Origin: Alphaproteobacteria bacterium
GTDB lineage: Bacteria; Pseudomonadota; Alphaproteobacteria; Micropepsales; Micropepsaceae
Assembly: GCA_028865545.1 (NCBI GenBank)
Contig: JAGWJY010000031.1
Location: forward strand, 1-43,908
Direction: 5' to 3'
DNA: 43,908 nt
Every line of letters starts with the position of its first letter. Positions within the stretch are counted from its first letter, which is position 1. The position numbers and the translations under genes are program-made. This document shows, one piece after another, positions 1-43,908 of this stretch. Below the pieces are notes generated by a model, which saw only the letters and a program-made list of their open reading frames with translations, did no database searches and was not told the DNA's origin.

Positions 1-15
1 CCGTCGCTTGGACGG

Positions 16-225
16 GCGGTCGATGCGAAGGTCTGGAGGCGTCAACCCCGGGGGGAAGCAAGGTGCTTAATGGTTTGCCGCCTGACGTGCGGACTCCTAG
101 GGCTTGCCGTAGCTTTCAACGAAAAGACGGGTTTTCCGCCGGGCCATCACACACCGATATGTAGGAGAGAGGGCACCGCGCGGTGCCCGCCTTTTCGTAT
201 GTATATAAGGGCCGTACGCCTTGCA
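16..225 (-). repeat. Structured 3'-flank repeat, copy A
   Basis: Read on the minus strand, this stretch starts right after the stop codon of the lipoprotein gene ending at 226. It matches the stretch after the EF-G-like gene (20223-20421). The best core is 60-114, which agrees with 20324-20378 at 53 of 55 positions; weaker similarity reaches position 16. A 12-bp stem pairs 186-197 with 120-131 (one G-U pair) and encloses a 54-nt loop, which holds a small palindrome at about 172-187. An AT-rich box (199-205) precedes the stem. No convincing reading frame is present. It could be a conserved 3'-UTR RNA, a small repeat, or both. The left edge may be cut by the window. Confidence 0.75.
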
Positions 226-891
226 TTATTTTGCCGGCGGCGGCGCGCGCAACGCCCAGGCCACGATCTGCGCCAGCGCGCGGCCCAGCGCCGTGTCGAG
301 CGCTTCCACGGCGGCATCGACCGAGTTCTGCGCGGCGGGAACCTCCTCGGACGCATCGAAATTGTCGACCACGTCGCGGGTCACGGCGTTCAGCAAACGC
401 GCCTGGATGCGCACGACCGCGGTGGGAATGCCGTCCGGCTGGTCGTAGCGCGCTTCGAAATCGCGCAGATCCGTCGCCAGAACATAATCGGCGTGCGGCG
501 CGTCGCTGTCCGGCGCCACCTTGGCGATGCGGCCGCTGGCCTCGAAGGCCTGCAGCACGGCGCTCTGCAGCAGCACCGGCAGCTGGTCGGGCCAGGCGGC
601 GTCGGCGTAGTAATCCAGCGTCGCGGGCGGGCGGAAGATGGCGATGCGGTCGCTGTCGAGGCCGGCGGCGGCGTCCGGCGTCAGGATCGACAGCGCCCAG
701 GACACGTTCGGGCCGGGGGCCGCGGCGGGGCGGGGGCGCAGGACATACAGCTTGGGCTGCGCGGGCGTCCCCAGCAGGTCGGAGGCCGTACAGCCGGCCA
801 AGACCAGTCCGGCGCCGGCCAGCAGCAGGCGGCGGCTCACCCGCATCATCGAAGCCGTCGCTCTCGTCGGTGTCGTCGATGTCGTAGTCAT
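226..891 (-). CDS. MCE/Mla-type transporter auxiliary lipoprotein (PqiC-like)
   Basis: A 221-residue lipoprotein of the ABC-type transport auxiliary component family (PqiC/LetA-associated type), expected in the periplasm anchored to the outer membrane and working with an MCE protein in lipid transport. A basic start and hydrophobic stretch end in a lipobox LAGC near residues 31-34. After it comes the family's typical 'KLYVLRP' strand. The ATG at 891 was chosen because it overlaps the stop of the upstream MCE gene as ATGA, implying translational coupling; two further ATGs at 849 and 846 would give a shorter signal peptide. It is the last gene of the transporter operon. Its stop is followed at once by repeat copy A. 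Confidence 0.85.
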   Translation of the reverse strand: MTTTSTTPTRATASMMRVSRRLLLAGAGLVLAGCTASDLLGTPAQPKLYVLRPRPAAAPGPNVSWALSILTPDAAAGLDSDRIAIFRPPATLDYYADAAWPDQLPVLLQSAVLQAFEASGRIAKVAPDSDAPHADYVLATDLRDFEARYDQPDGIPTAVVRIQARLLNAVTRDVVDNFDASEEVPAAQNSVDAAVEALDTALGRALAQIVAWALRAPPPAK

Positions 892-1736
892 TTCGGTGTG
901 TACCCCTTGCGCTGATCGCCGAAGAGCAGCTTCGTCGGCTGGCGGTTGAGCTGGTCCGACAGCTTGTTGAGGCTGACGACCAGCCTGCGCGTGTCGGCCA
1001 GAAGTTGCGCGAATTGCTCGAGACCCTGGCCCTTGACGAATTCGTCGGAGTCGCTGGCCAGCAGGTTGAGTTTGCGGACGCTCTTGTCGACATCGGCGAC
1101 GGTGGCGGGAAGGTCTCTCGAGGCCTCGGAAACATTGCGCAGCGTGGTGTCGATGTCGTCCGAGCGCGACGCCAGCGCGCCGGTCGTCTTGTCGAGATTG
1201 GCCAGGATATGGGCGAAGGCCACCTGGTTGTCGTCGCTCAGCACCGCGTTGATCTTGTCCGCCGCCTCGTTGAGCTTCTGCAGCAGTTGCGGCGCGCCCG
1301 CCGCCAGCTTCTGCAGCGTCGACGGCGCCGACTTGATGACGGGATAGCGCTGGTCGTCCTTGGCTTCCAGCACGGCGGCGCCTTTGCTGCCGCCGCTGAT
1401 CTCGACATAGGTGCCGCCCGTCAGGCCCTGGCTTTCGATCGAGGTCACCGAGTCGACGCGGATGCCGAGATGCGGCTGCACCTGCAGCGTGGCGATCACC
1501 ACCTGCGGATCGTTGGGATCGAATTTGAGGCTGTCGACCCGTCCCACATCGATGCCGTTGTAGCGGACCGTCGTGCCCTTGCCGAGGCCGGTCACCGGTC
1601 CGTTGAAGTTCGTCTGGTAATAGGCGAATTCCTGATTGTATTGCAGCCCCGCCAGCCACAGCAGCGCGATGACCAGCCCCAGCATGCAGACCAGGACGAA
1701 GGCGCCGACCGCCACGTAATTCGCTTTGGTTTCCAT
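888..1736 (-). CDS. mlaD: MCE-domain lipid-binding protein (MlaD family)
   Basis: A 282-residue MCE protein. One membrane helix (about residues 7-30) is followed by a single MCE domain (about 40-117, containing the 'VRYNGIDVGRV' strand and 'GLTGGTYVEISGG'), then a long helical C-terminal part rich in heptad-like leucines. Proteins of this kind sit in the inner membrane, form hexameric rings and pass lipids between the ABC permease and the periplasm. The start has a GAGGTGA ribosome site 6 nt away. It lies 9 nt after the ATPase gene and overlaps the lipoprotein gene by 4 nt. The single MCE domain with one membrane helix fits MlaD rather than multi-MCE PqiB/YebT proteins. Confidence 0.9.
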   Translation of the reverse strand: METKANYVAVGAFVLVCMLGLVIALLWLAGLQYNQEFAYYQTNFNGPVTGLGKGTTVRYNGIDVGRVDSLKFDPNDPQVVIATLQVQPHLGIRVDSVTSIESQGLTGGTYVEISGGSKGAAVLEAKDDQRYPVIKSAPSTLQKLAAGAPQLLQKLNEAADKINAVLSDDNQVAFAHILANLDKTTGALASRSDDIDTTLRNVSEASRDLPATVADVDKSVRKLNLLASDSDEFVKGQGLEQFAQLLADTRRLVVSLNKLSDQLNRQPTKLLFGDQRKGYTPK

Positions 1737-1745
1737 GACATCACC

Positions 1746-2516
1746 TCATGATGCGAGCGCCGCGCGCCCGCGCGGGCCGGAGAAATATTCCTGGATCCAG
1801 GGATCGCTGTCGTTGCGGAGCTCGTCGATGGTTCCGATCTTGAGGCGCCTGTTGACCAGCACCGCCACGCGGTCGGCCGTCGCTTTCAGCGTATCGAGGT
1901 CGTGCGTGACCATGAAGACGGTGAGGTTCAGGCTCTTCTGCAGGCCCCGCACCAGCTCGTCGAACAGGTTCGCCGAGATGGGGTCGAGGCCCGCCGTCGG
2001 CTCGTCGAGGAAGACCAGCTCGGGTTCGAGCGCCAGGGCGCGCGCCAGTCCCGCACGCTTCCGCATGCCGCCGGACAGCTCGGACGGGTGCTTCTGTGCC
2101 GCATCCTCGGGCAGCCCGACCATCGACAGCTTCATCGCCGCGACTTCGTTCATCAGGCGCTGCGACATGGTCGTGTATTCGCGCAGCGGGACCTGGATGT
2201 TCTCCGCCACGGTCTGCGAACTGAACAGGGCGCCGTCCTGGAAGAGAACGCCCCAGCGCATCTGCAGCGTACGCAGCTCCTTTTCGCTCATATGCATGAC
2301 ATCGCGGCCGAGCACCTCGATGCTGCCCTCCGACGGCGTCATCAGGCCGACGATGGAGCGCAACAGGACGGACTTTCCCGTGCCCGATCCGCCCACCACC
2401 GCAAGGATCTCCCCGCGGTTGACGTCGAGATCGACATGATCGTGGAGCAGCCGTCCGCCGACGCGGTTCACCACGCCACGCAGTCTAATCACCGGTTCGC
2501 TGGGCGCTTCGGCCAT
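1746..2516 (-). CDS. mlaF: ABC transporter ATP-binding protein (MlaF family)
   Basis: A 256-residue ABC ATPase. Walker A is GGSGTGKS (about residues 42-49), the signature is LSGGM (about 147-151), Walker B with the D-loop is LVFLDEPTAGLDP, and the switch histidine is in MVTHD. The short signature-plus-'RKRAGLARAL' form is typical of MlaF/MKL ATPases that drive MCE-type lipid transport. The start codon follows the permease stop without a gap, and its GGGG ribosome site lies inside the end of the permease gene. The C-terminal end is short and shows no extra domain. Substrate direction (retrograde or anterograde phospholipid transport) cannot be read from the sequence. Confidence 0.92.
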   Translation of the reverse strand: MAEAPSEPVIRLRGVVNRVGGRLLHDHVDLDVNRGEILAVVGGSGTGKSVLLRSIVGLMTPSEGSIEVLGRDVMHMSEKELRTLQMRWGVLFQDGALFSSQTVAENIQVPLREYTTMSQRLMNEVAAMKLSMVGLPEDAAQKHPSELSGGMRKRAGLARALALEPELVFLDEPTAGLDPISANLFDELVRGLQKSLNLTVFMVTHDLDTLKATADRVAVLVNRRLKIGTIDELRNDSDPWIQEYFSGPRGRAALAS

Positions 2517-3677
2517 TCAAATCCCCAAGACCGAGAACAGAACCGAGAACCCTGCGTCCAGTACGATCACCAGAAAGACGGCCTCAACCACCGAGCGGGT
2601 CGTCAGCTTGCCGACGCTGGCGGCGTTCCTCTCGACATTCATGCCTTCGTAGCAGCCGACCATGGCGATGACATAGGCGAAGACCGGCGCCTTGATCAGT
2701 CCGACCAGCAGGGTGTTTACCCCTACGGCCGTGTGCAGCTGCCTGATGTATTCGGGAATGGTGATGCCGAGGTCGAAGTAGCACATCACCGCGCCGCCGA
2801 TCAGGGCCATGATGTCGGCATAGAAGGTGAGGAACGGCAGGGCGATCACCAGAGCAATGATGCGCGGCAGGATCAGGACGTCGACGACATTGAGCCCGAT
2901 GGTCTGCATGGCATCGAGCTCTTCGTTCACCTTCATCGTGCCGATCTGGGCGGTGAAGGCCGAACCTGACCGCCCGGCGATGATGATCGCGGTGAAGAGA
3001 ACGCCGATCTCGCGCAGGACGCCGATGCCCAGCGCGTTGATGGTGAGGATCTCCAGGTCAAAGCGCTTCAGCTGGTCCGCCCCCTGATAGGCGAGGACAA
3101 TGCCGATCAGGAACATCAGCAGGCCGACGATGGGCAGAGCGTTGATGCCGACTTCTTCGATCTGGTGGACAATGGCCGTAACCCGGAGATTGCCGCGCGG
3201 TGCATAGATGGCCTCGAGCCATTCCAGCGTCACATGGCCGAGATAACCGATGATGCCGACCGCCTGAATCGCGACGTTATGGGTGGCACGCCCGATGCGC
3301 TCCAGGAATGCCGCGAGCGTGACGCGCTCCTCGATACTGACGGGCGGCGTTATATGTTCGCGCTCGATGCTGGCGAGCAGTGCCGTATAAAGCTCCGGCG
3401 TCTTGAATACGGGTACGCGGATACCGGCCGCTTCGAACGTCATCTTGGTGCGCACCAGGAGCCAGCCGCCGGTGCTGTCGAGTCTGTCTATCCCGCTTGC
3501 GTCGATCTCGACGTCAGAGGCATGACCGGCTTCCAGGGCGCGGAGCTGCGGATCGAGTATGGCGGCATGCCGTACGGTCCAGGAGCCACCGACCGTCAGG
3601 TAAAACGTTCGCCCCCGCTGTTCGACGTCGAGCCACGGGCGTGTGTCTATTTCGATAGCGCTGTCTGAGTTGCCCAT
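2517..3677 (-). CDS. mlaE: MlaE-type permease fused to an N-terminal STAS domain
   Basis: A 386-residue protein with two parts. Residues about 1-115 look like a STAS domain (the 'DASGIDRLDSTGGWLL' segment is the typical helix-capping region), the role played by separate MlaB in Escherichia coli. Residues about 125-386 are an MlaE permease with five to six membrane segments and the conserved 'GRSGSAFTAQIGTMKVNEELDAM' region. Such fusions are known in several proteobacteria. The start is only 11 nt after the stop of the SGNH-like gene, so it is probably on the same transcript as the acyltransferase pair. No mlaC or separate mlaB is found nearby. Confidence 0.92.
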   Translation of the reverse strand: MGNSDSAIEIDTRPWLDVEQRGRTFYLTVGGSWTVRHAAILDPQLRALEAGHASDVEIDASGIDRLDSTGGWLLVRTKMTFEAAGIRVPVFKTPELYTALLASIEREHITPPVSIEERVTLAAFLERIGRATHNVAIQAVGIIGYLGHVTLEWLEAIYAPRGNLRVTAIVHQIEEVGINALPIVGLLMFLIGIVLAYQGADQLKRFDLEILTINALGIGVLREIGVLFTAIIIAGRSGSAFTAQIGTMKVNEELDAMQTIGLNVVDVLILPRIIALVIALPFLTFYADIMALIGGAVMCYFDLGITIPEYIRQLHTAVGVNTLLVGLIKAPVFAYVIAMVGCYEGMNVERNAASVGKLTTRSVVEAVFLVIVLDAGFSVLFSVLGI

Positions 3678-3688
3678 CCCGGGGCATT

Positions 3689-4768
3689 CTAATCGGGCTT
3701 CTGCCCGGAGAGCAAAGTGGTGCTTGGCCCGGTCAATTCGACACCCAAATGGCTATCTTTCCCGCCGTTTCCCAGCATTCGTCTTAATAGGCGCATGCCC
3801 ACCGGCGGACGGAAGTGAATGAGGTCGATGTAGTCGGCGCTCCGCCCGTTCTTCAATACGTCGTCCGTGATCGCGTTGTGGTTCAGGAAGTCGAACAGCG
3901 CCACTTTGCCCTCGCAAGTCGCATTGTGACGCTCGACGTCGGCCAAAACGGTCTCCTTAAAGGCGATGAAATCCTTCCGGTCGTTGTGCAAATAGCGGTC
4001 GATCATGGCGTAGTTATCGGGCGGAAAAAACAAGATCGTACGCACATCACCACGGTGGCACAGCGCGCCGAGCGTCGCCTCGAACTGTTGGTGCTGCCAA
4101 GGACCCATCCGCAACACACGTTCATCACGATTGGTGAGATCGCGCCGAAAGATATTTGTGGTCATATGACTGTAGGCGTTGAATAGGTCGGGACGGTCTG
4201 AGGCTGTCTGCCCCGGACCAAGCTGCAGAAGCATGTAAAGCCCCAACGCGTGCATGCCTGCGGCTCCCCCGCTGAGATAGCGGGTCGTAAATATCCAGAG
4301 TGGGCGCCTCGGCGTCGGTTTTCCGTCGGCCGTCACCGTCAGGCGCAACTCATCGAAGCCCGGCCCGATTTTCTGCGCCTCTCCGTTTCCGGTGAAGGCA
4401 TCGAGCGCCATAACAATCGTCTTTACGGAGGGATGGCCCAGGGCATCCTGTGTGAACCGCCGTGCTTCGTAGGCGGTGATGCTCGAGACGCCATAGTCGA
4501 AGCTATTCACGTGGAAGGTTGGATCTATCAGAACGGGATCAAAACCTTCTCGCATACGGCTGGAGCCGACGAAAACGAGCGACGGCTCGATGCTGTCGAT
4601 CCATGCCGGTTTCAGAACGCGTTCGAAGCCGGAAACGGTCTGAATGCTTGGACCGTTCCGGTCATGAAGGATGTAGTAGTCCGCGAAGGCGTTAAACGCG
4701 ACGAGCGCCGCGATGGCGAGCGTCACGACCGACAGAAACCAGACAAGATAGCGTTTTGGGCTCATCAT
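3689..4768 (-). CDS. SGNH-like partner of an MBOAT acyltransferase
   Basis: A 359-residue protein with one N-terminal membrane anchor (about residues 8-29) and a large extracytoplasmic domain. A GSSRM motif (residues 68-72) fits the nucleophile block I of SGNH hydrolases, and a D-x-x-H motif (DLIHF, about 314-318) fits the C-terminal catalytic Asp/His. Its gene directly follows an MBOAT gene with no gap. In known systems (AlgI with AlgJ/AlgX, PatA/PatB, DltB/DltD) the MBOAT protein exports an acyl group and an SGNH-like partner transfers it to a cell-surface polymer. The acceptor here is unknown; no polysaccharide synthesis genes are next to it. The family call rests on the motifs and gene order, not on overall similarity that I can measure. 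Confidence 0.75.
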   Translation of the reverse strand: MMSPKRYLVWFLSVVTLAIAALVAFNAFADYYILHDRNGPSIQTVSGFERVLKPAWIDSIEPSLVFVGSSRMREGFDPVLIDPTFHVNSFDYGVSSITAYEARRFTQDALGHPSVKTIVMALDAFTGNGEAQKIGPGFDELRLTVTADGKPTPRRPLWIFTTRYLSGGAAGMHALGLYMLLQLGPGQTASDRPDLFNAYSHMTTNIFRRDLTNRDERVLRMGPWQHQQFEATLGALCHRGDVRTILFFPPDNYAMIDRYLHNDRKDFIAFKETVLADVERHNATCEGKVALFDFLNHNAITDDVLKNGRSADYIDLIHFRPPVGMRLLRRMLGNGGKDSHLGVELTGPSTTLLSGQKPD

Positions 4769-6256
4769 TCAGAACTGGAAGTAGATGAATGGACTGAGAT
4801 TCGACAACGCCAGCACCGCGGCGATGCAGACAAGACCAAATGCCACCGCGGTGCCACGGCTCGGCTGCCAGCGCAGGCGTCGAATTTGTCGGACGTTGGA
4901 CGTGCCTATTGGCGGGTCGAGCGCAGGGCGATAGCTCCACGTCATCTCCATGCTGTTGGGTGCAAACCAGACGATAGCGAACAGAGCGATGAGCGCAACG
5001 GCGGCGAGGGGCGAGAAAGTGATGAGAGACGAGCGGCCGCCTTCGCCGCAGAGCCCGCGCAGCATGAGCATGGCGGAGGGAAAATCCTCTGAACGAAAAA
5101 CGACCCACGCCACGGTTGTCGCAGCAAAAGTCAAGAACACCGAAGCAGGATGAGCCAGCGATTTCAAAATTGGCGGTAACTTGAGATCGGCATTCGCCCA
5201 AAGATTACGCCAAATGTGATTGACAATGAGGTAGAAGCCGTGAAGGCCGCCCCAGATCATGAACGTCCAGTTAGCGCCGTGCCACAAGCCCCCAAGCAGC
5301 ATGGTGATCATCAGGTTGGCGTAGCGGCGCGGCGCGCCTTTTCGATTTCCGCCAAGTTTGAAGTACAGGTAGTCGCGCAGGAAGGTAGATAGCGAGATAT
5401 GCCACCGGCGCCAGAATTCGATGATGCTCTCCGATTTATAGGGCGAATTGAAATTGAACGGTAGGCGGATGCCCAGCATGCAAGAAGAGCCTAGCGCCAT
5501 GTCGGTGTAGGCAGAAAAGTCGAAATAGATCTGAAAAGCGAAGAACAACGTGCCAAGCCATGCGTCGGTTGTGCTTAATGCCATGCCCTGATGCGCTGCG
5601 GTGAACACGACGTCTGCGAACGGCGCAAGGTTGTCGGCGATCAACGTCTTCTTCGCGAGGCCAATAGTAAACAGCGTGACGCCAAGAGACAGGTCATTGT
5701 CGCGTTCGACCGGTGTACGGCTCTGCGAAAATTGCGGAATGAGATCGTTGTAACGCACGATCGGGCCGGCGATCAAATGCGGGAAATAGCTCACGAATAG
5801 AGCATAATCGAGAAAGGAATAGCGCTGCGCCTTGCCTTCGGCTGCGTCAACCAGATAGCTGATCTGCTCGAAGGTGAAGAAGGAAATCGCCAGTGGCAGG
5901 AACAGGTGAGGTATCGGATAGGAGAGACCGAGTAGGCCGTCGGCGCTCGCCACGAACAGACCGGCATATTTGAATAACCCAATCAGTCCGAGATTGAATA
6001 TGAGCCCGGCTAGCAGTAATTCACGCACCGATTTTAAAAGCGAATGTCGCCGCGTGATTTCGCCGCCAATCGCATAGTTGACGATGGTCGAACCTACGAG
6101 CAGTAGGACAAAGTCCGCCCTCCACCAAGCATAAAAAGCATAGGAGATGAGCAACAGAAATGCGCGCTTGGCCCACGGGAAGCGCCTCTCCAGCAGGAGG
6201 AAGGCGAGCACGACGGCAAGAATGAAAACGATATAAGGGTATGAATTAAAGGGCAT
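4769..6256 (-). CDS. MBOAT family O-acyltransferase (AlgI-like)
   Basis: A 495-residue polytopic membrane protein of the MBOAT family. The hallmark block 'FWRRWHISLSTFLRDYLY' lies at about 281-298. The 'GGLWHGANWTF' block with the invariant membrane histidine (His326) follows, and a second 'GLHG' histidine is at 339. About ten to eleven membrane segments are visible. Family members such as AlgI move an acetyl group from the cytoplasm across the inner membrane for O-acetylation of surface polymers. It is the first gene of the acyltransferase pair and starts 53 nt after the monooxygenase stop. The length is normal for AlgI-type proteins. The acyl donor and acceptor are not determined. Confidence 0.92.
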   Translation of the reverse strand: MPFNSYPYIVFILAVVLAFLLLERRFPWAKRAFLLLISYAFYAWWRADFVLLLVGSTIVNYAIGGEITRRHSLLKSVRELLLAGLIFNLGLIGLFKYAGLFVASADGLLGLSYPIPHLFLPLAISFFTFEQISYLVDAAEGKAQRYSFLDYALFVSYFPHLIAGPIVRYNDLIPQFSQSRTPVERDNDLSLGVTLFTIGLAKKTLIADNLAPFADVVFTAAHQGMALSTTDAWLGTLFFAFQIYFDFSAYTDMALGSSCMLGIRLPFNFNSPYKSESIIEFWRRWHISLSTFLRDYLYFKLGGNRKGAPRRYANLMITMLLGGLWHGANWTFMIWGGLHGFYLIVNHIWRNLWANADLKLPPILKSLAHPASVFLTFAATTVAWVVFRSEDFPSAMLMLRGLCGEGGRSSLITFSPLAAVALIALFAIVWFAPNSMEMTWSYRPALDPPIGTSNVRQIRRLRWQPSRGTAVAFGLVCIAAVLALSNLSPFIYFQF

Positions 6257-6309
6257 CGCGTAATGATGAGTGGTTCTGGACGGCTGGCCGGACGATAGCA
6301 GACTTGGCC

Positions 6310-7830
6310 TTACGGCAAAGCGCCAAGGTGCAATTCACAGGGCTGCTTTTTGAGGGACAGGACAAAGTCGCCTTTGTGTGCCGAGTGAGTATACCACCAA
6401 TAGCTCAATGTGAAGCTCGGCCAGATTGTGGAGTTCGTGCCGTCGGGGTTGAGGTACCAGCTCCTGCAGCCGGTGAGCCATACAGTGCGCCGCATCCGGG
6501 CGTTGAGCCATGCATTGAAGGAGCGCTGAACATCTGCGCGCACTTCGACGCTGTCTGCCTCGCCTGACCATAACCATTTCAGGCAGCGCATAATGTAGCG
6601 TGTCTGCGCTTCGATCATGAAGATGATGGAATTATGGCCCAAGCCGGTATTCGGACCGAGCAGCATGAAGAGGTTAGGAAAGCCCTCTGCGGTAATGCCA
6701 TAATAGGCGCGGGCTGCACCACCGTTACGCCATTCGGCCGTTAGGTCACGTCCGCCGCGTCCGATCACCGTTACGCCGGGAAGCCAATCGGTCACGCGGA
6801 AGCCGGTGGCTGTGACAATGGCGTCGACCGGTCGCCGCACGCCATCGGCCGTCACGATGGAGTCTTGCTCGATCCGCTCAATTGGCGATGTAACGAGCAT
6901 GACGTCTTTGCGGTTCATCGCGGGGTAGAAGTCGTCGGACACCAGCACGCGTTTACAGCCAATCCTGTAGCTGGGCGTCAGCGCCGCACGCAGTTCTGGA
7001 TCAAGGACTGTAGCGTCGAGATATTCGCGCGCCGGCTTCTCAAGCTGCTTCATCAGCAACGGCCAAACGGTAAAAGCGATGGCGCGCAATTCCATTCGCG
7101 TATAAACGAAGGCTCGGTATAGCGTCTGCAGCAGTGGCACGTGACGGAAAAACGCTTTCGCTACCGCAGATGTCGGCCGGTCGAATCTTGGAACGATCCA
7201 CGCCGGGGTGCGTTGAAAAAGGTAGATTTGTCTGGCTTTTCCGGCGATTGAGGGCACTATTTGGATAGCACTAGCACCCGTACCGATCACGGCAACCGTC
7301 TTGCCGGCAGGGTCAAACCGTTCGTCCCATTCTGCGGAGTGGAATTTCGGCCCCTCGAAATCCTCAAGTCCTTTGATGTCCGGCACCGACGGCACGTGCA
7401 AAGCGCCGGTGCCGGTAACGACGGTGCGTGCCCACACCGTCTCGCCCGCACCTAGCGTCACACGCCAAAGTCGTGCGATCTCATCGTATTGAGCGCTAGA
7501 GACCGGGCTGTTGAACTGTAGATAGGGGTACAACTCGTTGTCGTCGGCAACACGTTTCATGTAACGCCAGATCTCGGCGCCGGACGAGTACGAGCGCGAC
7601 CAATCGGGGTTTTGCGCAAACGAAAAGGAGTAAAGAAAAGAAGGAATATCGCAGGCGATGCCGGGGTAGCGGTTGAACAGCCAAGTGCCGCCCAGGTCCG
7701 GCGCCTTTTCGAAGACACGGAAAGCGGTGCGCTTGGCTTTTTTCAGCGCAATCGCCATCGCGAGGCCACCAAAGCCTGCGCCGATAATGGCGACATCAAG
7801 AATTTCATCCTCTTTAGAGGACGCCTCCAT
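6310..7830 (-). CDS. Flavin-containing monooxygenase, Baeyer-Villiger type
   Basis: A 506-residue flavoprotein. The FAD-binding GAGFGG motif is at 17-22, and the Baeyer-Villiger fingerprint F-x-G-x3-H-x3-W-D is at about 158-169. The NADPH-binding GTGASA motif is at 183-188, and 'GGTW' follows the first Rossmann fold. Such enzymes use NADPH and oxygen to convert ketones to esters or to hydroxylate and oxidise other substrates; the substrate cannot be told. The ATG at 7830 has GGAG 8 nt upstream. A GTG at 7875 would add 15 residues that do not fit the family. It is co-oriented with the outer-membrane factor upstream and the MBOAT gene downstream. Confidence 0.9.
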   Translation of the reverse strand: MEASSKEDEILDVAIIGAGFGGLAMAIALKKAKRTAFRVFEKAPDLGGTWLFNRYPGIACDIPSFLYSFSFAQNPDWSRSYSSGAEIWRYMKRVADDNELYPYLQFNSPVSSAQYDEIARLWRVTLGAGETVWARTVVTGTGALHVPSVPDIKGLEDFEGPKFHSAEWDERFDPAGKTVAVIGTGASAIQIVPSIAGKARQIYLFQRTPAWIVPRFDRPTSAVAKAFFRHVPLLQTLYRAFVYTRMELRAIAFTVWPLLMKQLEKPAREYLDATVLDPELRAALTPSYRIGCKRVLVSDDFYPAMNRKDVMLVTSPIERIEQDSIVTADGVRRPVDAIVTATGFRVTDWLPGVTVIGRGGRDLTAEWRNGGAARAYYGITAEGFPNLFMLLGPNTGLGHNSIIFMIEAQTRYIMRCLKWLWSGEADSVEVRADVQRSFNAWLNARMRRTVWLTGCRSWYLNPDGTNSTIWPSFTLSYWWYTHSAHKGDFVLSLKKQPCELHLGALP

Positions 7831-7921
7831 CCCGTACGCTCCGCAGGCCCGTTGACAATATGTCAACTTGCCCACGGCACTGCAATCTCAAGCAAAACCG
7901 AGCGTTACGTAAAGAATAAAC

Positions 7922-9379
7922 CTAGAGCGGATTACCAACGGGAAGGTCTGTGAGATCCGGCACCGGCACGAAATCGTTGCGCGTCGGAATGTCCTTATCC
8001 GCGTCGACTGTCCAGCCGCCGCCGAGCGCGCGATAGAGGCCGACTCCCGCTTGCAGGCGTGCCAGTTTGATCTGGACAAGCTTGTCTTGTGACGAGAACA
8101 GCGTCTGCTGAGCTGTCAGCACTGTCAGCAGATCGACTACGCCTTCGCGATATTGCAGTTCAGAAATACGGAATGCTTCTGCCGCGTTGGTGACCTGTTC
8201 GTTCGTCAACCGCTCCTGTTCTGCGAGGCTCGAAGTGCTGCCCAGCGCAGTTTCCACATCAACCAGAGCCGCCAACACCGTGCTGCGATAGCTCGCGATC
8301 AATTCCGCTTCCTGGGCCTTGGCAATATCGCTCTGCGACGTCAACCGCCCACCGTCGAACACGGTCTGCAACAGAGAAGCGCCGACACTCCAAGCCAAGT
8401 TGCTCGGATTGATCAACGAGGAAATCGCTGAACTGGCGTAACCGCCGGACCCTGTTAGACCGATTGCCGGAAGGAACGCCGCACGTGCGGCATCGACATT
8501 GGCGTGGGCGGCCACAAGGCTCGCTTCGGCTTCGGCGACATCGGGTCGGCGCTGAAGTAGCGAGGAAGGCAAGCCAGGCGTTACCGGCGGCGCGACCACA
8601 CCTTCCAAAGATGCGTCTTTGATATCGAAACCTTCAGGCGGGCGCCCCAAAAGAGTTGCGAGCGCATAACGCGCCTCGCGCTCCTGCTCTTCCAGTGCCG
8701 GAATCTGCGCTTCCTGGCCTGCTAACAGAGCCTTTTGCTGGGCGAGGTCTAAATTCGACGAGACACCGTTGTCGACTTTCGCTTGCGTGATCGCGAGAAT
8801 CCGCTTGGCGGCGTCGACATTTTTTCTTGCGATGTCGAGACGTTCGCGTAGCGCCACCACATCGAAATAAGTATTGGCGACGTTGGCGCTGACGGTCAGC
8901 ATCACGACGTCCTTGGCATAGATGGCCGCACGTGCCGAGTTCCGTGCTGCGCGGAGATTGTCCTGCGCCAAGCCCCAGAAGTCGAGTTCATAACTGGCAC
9001 CGAGCGAGGCGCCAAAGGTGTTGAATGTGGTGCCCGTATGATTTGTTCCCTGCCGCTTGGCGCTGCCACTTAGATTGACATTGGGAAAGAGCGCCGAAGT
9101 GGCGAGCCCGGTCTGTGCCTGTGCCTGTTGGACGCGCGCCGCAGCCACCGCGAGGTCAAGATTATCGGTTCGCGCCGTTTCAACGAGGCTGGTCAATTCC
9201 GGGCTGGAAAAGCTTTTCCACCAGTCTGTGGTCACCTCTTGCGATACGCCTGGCGTCACCGGCGCGGTAAATGCCTTGGGTACCTCATCGGACTTCATCG
9301 CCGTGGGAGCTGTCGTTGAACAGGCCGCCGTTGCCAGCGCCAACATGGTCAAGGACACAGAACGCAGAAGAATTTTCAT
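7922..9379 (-). CDS. Outer-membrane efflux factor lipoprotein (NodT/OprM family)
   Basis: A 485-residue TolC-like outer-membrane factor. The signal peptide ends in a lipobox (ATAAC, cysteine near residue 21). Two related halves each carry long coiled-coil helices ('AAARVQQAQAQTGLATSALFPNVNLSGS' region and a second 'AAHANVDAARAAFLPAIGLTGSGGY' region), the classic pattern of the family. It would form the exit duct of a tripartite efflux pump. No inner-membrane pump or adaptor gene lies beside it, so it probably serves a pump encoded elsewhere. The ATG at 9379 was chosen because the signal peptide begins there and AGG lies 7 nt upstream; longer upstream reading has no family character. Confidence 0.9.
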   Translation of the reverse strand: MKILLRSVSLTMLALATAACSTTAPTAMKSDEVPKAFTAPVTPGVSQEVTTDWWKSFSSPELTSLVETARTDNLDLAVAAARVQQAQAQTGLATSALFPNVNLSGSAKRQGTNHTGTTFNTFGASLGASYELDFWGLAQDNLRAARNSARAAIYAKDVVMLTVSANVANTYFDVVALRERLDIARKNVDAAKRILAITQAKVDNGVSSNLDLAQQKALLAGQEAQIPALEEQEREARYALATLLGRPPEGFDIKDASLEGVVAPPVTPGLPSSLLQRRPDVAEAEASLVAAHANVDAARAAFLPAIGLTGSGGYASSAISSLINPSNLAWSVGASLLQTVFDGGRLTSQSDIAKAQEAELIASYRSTVLAALVDVETALGSTSSLAEQERLTNEQVTNAAEAFRISELQYREGVVDLLTVLTAQQTLFSSQDKLVQIKLARLQAGVGLYRALGGGWTVDADKDIPTRNDFVPVPDLTDLPVGNPL

Positions 9380-9834
9380 GAAACTACCTGCTGCAATAGC
9401 CGATTTGGCCGCTCCGCTCATCGTAGGACCAGACGTCAACCGCCTATATGGGGAGTGTTGCTCCCCGAACAACATATATCTCTGAACGACCCCCGCAAGG
9501 AAGAAAATCCCCATTTCCCTGAGGCCTATAGGTTCGGGCGGCCGGACGCTTCTTCGGTCTTGGGGGCCCCGAAGAGGTCCGGCCGTCCGCGCGACTGTGC
9601 TCATATGGTGGAGCGCCGATGAGAGCACAGCCTAGCCATCTCCTGCCGAATCGGCCGGTGATGGCATCTCAAAATTCCGATTCACGGTCCGCTGGTGCGG
9701 TTGCAGCGCTAGAATGGATTGCTGGCGGACACCGCGGAAGCCTGCAACTGCGACGAAGTTGTATCAGACTGTCGCCGAGGAAGCCCCGCCGCCAGACATC
9801 GCGAAATAAATCTTGTTTAGGTGAGTGCTGGGCG
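9380..9834. other. 455-nt intergenic region rich in hairpins
   Basis: No believable gene is present. From the left: a possible promoter element TTGACG (minus strand, near 9434) for the efflux-factor gene; a GGGGAG-5-CTCCCC hairpin at 9450-9466; a long hairpin at 9535-9589; and an 8-bp stem with a 20-nt loop at 9595-9630. The rest (9631-9834) shows nothing recognisable. None of the hairpins has a T-run at its 3' side, so ordinary intrinsic termination is unlikely. Confidence 0.6.
9535..9589. repeat. Long near-perfect inverted repeat (hairpin)
   Basis: Positions 9535-9547 pair with 9577-9589 over 13 bp with one G-U pair. After a small step, 9549-9557 pair with 9569-9576, leaving a loop of about 11 nt that contains GGGGG. 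It sits in the spacer between the lipoprotein gene ending at 9835 and the efflux-factor gene starting at 9379. There is no T-run on either strand, so its role is open: 5'-leader structure, protein-binding site or repeat remnant. Confidence 0.65.
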
Positions 9835-10275
9835 TCAGTCGGCCCAGGGGTCGCCACGAAAATCGTCGACGGCGTGCATCGCGATATGAATCGAATGCAT
9901 CGTTCCGAAGTAGAAGACGAGCTTCATTTCGTGGCTGCTGGGATTCCATTCCATCTGCGGCGCAACACCACCCGGCTTACGGAAGACGCGGCCGTCGAAA
10001 TCCATCGGCCGGGGCGACACTTGGTCCCAGCTATCCGCGAGATCGGACGCCAGGCGCGCATGCATGGCAGCGCGGTCGTCGTCGGAAACCTCTCCGATAT
10101 CAAACAAATCCGGTGCGCTCACCCGCACCTGCCCATTCGGCAGGATTTCCAAGCGGGCATCGACCATGACCTCGCTCGACTCATAATTGCCGACCCACCG
10201 ACCGACCGGGGGGGTATGCCGCGAACAGGCGGCAGCGGCGAAAGTCACGAACAACAGGATCGCGAACCGACGCAT
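9835..10275 (-). CDS. Small lipoprotein of unknown function
   Basis: A 146-residue protein. A short signal peptide ends in a lipobox (AAAC, cysteine at about 17), so it is probably attached to the inner or outer membrane on the periplasmic side. The mature part begins with 'VGRWVGNYESSEVMVDARLEI', a strand-rich pattern like small beta-sandwich lipoproteins, but I do not recognise a named family. The start is supported by AGGAG 7 nt upstream. It is divergent from the aminotransferase gene (150 nt between starts) and stands alone. Confidence 0.75.
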   Translation of the reverse strand: MRRFAILLFVTFAAAACSRHTPPVGRWVGNYESSEVMVDARLEILPNGQVRVSAPDLFDIGEVSDDDRAAMHARLASDLADSWDQVSPRPMDFDGRVFRKPGGVAPQMEWNPSSHEMKLVFYFGTMHSIHIAMHAVDDFRGDPWAD

Positions 10276-10338
10276 AGGAGGCTCCTCGTGCGCCTCAACG
10301 ATAGGGCAACAAGGTTGCGAATCGGTAATTGGGGCTAA

Positions 10339-11649
<1,311 letters not shown>

Positions 11650-11974
11650 ATACGCAGAAGCAGTTTCTCGCGACGTGCCATTCGTTTTCGAAATTTCAAG
11701 GGAGGTATCCCCCTTGGGGGTGTCGCCCGCATTCAGTTTTCAATATCCGAAGGCACAATCCTCTTCTCTTTCGCCGGAATGGAATTTCCATCGCTGGATA
11801 CACGCCTCTTTCTCTCCTGAAGAGGTGGGAATCCATTCACGCCGCATCAAGGGATGAAAATGTCGCAACCTCGAAGGCTGGCGTCGACGGTTCTTTGGTA
11901 CGCCCCCGTTTGAGCAATGAGCTTCGAAGCCAAATGGCTTTGGGTGATCGGCATTTGCAAAATCGGGGAGCGAT
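11650..11974. other. 325-nt intergenic region
   Basis: No gene is supported. It contains a C5/G5 self-complementary segment at 11709-11720 and a perfect 6-1-6 palindrome ATGGAA-T-TTCCAT at 11779-11791. It presumably includes the promoter of the following DUF4405-like gene, but no clear -35/-10 pair stands out. No T-run terminator was found after the aminotransferase. Confidence 0.5.
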
Positions 11975-12493
11975 ATGAATCCGTTTCTGCGCAATTACGC
12001 GACGCCGCTGAGCTTCGTCACGTTCCTAGCAACGGGCGTCACCGGGGTAATGCTTTTCTTCGAGCTTCGGAGCCGGACGTTATCCGAAGTGCATGAATGG
12101 GTCGGGATGCTCTTCGTCACCGCTATAGTGCTGCATCTCGTGCGCAACTGGCGCAGCCTGCTGGCGATGCTGTCGACGCCGCGCAGCAAGGTCGTTGTGG
12201 GCGGATTGAGTGCGGTCGCAGCGTTGCTCGTCCTCGTCAATCTTCCGTTCAGCTCAGGGCATAGCGGGCACGATTTCCGCGGATTGCAGCAAGTCGTGCA
12301 GAAGTTGACCGCGGTTCCCATCGCGCAGCTGGCACCTGCACTCGGCATGACTGACAACGAAGCAATTCTACGTCTGAGGAAAGGCGGTGTCGCAGTAACC
12401 GGCCCCGAGCAGTCCTTGGCCGAGATAGCCAACGATCAGCATAAGGAATTACCGAAACTGCTCAATCTGGTGATAGCGGAACCGGAGGCGTGA
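11975..12493 (+). CDS. DUF4405-like membrane protein
   Basis: A 172-residue protein with three membrane segments (about 8-30, 42-60 and 72-92) and a soluble C-terminal part of about 75 residues. The segments 'TGVTGVMLFFELRS' and 'VHEWVGMLFVTAIVLHLVRNW' match the DUF4405/cytochrome-b-like pattern, where histidines in neighbouring helices (here His in 'VHEW' and 'LHLVRN') may hold heme; that role is inference. The start has GGGGAG about 6-7 nt upstream. It is followed 126 nt later by a small same-strand gene. The C-terminal 'RLRKGGVAV' stretch resembles known soluble tails of this group, but its function is unknown. Confidence 0.75.
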   Translation: MNPFLRNYATPLSFVTFLATGVTGVMLFFELRSRTLSEVHEWVGMLFVTAIVLHLVRNWRSLLAMLSTPRSKVVVGGLSAVAALLVLVNLPFSSGHSGHDFRGLQQVVQKLTAVPIAQLAPALGMTDNEAILRLRKGGVAVTGPEQSLAEIANDQHKELPKLLNLVIAEPEA

Positions 12494-12619
12494 AGGCGGT
12501 TTTGCAGCATTTTCCCGTATGGGTAGATGTACGTAAGGAGGAATCCCAATTGCCCCGGGAGTGTGTTGTTGGCATCTCGGAGCTGTGGAGCCGAAAGGCG
12601 TCTGGGACTTCGAGAGACG

Positions 12620-12829
12620 ATGGCAGGACCGGAAACGTACAAGACGAAAGAACTGCTCGAAATTGCGCAACGCTTTCGCAAGCGTGCTGCGGAATGTCGG
12701 CCCAGCACCTATCGTGACCTCATGTTTCGGACAGCACGCGAACTGGAAGAGATTGTCGAAGCATTGACCATGGCAGATAAAACGGACGTTGCGACATCCG
12801 ATGTTTCCAAAACCGGCACAAATTCGTAA
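12620..12829 (+). CDS. Small helical protein of unknown function
   Basis: A 69-residue, highly charged and mostly helical protein with the segment 'ELLEIAQRFRKRAAECRPSTYRDLM'. Small proteins of this style are common in alphaproteobacteria and have no known function. The ATG follows GAGAG at short distance. An in-frame ATG at 12527 would extend it by 31 residues of unlikely composition. It ends 18 nt before the stop of the convergent carbonic-anhydrase-like gene. No membrane segment or signal peptide is visible. Confidence 0.55.
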   Translation: MAGPETYKTKELLEIAQRFRKRAAECRPSTYRDLMFRTARELEEIVEALTMADKTDVATSDVSKTGTNS

Positions 12830-12847
12830 TGCGTGCTCCGATGCGCT

Positions 12848-13372
12848 CTAAAGAACGCGCTGCGCCGATCCGTCCAGTGCCATCAGATAGAATTCCGCCG
12901 CAAGATCGGGATGCCGCTTCGCCATCTGCGCGTGCAGCTTGAGCATAACGCTCTTGTGCTGCATCGTCTCCGCGTCAGGTTGCGCGGCAAACGCCTTACC
13001 GAAGGCGACCTTGTAGGCCCCGCAATCACGGTGATCGAGCACGATCAGCTTCTTGACATGATGCAGATCCTTGGCGATTTGCACATGATCCCAGAACGCC
13101 TTGTTCGACGACGGGAATTTTTCCGACACGGCGGCCAGCGACGCGCCTGCCAGAGATAGTTGATCGTATTCGTTCGTCAGGTGCATCCCATCGAAGAAAT
13201 GCACGGCATCGTCCACCAGGCGATAATCAATGCAGGTAAGCGCCAGCGCTCCGACATGTCCCGCTGCCTTGGCCCGCAGCGCCAGCAGACTTAATCCTGC
13301 TATGCCTGCGACAAGGCGACGACGACTGATGCGCGCCATCGAATCGACGTGATCCAATTCAAGCCGGCACAT
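12848..13372 (-). CDS. Tat-signal beta-carbonic-anhydrase-like protein
   Basis: A 174-residue protein with the two zinc-site motifs of beta-class carbonic anhydrases: C-x-D-x-R (Cys47, Asp49, Arg51) and H-x-x-C (His114, Cys117 in 'DHRDCGAYK'). A twin-arginine-type leader 'RISRRRLVAG' plus hydrophobic stretch and AKA cleavage-like site (about residues 15-37) suggests export in folded form. The domain is shorter than classical beta carbonic anhydrases (about 200 or more residues), and the C-terminal part is helical. Carbonic anhydrase activity is plausible but unproven. The start at 13372 has a GGGGGA ribosome site; an ATG at 13339 would also keep the Tat motif. It overlaps no other gene if the cysteine-cluster protein starts at 13529. 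Confidence 0.8.
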   Translation of the reverse strand: MCRLELDHVDSMARISRRRLVAGIAGLSLLALRAKAAGHVGALALTCIDYRLVDDAVHFFDGMHLTNEYDQLSLAGASLAAVSEKFPSSNKAFWDHVQIAKDLHHVKKLIVLDHRDCGAYKVAFGKAFAAQPDAETMQHKSVMLKLHAQMAKRHPDLAAEFYLMALDGSAQRVL

Positions 13373-13528
13373 CGCTTTCCCCCATTCAGCCTGACGTCGA
13401 CAAATATAACCGGGTATTGCGCCACACGAAACTCTACCTTTACGCGTGGCGGCAATCCGGCACGCCTGTCACACTTTCGGCGGACGCGTACCGGGTGCAA
13501 ACTGGCACATTCGTCAACGGGGGCGCGA

Positions 13529-14086
13529 ATGGGGCTTGTGCCGGGACGCGAATGCGGCCGATGTGGCGTGTGCTGCAAAGTTCCTTTTATCGACGACATA
13601 TCTCTGAGGAAGCCGGCTGGCGCTGTCTGTCCGCACTTCGTTAAAGGTGCCGGCTGCCGAATTTATGAGACACGTCCACAGGTCTGCCGCAGCTATTATT
13701 GTGGGTGGCGGATGATGTCGAAGCTTGGCGACGACTGGCGTCCGGATAAGAGTGGCGTGTTCATCACCGACATCGGCGACGAGGTATCCAACGAGGAACG
13801 TGCGCGTGGCGCTCTCAAGCTCGTTGTAGGCGCGATTCACGCTATTGTGCGGCCGTCTTTTGTCGAGTTCGTCTGCACGATGGTGGAGGCAGGCATCCCT
13901 ATCTATCTGGCGGTTCCAGGACCGGCGGGACATCTCTCGGCGAAGGTCCGGGTGAATGCGGTTTTGGCGGAACCGGTTCGCCAGCAAGATGCGGCGCGCG
14001 TCGTCGATGTGCTGGCTGGCACTCTCAAGGGACTGACGAAATTCGCCTTCGATGCGCCGCCAATGCATTTCCAAGGAGAGGCATAA
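13529..14086 (+). CDS. YkgJ-type cysteine-cluster protein
   Basis: A 185-residue protein with the YkgJ/UPF0153 pattern: 'CGRCGVCC' near residues 9-16, then 'CPHF', 'GCRIYETRPQVCRSYYC'. These cysteines are thought to bind a metal, zinc or an iron-sulphur cluster. The start at 13529 has GGGGG 6 nt upstream and puts the first cysteine motif near the N-terminus, as usual; a frame-consistent upstream extension of 60 residues overlaps the divergent gene and looks non-coding. The function of the family is not known. Confidence 0.85.
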   Translation: MGLVPGRECGRCGVCCKVPFIDDISLRKPAGAVCPHFVKGAGCRIYETRPQVCRSYYCGWRMMSKLGDDWRPDKSGVFITDIGDEVSNEERARGALKLVVGAIHAIVRPSFVEFVCTMVEAGIPIYLAVPGPAGHLSAKVRVNAVLAEPVRQQDAARVVDVLAGTLKGLTKFAFDAPPMHFQGEA

Positions 14087-14212
14087 AGCAATGCTGTCGC
14101 CTAGTCAGAGCGGACGTCGGCAACCCGGCCTGCCAGTTGATCCGGGTCGCAACCCATTGTAGAGACAGCTTCCGAAACAAGATCATAATGCTTGTTCCGG
14201 TGTCACCTCGCC

Positions 14213-15055
14213 CTAATGAACCTTGCCAGCAGCATTCTTAAGAACGACGTCGGAGAGCACGGCCGTATCGACGGTGGTCGGCTGATGCGAGCAGAAGCCG
14301 ATACCGACATAGAACGGTGCCTTCAGGTGTAGTTCGATAGGTGGGCCAAACTCGTGCATGGGCTCGCCTTCCAGGCTGACGAAAAGGGCGAAGTAATCGC
14401 CATGCTTTTCGATGCCGATGCGCTTGGCGTGAGCGATCACCAGGCTGTCGGGCGTAGCGCCGCCAGGCAGGTCTCCGCGGCTGCCGATGCGATACTCCAT
14501 ATCCTTTACGCGGGCGCCCTTTTCGGGACGCTCCGCTAAGTGGATCATGCCGCCGCCGTGCAAGGCGACGAGGGCTTCTGGAGAGTCGTCATCGAGACTC
14601 TGGCGAATGACGAGAACGGCCTTGCGGTCTCCGTAACCATTCGCATCCGGATAGGTGATGTCGGCTGCCAGCGAAACATCGCCGGACATCTTCTTCCAGA
14701 GATAATGAAACTCGTCGCGCGTGTACCAGACATTATAGCCGGCCGAGTTGATGGTGTACCGCTTAGTGGCCGGATCGTAACTGGCACTGCCCGGCACCAG
14801 GGCGCTTCCGACGTCGGATTGACCTTGGAAAATGCCGATCGGTTTGTCGATCGTCGTGGTAGGGCGGTGAAAGTCCCCCGGAGGTGCCACTTGGGCGTGC
14901 GTTGCCGAACCCGGTTGCGCCCATGCGGGCGCGACGGGCGTTGCCGCATCGGCAGCCTGCGCGCAGAGCACCTGTGGTGTGACGCACAACGTCAAGGCCA
15001 AAAGCGAAACGCCGAGGGTGCGTTTCGCGGTGAGGCGAATGATGTGAATGCCCAT
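14213..15055 (-). CDS. Secreted protein, probable jelly-roll/concanavalin-like fold
   Basis: A 280-residue protein with a signal peptide (hydrophobic core about residues 12-30, cleavage near CAQAADA). The mature part contains 'EFHYLWKKMSGDVSLAADITY', 'RKAVLVIRQSLDDDSPEALVALHGGGMIHLAER' and 'YVGIGFCSH'. These match the DUF1349-like beta-sandwich domains also found attached to TolB-type propellers. It is probably periplasmic and may bind carbohydrate; this is inference from fold. ATG at 15055 with AAGGAC about 9 nt upstream. It stands alone, and convergent with the cysteine-cluster gene. Confidence 0.75.
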   Translation of the reverse strand: MGIHIIRLTAKRTLGVSLLALTLCVTPQVLCAQAADAATPVAPAWAQPGSATHAQVAPPGDFHRPTTTIDKPIGIFQGQSDVGSALVPGSASYDPATKRYTINSAGYNVWYTRDEFHYLWKKMSGDVSLAADITYPDANGYGDRKAVLVIRQSLDDDSPEALVALHGGGMIHLAERPEKGARVKDMEYRIGSRGDLPGGATPDSLVIAHAKRIGIEKHGDYFALFVSLEGEPMHEFGPPIELHLKAPFYVGIGFCSHQPTTVDTAVLSDVVLKNAAGKVH

Positions 15056-15208
15056 CGTAAATGTCCTTGGTCTCTGCTTTCACACGCGGCGCATGACGAC
15101 GCTTCTTCTTTGAGCCAATGCTCTGACTCAGCGATGCTAGCTCGCAAGACATGTGGCGTACAGAAGAAACGATGACGTCAAGTTCACGTCGCCGTTAGGC
15201 ATCAGCGG

Positions 15209-16564
15209 TTACGCCACGCCGACCAGCGATTCAGCCATTGCCCTATCGAAGATTTTTGAATCGATCTTGAGGTAAGCAAGTTTGTCCTCGGCGATGACGA
15301 CGGCGTCCGCAACACCCGGCACCTGGCGCAACTTGGCTGCGAGACTTGCCACGTCCGCTGCCTGAACGTCACCGATCCGCAGGAGACGCGTTGTGAGATA
15401 GTTTGGCCGCGTCATCGTCGCCGCGGCGAGCAACCAGAGAAGCGCTAGGCCGGCCGTCAGCGCGAACACGCCGGCGCTGCCGGCGGTTTGATGTGCCCAG
15501 CCGCCCACAACGCCGCCGGCGAAAATGCCGAGGAACTGCGAACTTGAATAGATGCCTGTTGCCGTCCCCTTGGCGTCGGGTGGCGCTGTCTTGGTGACGA
15601 GCGACGGCAGGCTGGCTTCCATCACATTGAAGCCTGCGAAGAAGACGGTGATCGCCGCCAACAGCATATAAACATTATGTGCGCCGAGAACGAGCATGAC
15701 CTGGCTCAACGCCAAAGCCGCTACGGCACTGACCAAAATGGCCTTCATGCGGCGGTATTTCTCGGCGACGATGATCGCCGGCACCATTACCCCGACAGAC
15801 ACCAGCAACACCGGCAAGTACACGATCCATTGGTCGTGACTGTTCACGTCGAGCGCGCCGTGCAGCAGGCCCGGCACCACCAGGAAGCTTGCCGTCAGCA
15901 TGGCGTGCAGTACGAAGATACCGAAGTCGAGGCGCAGCAGATCCTTGTTCTTCAACACCGAGGCGAACATAGCCGGCACGGTTTCCGCATCGCGGTGCAC
16001 ACGCAAGCGCTGCGGGTTGGGCACGACGAATTGGGTGATGGCGATGCCAAGCAATGCCAGACCGACCATCAGCCAGAAGATACCGGAGACTCCGACGAAG
16101 CCGGCGACGATTGGTCCAGCCACCAGCGCGATCATGAAGGAGGTGCCGATGGTGATACCCACCATCGCCATCGCCTTAGTCCGGTTTTCTTCGGCGGTCA
16201 GGTCCGCCACCAGTGCCAGGATCACGGCACCCACCGCGCCTGCGCCCTGCAGGACACGGCCGATGATGACGCCGTCGATCGATGTGGAATTCGCAGCCAC
16301 CGCGCTGCCGATCGCGAACATTACAAGGCCGAGGACGATCATTGTCTTGCGGCCGATCTTGTCGGAGAGCAATCCGAAAGGAATCTGCAACAGTCCTTGG
16401 CTCAGGCCGTAGATGCCCAACGCCAGGCCGATCTTGTACGGCGTGGCGCCAGAAAGATGCCGCGCATAGGCAGCAAACACCGGATAGATCATAAACAGGC
16501 CCAGAAGCCTCACCGAAAAGACGGCGGCGAGGGAGCCGGCGGCGCGCAATTCCTGTTTTTCCAT
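15209..16564 (-). CDS. MFS transporter, YajR-like
   Basis: A 451-residue carrier with twelve membrane segments and a soluble C-terminal domain of about 65 residues. The MFS motif A 'GLLSDKIGRK' is between helices 2 and 3. The C-terminal 'LAAKLRQVPGVADAVVIAEDKLAYLKID' looks like the ferredoxin-like YAM domain of YajR. Substrates of this group are not firmly known. The ATG at 16564 is used; an in-frame TTG at 16573 is possible. A perfect 16-bp palindrome lies about 130 nt upstream. The gene follows the AmpG-like gene in the same direction, but the 166-nt gap suggests its own promoter. Confidence 0.9.
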   Translation of the reverse strand: MEKQELRAAGSLAAVFSVRLLGLFMIYPVFAAYARHLSGATPYKIGLALGIYGLSQGLLQIPFGLLSDKIGRKTMIVLGLVMFAIGSAVAANSTSIDGVIIGRVLQGAGAVGAVILALVADLTAEENRTKAMAMVGITIGTSFMIALVAGPIVAGFVGVSGIFWLMVGLALLGIAITQFVVPNPQRLRVHRDAETVPAMFASVLKNKDLLRLDFGIFVLHAMLTASFLVVPGLLHGALDVNSHDQWIVYLPVLLVSVGVMVPAIIVAEKYRRMKAILVSAVAALALSQVMLVLGAHNVYMLLAAITVFFAGFNVMEASLPSLVTKTAPPDAKGTATGIYSSSQFLGIFAGGVVGGWAHQTAGSAGVFALTAGLALLWLLAAATMTRPNYLTTRLLRIGDVQAADVASLAAKLRQVPGVADAVVIAEDKLAYLKIDSKIFDRAMAESLVGVA

Positions 16565-16694
16565 TCCGTCCAATCTCAGTGCTGAAGCGCTTGTTTTGCG
16601 GACCGCGCCAAGGCGGCGGCATTATCCGATATTACGTATATGGGTGTTCGAACCGGCCGCAGAGTAGTCATCTGAGCCCTCATGGCAATCGAAA

Positions 16695-16710
16695 CTGTCA
16701 TATATGACAG
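16695..16710. promoter_or_regulatory. 16-bp perfect palindrome, possible operator
   Basis: CTGTCATATATGACAG is fully self-complementary with no loop. It lies between the end of the AmpG-like gene and the start of the YajR-like gene, 131 nt before the latter. There is no T-run beside it, so a protein-binding site is more likely than a terminator. The length and symmetry fit MarR- or TetR-type operators, but no regulator gene is adjacent. Confidence 0.5.
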
Positions 16711-16730
16711 GCCTGTAAGATGGAGTGCGC

Positions 16731-17948
16731 TCAGGCGGCCGCGCTCTGCCGGAAAAAGCGCCGTGTCACCAGCGCGATCAGGATGAAGACGCAGGTCCCT
16801 GCCACCGGAACGAGGGCTTCGGCAAGCAGGAAGCCGTCCGCACCCCAATGTTTGTGCGCCCAACCATCGATCATCGTCAGGTAGATGATGGGGGCATTGG
16901 CGATGCCAGCCAGCAGATTGTATTTGGTTGCAGCGGCGCCCGCGCCGATGGCCTCCAGGACCACAGCGCCAAAGGCGGCGAAGCAGAAGCCGAGGATGAA
17001 GGCATAGACGCAAGTGAAGACTACAAACATTGCTTCGGTACGGGCGGTAATTGCCATCGCCGCCGCGCTCAACGCGAGCACAATGCTGAACAGATTGAAT
17101 GCGGTCTTACGATCCATCCTGTCGCAAAAATAACCGCCGATGACGCAACCGACCATCGATATGACGCCGCCCAACGCTCCGTTGATCAGCGCTACCGTGT
17201 CAGCGGAGGCGTGCCAATCGCCGGCTACTGCGGCCCACAAATTCTGTGCGGCGCCAGCACCGATCGGCAGGCACATCGCAACAAACGCCAGAAAGCCCAT
17301 GCGCGAGCGCAAGATTGACCACACATCCGTGCCGACGTTCTTAAGTGTTTCAAGATAATTCGGGACCCGATGCTCCGCTTCTGGTTCGCGCAACGGCAGA
17401 AGCGCCAGGGAAGAAATGATACAGGCCGCCCCCAGTGCCGCGCCGACCACCCAGGCACCTGCCACATGCTGCGCCAGCCACAAGCCGGCACCGCCGCCCA
17501 GTCCGGAACCGCCGAGATTGCCTGCCTGGCTCCAGCCGCCGGCACGGCCTTTTTCCTCCGGCTTGGTGGCGTGCGCCATCAGGCTGTCGGCCGCCATCAT
17601 GTTGAAGGTCGATGCCAGGCTGAAGCCAAACACCAGTGTGCCGACCAGCATCAGATGCGTTGCGGGCTGTGCAATGATCGACGTGCCGATCATCAGCGCG
17701 CCGATGACCAGGCTGGAATAGAGATACCATCTCTTGGTGGTCAGCGTGGTGTCGACAACCGGCGCCCAGAAGAACTTCCATGTCTGCGGCAAAAGACTCA
17801 CGGATACCAGTCCGGCGACGGCGACCGCGTCGACGCCGGCATGCGTGAGCAGATAACCAAGCGTCACCACCACATAGCCGTTGGTGATGCCCATCGGCAG
17901 GAAAAGGACCAGGAACAGAACGGGGTGGGCTCCGCGTTCGGGTGTCAT
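16731..17948 (-). CDS. AmpG-like MFS/PAT-family transporter
   Basis: A 405-residue membrane protein with about twelve helices. The start region 'FLPMGITNGYVVVTLGYLLTHAGV' and 'LLPQTWKFFWAPVVDTTLT' match the AmpG/acetyl-CoA-transporter (PAT) branch of the MFS, whose best-known member imports muropeptides. The substrate here is not proven. Further upstream reading in this frame is only the antisense of the EF-G-like gene, so the ATG at 17948 was chosen although no good ribosome site is seen; the 5' leader contains a strong hairpin. It is divergent from the EF-G-like gene with 228 nt between starts. Confidence 0.82.
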   Translation of the reverse strand: MTPERGAHPVLFLVLFLPMGITNGYVVVTLGYLLTHAGVDAVAVAGLVSVSLLPQTWKFFWAPVVDTTLTTKRWYLYSSLVIGALMIGTSIIAQPATHLMLVGTLVFGFSLASTFNMMAADSLMAHATKPEEKGRAGGWSQAGNLGGSGLGGGAGLWLAQHVAGAWVVGAALGAACIISSLALLPLREPEAEHRVPNYLETLKNVGTDVWSILRSRMGFLAFVAMCLPIGAGAAQNLWAAVAGDWHASADTVALINGALGGVISMVGCVIGGYFCDRMDRKTAFNLFSIVLALSAAAMAITARTEAMFVVFTCVYAFILGFCFAAFGAVVLEAIGAGAAATKYNLLAGIANAPIIYLTMIDGWAHKHWGADGFLLAEALVPVAGTCVFILIALVTRRFFRQSAAA

Positions 17949-18025
17949 GTGTTTGGGCACAGGAAGGGAACCTTGGATTGCGGCACGCTGCGACAGTATA
18001 GAGCGCTGGAACACCGCGATAGCCG

Positions 18026-18052
18026 GGCAAGGCGACGTGTCGCCCCCTTGCC
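18026..18052. repeat. Stem-loop in the divergent spacer
   Basis: GGCAAGG (18026-18032) pairs with CCTTGCC (18046-18052), and the inner CGAC pairs with GTCG around a 2-nt turn with a 3-nt bulge. The hairpin lies in the 228-nt region between the AmpG-like and EF-G-like genes. On the minus strand it falls in the 5' leader of the AmpG-like gene, about 80-105 nt before its start. Confidence 0.5.
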
Positions 18053-18176
18053 AAGGCCCCCCCAACGGCGCGAGGCTTTGCCCTTGAAGAAGGGCGCGTG
18101 ACGCGGCCCGACCGTCCGGGAAGAAGCGCCCGCCGCGCCCGCCGGACCCCGTCCTGGGGCCCGAAGGAGGCGCATA

Positions 18177-20222
18177 ATGTCGAACACAAATGGAGGAAGA
18201 GGGCCACGCACTGTGGCCCTGGTAGGACCCTATGGCAGTGGCAAAACCACGCTTCTCGAAAGCATGTTGTTTGCAACCGAAGCTGTGCCGCGCAAGGGGA
18301 CTATCGCGCAGAAGAACACGGTCGGCGACTCCAGCCCTGAGGCGCGCGCGCGCCAGATGAGCGTCGAGATCAACTGCGCGACGACGCGCTATCTCGACGA
18401 GACGTTCACCTTCCTCGACTGTCCCGGTTCCATCGAATTCCTGCAGGACGCGCTTTACGCCATCCAGGGCGTGGATGCGGCCATCGTGGTCATCGAGCCG
18501 GAACCCGCCAAAGTGCAGATGCTGAAGCCCTATTTGAAGCGGCTCGCCGATCTGAAGATTCCGCACGTCATGTTCGTCAACAAGATAGACAAGGCGAACG
18601 GTTCGTTGCGTGACATCCTCTCGACGCTGCAGGAAGCCAGCGATCTGCCGCTGCTGCTCCGCCAAATTCCGATCTGGGAGAACGAGGTCGTCACCGGCTT
18701 CGTCGATCTGGCGCTCGAGCGCGCCTTCGCCTACCGCGACCATGCGCCTTCGCAGGCCATCGACATCGTCGATAAGGACCGCGAGAAGGAAGCGCGCTTC
18801 ACGATGCTCGAGAAACTCGCCGACTATGACGAGCATCTCATGGAGGAACTTCTATCCGACGTCGAGCCTCCCCGCGAGGAAGTCTTCGGCGACCTCAAGC
18901 GCGAATTCGCTGATTGTCTGGTGGTGCCGGTGCTGATCGGTTCGGCCGAAGGCGATCACGGCATCCGCCGATTGCTGAAGGCGCTGCGCCACGAGACGCC
19001 GGACGTAGCGACGACCGCGGCCCGCCTCGGCATTCCGACCAATGGCGACACGATCGTGCAGGTGCTCAAGACGGTGTACTCGGCCCATGGCGGCAAGCTC
19101 AGCCTGTCGCGGGTGATGAACGGCGCGCTCAAGGACGGCGCGGTGCTGCACAATGCGGAAGGTCGCGACGTGCGTGTCGGCGGCATCTTCGCTCTGAAAG
19201 GCGAGGCTGCCACCAAGCTGACGGATGCCTCGGTCGGCGACACGGTCGCGCTGGTGCGCATGGAGGATGTGGCGACCGGCGACACCCTGTCGAGCGCCAA
19301 GATCGCGCCGCCCAAGCCTGAGGTCGAACAGCTGCCGCCGGTCTATCGCCTGGCGATCGAAGCCGCCGACCGCAAGGACGAGGTCAAGCTGACGGCCGCC
19401 ATCGGCAAGCTGATCGAGGAGGACCCCTCGCTGCATTTCGAACAAAGCGCCGAGCTGCACGAGATGGCGCTGGCGGGGCAGGGCGAAATCCACCTCAAGG
19501 TCGCGGTGGAAAAGTTGATGAGCAAATACGGGCTCAAGCTGAACACCAGACCGGCGAGCGTGCCGTACAAGGAGACCATCCGCCGGTCCGTGACCCAGCG
19601 CGGCCGCCACAAGCGGCAGTCCGGCGGTCACGGCCAGTTCGGCGACGTGGTGATCGAGATCAAGCCGCTGCCGCGCGGTGCCGGCTTCACCTTCGTCGAC
19701 GAGATCGTCGGCGGCGTCGTGCCCAAGCAATGGATCCCGTCGGTGGAGAAGGGCGTCGTCGAATATCTGAAATGCGGCCCGCTCGGCTTCCCGGTGGTGG
19801 ATGTCTGCGTGACGCTGACCGATGGCTCCTATCACACCGTCGACTCGTCGGACGCGGCGTTCCAGACCGCGGCGCGTATCGGCATGCAGGAAGGCATGCC
19901 GGAATGTTCGCCGGTGCTGCTCGAACCGATCATGCATGTGCGGATTCATGTGCCGAGCGAGGCGACGGCGAAGGTCAACGCCGTGGTCAGCGGCCGGCGC
20001 GGCCAGCTGATGGGCTTCGACGTACGGCCGGGCTGGAAGGGCTGGGACACCGTGGAAGCCGAGATGCCGCAATCGGAACTCGGCAACCTCATCATCGATC
20101 TCAGATCGCTGACGCAGGGCGTGGGCACATTCGAGATGGTGTTCGACCATCTCGCCGAACTGACCGGCAAGACCGCCGATCACGTGGTGGCGACACACAA
20201 AGCCGACAAGGCGGCGGCATAG
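18177..20222 (+). CDS. Elongation factor G-like GTPase (EF-G paralogue)
   Basis: A 681-residue translational-GTPase homologue with the EF-G domain order: G domain, beta-barrel domain II, domains III-V ('GQGEIHLKVAVEKL', then 'GGHGQFGDVVIEI' and the C-terminal 'MGFDVRPGWKGWDTVEAEMP'). The G1 loop is GPYGSGKT (17-24), G4 is NKID (135-138) and G5 is GSAEG. Two GTPase positions differ from true EF-G: the switch I threonine region reads 'RQMSVEI', and G3 is DCPGS (81-85) instead of DTPGH. It therefore belongs with the EF-G2-like paralogues, whose role is unclear, and not with housekeeping FusA. Start has AAGGAGG 6 nt upstream. Repeat copy B begins directly after its stop. Confidence 0.88.
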   Translation: MSNTNGGRGPRTVALVGPYGSGKTTLLESMLFATEAVPRKGTIAQKNTVGDSSPEARARQMSVEINCATTRYLDETFTFLDCPGSIEFLQDALYAIQGVDAAIVVIEPEPAKVQMLKPYLKRLADLKIPHVMFVNKIDKANGSLRDILSTLQEASDLPLLLRQIPIWENEVVTGFVDLALERAFAYRDHAPSQAIDIVDKDREKEARFTMLEKLADYDEHLMEELLSDVEPPREEVFGDLKREFADCLVVPVLIGSAEGDHGIRRLLKALRHETPDVATTAARLGIPTNGDTIVQVLKTVYSAHGGKLSLSRVMNGALKDGAVLHNAEGRDVRVGGIFALKGEAATKLTDASVGDTVALVRMEDVATGDTLSSAKIAPPKPEVEQLPPVYRLAIEAADRKDEVKLTAAIGKLIEEDPSLHFEQSAELHEMALAGQGEIHLKVAVEKLMSKYGLKLNTRPASVPYKETIRRSVTQRGRHKRQSGGHGQFGDVVIEIKPLPRGAGFTFVDEIVGGVVPKQWIPSVEKGVVEYLKCGPLGFPVVDVCVTLTDGSYHTVDSSDAAFQTAARIGMQEGMPECSPVLLEPIMHVRIHVPSEATAKVNAVVSGRRGQLMGFDVRPGWKGWDTVEAEMPQSELGNLIIDLRSLTQGVGTFEMVFDHLAELTGKTADHVVATHKADKAAA

Positions 20223-20421
20223 AAGGCGTAACGGCCCCATATAGATAGACAGAAGGCGGGTTCTCCGCCCGCACTCCGCAAACACGTTGCGCAGCGCCCG
20301 GCGGACCCGCCTTCTGCCTTTCAAGCTACGGCAAGCCCTAGGAATCCGCGCGTCAGGCGGCAAACCATTAAGCACCTTTGCTCTCCCTCGGGTTTTACGC
20401 CGCCGCCTTCGCATCCACCGC
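20223..20421 (+). repeat. Structured 3'-flank repeat, copy B
   Basis: This element follows the TAG stop of the EF-G-like gene. It parallels copy A (16-225, other strand) over its full length, beginning with the same AAGGCGTA-type start, an AT-rich TATA(C/G)AT box (20240-20246) and a 12-bp stem pairing 20250-20261 with 20305-20316. The 55-nt core at 20324-20378 comes next, then weaker similarity to 20421. The 5' arm can instead fold locally (GGCGG with CCGCC, about 20255-20269). Compared with copy A, two stem base pairs are changed on both sides and pairing is kept. No protein is encoded. I do not recognise it as a named RNA family. Confidence 0.75.
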
Positions 20422-20873
20422 TCTCGCGGGAGTCCCTTGGCCTGGCTTCGTGTCGGATGCGCGCGACGGCATCCAAACCTGTATGACGTTGTCAGCGCAG
20501 TGTGTTCTCAGGTCGGGCCTTTGGCATGGCCCCGTGTCATCGGCATTTCCTCCAGGTGCAAGGCGGGTAGTGTGGTCCGCAGGTTGCGTTTGTTTGTTCC
20601 CTAAAAGTTCATAGTGAACATATGGGCAACATTGATGTGTTGCAACCACCAATATGAGCGCATTTTGTCGCACTCAACTATTGAGAGTGTTTGTTAGAAG
20701 CGTTGGAAAGAAGAGGCAGCGAGTTGTTCGTCAATTGGTGATGGCTGGCCCGTCCGTCGTCACGATCGCGCGGCTCCCCCTGTGGTGACGGCATAGACGC
20801 GGCGCTCCAGGCAGGCTCTGCTCTGACCTAGAACTTCCGATGCGCCTCCGGGCGCGTCCAAGCCGGGGGCACC
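20422..20873. other. 452-nt intergenic region
   Basis: No supported gene. The reading frames here have unlikely composition and no ribosome sites. AT-richer sequence than the surroundings occurs at about 20580-20710, with a 5-3-5 palindrome at 20607-20619 and a short imperfect hairpin with a weak T-rich tail near 20669-20695. The region probably holds the promoter of the secreted protein starting at 20874. Confidence 0.5.
20607..20619. promoter_or_regulatory. 13-bp palindrome, possible operator
   Basis: GTTCA-TAG-TGAAC is a perfect inverted repeat with a 3-nt centre. It sits in an AT-rich part of the spacer, about 255 nt before the next start codon. It could bind a dimeric regulator, but a 5-bp arm can arise by chance. 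Confidence 0.25.
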
Positions 20874-21353
20874 ATGACATTCAAACGATCTACGATTTTT
20901 TCTGTTCTGTCGTCGGCTGTCTTTGCCGCGGCCCTGAGCCTGGGCTCTGCCGCCCTGGCGGCCTGTCCGCCGGCGAATCCCGCCGCGGTCTCCGCCACGG
21001 TGCAGTCCATGTTCACGGCGCTGGCGAAAGGCGATGTGAAGACGGCCCGAACTTATATGGCGCCCAAATTCTATCTCTTCGACGGCGGCGTTCGGTTCGA
21101 CGCCGACGGCATATTTGCCGCCATCCAAAAGGCGCAGCAGTCGGGCTCCACCTACGCATGGAACGTCACGGAGCCAGAGGTGCACTTCGCCTGCAACATC
21201 GCCTGGATCACCTATGTGAACCAAGGCGGCGTCACCACCGCAGGAAAGGAGACGCCCGTGACCTGGCTGGAATCCGGCATCCTCCGGCATGAGGCGGGGC
21301 GCTGGGTGATCCTGTTCATGCATTCCACGCGCGCGCCGACTCCTGCGCAGTAA
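20874..21353 (+). CDS. Secreted NTF2/SnoaL-like protein
   Basis: A 159-residue protein with a signal peptide (about 1-28, ending in 'AALAA'). The mature part has the order expected for a small NTF2-like (DUF4440/SnoaL-type) cone fold: a first helix 'VQSMFTALAKGDVKTARTYMAPKFYLFDGG', then strands ending in 'RWVILFMHST'. Such exported domains are common and mostly of unknown substrate. The start has GGGGG 4 nt upstream. It is convergent with the DUF4431-like gene, 24 nt apart. Confidence 0.75.
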   Translation: MTFKRSTIFSVLSSAVFAAALSLGSAALAACPPANPAAVSATVQSMFTALAKGDVKTARTYMAPKFYLFDGGVRFDADGIFAAIQKAQQSGSTYAWNVTEPEVHFACNIAWITYVNQGGVTTAGKETPVTWLESGILRHEAGRWVILFMHSTRAPTPAQ

Positions 21354-21377
21354 CGCCAAGCGGCGACGGTTCTCATC

Positions 21378-21761
21378 TCACCGCGCCAGCGTGGGCCGGA
21401 AGAGAAGCAATGCCTGCGGCGGCTGATCCATCGTGCTGCTATGCATCAACGTTCCTCGCACGGTGACATGCCGGCCGGCCATGTCGCGAAACGGTGGCGC
21501 GCGGTCGTCGGGAACGATCGTAACATGGCGCGTTTCGGGAACATCGCCCATCGCGGCGTTGCGATAGCAAAGCGGCTTGTCCAGCGTCAGCAGGGGATAG
21601 GTGTAGAGGCGTCCGTTGTGCACATTCCTGGCCTTGGCCAGAGAAACGACCCCGGACAATGTCACCGTCGCGCCTTCAGACAGGCAAGACGCCGCCGCGC
21701 CCGGCGGCGCGCTCGCCGCGATCAATGCCAAACACATCAAACAACGGGCGAGCCATGTCAT
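21378..21761 (-). CDS. Secreted DUF4431-like small protein
   Basis: A 127-residue protein with a signal peptide ending near 'GAAAS', followed by 'ATVTLSGVVS', 'PLLTLDKPLCY' and 'GRHVTVRGTL', a pattern I associate with the DUF4431 beta-rich domain. It would be periplasmic. The ATG at 21761 has AAGGAG about 10 nt upstream; a TTG at 21788 in frame is less likely. Function is unknown. Confidence 0.65.
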   Translation of the reverse strand: MTWLARCLMCLALIAASAPPGAAASCLSEGATVTLSGVVSLAKARNVHNGRLYTYPLLTLDKPLCYRNAAMGDVPETRHVTIVPDDRAPPFRDMAGRHVTVRGTLMHSSTMDQPPQALLLFRPTLAR

Positions 21762-21978
21762 CGGCCGGCAGCTCCTTGGCGCCGCCAAATTAGCGATGCC
21801 GTGTTGCGAAATCTATCGTGAAGGCCGGGAGCTCGCGGTCAAAGGACGTTAGCCGATGAACGTTGCACCGTCGTCCGTCCTGCTTCTTGATGGCCAGTGT
21901 TTCTGATAGGCTGCGCGCGCAGGGGACGCGCCGGAGCGGAATTCCAAATCGGCCGATGGAGCGTCAGGAGCAGCTCGG

Positions 21979-22200
21979 ATGAAGCGGCCGTCTTGGTTCA
22001 AGTGGAAATTTCGCCGCAAGCCACCTGCTCTGACGGACTGCCCGAAATGCGGCAAAGACATGAGAATGGTCGACAAGAGCACGATGTCGGGCAACGACAT
22101 GCGGACCTATCGTTGTGACGATTGCCAAGAAGAGCACATCATGAACTTCGGAACGGCGCTGTGGAAAGTCCTATCGGACGCCCGCGGATCGGACGAATAG
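21979..22200 (+). CDS. Small zinc-ribbon protein
   Basis: A 73-residue protein with a basic start and two cysteine pairs: C-x-x-C ('CPKCGKDM') and C-x-x-C ('CDDCQEE'). These form a zinc-ribbon pattern with about 25 residues between the pairs. An AGGAG box lies about 9-10 nt upstream of the ATG. It may bind nucleic acid or a protein partner; nothing else suggests a role. It is convergent with the alpha/beta hydrolase gene. Confidence 0.65.
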   Translation: MKRPSWFKWKFRRKPPALTDCPKCGKDMRMVDKSTMSGNDMRTYRCDDCQEEHIMNFGTALWKVLSDARGSDE

Positions 22201-22328
22201 CGCGCCGAAATTCGAGGCGCTGGCCGTCGCGCGGCCGTGCACGGTGTCGGAGCGACAGCAGCCACGGCTGAAGAACATTGCGCCGGGTTCTGCGTGGCCC
22301 CGTACTTCCCCTTATACGCCGTCCCGCG

Positions 22329-23438
22329 CTACCTTCCGCTCTTCGCCGTTTCCCGCAGCAGTTCCGCCAGATCATTCTGCCAGACCGCGGCCCAGGTGTG
22401 CGTGCTGTGGCCATGGGTCTTGTCGCTGATCGGGATGAGCACGAAGCGGCCGTGCTTGATCTTCTTCACCTCGGTCTGTGCGATGCCGAGTTCCGGCGGA
22501 TTGATGAAGTCGTCTGCCGAATTCACCCACATCACATGCGCCTTGATCGCGCCGAGCTTGGACGACGGATCGTAATTGCGCGACGAGTCCACCTGATAGA
22601 GGAGGTCGTCGGCGTCGAGGCCGGCCAGCTCCTTGGCGGTGAAATCGGCGAGGAACTTATCGGCCGCCGCGCGGGTGGGATATTCCTTCTGCATCAGCAC
22701 GGGCGCACTTCCGGCCATGACGAGCATGTCGGTCGCGACGCGTAGGCCCATCTTGGGCTCCGTCTTGTAATCGCCGTTGTCCCATGCCGGATCGTTTTCG
22801 ATGCCGTCGATCAGCATCTTGCGCCATATCCGGTTGCGGCCGGCGATCTCGATGGGCAGGCAGGCGAGCGGCATCAGCCCATCGACGAAGTCCGGATAGG
22901 CCTCGCCCCAGATGAAGCTGTGCATACAGCCCATCGACGTGCCCATGACGATGCGCAGGTGATCGACGCCGAGGCCCTGCGTCACGAGCGCGTGTTCGGC
23001 TGTGACCATGTCGTCGTAGTCGTAATGCGGGAAGCGCATGCGCAAGCCGTCGCTCGGCTTGGAGGATTTGCCGTGACCGATATCGTCCGGGAGGATGATG
23101 TAATAGCGCGCCGGATCGAGAAGGCCGCCCGGCACAAAGAGCACGTCGGCGAATTGCGGCCGCAGGAACTGGTGCCCATCGCCGCCGGTGCCGTGCAGGA
23201 TCAGCACAGCATTGGTGACGTGCCCGGCCGCATCGCGGCGCGGCGTGCCCAGCGTCGTGTAATGCAGGCGCAGTTCCGGCAGAGTTTCGCCGGACTGGAA
23301 GCGAAAATCGCGAACGGTGAAGTCGCCTTCCTTGGTCTTGAAGACCGGCGCGTTCTGCGCAAACGCCGCGCCGGCGGCCACTGAAAGACCCATGGCCAAA
23401 AGGACGGCCGCGGTCAGACCGTAAATCTTGCGAAGCAT
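22329..23438 (-). CDS. Exported alpha/beta hydrolase, MetX-like
   Basis: A 369-residue protein with a signal peptide (about 1-28, 'AGAAFAQ') and an alpha/beta-hydrolase fold of the homoserine O-acetyltransferase-like group. The nucleophile is Ser168 in GTSMG, the oxyanion region is 'LHGTGGDG', and the late 'NSADDFINPPE' and 'DKTHGH' supply the Asp and His. Because of the signal peptide it is probably periplasmic, and therefore more likely a hydrolase or esterase than a methionine-pathway acetyltransferase. The start has GGGGAG 6 nt upstream. It is divergent from the S9 peptidase gene with 162 nt between. Confidence 0.83.
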   Translation of the reverse strand: MLRKIYGLTAAVLLAMGLSVAAGAAFAQNAPVFKTKEGDFTVRDFRFQSGETLPELRLHYTTLGTPRRDAAGHVTNAVLILHGTGGDGHQFLRPQFADVLFVPGGLLDPARYYIILPDDIGHGKSSKPSDGLRMRFPHYDYDDMVTAEHALVTQGLGVDHLRIVMGTSMGCMHSFIWGEAYPDFVDGLMPLACLPIEIAGRNRIWRKMLIDGIENDPAWDNGDYKTEPKMGLRVATDMLVMAGSAPVLMQKEYPTRAAADKFLADFTAKELAGLDADDLLYQVDSSRNYDPSSKLGAIKAHVMWVNSADDFINPPELGIAQTEVKKIKHGRFVLIPISDKTHGHSTHTWAAVWQNDLAELLRETAKSGR

Positions 23439-23600
23439 GCGAACTCCCCTGTTCCCGTCTGGAGATATTGTCGCCTTGCGGCCCTTTGGGAAACCGCCCA
23501 GCCGAGCTGTGCGGTCACGCATTCGTGAGAAGCGGCCGGCCTTGGTCCGCCGCGTGCCCGCATTGTAGCGTGTCGAGCGATGCACCTGGGGGCTTATTTC

Positions 23601-25733
23601 ATGGGAAATCTCCGTTTTCTCGTTCCGCTCGCTTTCCTGGCGGCATCTATCGCCGCGCCTCACGAGGCCAAAGCCGCGGGCAATGATTTCACGATGGCGC
23701 AGGTGCTCGATTATCCCTTCGTCAGCGATCTCACCGCCTCGGCGAACGGCGCGCGCATCGCCTGGGTGCGGAACCTGCGCGGCGCGCGGAACGTCTGGGT
23801 GGCGTCGGGTCCCGACTTCAAGCCGGTGCAGGTCACGCACTACACCGAGGACGACGGACAAGAGATCACGCAGCTCACCTTCTCGCCGGACGGCAGCGAG
23901 CTCGTCTATGTGCGCGGCGGCGATCATGATGCGAACTGGCCGGCGGCGGGCAATCTCGCCCCCGATCCGGCGTCTTCGACGCAACAGCCCAAGGTGACGA
24001 TCTGGCAGGCCTCGCTGTCGGGCGGCGAGCCGGTCCAACTCGCCGAGGGCGATGCGCCGGCACTGTCCTCGCGCCAGCAGCTCGCCTACATCAAGGACGA
24101 TCAGGTGTGGTCGGTGACGCTGGGCGGCACCGACAAACCGGCGCGTCTGTTCTTCGATCACGGCAAGGACGGTTCGCTGCACTGGTCGCCGGACGGCAGC
24201 AAGCTCGCCTTCGTTTCCAACCGCGACGATCATGCCTTCGTCGGGGTCTTCGTTTCGGCGGACAAGCCGCTGCTGTATCTGGCGCCGTCGACCAATTTCG
24301 ATCTTATGCCGCGCTGGTCGCCCGACGGCACGAGGATCGCCTTCGCGCGCAGGCCTGGTGACGGCGGGCCGCCGGTACCGATCCTGAAACAGACGCCGCA
24401 GCCGTGGTCGATCTGGGTGGCAAATGCGGATGACGGCACCGGACATGCGGTGTGGCAAAGCCCCGACACGCTGGCCGGCTCCTATCCCGACACGCAAGGC
24501 GATGCGAACCTGCATTGGGCGGCCGGCGACCGGCTCGTGTTCATGGCGTTTCTCGACAACTGGCCGCATCTCTATTCCGTTCCGGCTTCCGGCGGAGAGG
24601 CGATGCTGCTGACGCCGGGCGCCTATATGGTCGAGTACGTCACCGAAAGTCTCGACGGCCGCTCCATGATCTACACCGCCAACACCGGCACGACGCCGGG
24701 CGACGGCGACCGCCGCCACGTCTTCCGCGTGCCGGTCGACCGCGCTACGCCGCAACCGTTGACCACGGGCGACACGATCCAGTGGCAGCCGGCTGCCGCT
24801 GCCGGCGATCGCGTGGCGTTCCTGACATCTTCGGCGCAACAGCCGCCGTCGGTCGGCATGGTCGATCTGGATGGCAACCACCGCGAAGCGCTGGACACCG
24901 GGCCGCTGCCCGACGACTTCCCGGTCGCGGCGCTCGTGACGCCGAAGCCGGTTGCCTTCAAGGCGGCGGACGGCACGACGATCCACGGGCAGTTGTTCCA
25001 GCATGACGACGCAGGCGGCGCGCAACCCGGGATCATCTTCGTACATGGCGGGCCGTCGCGGCAGATGCTGCTGGGCTGGCACTACATGGATTATTACAGC
25101 AATTCCTACGCCGTGAATCAGTATCTGGCGAACCACGGCTTCACGGTGCTCTCGGTCAATTACCGGCTCGGCATCGGTTATGGCCGTACCTTCTACCAGC
25201 CCGATCATGCCGGACCGGCGGGGGCGTCCGAATATCAGGACGTGCTGGCGGGCGCACATTTCCTGCAAGGCGTCCGCGGCGTCGACGGCAAGCGCATCGG
25301 CATCTGGGGCGGCTCCTATGGCGGCTATCTCACGGCGCTGGCGCTGGCCCGCAACTCCGACATCTTCAAGGCCGGCGTGGACATGCACGGCGTCCACGAC
25401 TGGTCGCGCTTCATCGACGACTGGTTTGGCAAGGCCACACCGCGCTACGAAAAAGGCGACCGCGAACAGGCGATGAAGGTCGCCTGGGACTCGTCACCGG
25501 ATTCCGCCATCGATCGCTGGAAGTCGCCGGTGCTGCTTATCCAGGGCGACGACGACCGCAACGTTCACTTCGAGCAGACCATCGACCTGGCGCGCCGGCT
25601 CGAGGCGCGGCACCTGCCGTATCAGGAGCTGGTCATACCCGACGAGATCCACGGATTTCTGCGTCACATTTCCTGGCAGCGTGCGGACATCGCCACCGTG
25701 GACTTTCTCGGCGCCAAGCTCGGCGCACCATAG
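23601..25733 (+). CDS. Exported S9-family peptidase (prolyl oligopeptidase type)
   Basis: A 710-residue secreted serine peptidase. After a signal peptide (about 1-27) comes a TolB/DPP-IV-type beta-propeller with repeated 'WSPDG' blades, then an alpha/beta-hydrolase catalytic domain. The triad is visible: Ser572 in GGSYGG, Asp652 in 'GDDDRNV' and His684 in 'DEIHGF'. S9 peptidases cut short peptides, often after proline or from the N-terminus. The ATG at 23601 is preferred over 23580 because GGGGG lies 8-9 nt upstream and the signal peptide then begins at once. A periplasmic role in peptide use is likely. Confidence 0.92.
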   Translation: MGNLRFLVPLAFLAASIAAPHEAKAAGNDFTMAQVLDYPFVSDLTASANGARIAWVRNLRGARNVWVASGPDFKPVQVTHYTEDDGQEITQLTFSPDGSELVYVRGGDHDANWPAAGNLAPDPASSTQQPKVTIWQASLSGGEPVQLAEGDAPALSSRQQLAYIKDDQVWSVTLGGTDKPARLFFDHGKDGSLHWSPDGSKLAFVSNRDDHAFVGVFVSADKPLLYLAPSTNFDLMPRWSPDGTRIAFARRPGDGGPPVPILKQTPQPWSIWVANADDGTGHAVWQSPDTLAGSYPDTQGDANLHWAAGDRLVFMAFLDNWPHLYSVPASGGEAMLLTPGAYMVEYVTESLDGRSMIYTANTGTTPGDGDRRHVFRVPVDRATPQPLTTGDTIQWQPAAAAGDRVAFLTSSAQQPPSVGMVDLDGNHREALDTGPLPDDFPVAALVTPKPVAFKAADGTTIHGQLFQHDDAGGAQPGIIFVHGGPSRQMLLGWHYMDYYSNSYAVNQYLANHGFTVLSVNYRLGIGYGRTFYQPDHAGPAGASEYQDVLAGAHFLQGVRGVDGKRIGIWGGSYGGYLTALALARNSDIFKAGVDMHGVHDWSRFIDDWFGKATPRYEKGDREQAMKVAWDSSPDSAIDRWKSPVLLIQGDDDRNVHFEQTIDLARRLEARHLPYQELVIPDEIHGFLRHISWQRADIATVDFLGAKLGAP

Positions 25734-25792
25734 CGGCAGGGCATAGGCCGGTGCGGCGCCGGTCACCGCCGTCTTGCAAAGTGCGGCGTTGG

Positions 25793-25809
25793 GGTATACA
25801 CTGTATACC
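25793..25809. promoter_or_regulatory. 17-bp palindromic operator before the TetR gene
   Basis: GGTATACA-C-TGTATACC is a perfect 8-1-8 inverted repeat ending 2 nt before the ATG at 25812. It occupies the place of a ribosome binding site and overlaps possible -10 hexamers (TATACA 25795-25800, TACACT 25797-25802), with TTGCAA at 25774-25779 as a possible -35. This is the classic layout of autorepression by the TetR-family product. Confidence 0.75.
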
Positions 25810-25811
25810 TA

Positions 25812-26417
25812 ATGAAGAAAAAACCGGCAGAACGACAGGAACCGACGCGCGACCGCCTGCTGGACGCGGCCCGCGCCCTGTTCGACCAGGAGGGCGTGGA
25901 CGGCCTTTCGATGCGGCGCATCGCGGACGCCGTCGGCATCACGCCGATGGCGATCTACAAGCACTATGCCAACAAGGACGCGTTGGTGGATGCGCTGATG
26001 CTGGACGGGTTCGCCGTCTGGGAAGCGCGCGCCCGCGCCATCAAGGCGCGCGATCCGGTGGCGTGGCTGGAGAAGCTTCTCGCCGCCTTCCTCGATTTTG
26101 CGCTTAACGAGCCGCGCCGCTACGAAGCGGCCTTCCTGCTGCCCGCCAGCCGCGCGCGGCGCTATCCCGACGATTTCGCAGCGGGACGCTCGCCCGTCAT
26201 CAGCATGGCTTACGAACAGATCAAAACGGCGCAGGCGCAAGGCCTGATCGACGACACGCCCGCCGCCGAGATCGCGCTGACCGTGGCGGCGCTGGGGCAA
26301 GGCCTGGTTTCGATGTACCGAGCCGACCGCTTCGTCGGCGAGCGTGAATTCCGCGACGCCTATCGCCGCACCATGCGGCGCTGTTTCTTCTCCTTTCTGA
26401 CGCGACCGATGGAGTGA
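25812..26417 (+). CDS. TetR-family transcriptional regulator
   Basis: A 201-residue regulator with an N-terminal TetR helix-turn-helix ('LSMRRIADAVGITPMAIYKHYANKDALV', about residues 32-59) and a helical ligand domain. No Shine-Dalgarno precedes the ATG; instead a perfect operator-like palindrome ends 2 nt before it, so the transcript may be leaderless or nearly so. The next gene (Lnt-like) starts 4 nt after its stop, so the pair is one operon. The effector is unknown. Autorepression through the palindrome is the simplest model. Confidence 0.9.
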   Translation: MKKKPAERQEPTRDRLLDAARALFDQEGVDGLSMRRIADAVGITPMAIYKHYANKDALVDALMLDGFAVWEARARAIKARDPVAWLEKLLAAFLDFALNEPRRYEAAFLLPASRARRYPDDFAAGRSPVISMAYEQIKTAQAQGLIDDTPAAEIALTVAALGQGLVSMYRADRFVGEREFRDAYRRTMRRCFFSFLTRPME

Positions 26418-26421
26418 CGCC

Positions 26422-27798
26422 ATGATCGTTGTGTTGTGCGCCGTATTGTCGGGCGCGATGTTCTATGTCTCGCAAGGCCTCGACAATGTCTGGCTGCTGG
26501 CTTGGATTGCGCCGACGCCGCTGCTGTGGCTGGCATATCGCGATGCGCCGCGCTGGCAGGTGTTCGCAGCGAGCTTCGCCGCCTTTGCGTGCGGGCAGAT
26601 CTACATGGTGCAATGCTATTGGGGAATGCTGCCGCCGATCGTCATCGCGCCCTTGGAAATCGTGATGTGCGGGCTGTTTCCGCTGGCGGTGTTGTTCGCC
26701 GGCGAAGCGCTGCGCCGGTTGTCGCCGCTCGCCGCGCTGATCGCGTTTCCAGTCTTCTGGACGGCGGTCGAGTACGGCATCGGGCTCGTCTCGCCGCATG
26801 GCAGCTTCGGTTCTCTCGCTTATGCAGAGGTGTCGTTTCCCGCCGGCATCCAGATCGCGTCGCTGTTCGGCTTGTATGCGGTGACGCTCATGCTCTGCCT
26901 GTCGGCCAATGCCGTGGCGCTGCTGGCGCGGCGTCATTGGGTTGAGGGCGGGGTAGGCGTTGCCGTGTGTGCGCTGGTGCTGGTCTTTGGCGCCGTGCGT
27001 CTGGCCGAGCCGAGCGGACCGAGTGTGCGTGTCGCGGCGCTGGCCGACGCCGACACCTGGCACGTAGAAAACAGAACGGGCACGCTGGCGGCTTCGACAG
27101 CGACGACGCGGATCTATGCGGCGGCCATCCGGTCGCCCGCCTTGCGCGGCGTAAAGGTCTTCGCCATCCCCGAAGGTGCGGTGCAGATGCGCGAAGAATG
27201 GCAGAGCACGGTGCTGGCGCCGCTGGCCTCGGCGGCCAAAGCCGCTCACGCGCTCGTCCTGGCAGGGACCTATGTTCCGGCGCCGTCACAGAACCGCGCC
27301 TTTGCCTTCTTGCCCAGCGGCGGGGCCGAGACCTATGCCAAACGCCACCTGCTCGCGCCGTTCGAGACGGAGGCGCCCGGCCGCGGGCTTGGCTTGCTGG
27401 GGCATGGATATGCCACGCAGATCTGCAAGGACATGGATTTTCCCGGCACGGTGCGCGGCACTGCGGAACACGGCGTGCGGCTGATGATTGTGCCGGCGAA
27501 CGATTTCGACCGCGACGGTTGGATACATGCACGCATGGCGATCATGCGCGGCGTGGAGAACGGTTTTGCCGTGCTGCGCTCCGCCTTCAACGGGCTGGAA
27601 ACAATCTCCGACGCGCAGGGGCGCATCCTGGCCGTGGCAGGGACGTCGCGTCCGGGCATGGTGACGGTGGCCGCGGAGCTGCCTCTGGGACCGGGGCCGA
27701 CGCTCTACACCCGCATCGGCGACGTGTTCGCATGGCTGTGCATCGCGGTATCGCTGGCGATCGCGGGAGTGATGCTGGCGCGCCGGGTTCCCCGATAG
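26422..27798 (+). CDS. Apolipoprotein N-acyltransferase-like (Lnt-like) membrane nitrilase
   Basis: A 458-residue protein with the Lnt layout: six or so N-terminal membrane helices, a periplasmic carbon-nitrogen hydrolase domain (about 205-430) and a last membrane helix. The catalytic triad is present: Glu251 ('IPEGAV'), Lys307 ('YAKRHLLAPFE') and Cys335 ('ICKDMDF'). Lnt puts a third acyl chain on lipoproteins. This copy is shorter than typical Lnt (about 510 residues) and has Lys-Asp after the cysteine where E. coli Lnt has Tyr-Glu. It also sits behind a TetR regulator, so it may be a specialised paralogue and not the housekeeping enzyme. GGAG lies 7 nt before the ATG, inside the tetR end. 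Confidence 0.82.
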   Translation: MIVVLCAVLSGAMFYVSQGLDNVWLLAWIAPTPLLWLAYRDAPRWQVFAASFAAFACGQIYMVQCYWGMLPPIVIAPLEIVMCGLFPLAVLFAGEALRRLSPLAALIAFPVFWTAVEYGIGLVSPHGSFGSLAYAEVSFPAGIQIASLFGLYAVTLMLCLSANAVALLARRHWVEGGVGVAVCALVLVFGAVRLAEPSGPSVRVAALADADTWHVENRTGTLAASTATTRIYAAAIRSPALRGVKVFAIPEGAVQMREEWQSTVLAPLASAAKAAHALVLAGTYVPAPSQNRAFAFLPSGGAETYAKRHLLAPFETEAPGRGLGLLGHGYATQICKDMDFPGTVRGTAEHGVRLMIVPANDFDRDGWIHARMAIMRGVENGFAVLRSAFNGLETISDAQGRILAVAGTSRPGMVTVAAELPLGPGPTLYTRIGDVFAWLCIAVSLAIAGVMLARRVPR

Positions 27799-27806
27799 GA
27801 CGGCGT

Positions 27807-28388
27807 TCACGCCTTGGGGTAATGCGTCTCCAGCACCTTGGTGCAGGCTTCCACCGCGGCGAGGAACCCGTCGGTGATGCGGCCAGTCTTCGCGGCGGCG
27901 GTGAAGTCGGCGATGATGTCGTCCCACGTCTTCTGCGGGATGCGCAGATCGACGTCGCGGTCGGTCACTACCTCGACATAGCGCTCGCCGGTCGAGACGA
28001 AAAACAGGATGCCGGGTTTGTGATCGTTCTGCGCCAGCACGCGCGCCGCGAAGGCGTGATGCGCCATGGCGCGGGCATGAGCGTGTTTGACGCGCTTCGG
28101 CACCACCTTCAAGCGCAGCGGCAGCCAGTCGAGCGCCAGTGATGCGACAGCGAACACCGCCGCGCCGGCGAAGAACGCGTCACGCAGTGAAAGCTCCGGC
28201 CAGAACAGCGCCAGCACGCCGAGCACCGTGAAGCCGACGACGGCGCCGTAGACCAGCGGGTAAAGCGCGTAACGGTCGCTGACATGCATGGTCGTCAAGA
28301 TGAAGCGAGCATGGGTGCGCGCTTCGGCGGCCTCGCAGGCCGCATGCAGCTTGGCGCGTTGCTCGGAAGAGAGGGGGGAATGTATCAC
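27807..28388 (-). CDS. TPM-domain membrane protein
   Basis: A 193-residue protein. It has two close membrane segments (about 44-80) inside a TPM-like framework: an N-terminal helix 'LSSEQRAKLHAACEAAEARTHARF', then 'ARVLAQNDHKPGILFFVSTGERYVEVVTDRDV' and the closing 'TDGFLAAVEACTKVLETHYPKA'. It is the third gene of a LemA-TPM-TPM operon. The GTG at 28388 was chosen because it forms a GTGA overlap with the stop of the upstream TPM gene; a TTG at 28391 is an alternative. The molecular role of TPM proteins in such operons is not settled. It ends 8 nt from the convergent Lnt-like gene. Confidence 0.82.
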   Translation of the reverse strand: MIHSPLSSEQRAKLHAACEAAEARTHARFILTTMHVSDRYALYPLVYGAVVGFTVLGVLALFWPELSLRDAFFAGAAVFAVASLALDWLPLRLKVVPKRVKHAHARAMAHHAFAARVLAQNDHKPGILFFVSTGERYVEVVTDRDVDLRIPQKTWDDIIADFTAAAKTGRITDGFLAAVEACTKVLETHYPKA

Positions 28389-29155
28389 CAACTTCCCGAA
28401 GCGCCTCCACCGCCGAAAGAACCGCCGCCGCCGGAGAACCCTCCGCCGAAGCCGCCGCCACCGCCGAAACTGCCGCCGCCAAAGCCGCCGCCGCGTCCGA
28501 TGCCGCCGAGCCCGCCGAGGAACAGCAGTGGCCAGAAGAAGCGCCCGAAGACGATCCAGATGAAGATCATGATCAGGAAGATCGGAATGCCGCCGTGATG
28601 TCTTTGCTGCTGCTGATCGGGCAGCGGTTGCGGCAGTGAATCCGCATTCGAAATCTTGGCGCCCAACGCCTGCAGCACCTGCACCGTGCCGGCAAGCACG
28701 CCGTCATCGTAATCGCCCTTGCGGAAATAGGGCAGCATCGTGTTCTGGATGATGAGCGCAGATTGCGCGTCGGTCAGTTGTCCTTCCAGGCCATAACCGG
28801 GGTCGATGCGCACCTTATGTTCGTTCGGTGCGATCGTGATCACGACGCCGTTGTTCTTGCCCTTTTGCCCGATGCCCCAGGCGCGACCGAGCTGATAGCC
28901 ATAGGTGTCGATGTCGTAGCCCTGCAGCGACTTGACCGTCACCACGACGATCTGGTCGCCCGTCTGCTGTTCCATCGCGGCGAGCAAGCCGGTTAGCTTC
29001 TCCTGCGTGTCCTGCGACAGGATCCCGGCATCGTCGACGACGCGCCCGGTGAGTGCCGGAAAACTGGGAGCGGCGCGCGCCACGCCGGCCGCCAGAACGA
29101 AGGCGGCCAGCATGACCAGGAATGCTTGCGCGAGATGCCGCGCTTTGTGTGTCAT
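28385..29155 (-). CDS. TPM-domain protein with glycine-rich tail (YgcG-like)
   Basis: A 256-residue protein with a signal peptide (about 8-29) and a TPM domain ('LTGRVVDDAGILSQDTQEKLTGLLAAMEQQTGDQIVVVTV' region to about residue 170). One membrane helix follows (about 192-215), then a glycine/phenylalanine/serine-rich tail ending in 'SGSW'. This is the standard YgcG arrangement. It should be anchored in the inner membrane with the TPM domain outside and the tail inside. Its start overlaps the lemA stop by 1 nt (TGATG), so the two are translationally coupled. Confidence 0.9.
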   Translation of the reverse strand: MTHKARHLAQAFLVMLAAFVLAAGVARAAPSFPALTGRVVDDAGILSQDTQEKLTGLLAAMEQQTGDQIVVVTVKSLQGYDIDTYGYQLGRAWGIGQKGKNNGVVITIAPNEHKVRIDPGYGLEGQLTDAQSALIIQNTMLPYFRKGDYDDGVLAGTVQVLQALGAKISNADSLPQPLPDQQQQRHHGGIPIFLIMIFIWIVFGRFFWPLLFLGGLGGIGRGGGFGGGSFGGGGGFGGGFSGGGGSFGGGGASGSW

Positions 29156-29757
29156 CAGAAGCTGACCTTAGGCGCCGACTGATCCTGCTGACTGGCGGTG
29201 AAGGTCTGATACGGCTTGGCGTTGGGATAGAGGATCGCGGCGATCCAGCGGCTCGGGATGGTGCGCAGCGTGGTGTTGTAGACCTGCACGGCGGCGATGT
29301 AGTCGCGGCGCGCGACCGCGATGCGGTTCTCGGTACCTTCCAGCTGCGCCTGCAGGACCAGGAAGTTCTGATCGGCCTTCAACTGCGGATAGGATTCGCT
29401 GACGGCCAGCAAACGCCCCAGCGCGCCGGACAGTTGCGCCTGGTTCTGTTCGAACTGATGGAAGGCCTGCGGGTTGGACAGGATATTCGCCGGCAGCACC
29501 ATCTGCGTCGCCTTGGCGCGCGCTTCGGTTACTTCGGTCAGGGTTTTCTCTTCATGCGTCGCGTAGCCTTTGACCGTCGCGACCAGATTGGGGATCAGGT
29601 CAGCGCGACGCTGATATTCGTTCTGCACCTGGCTCCAGGCGGCCTTGACCTGTTCGTCCTGCGTCGGCACGGCGTTGACGCCGCAGCTGGCGAGACCCAG
29701 GCCCACCAGGCACACGGCCGCGACACGGACTGCAATCTTCGTAAACCTGTTCGACAT
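29155..29757 (-). CDS. lemA: LemA-family lipoprotein
   Basis: A 200-residue LemA protein. The signal peptide ends in a lipobox (LASC), followed by the long helical LemA domain with 'QVQNEYQRRADLIPNLVATVKGYATHEE' and 'SYPQLKADQNFLVLQAQLEGTENRIAVARRDY'. It is first in the LemA-TPM-TPM operon, a conserved trio whose products are thought to act together at the membrane. Upstream (29758-30041) lie the terminator and hairpins that close the trxB-lysR unit. Confidence 0.93.
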   Translation of the reverse strand: MSNRFTKIAVRVAAVCLVGLGLASCGVNAVPTQDEQVKAAWSQVQNEYQRRADLIPNLVATVKGYATHEEKTLTEVTEARAKATQMVLPANILSNPQAFHQFEQNQAQLSGALGRLLAVSESYPQLKADQNFLVLQAQLEGTENRIAVARRDYIAAVQVYNTTLRTIPSRWIAAILYPNAKPYQTFTASQQDQSAPKVSF

Positions 29758-29849
29758 GACGAATCTCTCCCCAGCAGGCTGAACTTACGACGGAACAGCA
29801 TGCCCTCTTGCTTCGGCCCCATCCAGCCGTCCGTCAAGAAGGCGGTCTC

Positions 29850-29885
29850 ATAAAAAAGACGCCGGAGCGGTTTCCCGCCCCGGCG
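29850..29885 (-). terminator. Rho-independent terminator of the trxB-lysR transcript
   Basis: On the minus strand an 11-bp GC-rich stem (29885-29875 with 29870-29860, one G-U pair) closes a GAAA tetraloop and is followed by TCTTTTTTA. The mismatch is a G-U pair only in minus-strand RNA, so the element is oriented to end transcription coming from lysR, whose stop is about 157 nt upstream. Confidence 0.88.
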
Positions 29886-30041
29886 ATGAGCTTGGGATGC
29901 CCGCGAGTGTTGGGGGGCGCGGGACGGAGCCACGGGGAGCAATAATGCTCCCCAGGCTCCCGCGAAGGGGGGCCTTCGCGCCGGCGGGCCTTGGGGGAAA
30001 GGCGCCGCCATAGCTTTTAAATAGGGTGCGATTTTGCAGTT
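29886..30041. other. Spacer with consecutive hairpins after lysR
   Basis: Two perfect hairpins with 8-bp stems and 4-nt loops follow each other: 29934-29953 (GGGGAGCA arm) and 29961-29980 (CGCGAAGG arm, GGGG loop). A further CCCGCG...CGCGGG pairing flanks about 29900-29922. All lie in the 3' untranslated part of the lysR transcript before the terminator. No gene is present. Confidence 0.65.
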
Positions 30042-30938
30042 TCAATAGTGCCAGTCTTTGGCTTCCCGGACCAAAAAGTCGCGGAAGGCGGCGACGCGCT
30101 TGGACTGCCGCAGCGCATCGGCATAGACGAGGTGAACGTCGAAACAAGGGCCTGGAATATCAGGCAAAATACGAATGAGCTCGGGGTGCTCGGCAGCGAC
30201 ATAATCCGGCACGGCGGCGATGCCCATACCCGACAACGCTGCGCCAAGGATACCTGTCACATTATTAATCCGTATCACGCGGCCTTTATGGACCGGCCGG
30301 GCGATACGGCGCGTCTGATCGATCAGCCAATTGACCTCGCGGATTTCCGGCGCAGCGGTCTCGCCGTAGCCGATAACCGTGTGCTCGACCAGATCGTCGG
30401 CGGCCTTGGGCGTGCCATGCGCCGACAGATAATCGGTCGTCGCATAGACGTGATAGTGCACGGTGAACAGCTTGCGCTGGATCAGGTCAGCCTGCACCGG
30501 CGCCCGCATGCGGACGGCCAGATCGGCCTCACGCTGGGCGAGATCGAGTTCGCGATCTTCCATCACCAGATGGAGTTCTATCTCCGGACATTCGGCGAGG
30601 AATTTCTTGAGGCGCGGAACCAGCCAGTAGGCACCGATGCCGTGACTCGTCGTGACCTTCAAGGTGCCGCGCGGTGCTTCGCGCACGTTCTTGAGCGCTT
30701 CCTCGGCCTGTGCCAAGCGGGTGAGGACGTCGCTCACCGCGGCATACAGCATTTCGCCTTCGTCGGTCAGCGTCAGCCCGCGGGCATGGCGCTGGAACAG
30801 CGGCGTGGTGATCTCGTCTTCGAGGGCGCTGATCTGGCGGCTCACCGCAGACTGGCTGAGGGTCAGCATCTGGCCGGCATGCGTAAAACTTCCCGCCGAT
30901 GCCACAGCATGGAAGATTCGCAATTTGTCCCAGTCCAT
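30042..30938 (-). CDS. LysR-family transcriptional regulator
   Basis: A 298-residue LysR regulator with the N-terminal winged helix ('MLTLSQSAVSRQISALEDEITTPLFQRHARGLTLTDEG', about 23-60) and a periplasmic-binding-protein-like effector domain. Its start overlaps the trxB stop by 1 nt and uses a GGGGG ribosome site inside trxB, so it is co-transcribed with trxB. A trxB-lysR pair is common in alphaproteobacteria. The target genes and effector are not visible here. A clear terminator follows. Confidence 0.93.
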   Translation of the reverse strand: MDWDKLRIFHAVASAGSFTHAGQMLTLSQSAVSRQISALEDEITTPLFQRHARGLTLTDEGEMLYAAVSDVLTRLAQAEEALKNVREAPRGTLKVTTSHGIGAYWLVPRLKKFLAECPEIELHLVMEDRELDLAQREADLAVRMRAPVQADLIQRKLFTVHYHVYATTDYLSAHGTPKAADDLVEHTVIGYGETAAPEIREVNWLIDQTRRIARPVHKGRVIRINNVTGILGAALSGMGIAAVPDYVAAEHPELIRILPDIPGPCFDVHLVYADALRQSKRVAAFRDFLVREAKDWHY

Positions 30939-31933
30939 CAGTGCGCCCCCGCCAGAAACCGCTCAGCTTCAAGCGCCGCCATACAACCCATGCCCGCAGC
31001 GGTAACCGCCTGGCGGAAGACCTTGTCTTTCACGTCGCCGGCCGCAAACACGCCCGGGATGCTCGTCTGGGTCGAATCCGGCGCGGTCTTGATATAGCCG
31101 GTCTCGTCCATTTCGAGTTGACCTTTGAACAGCGCCGTGGCCGGCGAATGACCGATGGCGACAAACAGCCCGTCGATCGGAATTGTCTGTGTCTCGCCGG
31201 TCTTGCGATTCCGCAGGACGGCGGCTTCGACGCCTTTCGGCTCTTCGCTGCCGAGAATATCTGCGATCTCGTTGTCGTAGACGATGTCGATTTTCTTGTT
31301 ACCTTCCAGGCGCATAATGTTGGTTTTGTCGCAGCGTAGGGCGTCGCGGCGGTGCACCAGCGTCACATGATCGGCAAAATTGGTCAGAAACAGAGCTTCT
31401 TCCGCCGCTGTGTTGCCACCGCCGACGACGGCGACCTTCTTGCCGCGGAAAAAGAAGCCGTCGCAGGTGGCGCAGGCCGATACCCCGAAACCCTGAAATT
31501 TTTGCTCCGACGGCAGCCCAAGCCAGTTGGCCTGGGCGCCGGTGGCGATGATCAGCGTGTCGGCTGTGTAGCGGTCGCCGGAATCGCCGATCAGCGTGAA
31601 AGGCCGCTTGGCCAGATCGACGGCGGCGATCATGTCCTGGACGAAATTGGTGCCGAGATGCCGGGCCTGCTCTTCCATTTGCTGCATGAGCCATGGTCCC
31701 TGGATCGCTTCGGCGAAGCCCGGGTAGTTCTCGACCTCGGTGGTGATCGTCAACTGACCACCCGGCTGCAGTCCGGCGATTAGGGTTGGCTCAAGCATGG
31801 CGCGCGCCGCGTAGATCGCGGCTGTGCAGCCGGCAGGACCGCTACCGAGGATCACGACTTTTGAATGGGCGGACACCGGCTTTATCGCTTTCGTTCCGGA
31901 CACAAGCGGGCGCCCGACGCGCCAAAGCCTCAT
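30938..31933 (-). CDS. trxB: Thioredoxin reductase
   Basis: A 331-residue thioredoxin reductase: FAD motif GSGPAG (30-35), redox-active CATC (Cys154, Cys157), NADPH motif GGGNTA (171-176) and the closing FAD motif 'GVFAAGDVKD'. It reduces thioredoxin with NADPH in the cytoplasm. The ATG at 31933 gives about 19 residues more than usual before the first strand, and its GAGGGG site is only 1-3 nt away. A GTG at 31876 would give the usual length but lacks a ribosome site, so the true start is uncertain. A palindrome lies 12 nt upstream of the ATG. Confidence 0.93.
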   Translation of the reverse strand: MRLWRVGRPLVSGTKAIKPVSAHSKVVILGSGPAGCTAAIYAARAMLEPTLIAGLQPGGQLTITTEVENYPGFAEAIQGPWLMQQMEEQARHLGTNFVQDMIAAVDLAKRPFTLIGDSGDRYTADTLIIATGAQANWLGLPSEQKFQGFGVSACATCDGFFFRGKKVAVVGGGNTAAEEALFLTNFADHVTLVHRRDALRCDKTNIMRLEGNKKIDIVYDNEIADILGSEEPKGVEAAVLRNRKTGETQTIPIDGLFVAIGHSPATALFKGQLEMDETGYIKTAPDSTQTSIPGVFAAGDVKDKVFRQAVTAAGMGCMAALEAERFLAGAH

Positions 31934-31944
31934 GCCCCTCGGTT

Positions 31945-31962
31945 GATATGGTAATTCATATC
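31945..31962. promoter_or_regulatory. 6-6-6 inverted repeat between trxB and the Lrp gene
   Basis: GATATG and CATATC are perfectly complementary arms around six nucleotides. The site is 12 nt upstream of the trxB ATG and about 198 nt upstream of the lrp-type start, and it overlaps the likely trxB promoter. It could be the site of the adjacent LysR or Lrp regulator, or of another dimer. Confidence 0.45.
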
Positions 31963-32159
31963 GGGAGCGCGCAGCGAAACGTCAAGCGCGCCCGATCCGA
32001 TAGAGGAGACATGGGCTTAGGGCCGCCCCTATGGGCGCCGTTAGGGAAACCCGACGACTCATTTTCGTACTTTTTCGTCCATCGGGCTGTAGAAATATTA
32101 TTGCTCATATGGCCCGGATTGGGTTAAAAGCCGCTCGTTTCCATTTACCGGGGTCCCCC

Positions 32160-32639
32160 GTGGAGCATCACAAGCTCGATTCCATCGATCTACGCATCCT
32201 TGCAGAACTTCAGGCTGACGGCCGTATCACCAACGTTGAACTGTCACATCGCGCCAAGATCACGGCGCCGCCTTGCCTGCGGAGAATGCGGGCGCTCGAG
32301 AAGGCGGGCTATATCCTGGGCTATCACGCGGACCTCGACGCCAAGCAGCTTGGCTTCGAAGTTACGGGTTTCGCCTTCGTGGGGCTTGCGAGCCAGCACG
32401 ATCACGAACTGCGTGAGTTCGAGGAGCATGTGAGGTCCTGGCCCACGGTGCGCGAATGCTACATGCTATCGGGCGAAGTGGATTTCATTCTCAAATGCGT
32501 GGCGAAGGATCTGTCCGCATTCCAGAATTTCATCACCTCGACGCTGACCGCCGAGAAGAACGTCGCCAGCGTGAAGACGGCCCTTGTCATCCACTCCGCG
32601 AAGAATGAGCCCGGGGTGCCGATGGAGATCAAAGGCTAA
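32160..32639 (+). CDS. Lrp/AsnC-family transcriptional regulator
   Basis: A 159-residue Lrp/AsnC protein: N-terminal winged helix ('LDSIDLRILAELQADGRITNVELSHRAKITAPPCLRRMRALEKAGYI') and the C-terminal RAM effector domain ('GFAFVGLA', 'CYMLSGEVDFILKC'). Family members form octamers and sense amino acids. The GTG at 32160 with GGGG 6 nt upstream gives the normal family length; an in-frame ATG at 32109 would add 17 residues. It is divergent from trxB and followed on the same strand by a nitrilase gene 77 nt later. Confidence 0.9.
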   Translation: MEHHKLDSIDLRILAELQADGRITNVELSHRAKITAPPCLRRMRALEKAGYILGYHADLDAKQLGFEVTGFAFVGLASQHDHELREFEEHVRSWPTVRECYMLSGEVDFILKCVAKDLSAFQNFITSTLTAEKNVASVKTALVIHSAKNEPGVPMEIKG

Positions 32640-32716
32640 AGGCATCCGAGACGCGGGGCATGGTAAGCCGCCCCGACCGTCCGTAAGCTCTGGCCCGTCA
32701 GCACGCTGAGGGCCTC

Positions 32717-33676
32717 ATGGGCAAGCACGCCATTTCCGCTCTGCAGATTGGTTCCGAGCCGGGCGGCACCGGGCGGACGCTGGAGAAGATCCTCAGCTTC
32801 GAGAAGCAGATCAAGGGCATGTCGGCGCGTCTCGTGGTGATGCCCGAAGCGCTGCTCGGCGGCTATCCCAAGGCGATGGATTTCGGGGCGCGTGTCGGTT
32901 TCCGCACGCCGGAAGGACGCGACGCCTTTGCCCGCTACTGGGAGCAGGCGATCGATGTGCCTGGCCCGCAGACGGACGTGCTGGCGGCGCTCGCCCGCCG
33001 GACGGCCGCGTCGCTGGTGGTCGGCGTCATCGAAAAGGCGAACACGACGCTGTTCTGCACGGCGCTGTTCTTCACTGCCGACGGCGGACTGGTGGCCAAA
33101 CACCGCAAGCTCATGCCCACGGGGAGCGAGCGGCTCATCTGGGGACAGGGCGACGGTTCCACAATGCCGGTCGTCGAAACGCCGGCAGGACGGCTTGGCG
33201 CGGCGATCTGCTGGGAAAACTATATGCCGCTGCTCCGCGCGGCGATGTACGCGAAAGGCATTGAAGTCTGGTGTGCACCGACCGTCGACGAACGCGAAAT
33301 CTGGCAAGCGACGATGCGGCACGTGGCCTATGAAGGACGGTGTTTCGTCGTCAGCGCCTGTCAGTATGTGCCGTCGCCCGATGCGCTCGGCGCCGTTCAC
33401 GAGAGCTGGCCCCATGACAAGACTCTCATCAGAGGCGGCAGCGTCATCGTATCGCCGCTCGGCGACGTGATCGCCGGGCCGGTCTATGACGCCGAGCAAC
33501 TCGTGACGGCCGAAATCGATCTGCGCGACATCGTCAGAGGGCGCTATGACCTCGATGTCAGCGGACATTACGCCAGACCGGACATATTCCACCTCGAGGT
33601 GGATGAAACGGCCCGCACTTCGCAGCGGCCCCTGTCGCCGTCTGCCGTTTCAGCGACGCCCGCCGACGACGTGTGA
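32717..33676 (+). CDS. Nitrilase-family hydrolase (branch 1)
   Basis: A 319-residue carbon-nitrogen hydrolase with the complete catalytic set: Glu44 ('[10 protein letters not shown]'), Lys131 ('[12 protein letters not shown]') and Cys165 ('[13 protein letters not shown]'). The C-W-E-N-Y-M motif is that of true nitrilases, which convert nitriles to carboxylic acids and ammonia in one step; the substrate is unknown. The start has GAGGG 5 nt upstream. With the Lrp regulator before it and the amino-acid permease after it (convergent, 20 nt apart), a link to amino-acid or nitrile nitrogen use is reasonable but inferred. Confidence 0.92.
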
Positions 33677-33696
33677 GGCTGTGATTTGCCGCGTCG

Positions 33697-35109
33697 CTAG
33701 GCGGTGCCAGCCAAGAGGCTCTTGCGCCTGCCATAGGCGAGATAGACCAGAATCCCGATGGCGTTCCAGATGAAGAACAGATGCTGCGTCAGTCCGGGCA
33801 GGCTCCAGAAGAGGTAAAGGCAGCCGGCGATCGCCGCGGGGCCCACCAGCCACCAGAGCGGCACGGAAAAGACGCGTTTGCGCTTGGGATCACGCAGGCG
33901 CAACAGGATCATCGACAGCGCCACGGCGACGAAGGCGCAGAGCGTGCCGGCATTGGCAAGTTCGGCGATCAATTTCAGCGGCGCCCAGCCGGCGATGACA
34001 GCGGCAACGACGCCGGTAAAGATCGTCACGGCGACCGGCGTGCCGGTCTTGGCGCTCACTTTCGCCAGTCTTGGCGGCAGCAAGCGGTCGCGCGCCATGA
34101 CGAAGAAGATGCGGCTCTGGCCGTACATGAAGACCATGACGACGGTCGGCAGCGCGACGATGGCGGCACCCGCCACGACGGTCGCCCAGAACGGGTGCTG
34201 CAGAGTTCGCAGGATCAGCGCCAGCGGCTCGGCGCTCTTGGAGATGTCGTTTGCCGGCAAGGCGCCGATCGCGGCCGCAGCCACCGCCATGTAGATCAGT
34301 GTGCATAGGATCATCGAACCGACGATGCCGATGGAGAGATCGCGGCCGGGATTGTGCGCCTCCTCGGCGGCGGTGGAGATCGTGTCGAAGCCGTAGAAGG
34401 CGAAGAAGATCAGCGAGGCGGCGGGCAGCACGCCGAGCTTGGTGCCGTCGGCGGTCAGCGTGGACCAGCCGTAGGGCATGAAGGGATGGAAATGCGCCAT
34501 GTCGAAGGCGGGCAGGGTGAGCGCAATGAACACCGCCAGCGCCAAGAGTTTCACCAGCACCAAGACAAAGTTCACCGTGGCGCTCTCGCGCGTGCCGGCC
34601 GCCAGAAGCGCCGCCACGGCCAGCGAGATCGCGATGGCGGGAACGTTGAGGAAGCCTCCCGCCGACGGACCGGCCAACAGCATCGCCGGCAGCGGAATAT
34701 GCCAATAGGTGATGACGCCCGCGGCGTAAGCCGACCAGCCCACGGAGACGGCGGCGCAGACCACCGTATATTCCAGGATCAGGCTCCAGCCGACGAACCA
34801 GGCAATGGGTTCGCCCATCACCACATAGCTGTAGGTGTAGGCGCTGCCGGCCGCCGGCATCATCGTCGCCATCTCGGCATAGGCGAGCGCCGCGCAGGCG
34901 CTCACCAACCCGGCGATCACAAAGGAGATGATCACCGCCGGCCCGGCCAAGCCGGCGCCGATGCCCGTCAACGTGTAAATGCCGGTGCCGACGATGGCGC
35001 CGACGCCCAAGGCCACAAGATGCGGCCAGTGCAGCGACGGCTTGAGCTGCTCGTCGGCATGGTTGTCCATGACGCCGTCGATGGCTTTGCGCCTGCCGAA
35101 GATGCTCAT
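33697..35109 (-). CDS. APC-family amino-acid permease
   Basis: A 470-residue transporter with twelve or more membrane segments. The first helix has the APC signature 'GVGAIVGTGIYTLTG', and helices 6-8 include 'FFAFYGFDTISTAAEEAHNPGRDL'. It resembles the cationic-amino-acid/YhdG-type branch, but the substrate is not established. GGGGGG lies just upstream of the ATG. It is convergent with the nitrilase gene. Confidence 0.92.
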   Translation of the reverse strand: MSIFGRRKAIDGVMDNHADEQLKPSLHWPHLVALGVGAIVGTGIYTLTGIGAGLAGPAVIISFVIAGLVSACAALAYAEMATMMPAAGSAYTYSYVVMGEPIAWFVGWSLILEYTVVCAAVSVGWSAYAAGVITYWHIPLPAMLLAGPSAGGFLNVPAIAISLAVAALLAAGTRESATVNFVLVLVKLLALAVFIALTLPAFDMAHFHPFMPYGWSTLTADGTKLGVLPAASLIFFAFYGFDTISTAAEEAHNPGRDLSIGIVGSMILCTLIYMAVAAAAIGALPANDISKSAEPLALILRTLQHPFWATVVAGAAIVALPTVVMVFMYGQSRIFFVMARDRLLPPRLAKVSAKTGTPVAVTIFTGVVAAVIAGWAPLKLIAELANAGTLCAFVAVALSMILLRLRDPKRKRVFSVPLWWLVGPAAIAGCLYLFWSLPGLTQHLFFIWNAIGILVYLAYGRRKSLLAGTA

Positions 35110-35178
35110 AACCCCCCGCTAACCCGTCACATACCAAGTGCAAACTGGACGGTAACCAATTCGCCTTAACCTAGCGAT

Positions 35179-35295
35179 ATGGTCAGATATCTCCACCCCT
35201 ATTTGGCGGCGGGGCTTTGCGGTGCTGCCAACATCTTCGTGATCGGTTCCGCAACGGCAACGATTTCAAGTGGCCGTCGGCCGGGCCGGAAATAA
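35179..35295 (+). CDS. Possible 38-residue peptide before the porin-like gene
   Basis: An ATG-to-TAA frame of 38 codons lies directly before the outer-membrane-barrel gene, ending 10 nt before its ATG. The peptide starts MVRYLHPYLAAGLCGAANIF, has a mildly hydrophobic middle and ends with a basic tail. No good ribosome site is seen. It could be a leader peptide or simply chance; position is the main support. Confidence 0.25.
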   Translation: MVRYLHPYLAAGLCGAANIFVIGSATATISSGRRPGRK

Positions 35296-35305
35296 AGGCG
35301 GCGGC

Positions 35306-36520
35306 ATGAAAATGCGCGCTGTCCTCATACCTGTTTGCATGCTCGGCTGCATTGGGTACGCCGCGGGCGCGGATTTCCATTTCGAAGGTTTTGCCGACCT
35401 GCGTCTGATCGTGCCATCGACACAGGGCTCCTATTACTACGGCGACCTCGGCAAGACGCGTTACGGCTACGACGACGGCAAGGTTGCCGCAGAGCTCAGC
35501 GACATCGTCGGCGAGGAGAGTGTGCAGATTCGTCCGGCGTTGACGGCCGTGGCGACCGGGCGTGTCAGCACGCATTATGGACCGGCCGTCGATTTGATCG
35601 AAGCCTATGCGCGCTATCAGCCATCGTCGACGACGGCATGGCTCTGGTCGGTGAAAGCGGGCGCGTTCTTTCCTCCGATTTCGCTGGAGAACGACCAGAT
35701 CGGCTGGACCAGCGCCTGGACGATCACGCCGTCCGCGATCAACAGCTGGGTCGGCTACGAGCTCCGCACCATCGGTGCGGAAGGCACGCTGGAGTGGCGC
35801 CATGCCGGCGGTGTGTTGACGATGAACGGCGCGGTTTTCGGATGGAATGATCCGGCCGGCGTGCTGATGGCCGATCGCGGCTGGAGCTTCGACGACCGGG
35901 TCTCGGGGCTTCTGGAGCACGAACGCATTCCCGACGCGATGGCAGCAAGCTTGCGCAGGACGCCGCCGATCCAGACCAGACTTTTCAGCGAGATCGACAA
36001 CAGCCCGGGCTGGTACGCCAAGCTGTCTTGGATGCAGGCCGGGCTAGGTCATGTCGAGGTCATGCATTACGACAACAACGCCGATCCATCGGCGAAGACG
36101 GACGGTCAGTTCGCCTGGCACACGCGTTTCTGGGATATCGGATACCGCAAGCAGATCGGTAATCTGGCTCTGTTGGCACAGGCAATGACCGGTAGCACGG
36201 AAATTCGCCCAGCACCGCTACGCCGCAATACAACGAATTTTGCAGCGGCTTATATTTTGGCGGGATTGGATATCGATCCCTGGCGGCTTGCGGCGCGTTT
36301 TGATGCATTCCGCACGCACACGTTGGCGGCGACGCCGTCGCTGCAGAACGAGGACGGCACCGCAGGAACGGTTTCGGCGACTTGGTTCGCGACCACTTGG
36401 CTGCAATTAACCGGTGAGATCCTTGTCGTGGATTCCATGCGGCCCCAGCGCACGCTGGCCGGAGATCCGGCCCGGGCAACGGAGACGCAAAGCCAGCTTC
36501 TGGCCCGCGTCTACTTCTGA
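35306..36520 (+). CDS. Exported outer-membrane beta-barrel candidate
   Basis: A 404-residue protein with a signal peptide (about 1-20, cleavage near AAGAD). The mature part is rich in alternating strands with Trp/Tyr ends ('YARYQPSSTTAWLWSVKAGAF', 'GWYAKLSWMQAGLGHVEVMHY', 'FAWHTRFWDIGYRKQIGNLALLAQAMTG'), and it ends in phenylalanine after 'LLARVY', as outer-membrane barrels usually do. I do not recognise a named porin family. The ATG at 35306 has AAAGG about 8-9 nt upstream; an upstream in-frame start at 35270 is less likely. It is followed by 189 nt without a gene. Confidence 0.75.
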   Translation: MKMRAVLIPVCMLGCIGYAAGADFHFEGFADLRLIVPSTQGSYYYGDLGKTRYGYDDGKVAAELSDIVGEESVQIRPALTAVATGRVSTHYGPAVDLIEAYARYQPSSTTAWLWSVKAGAFFPPISLENDQIGWTSAWTITPSAINSWVGYELRTIGAEGTLEWRHAGGVLTMNGAVFGWNDPAGVLMADRGWSFDDRVSGLLEHERIPDAMAASLRRTPPIQTRLFSEIDNSPGWYAKLSWMQAGLGHVEVMHYDNNADPSAKTDGQFAWHTRFWDIGYRKQIGNLALLAQAMTGSTEIRPAPLRRNTTNFAAAYILAGLDIDPWRLAARFDAFRTHTLAATPSLQNEDGTAGTVSATWFATTWLQLTGEILVVDSMRPQRTLAGDPARATETQSQLLARVYF

Positions 36521-36709
36521 CACAACGCTTCATTGCGCTGTTTGAACGACGGCTCGTAGGGGACTCGTCGTTTCCGATCAAGCTCATACCAAGAAGCGCC
36601 GACCTGTTGTCGTGGTCGTTCAAGTTCATGTGATGCAAGCTCTGGGGACGGTCGCAGAGAACGCCACGCCGTGCCATAATCGACGACAACAGCAAAAGGG
36701 AGAGGGAAC

Positions 36710-37462
36710 ATGATGCGCCATTGCGTTTTCGCCGTCGCCGCAGCGGTTCTGCTGACCACTGGCATCGTCGCCGCGCCCGTGCCGTCCTACATCAGGACCG
36801 CGCTCGCCGACCCGGCGCGGCCGCAGGCGGATGTCCAGCGCGACGCCGAGCGCAAACCAGCCGACATGCTTATCTTCGCCGGCATCAAGCCCGGCATGCA
36901 TGTGATGGATATGATCCCGGGCGGCGGATATTTCACCCGCATCTTCGCCAAGGCGGTCGGGCCGACGGGCTGGGTCTATTCTTTCCAGCCGACCGAGCTG
37001 GATCACTTCTCCAAGGACAAGAAGCCCGCGATATATGCCGTCGCTGCCGACTATCCAAACGTCAGCGTCATTCATGAGTCCATCAACAAGCTGTCGGCGC
37101 CGGAAGCGCTCGATGTCGTGTGGACGTCGCAGAATTATCACGACCTCAAGGACCCGTTCTTTGCGCCCGCGGACACCGCGCTGGTGAACAAGGCCGTCTA
37201 CGACGCGCTCCGGCCGGGCGGCATCTACATCGTGCTCGACCATTCGGCGCCGAAGGGATCGGGCATCAGTGATACCGACACGCTGCATCGCATCGACGAA
37301 GCCGTGGTGAAGAAAGAAGTCGAGGCTGCGGGCTTCAAGCTGATCGGCGAAAGCAATGTCCTGCGCAATCCCAAGGATCCCCGCACGATCAAGGTGTTTG
37401 ATCCGTCGATCCGCGGACACACCGACCAGTTCATCCTGAAATTCCAGAAGCCGATGAAATAG
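36710..37462 (+). CDS. Exported methyltransferase-fold protein (COG4798-like)
   Basis: A 250-residue protein with an N-terminal signal peptide (about 4-22) and a Rossmann methyltransferase fold. Motif I is 'VMDMIPGGGYFTRIFAKAVG', a later acidic/polar strand is 'DVVWTSQNYHDL', and 'ALRPGGIYIVLDHSA' is the usual strand-4/5 region. This fits the predicted-methyltransferase group COG4798. A SAM-binding fold in an exported protein is odd because SAM is cytoplasmic; it may act differently or the leader may be a membrane anchor. AGAGGG lies 4 nt before the ATG. Two same-strand genes follow closely. Confidence 0.8.
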   Translation: MMRHCVFAVAAAVLLTTGIVAAPVPSYIRTALADPARPQADVQRDAERKPADMLIFAGIKPGMHVMDMIPGGGYFTRIFAKAVGPTGWVYSFQPTELDHFSKDKKPAIYAVAADYPNVSVIHESINKLSAPEALDVVWTSQNYHDLKDPFFAPADTALVNKAVYDALRPGGIYIVLDHSAPKGSGISDTDTLHRIDEAVVKKEVEAAGFKLIGESNVLRNPKDPRTIKVFDPSIRGHTDQFILKFQKPMK

Positions 37463-37494
37463 CCAACCTGCGTAACAAGTCCAGGAGGAATGCC

Positions 37495-38175
37495 ATGCGT
37501 ATTTCAGCCGCCGCGGCGATAGCCGCGATTCTTTTCGCCGCGCCGGCTTTGGCGCAAGCCACGCAAGTCGAGCGGCTCAAGGGTACGATCGTGTCATTCG
37601 CTCCTGCGACGCAAATGTTGCAGATGAAAACCGATGCGGGGGAGGCCAAGACGGTCACGTTGCTGCCTGGCGCCCGCATTATTGCCAATCAGAAGGCGAC
37701 GCTGGCGGACATAAAGCCCGGCGACTTCGTTGCCTCGGCTGGGCTCAAGAAGGCCGACGGCAAGATACATGCGCAGGAGGTCCGCATCTTTCCCGAAGCC
37801 CTTCGTGGCGCGGGGGAGGGGCAGTATCCGATGGACACTCCCAACCGCAGCATGACCAACGCGACCGTGGAGGCCGTGAACGGAGCCAGCGTCTCCGCCA
37901 AGGCCGGAACGCTGAAGCTAACGTTCCACGGCTCCGCCAAGAACGCGGCCGGAGAATGCACCGGCCACGCAACGGGACCGGGCAAAGGTACCTGCACGGG
38001 CCAGACCGAAATCGTGGTCGGCCCAGATGTGCCAGTGACGAAGTGGATTCTGGGCGACGCTTCCTGGCTGCAATCGGGCAAGGCCGTGTCACTGTTCGCC
38101 ATGGTCGGCAGCGACGGTAAGTTGTCGTCGCATGGCGTTGTCGTCGAGCATGACGGGCTCAAGCCATTGCCGTGA
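37495..38175 (+). CDS. Exported DUF5666-like protein
   Basis: A 226-residue protein with a signal peptide (about 1-20, 'AAPALAQA') and two repeated OB-like beta domains. The first runs from 'VERLKGTIVSFAPATQMLQMKT' to 'ADIKPGDFVASAGLKKADGKIHAQEVRIF', and the second ends 'SLFAMVGSDGKLSSHGVVVEHDG'. The pattern fits DUF5666-like small domains. AGGAGG lies 6 nt before the ATG, 32 nt after the methyltransferase-like gene. Its stop overlaps the start of the pentapeptide-periodic small gene. Function unknown. Confidence 0.78.
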   Translation: MRISAAAAIAAILFAAPALAQATQVERLKGTIVSFAPATQMLQMKTDAGEAKTVTLLPGARIIANQKATLADIKPGDFVASAGLKKADGKIHAQEVRIFPEALRGAGEGQYPMDTPNRSMTNATVEAVNGASVSAKAGTLKLTFHGSAKNAAGECTGHATGPGKGTCTGQTEIVVGPDVPVTKWILGDASWLQSGKAVSLFAMVGSDGKLSSHGVVVEHDGLKPLP

Positions 38176-38417
38176 GACCGATGACAGACGACAGACGATG
38201 TCGCGGGCAACTCCAGATCGGCGCCTTACCTGTGGGCGTCGCACCGGTTGGAATGGTCCTGCTGGGGGCGCTAGCCCTGGGTGCACTGTCCATCGGGGCG
38301 CTCGCAATAGCTCGGATGGCCATCGGCCGCGTGGCCGTCGGCCATTTGCATCTGAAAAGCGCGCAGATCGACGAACTTACCGTGCGCCGCCTGCGAGTTC
38401 TTTCAGATAACCGTTGA
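38172..38417 (+). CDS. Small protein with hydrophobic pentapeptide periodicity
   Basis: An 81-residue protein made almost entirely of five-residue units: residues about 12-76 read as 13 successive blocks such as GALAL, GALSI, GALAI, GRVAV, GHLHL, DELTV and RRLRV. Each block usually has Gly or another small or charged residue first, a Leu-like residue third and Ile/Val/Leu fifth. Such a register would suit a right-handed beta-helix of the pentapeptide-repeat kind, or a membrane-buried helix pair in the first half; it is not the canonical A(D/N)LxX repeat. The GTG start overlaps the previous stop as GTGA. The 3' end overlaps the convergent zinc-peptidase gene by 41 nt. Confidence 0.65.
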   Translation: MRPMTDDRRCRGQLQIGALPVGVAPVGMVLLGALALGALSIGALAIARMAIGRVAVGHLHLKSAQIDELTVRRLRVLSDNR

Positions 38418-39327
38418 TCTCGTCGTGGAGACCTGGGCCCTTCAGGTGCGCGAGTTGATACAAGCTGTGATGTTGCGCAGCCAGCTGCACGACCCGATAA
38501 CCGACATAATAACCTGACCGCTGCGGGATACCGTCGGCGCTGGCGCGCTTGCTGCCGCCTTCGAAGTACTCTGCGTACAAAGGCGGATTGGGCGTATCGT
38601 TGTTGCGCAGCGCCCGTGCCAGGCGTTTGATCATCGGCGGCGCGCGCTTGGCCAGATCCGGCGAAATCATGACGTCGGCCAATGAGGACTGCGGATTCAA
38701 CTGGGCGCTCATATATGTCGCCAGCCCTTCCGCCCACAGAGTTCGCCATATCGCCTGACGGTCGCCGGGATCGTCGCTGAAGCCGGCGGCTTGGAAATTG
38801 TAGCGGTGGAATAGTTCATGGGCGATGACGACGGGAAGTTCCCCTTGCGTCTCGAACTCCGCCATCGTGTCCACACCGATAACCAGTGCCGGATGACCGG
38901 CGACCACGCGTCCGGCGCCGTCAAGACTGCCCAGGGATGCCATCAGATAGACGGGAAAGTCGCAGCGGAAATCGGGAAAGGTTTTTTGAAAATGGGCCAA
39001 GAAGACGGGAAGTTTCCGCACCAGGTCGCGTTCGACGGCCTGTCCTCGCAGCCCATTTTTCCTCGCCGCCGCCATCGCCACGACCGAAAGCTCGTCGAGC
39101 GCCCGCACATTCCCGTTGCCGAGAACGTTGCCGGTGTACAGCTCGGGGAATTGCGCCAAAACCGTCTTCCGGAATGCGGCTGCCTGTTCGACAGGCGTCA
39201 TCGTCGATGCGCGCTGCACCAGTGGCCAGAAGGCAGCTGTCGCGTCGACGATCGGGCAATTCGCCGCGGACGCGGCCGTCGCGAGTGCAGACAGAGATAA
39301 CAGCGAAGCCACGACGAAGTTGCGCAT
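38377..39327 (-). CDS. Exported zinc metallopeptidase-like protein (HELFH)
   Basis: A 316-residue secreted protein with a signal peptide (about 1-22) and a zinc-peptidase signature HELFH at 170-174. A downstream glutamate in 'WAEGLATYMS' (Glu200) is a likely third zinc ligand, the arrangement of gluzincins. It resembles predicted Zn-dependent peptidases of the DUF2268 kind. Its gene lies 14 nt downstream of the M1 aminopeptidase gene on the same strand, so both may be expressed together. Its ribosome site is weak (GGAG only 1 nt from the ATG), so coupling is possible. The substrate is unknown. Confidence 0.78.
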   Translation of the reverse strand: MRNFVVASLLSLSALATAASAANCPIVDATAAFWPLVQRASTMTPVEQAAAFRKTVLAQFPELYTGNVLGNGNVRALDELSVVAMAAARKNGLRGQAVERDLVRKLPVFLAHFQKTFPDFRCDFPVYLMASLGSLDGAGRVVAGHPALVIGVDTMAEFETQGELPVVIAHELFHRYNFQAAGFSDDPGDRQAIWRTLWAEGLATYMSAQLNPQSSLADVMISPDLAKRAPPMIKRLARALRNNDTPNPPLYAEYFEGGSKRASADGIPQRSGYYVGYRVVQLAAQHHSLYQLAHLKGPGLHDEINGYLKELAGGAR

Positions 39328-39341
39328 GCTCCAGCCTGTTA

Positions 39342-41936
39342 TCAATGCTGCTGCTTCAGCCATGCGTCGATCGCCGGCAGGCGCTTGGCGCGCACCATCG
39401 CCGCATAGGTGATCGTCGCTACGGCTCGTACGGTGGGGCTGCGCGCGGTCGTGGAGATATGTGCATCCGCATAGGCCTGCAGCTTAGGAATGATCGCGGG
39501 GTCGTAGGAATTCGACGCGAGCTCAGGCGCGAACTCATTGCGGCTATCCGGCTCGAGCGCGGCGTTGATCGCATCGACATGGGCTGCGGCGAAATCAAGC
39601 GCCATCTTCGGATGGTTGACGGCGACGGAGGCGACGATGGCAGGCCGCATGGTCACCGGCGCTTCATCTGTCAGAGCAATGTCGAGCGCGCGCGCCGCCA
39701 GTGTCCGGTCGTGGACGCTGCCGAGGAGCCGATAGTACTGACGCTTCTCGAGCGAACTTTGCGTGTTCATGGCGAGGGTGTGAAGCTGCCCCCAGGTGGT
39801 CGCGTCGGCATGCTCGGCGACGATGGACAGCACGCTGCTGCGCAAATCGCCGGTCAGACCTCCGGGGTTCTTCAAATAGGTCGCGAAGCGCGCGCGCGCC
39901 GCAGCGATCACAGACGGATCGTCAAGCTGGCTTAGCGCCGCCAGCAGCTCGCTGCGCAGCATTGGCATATTGGCGTCTTCGCCGGCTCTCGGTGTCCAGC
40001 CGACCGCTGCGAAGAGCGGCTGCAGCACGCGCAGGCCGTAGGCGCGGAATGCGGCACGCCCGGGTAGGTCGCGATAGAGCGCATCAACGCCGCTGACTTG
40101 TTCGGCAACATCAGCGAGGACGCTGGGGTTCATGCCGGCGCGTGCCTGGCCGATCAGCGCCAGCACATCGGTTATCGGCTGGTAGCCGGCATAACCGAGA
40201 GCCTTTTCGTCATTGAGTAGTCCAAGTTGATCGATCGGTTGTAGCGCGCGGAAATGCGCGGCAAGCTTCGCCGCCAGCGTCTGATCGTAGAGCGTACGAA
40301 AATAACCCGCCTGACCAGCGTTGACGATCGGAACCGCGCCCTTGGCGACAACGATGTCCACGGATTTGCCGCGGCCGACCAGTCCGCGCCATTCGTGTTT
40401 GGCCCCCAAGGATTTTTCGACAACCGGAACCTGCCAGGTCGTTGGCGCCTTGCCGGAATCATCGACCGCAAAACGATCCTGCGTGAGCCGAATGCCGTTT
40501 GCCGTGGCAGCCACGCGGATCAGCGGCACGCCCGCCTGCAGCGTGAACTCATGGGCGATGTCGGTGATCGGCGTTTTTGAGGTCTTGTCGATTTCCGCCC
40601 AGAGATCGTCGGTGACGGCGTTGCTGTAGGCGTATTTCTTGATGTAGGCGCGCATGCCGTCGCGCCAGGCGTCGTCCCCCACATAGTTCTCCAACATGCG
40701 GATCACCGACATGCCTTTCGAATAGGTGATGGTGTCGAAGGCTTCGTTCGCTTGGAAGACGTCGTGGATCGGTTGGATGATCGGATGCGTGCCGGCGCGT
40801 GCGTCGACGCGCATCGCCCGCTCTTTCGCGCCCATGGCCCCAAGCCACACGTTCCAAGCTGGGTTGAACTGGTTTGTCGCCTTGTACTCCATCCACGAGG
40901 CGAAACCTTCATTCAGCCAGATGCCGTCCCACCATTGCATGGTGACGAGGTCGCCCGACCACATATGCGCCATCTCATGGGCGACGACCATGTAGACGCC
41001 GTGCTTGTCGGCCGCCGTCGAGATTTTCGGATCGACCAGCAGATCGCGCTCGAAGAAGAAGATGGCGCCCCAATTCTCCATGGCGCCGAAGAACTGGCTC
41101 TGGCCCGGACCGGCAATGAGATCGAGCTTCGGCAACGGATATTTCACGCCGAAATAATTCTCGTAAAAGGGCAGGATATGCGCCGCGGCGTCGAGTGCGT
41201 AGCCCGCCTGTGCCAGATCGCCGTGCTTGACGATCACGCCGATATCGACTCCGTCGACCTTGCGCGAAATGCGGTCGAAGTCGCCCAGGCCGAAGAACAA
41301 CAGATAGGACGACATCTTCGGCGTCTCGGCGAACTGCTCGCGTTCAAGACCGCCGCCGAGCATCATGCGCACGGCGACCGGCATGTTGGAGACCGCCATC
41401 TCGTCCGCCGGCACCGTGGCCGTCAGCGTGAACGTCGCCTTGTGTGCCGGTTCGTCCCAGCAAGGCACGAAGCGACGGGCGTCGGAATTCTCGAACTGCG
41501 TGAACAGCGCCCGCTTCTTGCCGTGTGCCGTGTCGTAATCGAGATGGAACAGGCCAGCGGCGTTGTCGTTGATCTTGCCGGTGTAGTTGATCGCCAGGAT
41601 GTAATGGCCGGGCGCCACCGCGGACGGAAAGGTCAGCGTCGCGGTTTCCTGATCCTTGTCGTAGGAGACCTTCGGCGCAGACGCGACGCCGGACAGCGCC
41701 ACATGTGAGAAGGCCAGGTCGGCGGCGTTAAGCTCGACCTGCGTCGTCGCCTTGTGCACGTCGATGGCGATCCTGACGGAACCGGTGAAGGTCTTGGCGG
41801 CCGCATTGGGCACCACCGCGAGATCATAATGCACCGGGGTGACATCATCGGGCAGCACGACGCGGTCCGGTGCCGCCAGGGCAGCCTGCGTTATCAGCGC
41901 GACCAGCATGCCAAAAAACAAAGCAATCTTCTTCAT
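39342..41936 (-). CDS. Exported M1-family aminopeptidase
   Basis: An 864-residue aminopeptidase with a signal peptide (about 1-21). The exopeptidase motif is GAMEN, and the zinc site is HEMAH at 320-324 with Glu343 in the following 'NEGFASW' (HExxH-18-E). The protein has the M1 layout: N-terminal beta saddle, thermolysin-like catalytic domain and a large helical C-terminal domain. It removes N-terminal amino acids from peptides, here probably in the periplasm or outside. GAGG lies 5 nt before the ATG. It is divergent from the TPR gene with a 71-nt spacer, so the promoters must overlap or be back to back. Confidence 0.93.
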   Translation of the reverse strand: MKKIALFFGMLVALITQAALAAPDRVVLPDDVTPVHYDLAVVPNAAAKTFTGSVRIAIDVHKATTQVELNAADLAFSHVALSGVASAPKVSYDKDQETATLTFPSAVAPGHYILAINYTGKINDNAAGLFHLDYDTAHGKKRALFTQFENSDARRFVPCWDEPAHKATFTLTATVPADEMAVSNMPVAVRMMLGGGLEREQFAETPKMSSYLLFFGLGDFDRISRKVDGVDIGVIVKHGDLAQAGYALDAAAHILPFYENYFGVKYPLPKLDLIAGPGQSQFFGAMENWGAIFFFERDLLVDPKISTAADKHGVYMVVAHEMAHMWSGDLVTMQWWDGIWLNEGFASWMEYKATNQFNPAWNVWLGAMGAKERAMRVDARAGTHPIIQPIHDVFQANEAFDTITYSKGMSVIRMLENYVGDDAWRDGMRAYIKKYAYSNAVTDDLWAEIDKTSKTPITDIAHEFTLQAGVPLIRVAATANGIRLTQDRFAVDDSGKAPTTWQVPVVEKSLGAKHEWRGLVGRGKSVDIVVAKGAVPIVNAGQAGYFRTLYDQTLAAKLAAHFRALQPIDQLGLLNDEKALGYAGYQPITDVLALIGQARAGMNPSVLADVAEQVSGVDALYRDLPGRAAFRAYGLRVLQPLFAAVGWTPRAGEDANMPMLRSELLAALSQLDDPSVIAAARARFATYLKNPGGLTGDLRSSVLSIVAEHADATTWGQLHTLAMNTQSSLEKRQYYRLLGSVHDRTLAARALDIALTDEAPVTMRPAIVASVAVNHPKMALDFAAAHVDAINAALEPDSRNEFAPELASNSYDPAIIPKLQAYADAHISTTARSPTVRAVATITYAAMVRAKRLPAIDAWLKQQH

Positions 41937-42007
41937 GGTGTCCTCGACGAGGGGCGGGCGTTGGGATTTGAATTATGCTAGCATCGGTTACACGGGTGGG
42001 GTGTAAC

Positions 42008-43726
42008 ATGCGCGTGTATTTGGCGTGGGTGTTGTTGGGCGTCTGCATGACGGCGGCCGCGCTGATTTTCTCGGCGCCCGTGCCTCCGGCGCTGGAGCGG
42101 GTCGCCTGCAAAGGCGGCGCCCCCATTTCGGTGCAGCAGCAGATCGCGGCCTGTTCCAGCTTGCTGGCGGACAAGGGGTTGCGGAGCCGCGATACTTCAC
42201 GCGTCTATGCGCAGCGCGGCCTTGCCTATGGACGTGACGGAGAAATCAAGGCAGCCATCGGCGATCTGACGCACGCCATTGCACTCGCGCCGCGCTTTCA
42301 GCCCGCCTATCTCTGGCGCGGCGATCTGCAGGACGCCGACGGCCATGACGAACTCGCGCTGCGCGACTATGACCGTGCCGTGGCGCTCGATCCGGAAGAC
42401 GATATTGCCTTCAACAATCGCGGGCACGCCAACAGCAAGCTGAGACGGTACGACCGTGCCATCGCCGATTACACGCGCGCCATACAACTTATGCCGCGGG
42501 TGCCGCTCTATTACGAAAACCGCGGCGAGGCATCGTACTATAAAGGCAATGTCGACACTGCCATCGCCGACTATTCGCAGGCGATCGGCCTCGATCCCAA
42601 TTACACGCTGGCCTATCTCGACCGCGGTTATGCCTATGGCGAAAAGAACCAGCAGGACCGCGCCATCGCCGATTATCTGCAGGCGATAGAATTGGCGCCG
42701 AATTACGGGCCTTCCTACAACTATCTCGGCATCGCCCATGCCAGGCGTGCGGAGTTCGCTCAAGCATTGGCGGCGTTCAACCGTGCGATCGCGCTCGGCC
42801 CCAATGACATCAGCGCTTTGAGCAATCGCGGCGCCGTGTTCGCGCAACAGGGAAAATACGCACAGGCGGTTGCCGATTACAGCCGCGCCATCGCGCTGTC
42901 GCCCAAATTCGAGCTCGCCCTGCGTCTGCGTGGCGACGCCTACATCAATCTGGGCGATTATGGAAAAGCGCTGCAAGATTACAACGCGGCGATCAAGCTG
43001 CTCCCCACAGACGCCGCAGCCCTCAACGGCCGCGGCGTCAGCGAAATCCGCACGCGAAAATTCGATCTCGCCATCGCGGATTTCACGCGCTCGCTGGCGC
43101 TGTCGCCGAACGTGGCGCTGGTTCTCGTCAATCGTGGGGAGACCTATTTTCTACTCGAGAAATATGCCCCGGCGCGGGCCGACTTCGATGCCGCCATCGC
43201 GCTCGATCCGCAGGCGAGGTACTTCCGCGAGCGCGGCGATCTGCGCGCCGCCAGCCATGACGAAGATGGTGCCCTGGCGGATTACGGGCGCGCGGCGGCG
43301 CGCGACCCCAATGACTGGGTGACCTACACCAATCGAGGCATGTTGCTGTTTCGGCAAGGTGAAGACGAACGCGCGCTTGCGGACTTGTCCAAGGCGGCCA
43401 AACTTGTGCCGGCGGCCGCACGCGCCGACGTGCTGGGACGGCGGGCCATCGTCTATTTTGCAGAAGGCAGAGACGACGATGCGTTGGCCGACTGCAACGG
43501 CGCCCTCGCTCTGCAGCCCGCGTTGGGTCCCGCCTATTATCTGCGCGGCCGCATCTACTCGGCCAAAGGTGAAAATCGTTTGGCGCTCGCCGATTTCAAC
43601 ATGGCGCTGAGGATCATGCCACGCTTCGCAGAGGGCTATAGCCAGCGCGCCCGCGTCAGGCGGCGGCTGGGAGATGATGCAGGCGCCAATGCGGACATGG
43701 CCGCGTCAAAGGCGGTGGGTTCCTAA
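42008..43726 (+). CDS. Exported or anchored TPR-repeat protein
   Basis: A 572-residue protein with an N-terminal hydrophobic segment (about 3-20), then about fourteen tandem 34-residue TPR units, recognisable by repeated 'A..DY.RAI.L.P....A...RG' patterns. It should form a long right-handed superhelix that binds other proteins or peptides. The ATG at 42008 has GGGG 6 nt upstream; an in-frame ATG at 41975 falls closer to the divergent gene and lacks a site. The very regular repeats suggest a scaffold. No partner is identifiable from context. Confidence 0.88.
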   Translation: MRVYLAWVLLGVCMTAAALIFSAPVPPALERVACKGGAPISVQQQIAACSSLLADKGLRSRDTSRVYAQRGLAYGRDGEIKAAIGDLTHAIALAPRFQPAYLWRGDLQDADGHDELALRDYDRAVALDPEDDIAFNNRGHANSKLRRYDRAIADYTRAIQLMPRVPLYYENRGEASYYKGNVDTAIADYSQAIGLDPNYTLAYLDRGYAYGEKNQQDRAIADYLQAIELAPNYGPSYNYLGIAHARRAEFAQALAAFNRAIALGPNDISALSNRGAVFAQQGKYAQAVADYSRAIALSPKFELALRLRGDAYINLGDYGKALQDYNAAIKLLPTDAAALNGRGVSEIRTRKFDLAIADFTRSLALSPNVALVLVNRGETYFLLEKYAPARADFDAAIALDPQARYFRERGDLRAASHDEDGALADYGRAAARDPNDWVTYTNRGMLLFRQGEDERALADLSKAAKLVPAAARADVLGRRAIVYFAEGRDDDALADCNGALALQPALGPAYYLRGRIYSAKGENRLALADFNMALRIMPRFAEGYSQRARVRRRLGDDAGANADMAASKAVGS

Positions 43727-43759
43727 GGGGAACCGGCCCATGGCCCGCAGGGCAAAGGA

Positions 43760-43852
43760 TGGCGGACAGGGAGGGATTCGAACCCTCGGAACGGCTCATC
43801 ACCGTTCACACACTTTCCAGGCGTGCGCCTTCAGCCACTCGGCCACCTGTCC
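43760..43852 (-). tRNA. tRNA-Ser (anticodon GGA)
   Basis: On the minus strand the 7-bp acceptor arm GGACAGG/CCTGTCC (43852-43846 with 43770-43764) is followed by discriminator G and an encoded CCA (43762-43760). The D-arm (GGCCGAGTGG), the anticodon loop with GGA (43818-43816), a long class II variable arm and the T-arm (GGTTCGAATCC) are all clear. The long variable arm and anticodon GGA identify serine tRNA for UCC/UCU codons. Confidence 0.97.
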
Positions 43853-43908
43853 GTCTCTCGAGGCGCACGGATTTATAGGATTTGGCCTGCAAAGCAAGCC
43901 GGGCGGCC

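Follow-up and report, generated by a model that had tools for sequence, protein, structure and literature searches.

Alphaproteobacteria are known to employ stress-controlled small RNAs encoded more than once per genome, as exemplified by CcsR and its relatives in Rhodobacter sphaeroides, which are short, RpoH-dependent and governed by stress sigma factors. 6S RNA, a long hairpin that is usually encoded by a single gene, acts by binding protein, OLE, HEARO and GOLLD are large structured bacterial RNAs, and Qrr and LhrC form families of redundant base-pairing regulatory RNAs. Here, we analyse a repeated element found in a 43,908-nucleotide stretch of DNA (the whole of which is hereafter called the window) from a Rhizomicrobium genome (G000). 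The RNA that it appears to encode resembles CcsR in being alphaproteobacterial, multi-copy and linked to stress sigma factors (here by promoter motifs only), and differs from it in its estimated length of 240-400 nt, in its architecture of junction and probable pseudoknot, and in the number of its dispersed matches, as many as 16 in one genome. As with 6S RNA, it would be a folded RNA gene product thought to act via protein, although the Rhizomicrobium element gave no Rfam match to 6S; while comparable in size and complexity to OLE, HEARO and GOLLD, it has, unlike these, neither an Rfam match nor a constant neighbour gene. By its copy number and inconsistent gene orientation it is also akin to the motifs that an intergenic RNA survey classes as candidate mobile or repeat sequences (PMC11109978), whereas its stress-type promoters, terminator, covariation and species-shared positions set it apart from that class.

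Taking a score at or above the family gathering threshold over the element as the criterion (Rfam 15), the RNA matches no catalogued family, as the earlier note had supposed, and we claim no membership in a named one. The search of the whole window returned only a tRNA gene (43763-43852, minus strand), and that of the element at E <= 5 only two chance matches to microRNAs. When ten loci were searched at E <= 0.1, four matches came up, a SAM-I/IV riboswitch in locus L132 being the only one above threshold (1181-1288, plus strand, 55.2 bits; outside the element). The leader of another copy (L244) carries a sub-threshold 36-bit match to the Brucella sRNA BASRCI408, within a repeat that is absent from L247-L249. 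A literature search, which with Rfam forms the sole basis of this comparison, found no publication on this Rhizomicrobium RNA. Judged by its sequence features, the RNA would work like a stress-controlled multi-copy small RNA. Our preferred reading, to which we give a probability of about 0.73, is that the copies are autonomous genes for a structured RNA which is controlled by stress and works in trans, possibly by way of a protein; that the family is one of autonomous RNA genes is very probable when taken by itself.

Strand, extent and parts of the element

The element was first described as a pair of structured stretches, each placed directly after a stop codon in the sense direction of the preceding gene. 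On direct inspection both sequences agree with that description (20223-20421, plus strand; 225-16, minus strand), and a hand check gave full pairing of the 12-bp stem in copy 1 (20250-20261/20305-20316, cagaaggcgggt/acccgccttctg) as well as in copy 2 (197-186/131-120, cgaaaaggcggg/cccgtcttttcg, one G-U pair included), and in register two of the pairs are changed on both sides between the copies, while a third is G-C in one and G-U in the other. The 3' part common to both copies is 83% identical (E 9.6e-30, search of the own genome). The search for further copies in the own and related genomes, set beforehand as a test, recovered more of them: with 20200-20440 as query, 13 places were found in the own genome at E <= 1e-20 (query and partner copy counted), and these, together with the covariance-model matches in congeners, show that the likeness of the two window copies is not due to chance. 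In seven of the 13 places a contig ends less than 100 bases away, which is usual for repeats that interrupt an assembly. Alignment of the copies carried the homology some 270 bases past the described stretch, to about 20690, and in the opposite sense; since the conserved element thus covers roughly 20690 to 20230 on the minus strand, the stretch first noticed is its 3' part and makes up less than half of it.

By sequence, the RNA is placed on the minus strand of the window, where the 12-bp stem is its predicted intrinsic terminator and the RNA converges on the host gene. Copies were collected with two covariance models, of which the first (R1) covers hairpin C together with the beginning of the terminator and the second (R2) was built from 70 matches. 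Of the 138 R2 matches, 87 were fetched, chosen by hand and mostly from the better ones. Stems of at least 6 bp were found in 77 of the 87 copies tried, the sense strand being T-richer after the 3' arm in 63 of these 77 and T-poorer in 8. A terminator scan of the window gave one site, on the minus strand (20272-20256), with 0.8 given by shuffles, and a plain sigma-70 scan called no promoter at copy 1 in the window. Read on the minus strand, copy 1 leads from a promoter-like TTGCAA-17-TATGTT through the conserved body and the stem into a T-rich stretch. The sense-strand 3'-UTR setting proposed by the earlier note did not survive, because the promoter motifs, the terminator polarity and the context contradict it: T-rich tail, promoter motifs and conserved body all lie on the opposite strand. 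The host genes are indeed unrelated (EF-G domains versus an ABC-type transport auxiliary lipoprotein, Pfam). The adjoining stop codons are present at both window copies, where each closes a gene that converges on the RNA, but they are no trait of the family, as the terminator side faces a same-direction gene in 36 of the 87 copies. The general trap is that a terminator stem taken on the wrong strand mimics a 3'-UTR element.

Complete copies consist of a promoter motif, a body and an intrinsic terminator, and the length of their transcripts, estimated from sequence, is about 240-400 nt. The body contains a conserved AUACAGG, a stem (P1) closing a junction of hairpin A and the long stem B, and hairpin C with its 3x3 internal loop. 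In this reading, what the window copies show are the 3' portions of two genes belonging to this Rhizomicrobium family. The predicted transcript of copy 1 (about 364 nt) occupies 20245-20608 on the minus strand, with its start set from the promoter and its end from the terminator in line with the copy alignment. Its promoter region (20616-20645, minus, aligned with those of other copies) contains, by motif, a -35 TTGCAA (20645-20640), a 17-nt spacer, a -10 TATGTT (20622-20617) and a LexA-like GTTG-N7-GTTC with one mismatch (20630-20616). Upstream of the promoter stands a near-palindrome (CACTCTCAATAGTTGAGTG, 20671-20689, minus), related forms of which are seen in own-genome copies; the wider region (about 20671-20710), which combines it with a TGCGACCGCTCCT-like sequence, also recurs upstream in other copies of this genome, and TGCGAC..CTCCT precedes the promoter in some G046 copies too (L114, L118). 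It is possible that this region is a divergent promoter or operator. Short leader frames behind a ribosome-binding-like site were noted by eye at 20508-20553 (minus) and in the 5' parts of other copies, encoding arginine-rich peptides in some copies and lost in others.

Further along the minus strand of copy 1 come a 5' strand (GCGCTGAC, 20491-20498) that would form the proposed pseudoknot by pairing with GTCGCGC in the hairpin A loop (20467-20461); the conserved AUACAGG with the 5' strand of P1 (GGUUU, 20475-20484); hairpin A itself (GGAUGC...GCAUCC, 20455-20474), similar hairpins being recognised by eye elsewhere; and the long variable stem B (20397-20453, arms 20453-20439 and 20407-20397), drawn by eye only. 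The 3' strand of P1 (AAAACC) and a following GAGG (20385-20396) lead to hairpin C (AGCAAAGGUGC ... GCCGUAGCUU, 20323-20383), the most conserved part according to the alignment and pair counts, and the transcript ends in the intrinsic terminator (20245-20317), assigned from its sequence and the family-wide polarity. R1 matches copy 1 at 20304-20397 (minus, 92.1 bits). Copy 2 (1-201, plus strand) is truncated where the contig begins and retains only the 3' part, with an R1 match at 42-132 (plus) and a terminator at about 121-201. Contig C94 of the same assembly starts with the same sequence, and as the window contig ends inside the element, the missing 5' part of copy 2 probably lies there.

Fold and covariation

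The fold and covariation claimed for the element gained support from the larger alignment, as covariation supports the junction-closing stem P1 and a hairpin. In hairpin C, AAGC/GCUU and GGUGC/GC..GCC flank the 3x3 loop (mostly AAA/GUA), followed by an inner CCGC/GCGG stem. Across 65 distinct rows 95.0% of the cells pair (91.4% in shuffles), 28 cells are double-changed (7.1 in shuffles) and the covariation score is 0.128 (0.071 shuffled; reached in 0 of 500 shuffles), values to be read in the light of an alignment (A2) that was fitted to the model and favours it, and of related sequences, which may exceed shuffles without any structure. When the pairing was slid out of register as a control, 31-56% of the cells paired, with at most 13 double-changed ones. 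For the first 13 sequences the covariation of hairpin C was not above shuffles, and a full-length alignment of 19 rows, folded with RNAalifold, yielded only a partial structure without covariation support.

The closing stem P1 follows the pattern CAGGxxx/yyyCC and is kept in variants such as GGACC/GGUCC (L113), GGUCC/GGACC (L136), GGGCUU/AAGCCC (L064), GGACAG/CUGUCC (L137) and GGAG/CUCC (L147). Both strands were located automatically in 58 of the 87 copies; once near-identical copies were dropped, 46 rows were entered by hand (L001 and L260 added, the register of L119 set by eye), 34 of them distinct. Anchored in register, these 34 rows pair in 65 of 102 cells as compared with 47.3 in shuffles (0/5000), most of the signal being carried by the first pair (29 of 34 vs 19.5, 0/5000) and less by the second (21 vs 16.7, 230/5000) and third (15 vs 11.1, 289/5000). 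Copy 1 is unpaired at the first position in the test register, and a shift of one step yields full GGUUU/AAACC pairing. In an unanchored duplex-energy test of 47 copies the own partners gave -6.41, within the range of 500 shuffles (mean -5.83, lowest -6.53).

An upstream strand complements the loop of hairpin A, e.g. GCGAGG/CCUCGC in L132, GCAAGG/CCUUGC in L123 and CGCCAG/CUGGCG in L120. For this pairing, 65 rows were reduced to 44 copies after dropping near-identical ones, and own partners were found to pair at -13.36 kcal/mol on average versus -12.28 for swapped ones (sd 0.33, 0/1000), a difference to which neighbouring stems can add energy. A pseudoknot between the two strands is thus probable by this calculation, its covariation support being less firm than that of P1 and hairpin C; for copy 1, which has no row of its own in the test, it is proposed by extension from the 44 copies.

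Conservation is concentrated on the fold and on motifs that are paired or belong to the junction, and for this reason we favour a protein or ribonucleoprotein partner over antisense action, a choice that remains tentative. The folded RNA would then act in trans by binding the ribosome, RNA polymerase or a chaperone system, and its many genes would provide a high dose. As an alternative, the copies might be redundant base-pairing RNAs that silence mRNAs under stress, with which their promoter motifs and terminator, the stress-type character of these promoters and the several copies per genome agree well. Such RNAs would hardly be expected to have their most conserved stretches within a structured hairpin and a junction, nor to fold as tightly as the 364-nt transcript of copy 1 (predicted at -148 kcal/mol), and we hold this alternative to be unlikely, though deserving of serious attention.

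Stress-type promoters

Upstream regions were scored over 320 bases for CTTGAA-N13..17-CCCATNT (12 positions, first-order Markov controls) in 72 of the 87 fetched copies, the rest having fewer than 420 bases upstream. The pattern follows the sigma-32 consensus CTTGAA-N13-17-CCCCATNT as printed in PMC4263515; an RpoH1 consensus, CTTGAA-N15-16-CCTATAT, appears in a study cited for Sinorhizobium-type promoters (PMC4843759). A score of 11 or 12 was attained by 43 of the 72 copies and 8 of the 1440 controls, a perfect match by 28 copies and none of the 1440 controls, and the spacer measured 15 or 16 in 41 of the 43 high-scoring matches. As copies within one genome are often near-identical, the copy counts given here and elsewhere are not independent; by genome, 9 of 15 had at least one copy scoring 11 or more. 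No scored copy reached this value in G049, G055, G059, G061 and G072, nor did any of the seven scored in the window's own genome, where copy 1 attains at best 10 of 12 (78 of the 1440 controls score as high or higher) and L161-L163 likewise score 10 (TTGAAA...CCCACATC). We consider it likely that the family is widely transcribed by RpoH, and for the copies of the window's genome, which does encode RpoH (a match above its cut-off), possible but somewhat doubtful.

Genome-wide counts of the exact pattern in six genomes were 10, 20, 24, 21, 1 and 18 (94 in total), as opposed to a single match of the reversed control. Nine of 30 inspected sites precede the family RNA (by eye), and others precede genes for Hsp20 (L200, L206), Hsp33 (L210), enoyl-ACP reductase (L199, L217) and a ClpB-like protein with a Clp N-domain (L208), with Pfam checks made for L206, L210, L208 and L217 only. 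By eye, the full pattern was not seen upstream of groES and dnaK in the own genome. A second repeated promoter of sigma-32 type with a constant spacer was also observed: in G041, 11 of the 24 sites end in GTTTCCCCATYT, as do 9 of the 18 in G062, and 7 of the 20 sites in G046 have a CCGACA.GG spacer in common. In the inspected sites these constant-spacer promoters are followed by variable sequence and not by the family RNA.

The alphaproteobacterial LexA box, GTTCN7GTTC as printed in PMC3091678, was present upstream of 18 of the 72 copies and in 4 of the 1440 controls. Twelve of these boxes lie over the -10 (four in the window's genome, two each in G011, G055 and G056, and one each in G046 and G069), and the remaining six elsewhere upstream; the box of L139, placed over the -10 by the script and in the spacer by eye, was taken out, which reduced 13 to 12. 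By eye, the region upstream of recA in the own genome shows GTAC-N7-GTTC on the reverse strand. In the mechanism that we propose, RpoH would switch the RNA on in many copies, while DNA damage, through the loss of LexA, would turn it on in others. If so, the heat-shock and SOS responses of a soil bacterium would gain a complex RNA family that Rfam does not list.

Distribution, evolution and remaining alternatives

The window's genome contains at least 11 copies, counted by distinct terminator-side flanks, and 13 R2 rows, two of which (C94 and C95:42) are probably one site. Within Rhizomicrobium, R1 found matches in 24 of 69 genomes at E <= 0.01, and R2 in 31 (24 at E <= 1e-4), with 138 matches in total; in the other 38 genomes the family is absent or beyond the detection of R2. 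The highest number per genome, 16 R2 matches, was registered in Rhizomicrobium electricum DSM 21034 (G041), in which two further copies stand behind promoters of their own (L196, L222; by eye), followed by the 13 rows of the window's genome, 11 matches in G062 and 10 each in G021 and G056. As R. electricum DSM 21034 is a cultured soil isolate, induction and function can be tested directly. A DNA search of 41 genomes gave many short chance matches, and only those in G000, G021 and G010 were kept as copies.

Outside the genus, R1 matched the own genome alone among 289 genomes, and R2 matched five of 385 genomes of the class (the own one, one congener and three weak) and four of 398 of the phylum (the own one and three weak), these samples being overlapping and the filters used in searches of more than 40 genomes being stricter, so that weak relatives could be missed. 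All six weak matches are apparently due to chance: L264-L266 lie in long open frames, and L241-L243 are, by eye, coding-like and promoterless. Hits of a pattern scan of named genomes in Marinobacterium, Bdellovibrio, Thiotrichaceae and Lachnospiraceae gave no R1 match. One from the metagenome-assembled genome Proteobacteria bacterium WY3.bin117 (L179) has an R1 match and looks real, and another (L178) has none, though apparently the same region matches R2.

No fixed neighbour gene was found across the 87 fetched copies, yet flank matches revealed positions common to several species (e.g., L164/L066/L121 and L149/L165/L151). The nearest relative of a copy was found in its own genome for 52 of the 73 copies with a hit, against 6.3 expected with shuffled labels (highest 18). 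Eighteen shared-position pairs, chosen by hand from the longer flank matches, were compared by hairpin C alone: in 11 both copies were closer to a home paralogue than to each other, four were closest to each other (L140/L146, L141/L255, L119/L150, L112/L062) and three were mixed, the pairs not being independent because some loci recur in several of them. Gene conversion or repeated re-insertion could account for this likeness within genomes. In copy number and partial homogenisation the family recalls rRNA genes more than ordinary small RNAs. A bolder extension, which we regard as speculative and rather improbable, is that of an amplified bacterial RNA functionally parallel to the SINE RNAs induced by stress: numerous dispersed and partly homogenised genes, under RpoH in many species and elsewhere rewired to LexA, would encode a single pseudoknotted RNA that globally modulates a core machine under stress.

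The dispersal of many copies with inconsistent neighbours, their patchy presence, and the nine near-identical copies in R. electricum would also suit a selfish or mobile repeat, one equipped with promoter, RNA fold and terminator but of no use to the cell. A published survey files such motifs among candidate mobile or repeat sequences (PMC11109978). This we deem improbable: no terminal inverted repeats were seen by eye in the nine R. electricum copies, several copies hold the same positions in different species, the window copy gave no match to phage and plasmid records (blastn), an exact pattern matched nothing in viral contigs, and the covariation, like the stress promoters that recur, suggests that expression is under selection. 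The leaders of six of these nine copies (L244, L245, L246, L250, L251, L252) contain a palindromic repeat (GCGCGACCGGAAAA...TTTTCCGATCCGTCGCG) that is absent from L247-L249 and part of which gives the BASRCI408 match of L244.

Far less plausible than our reading of an RNA gene family is that a leader frame is the product and the remainder a structured UTR of a small-protein gene. In some copies, by eye, a short arginine-rich frame begins with an ATG behind a GGAG-like site, such as MTRGRPKGPI in L003 and MFLSRRGRPRVLVRR in L132; however, the position of the ATG reads AAG or AAA in L002, L008 and L014, and further copies are, by eye, without such a start. The short leader frames of some copies may nevertheless have a coding role. 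Another short frame, read by eye within hairpin C (MVCRLTRGFLGLAVA), was dismissed, as its ATG is limited in the aligned copies to L001, L004 and L005, the last being probably the same site as L004.

That the element is a cis-acting 3'-UTR or riboswitch of neighbouring genes, as the stop codons abutting both window copies might suggest, is scarcely credible and already largely refuted by the strand polarity, the promoter motifs of its own and the occurrence of neighbouring genes in both orientations among the 87 copies, for which a rough open-reading-frame method placed the gene facing the terminator side as convergent in 49, in the same direction in 36, and with no flank in 2.
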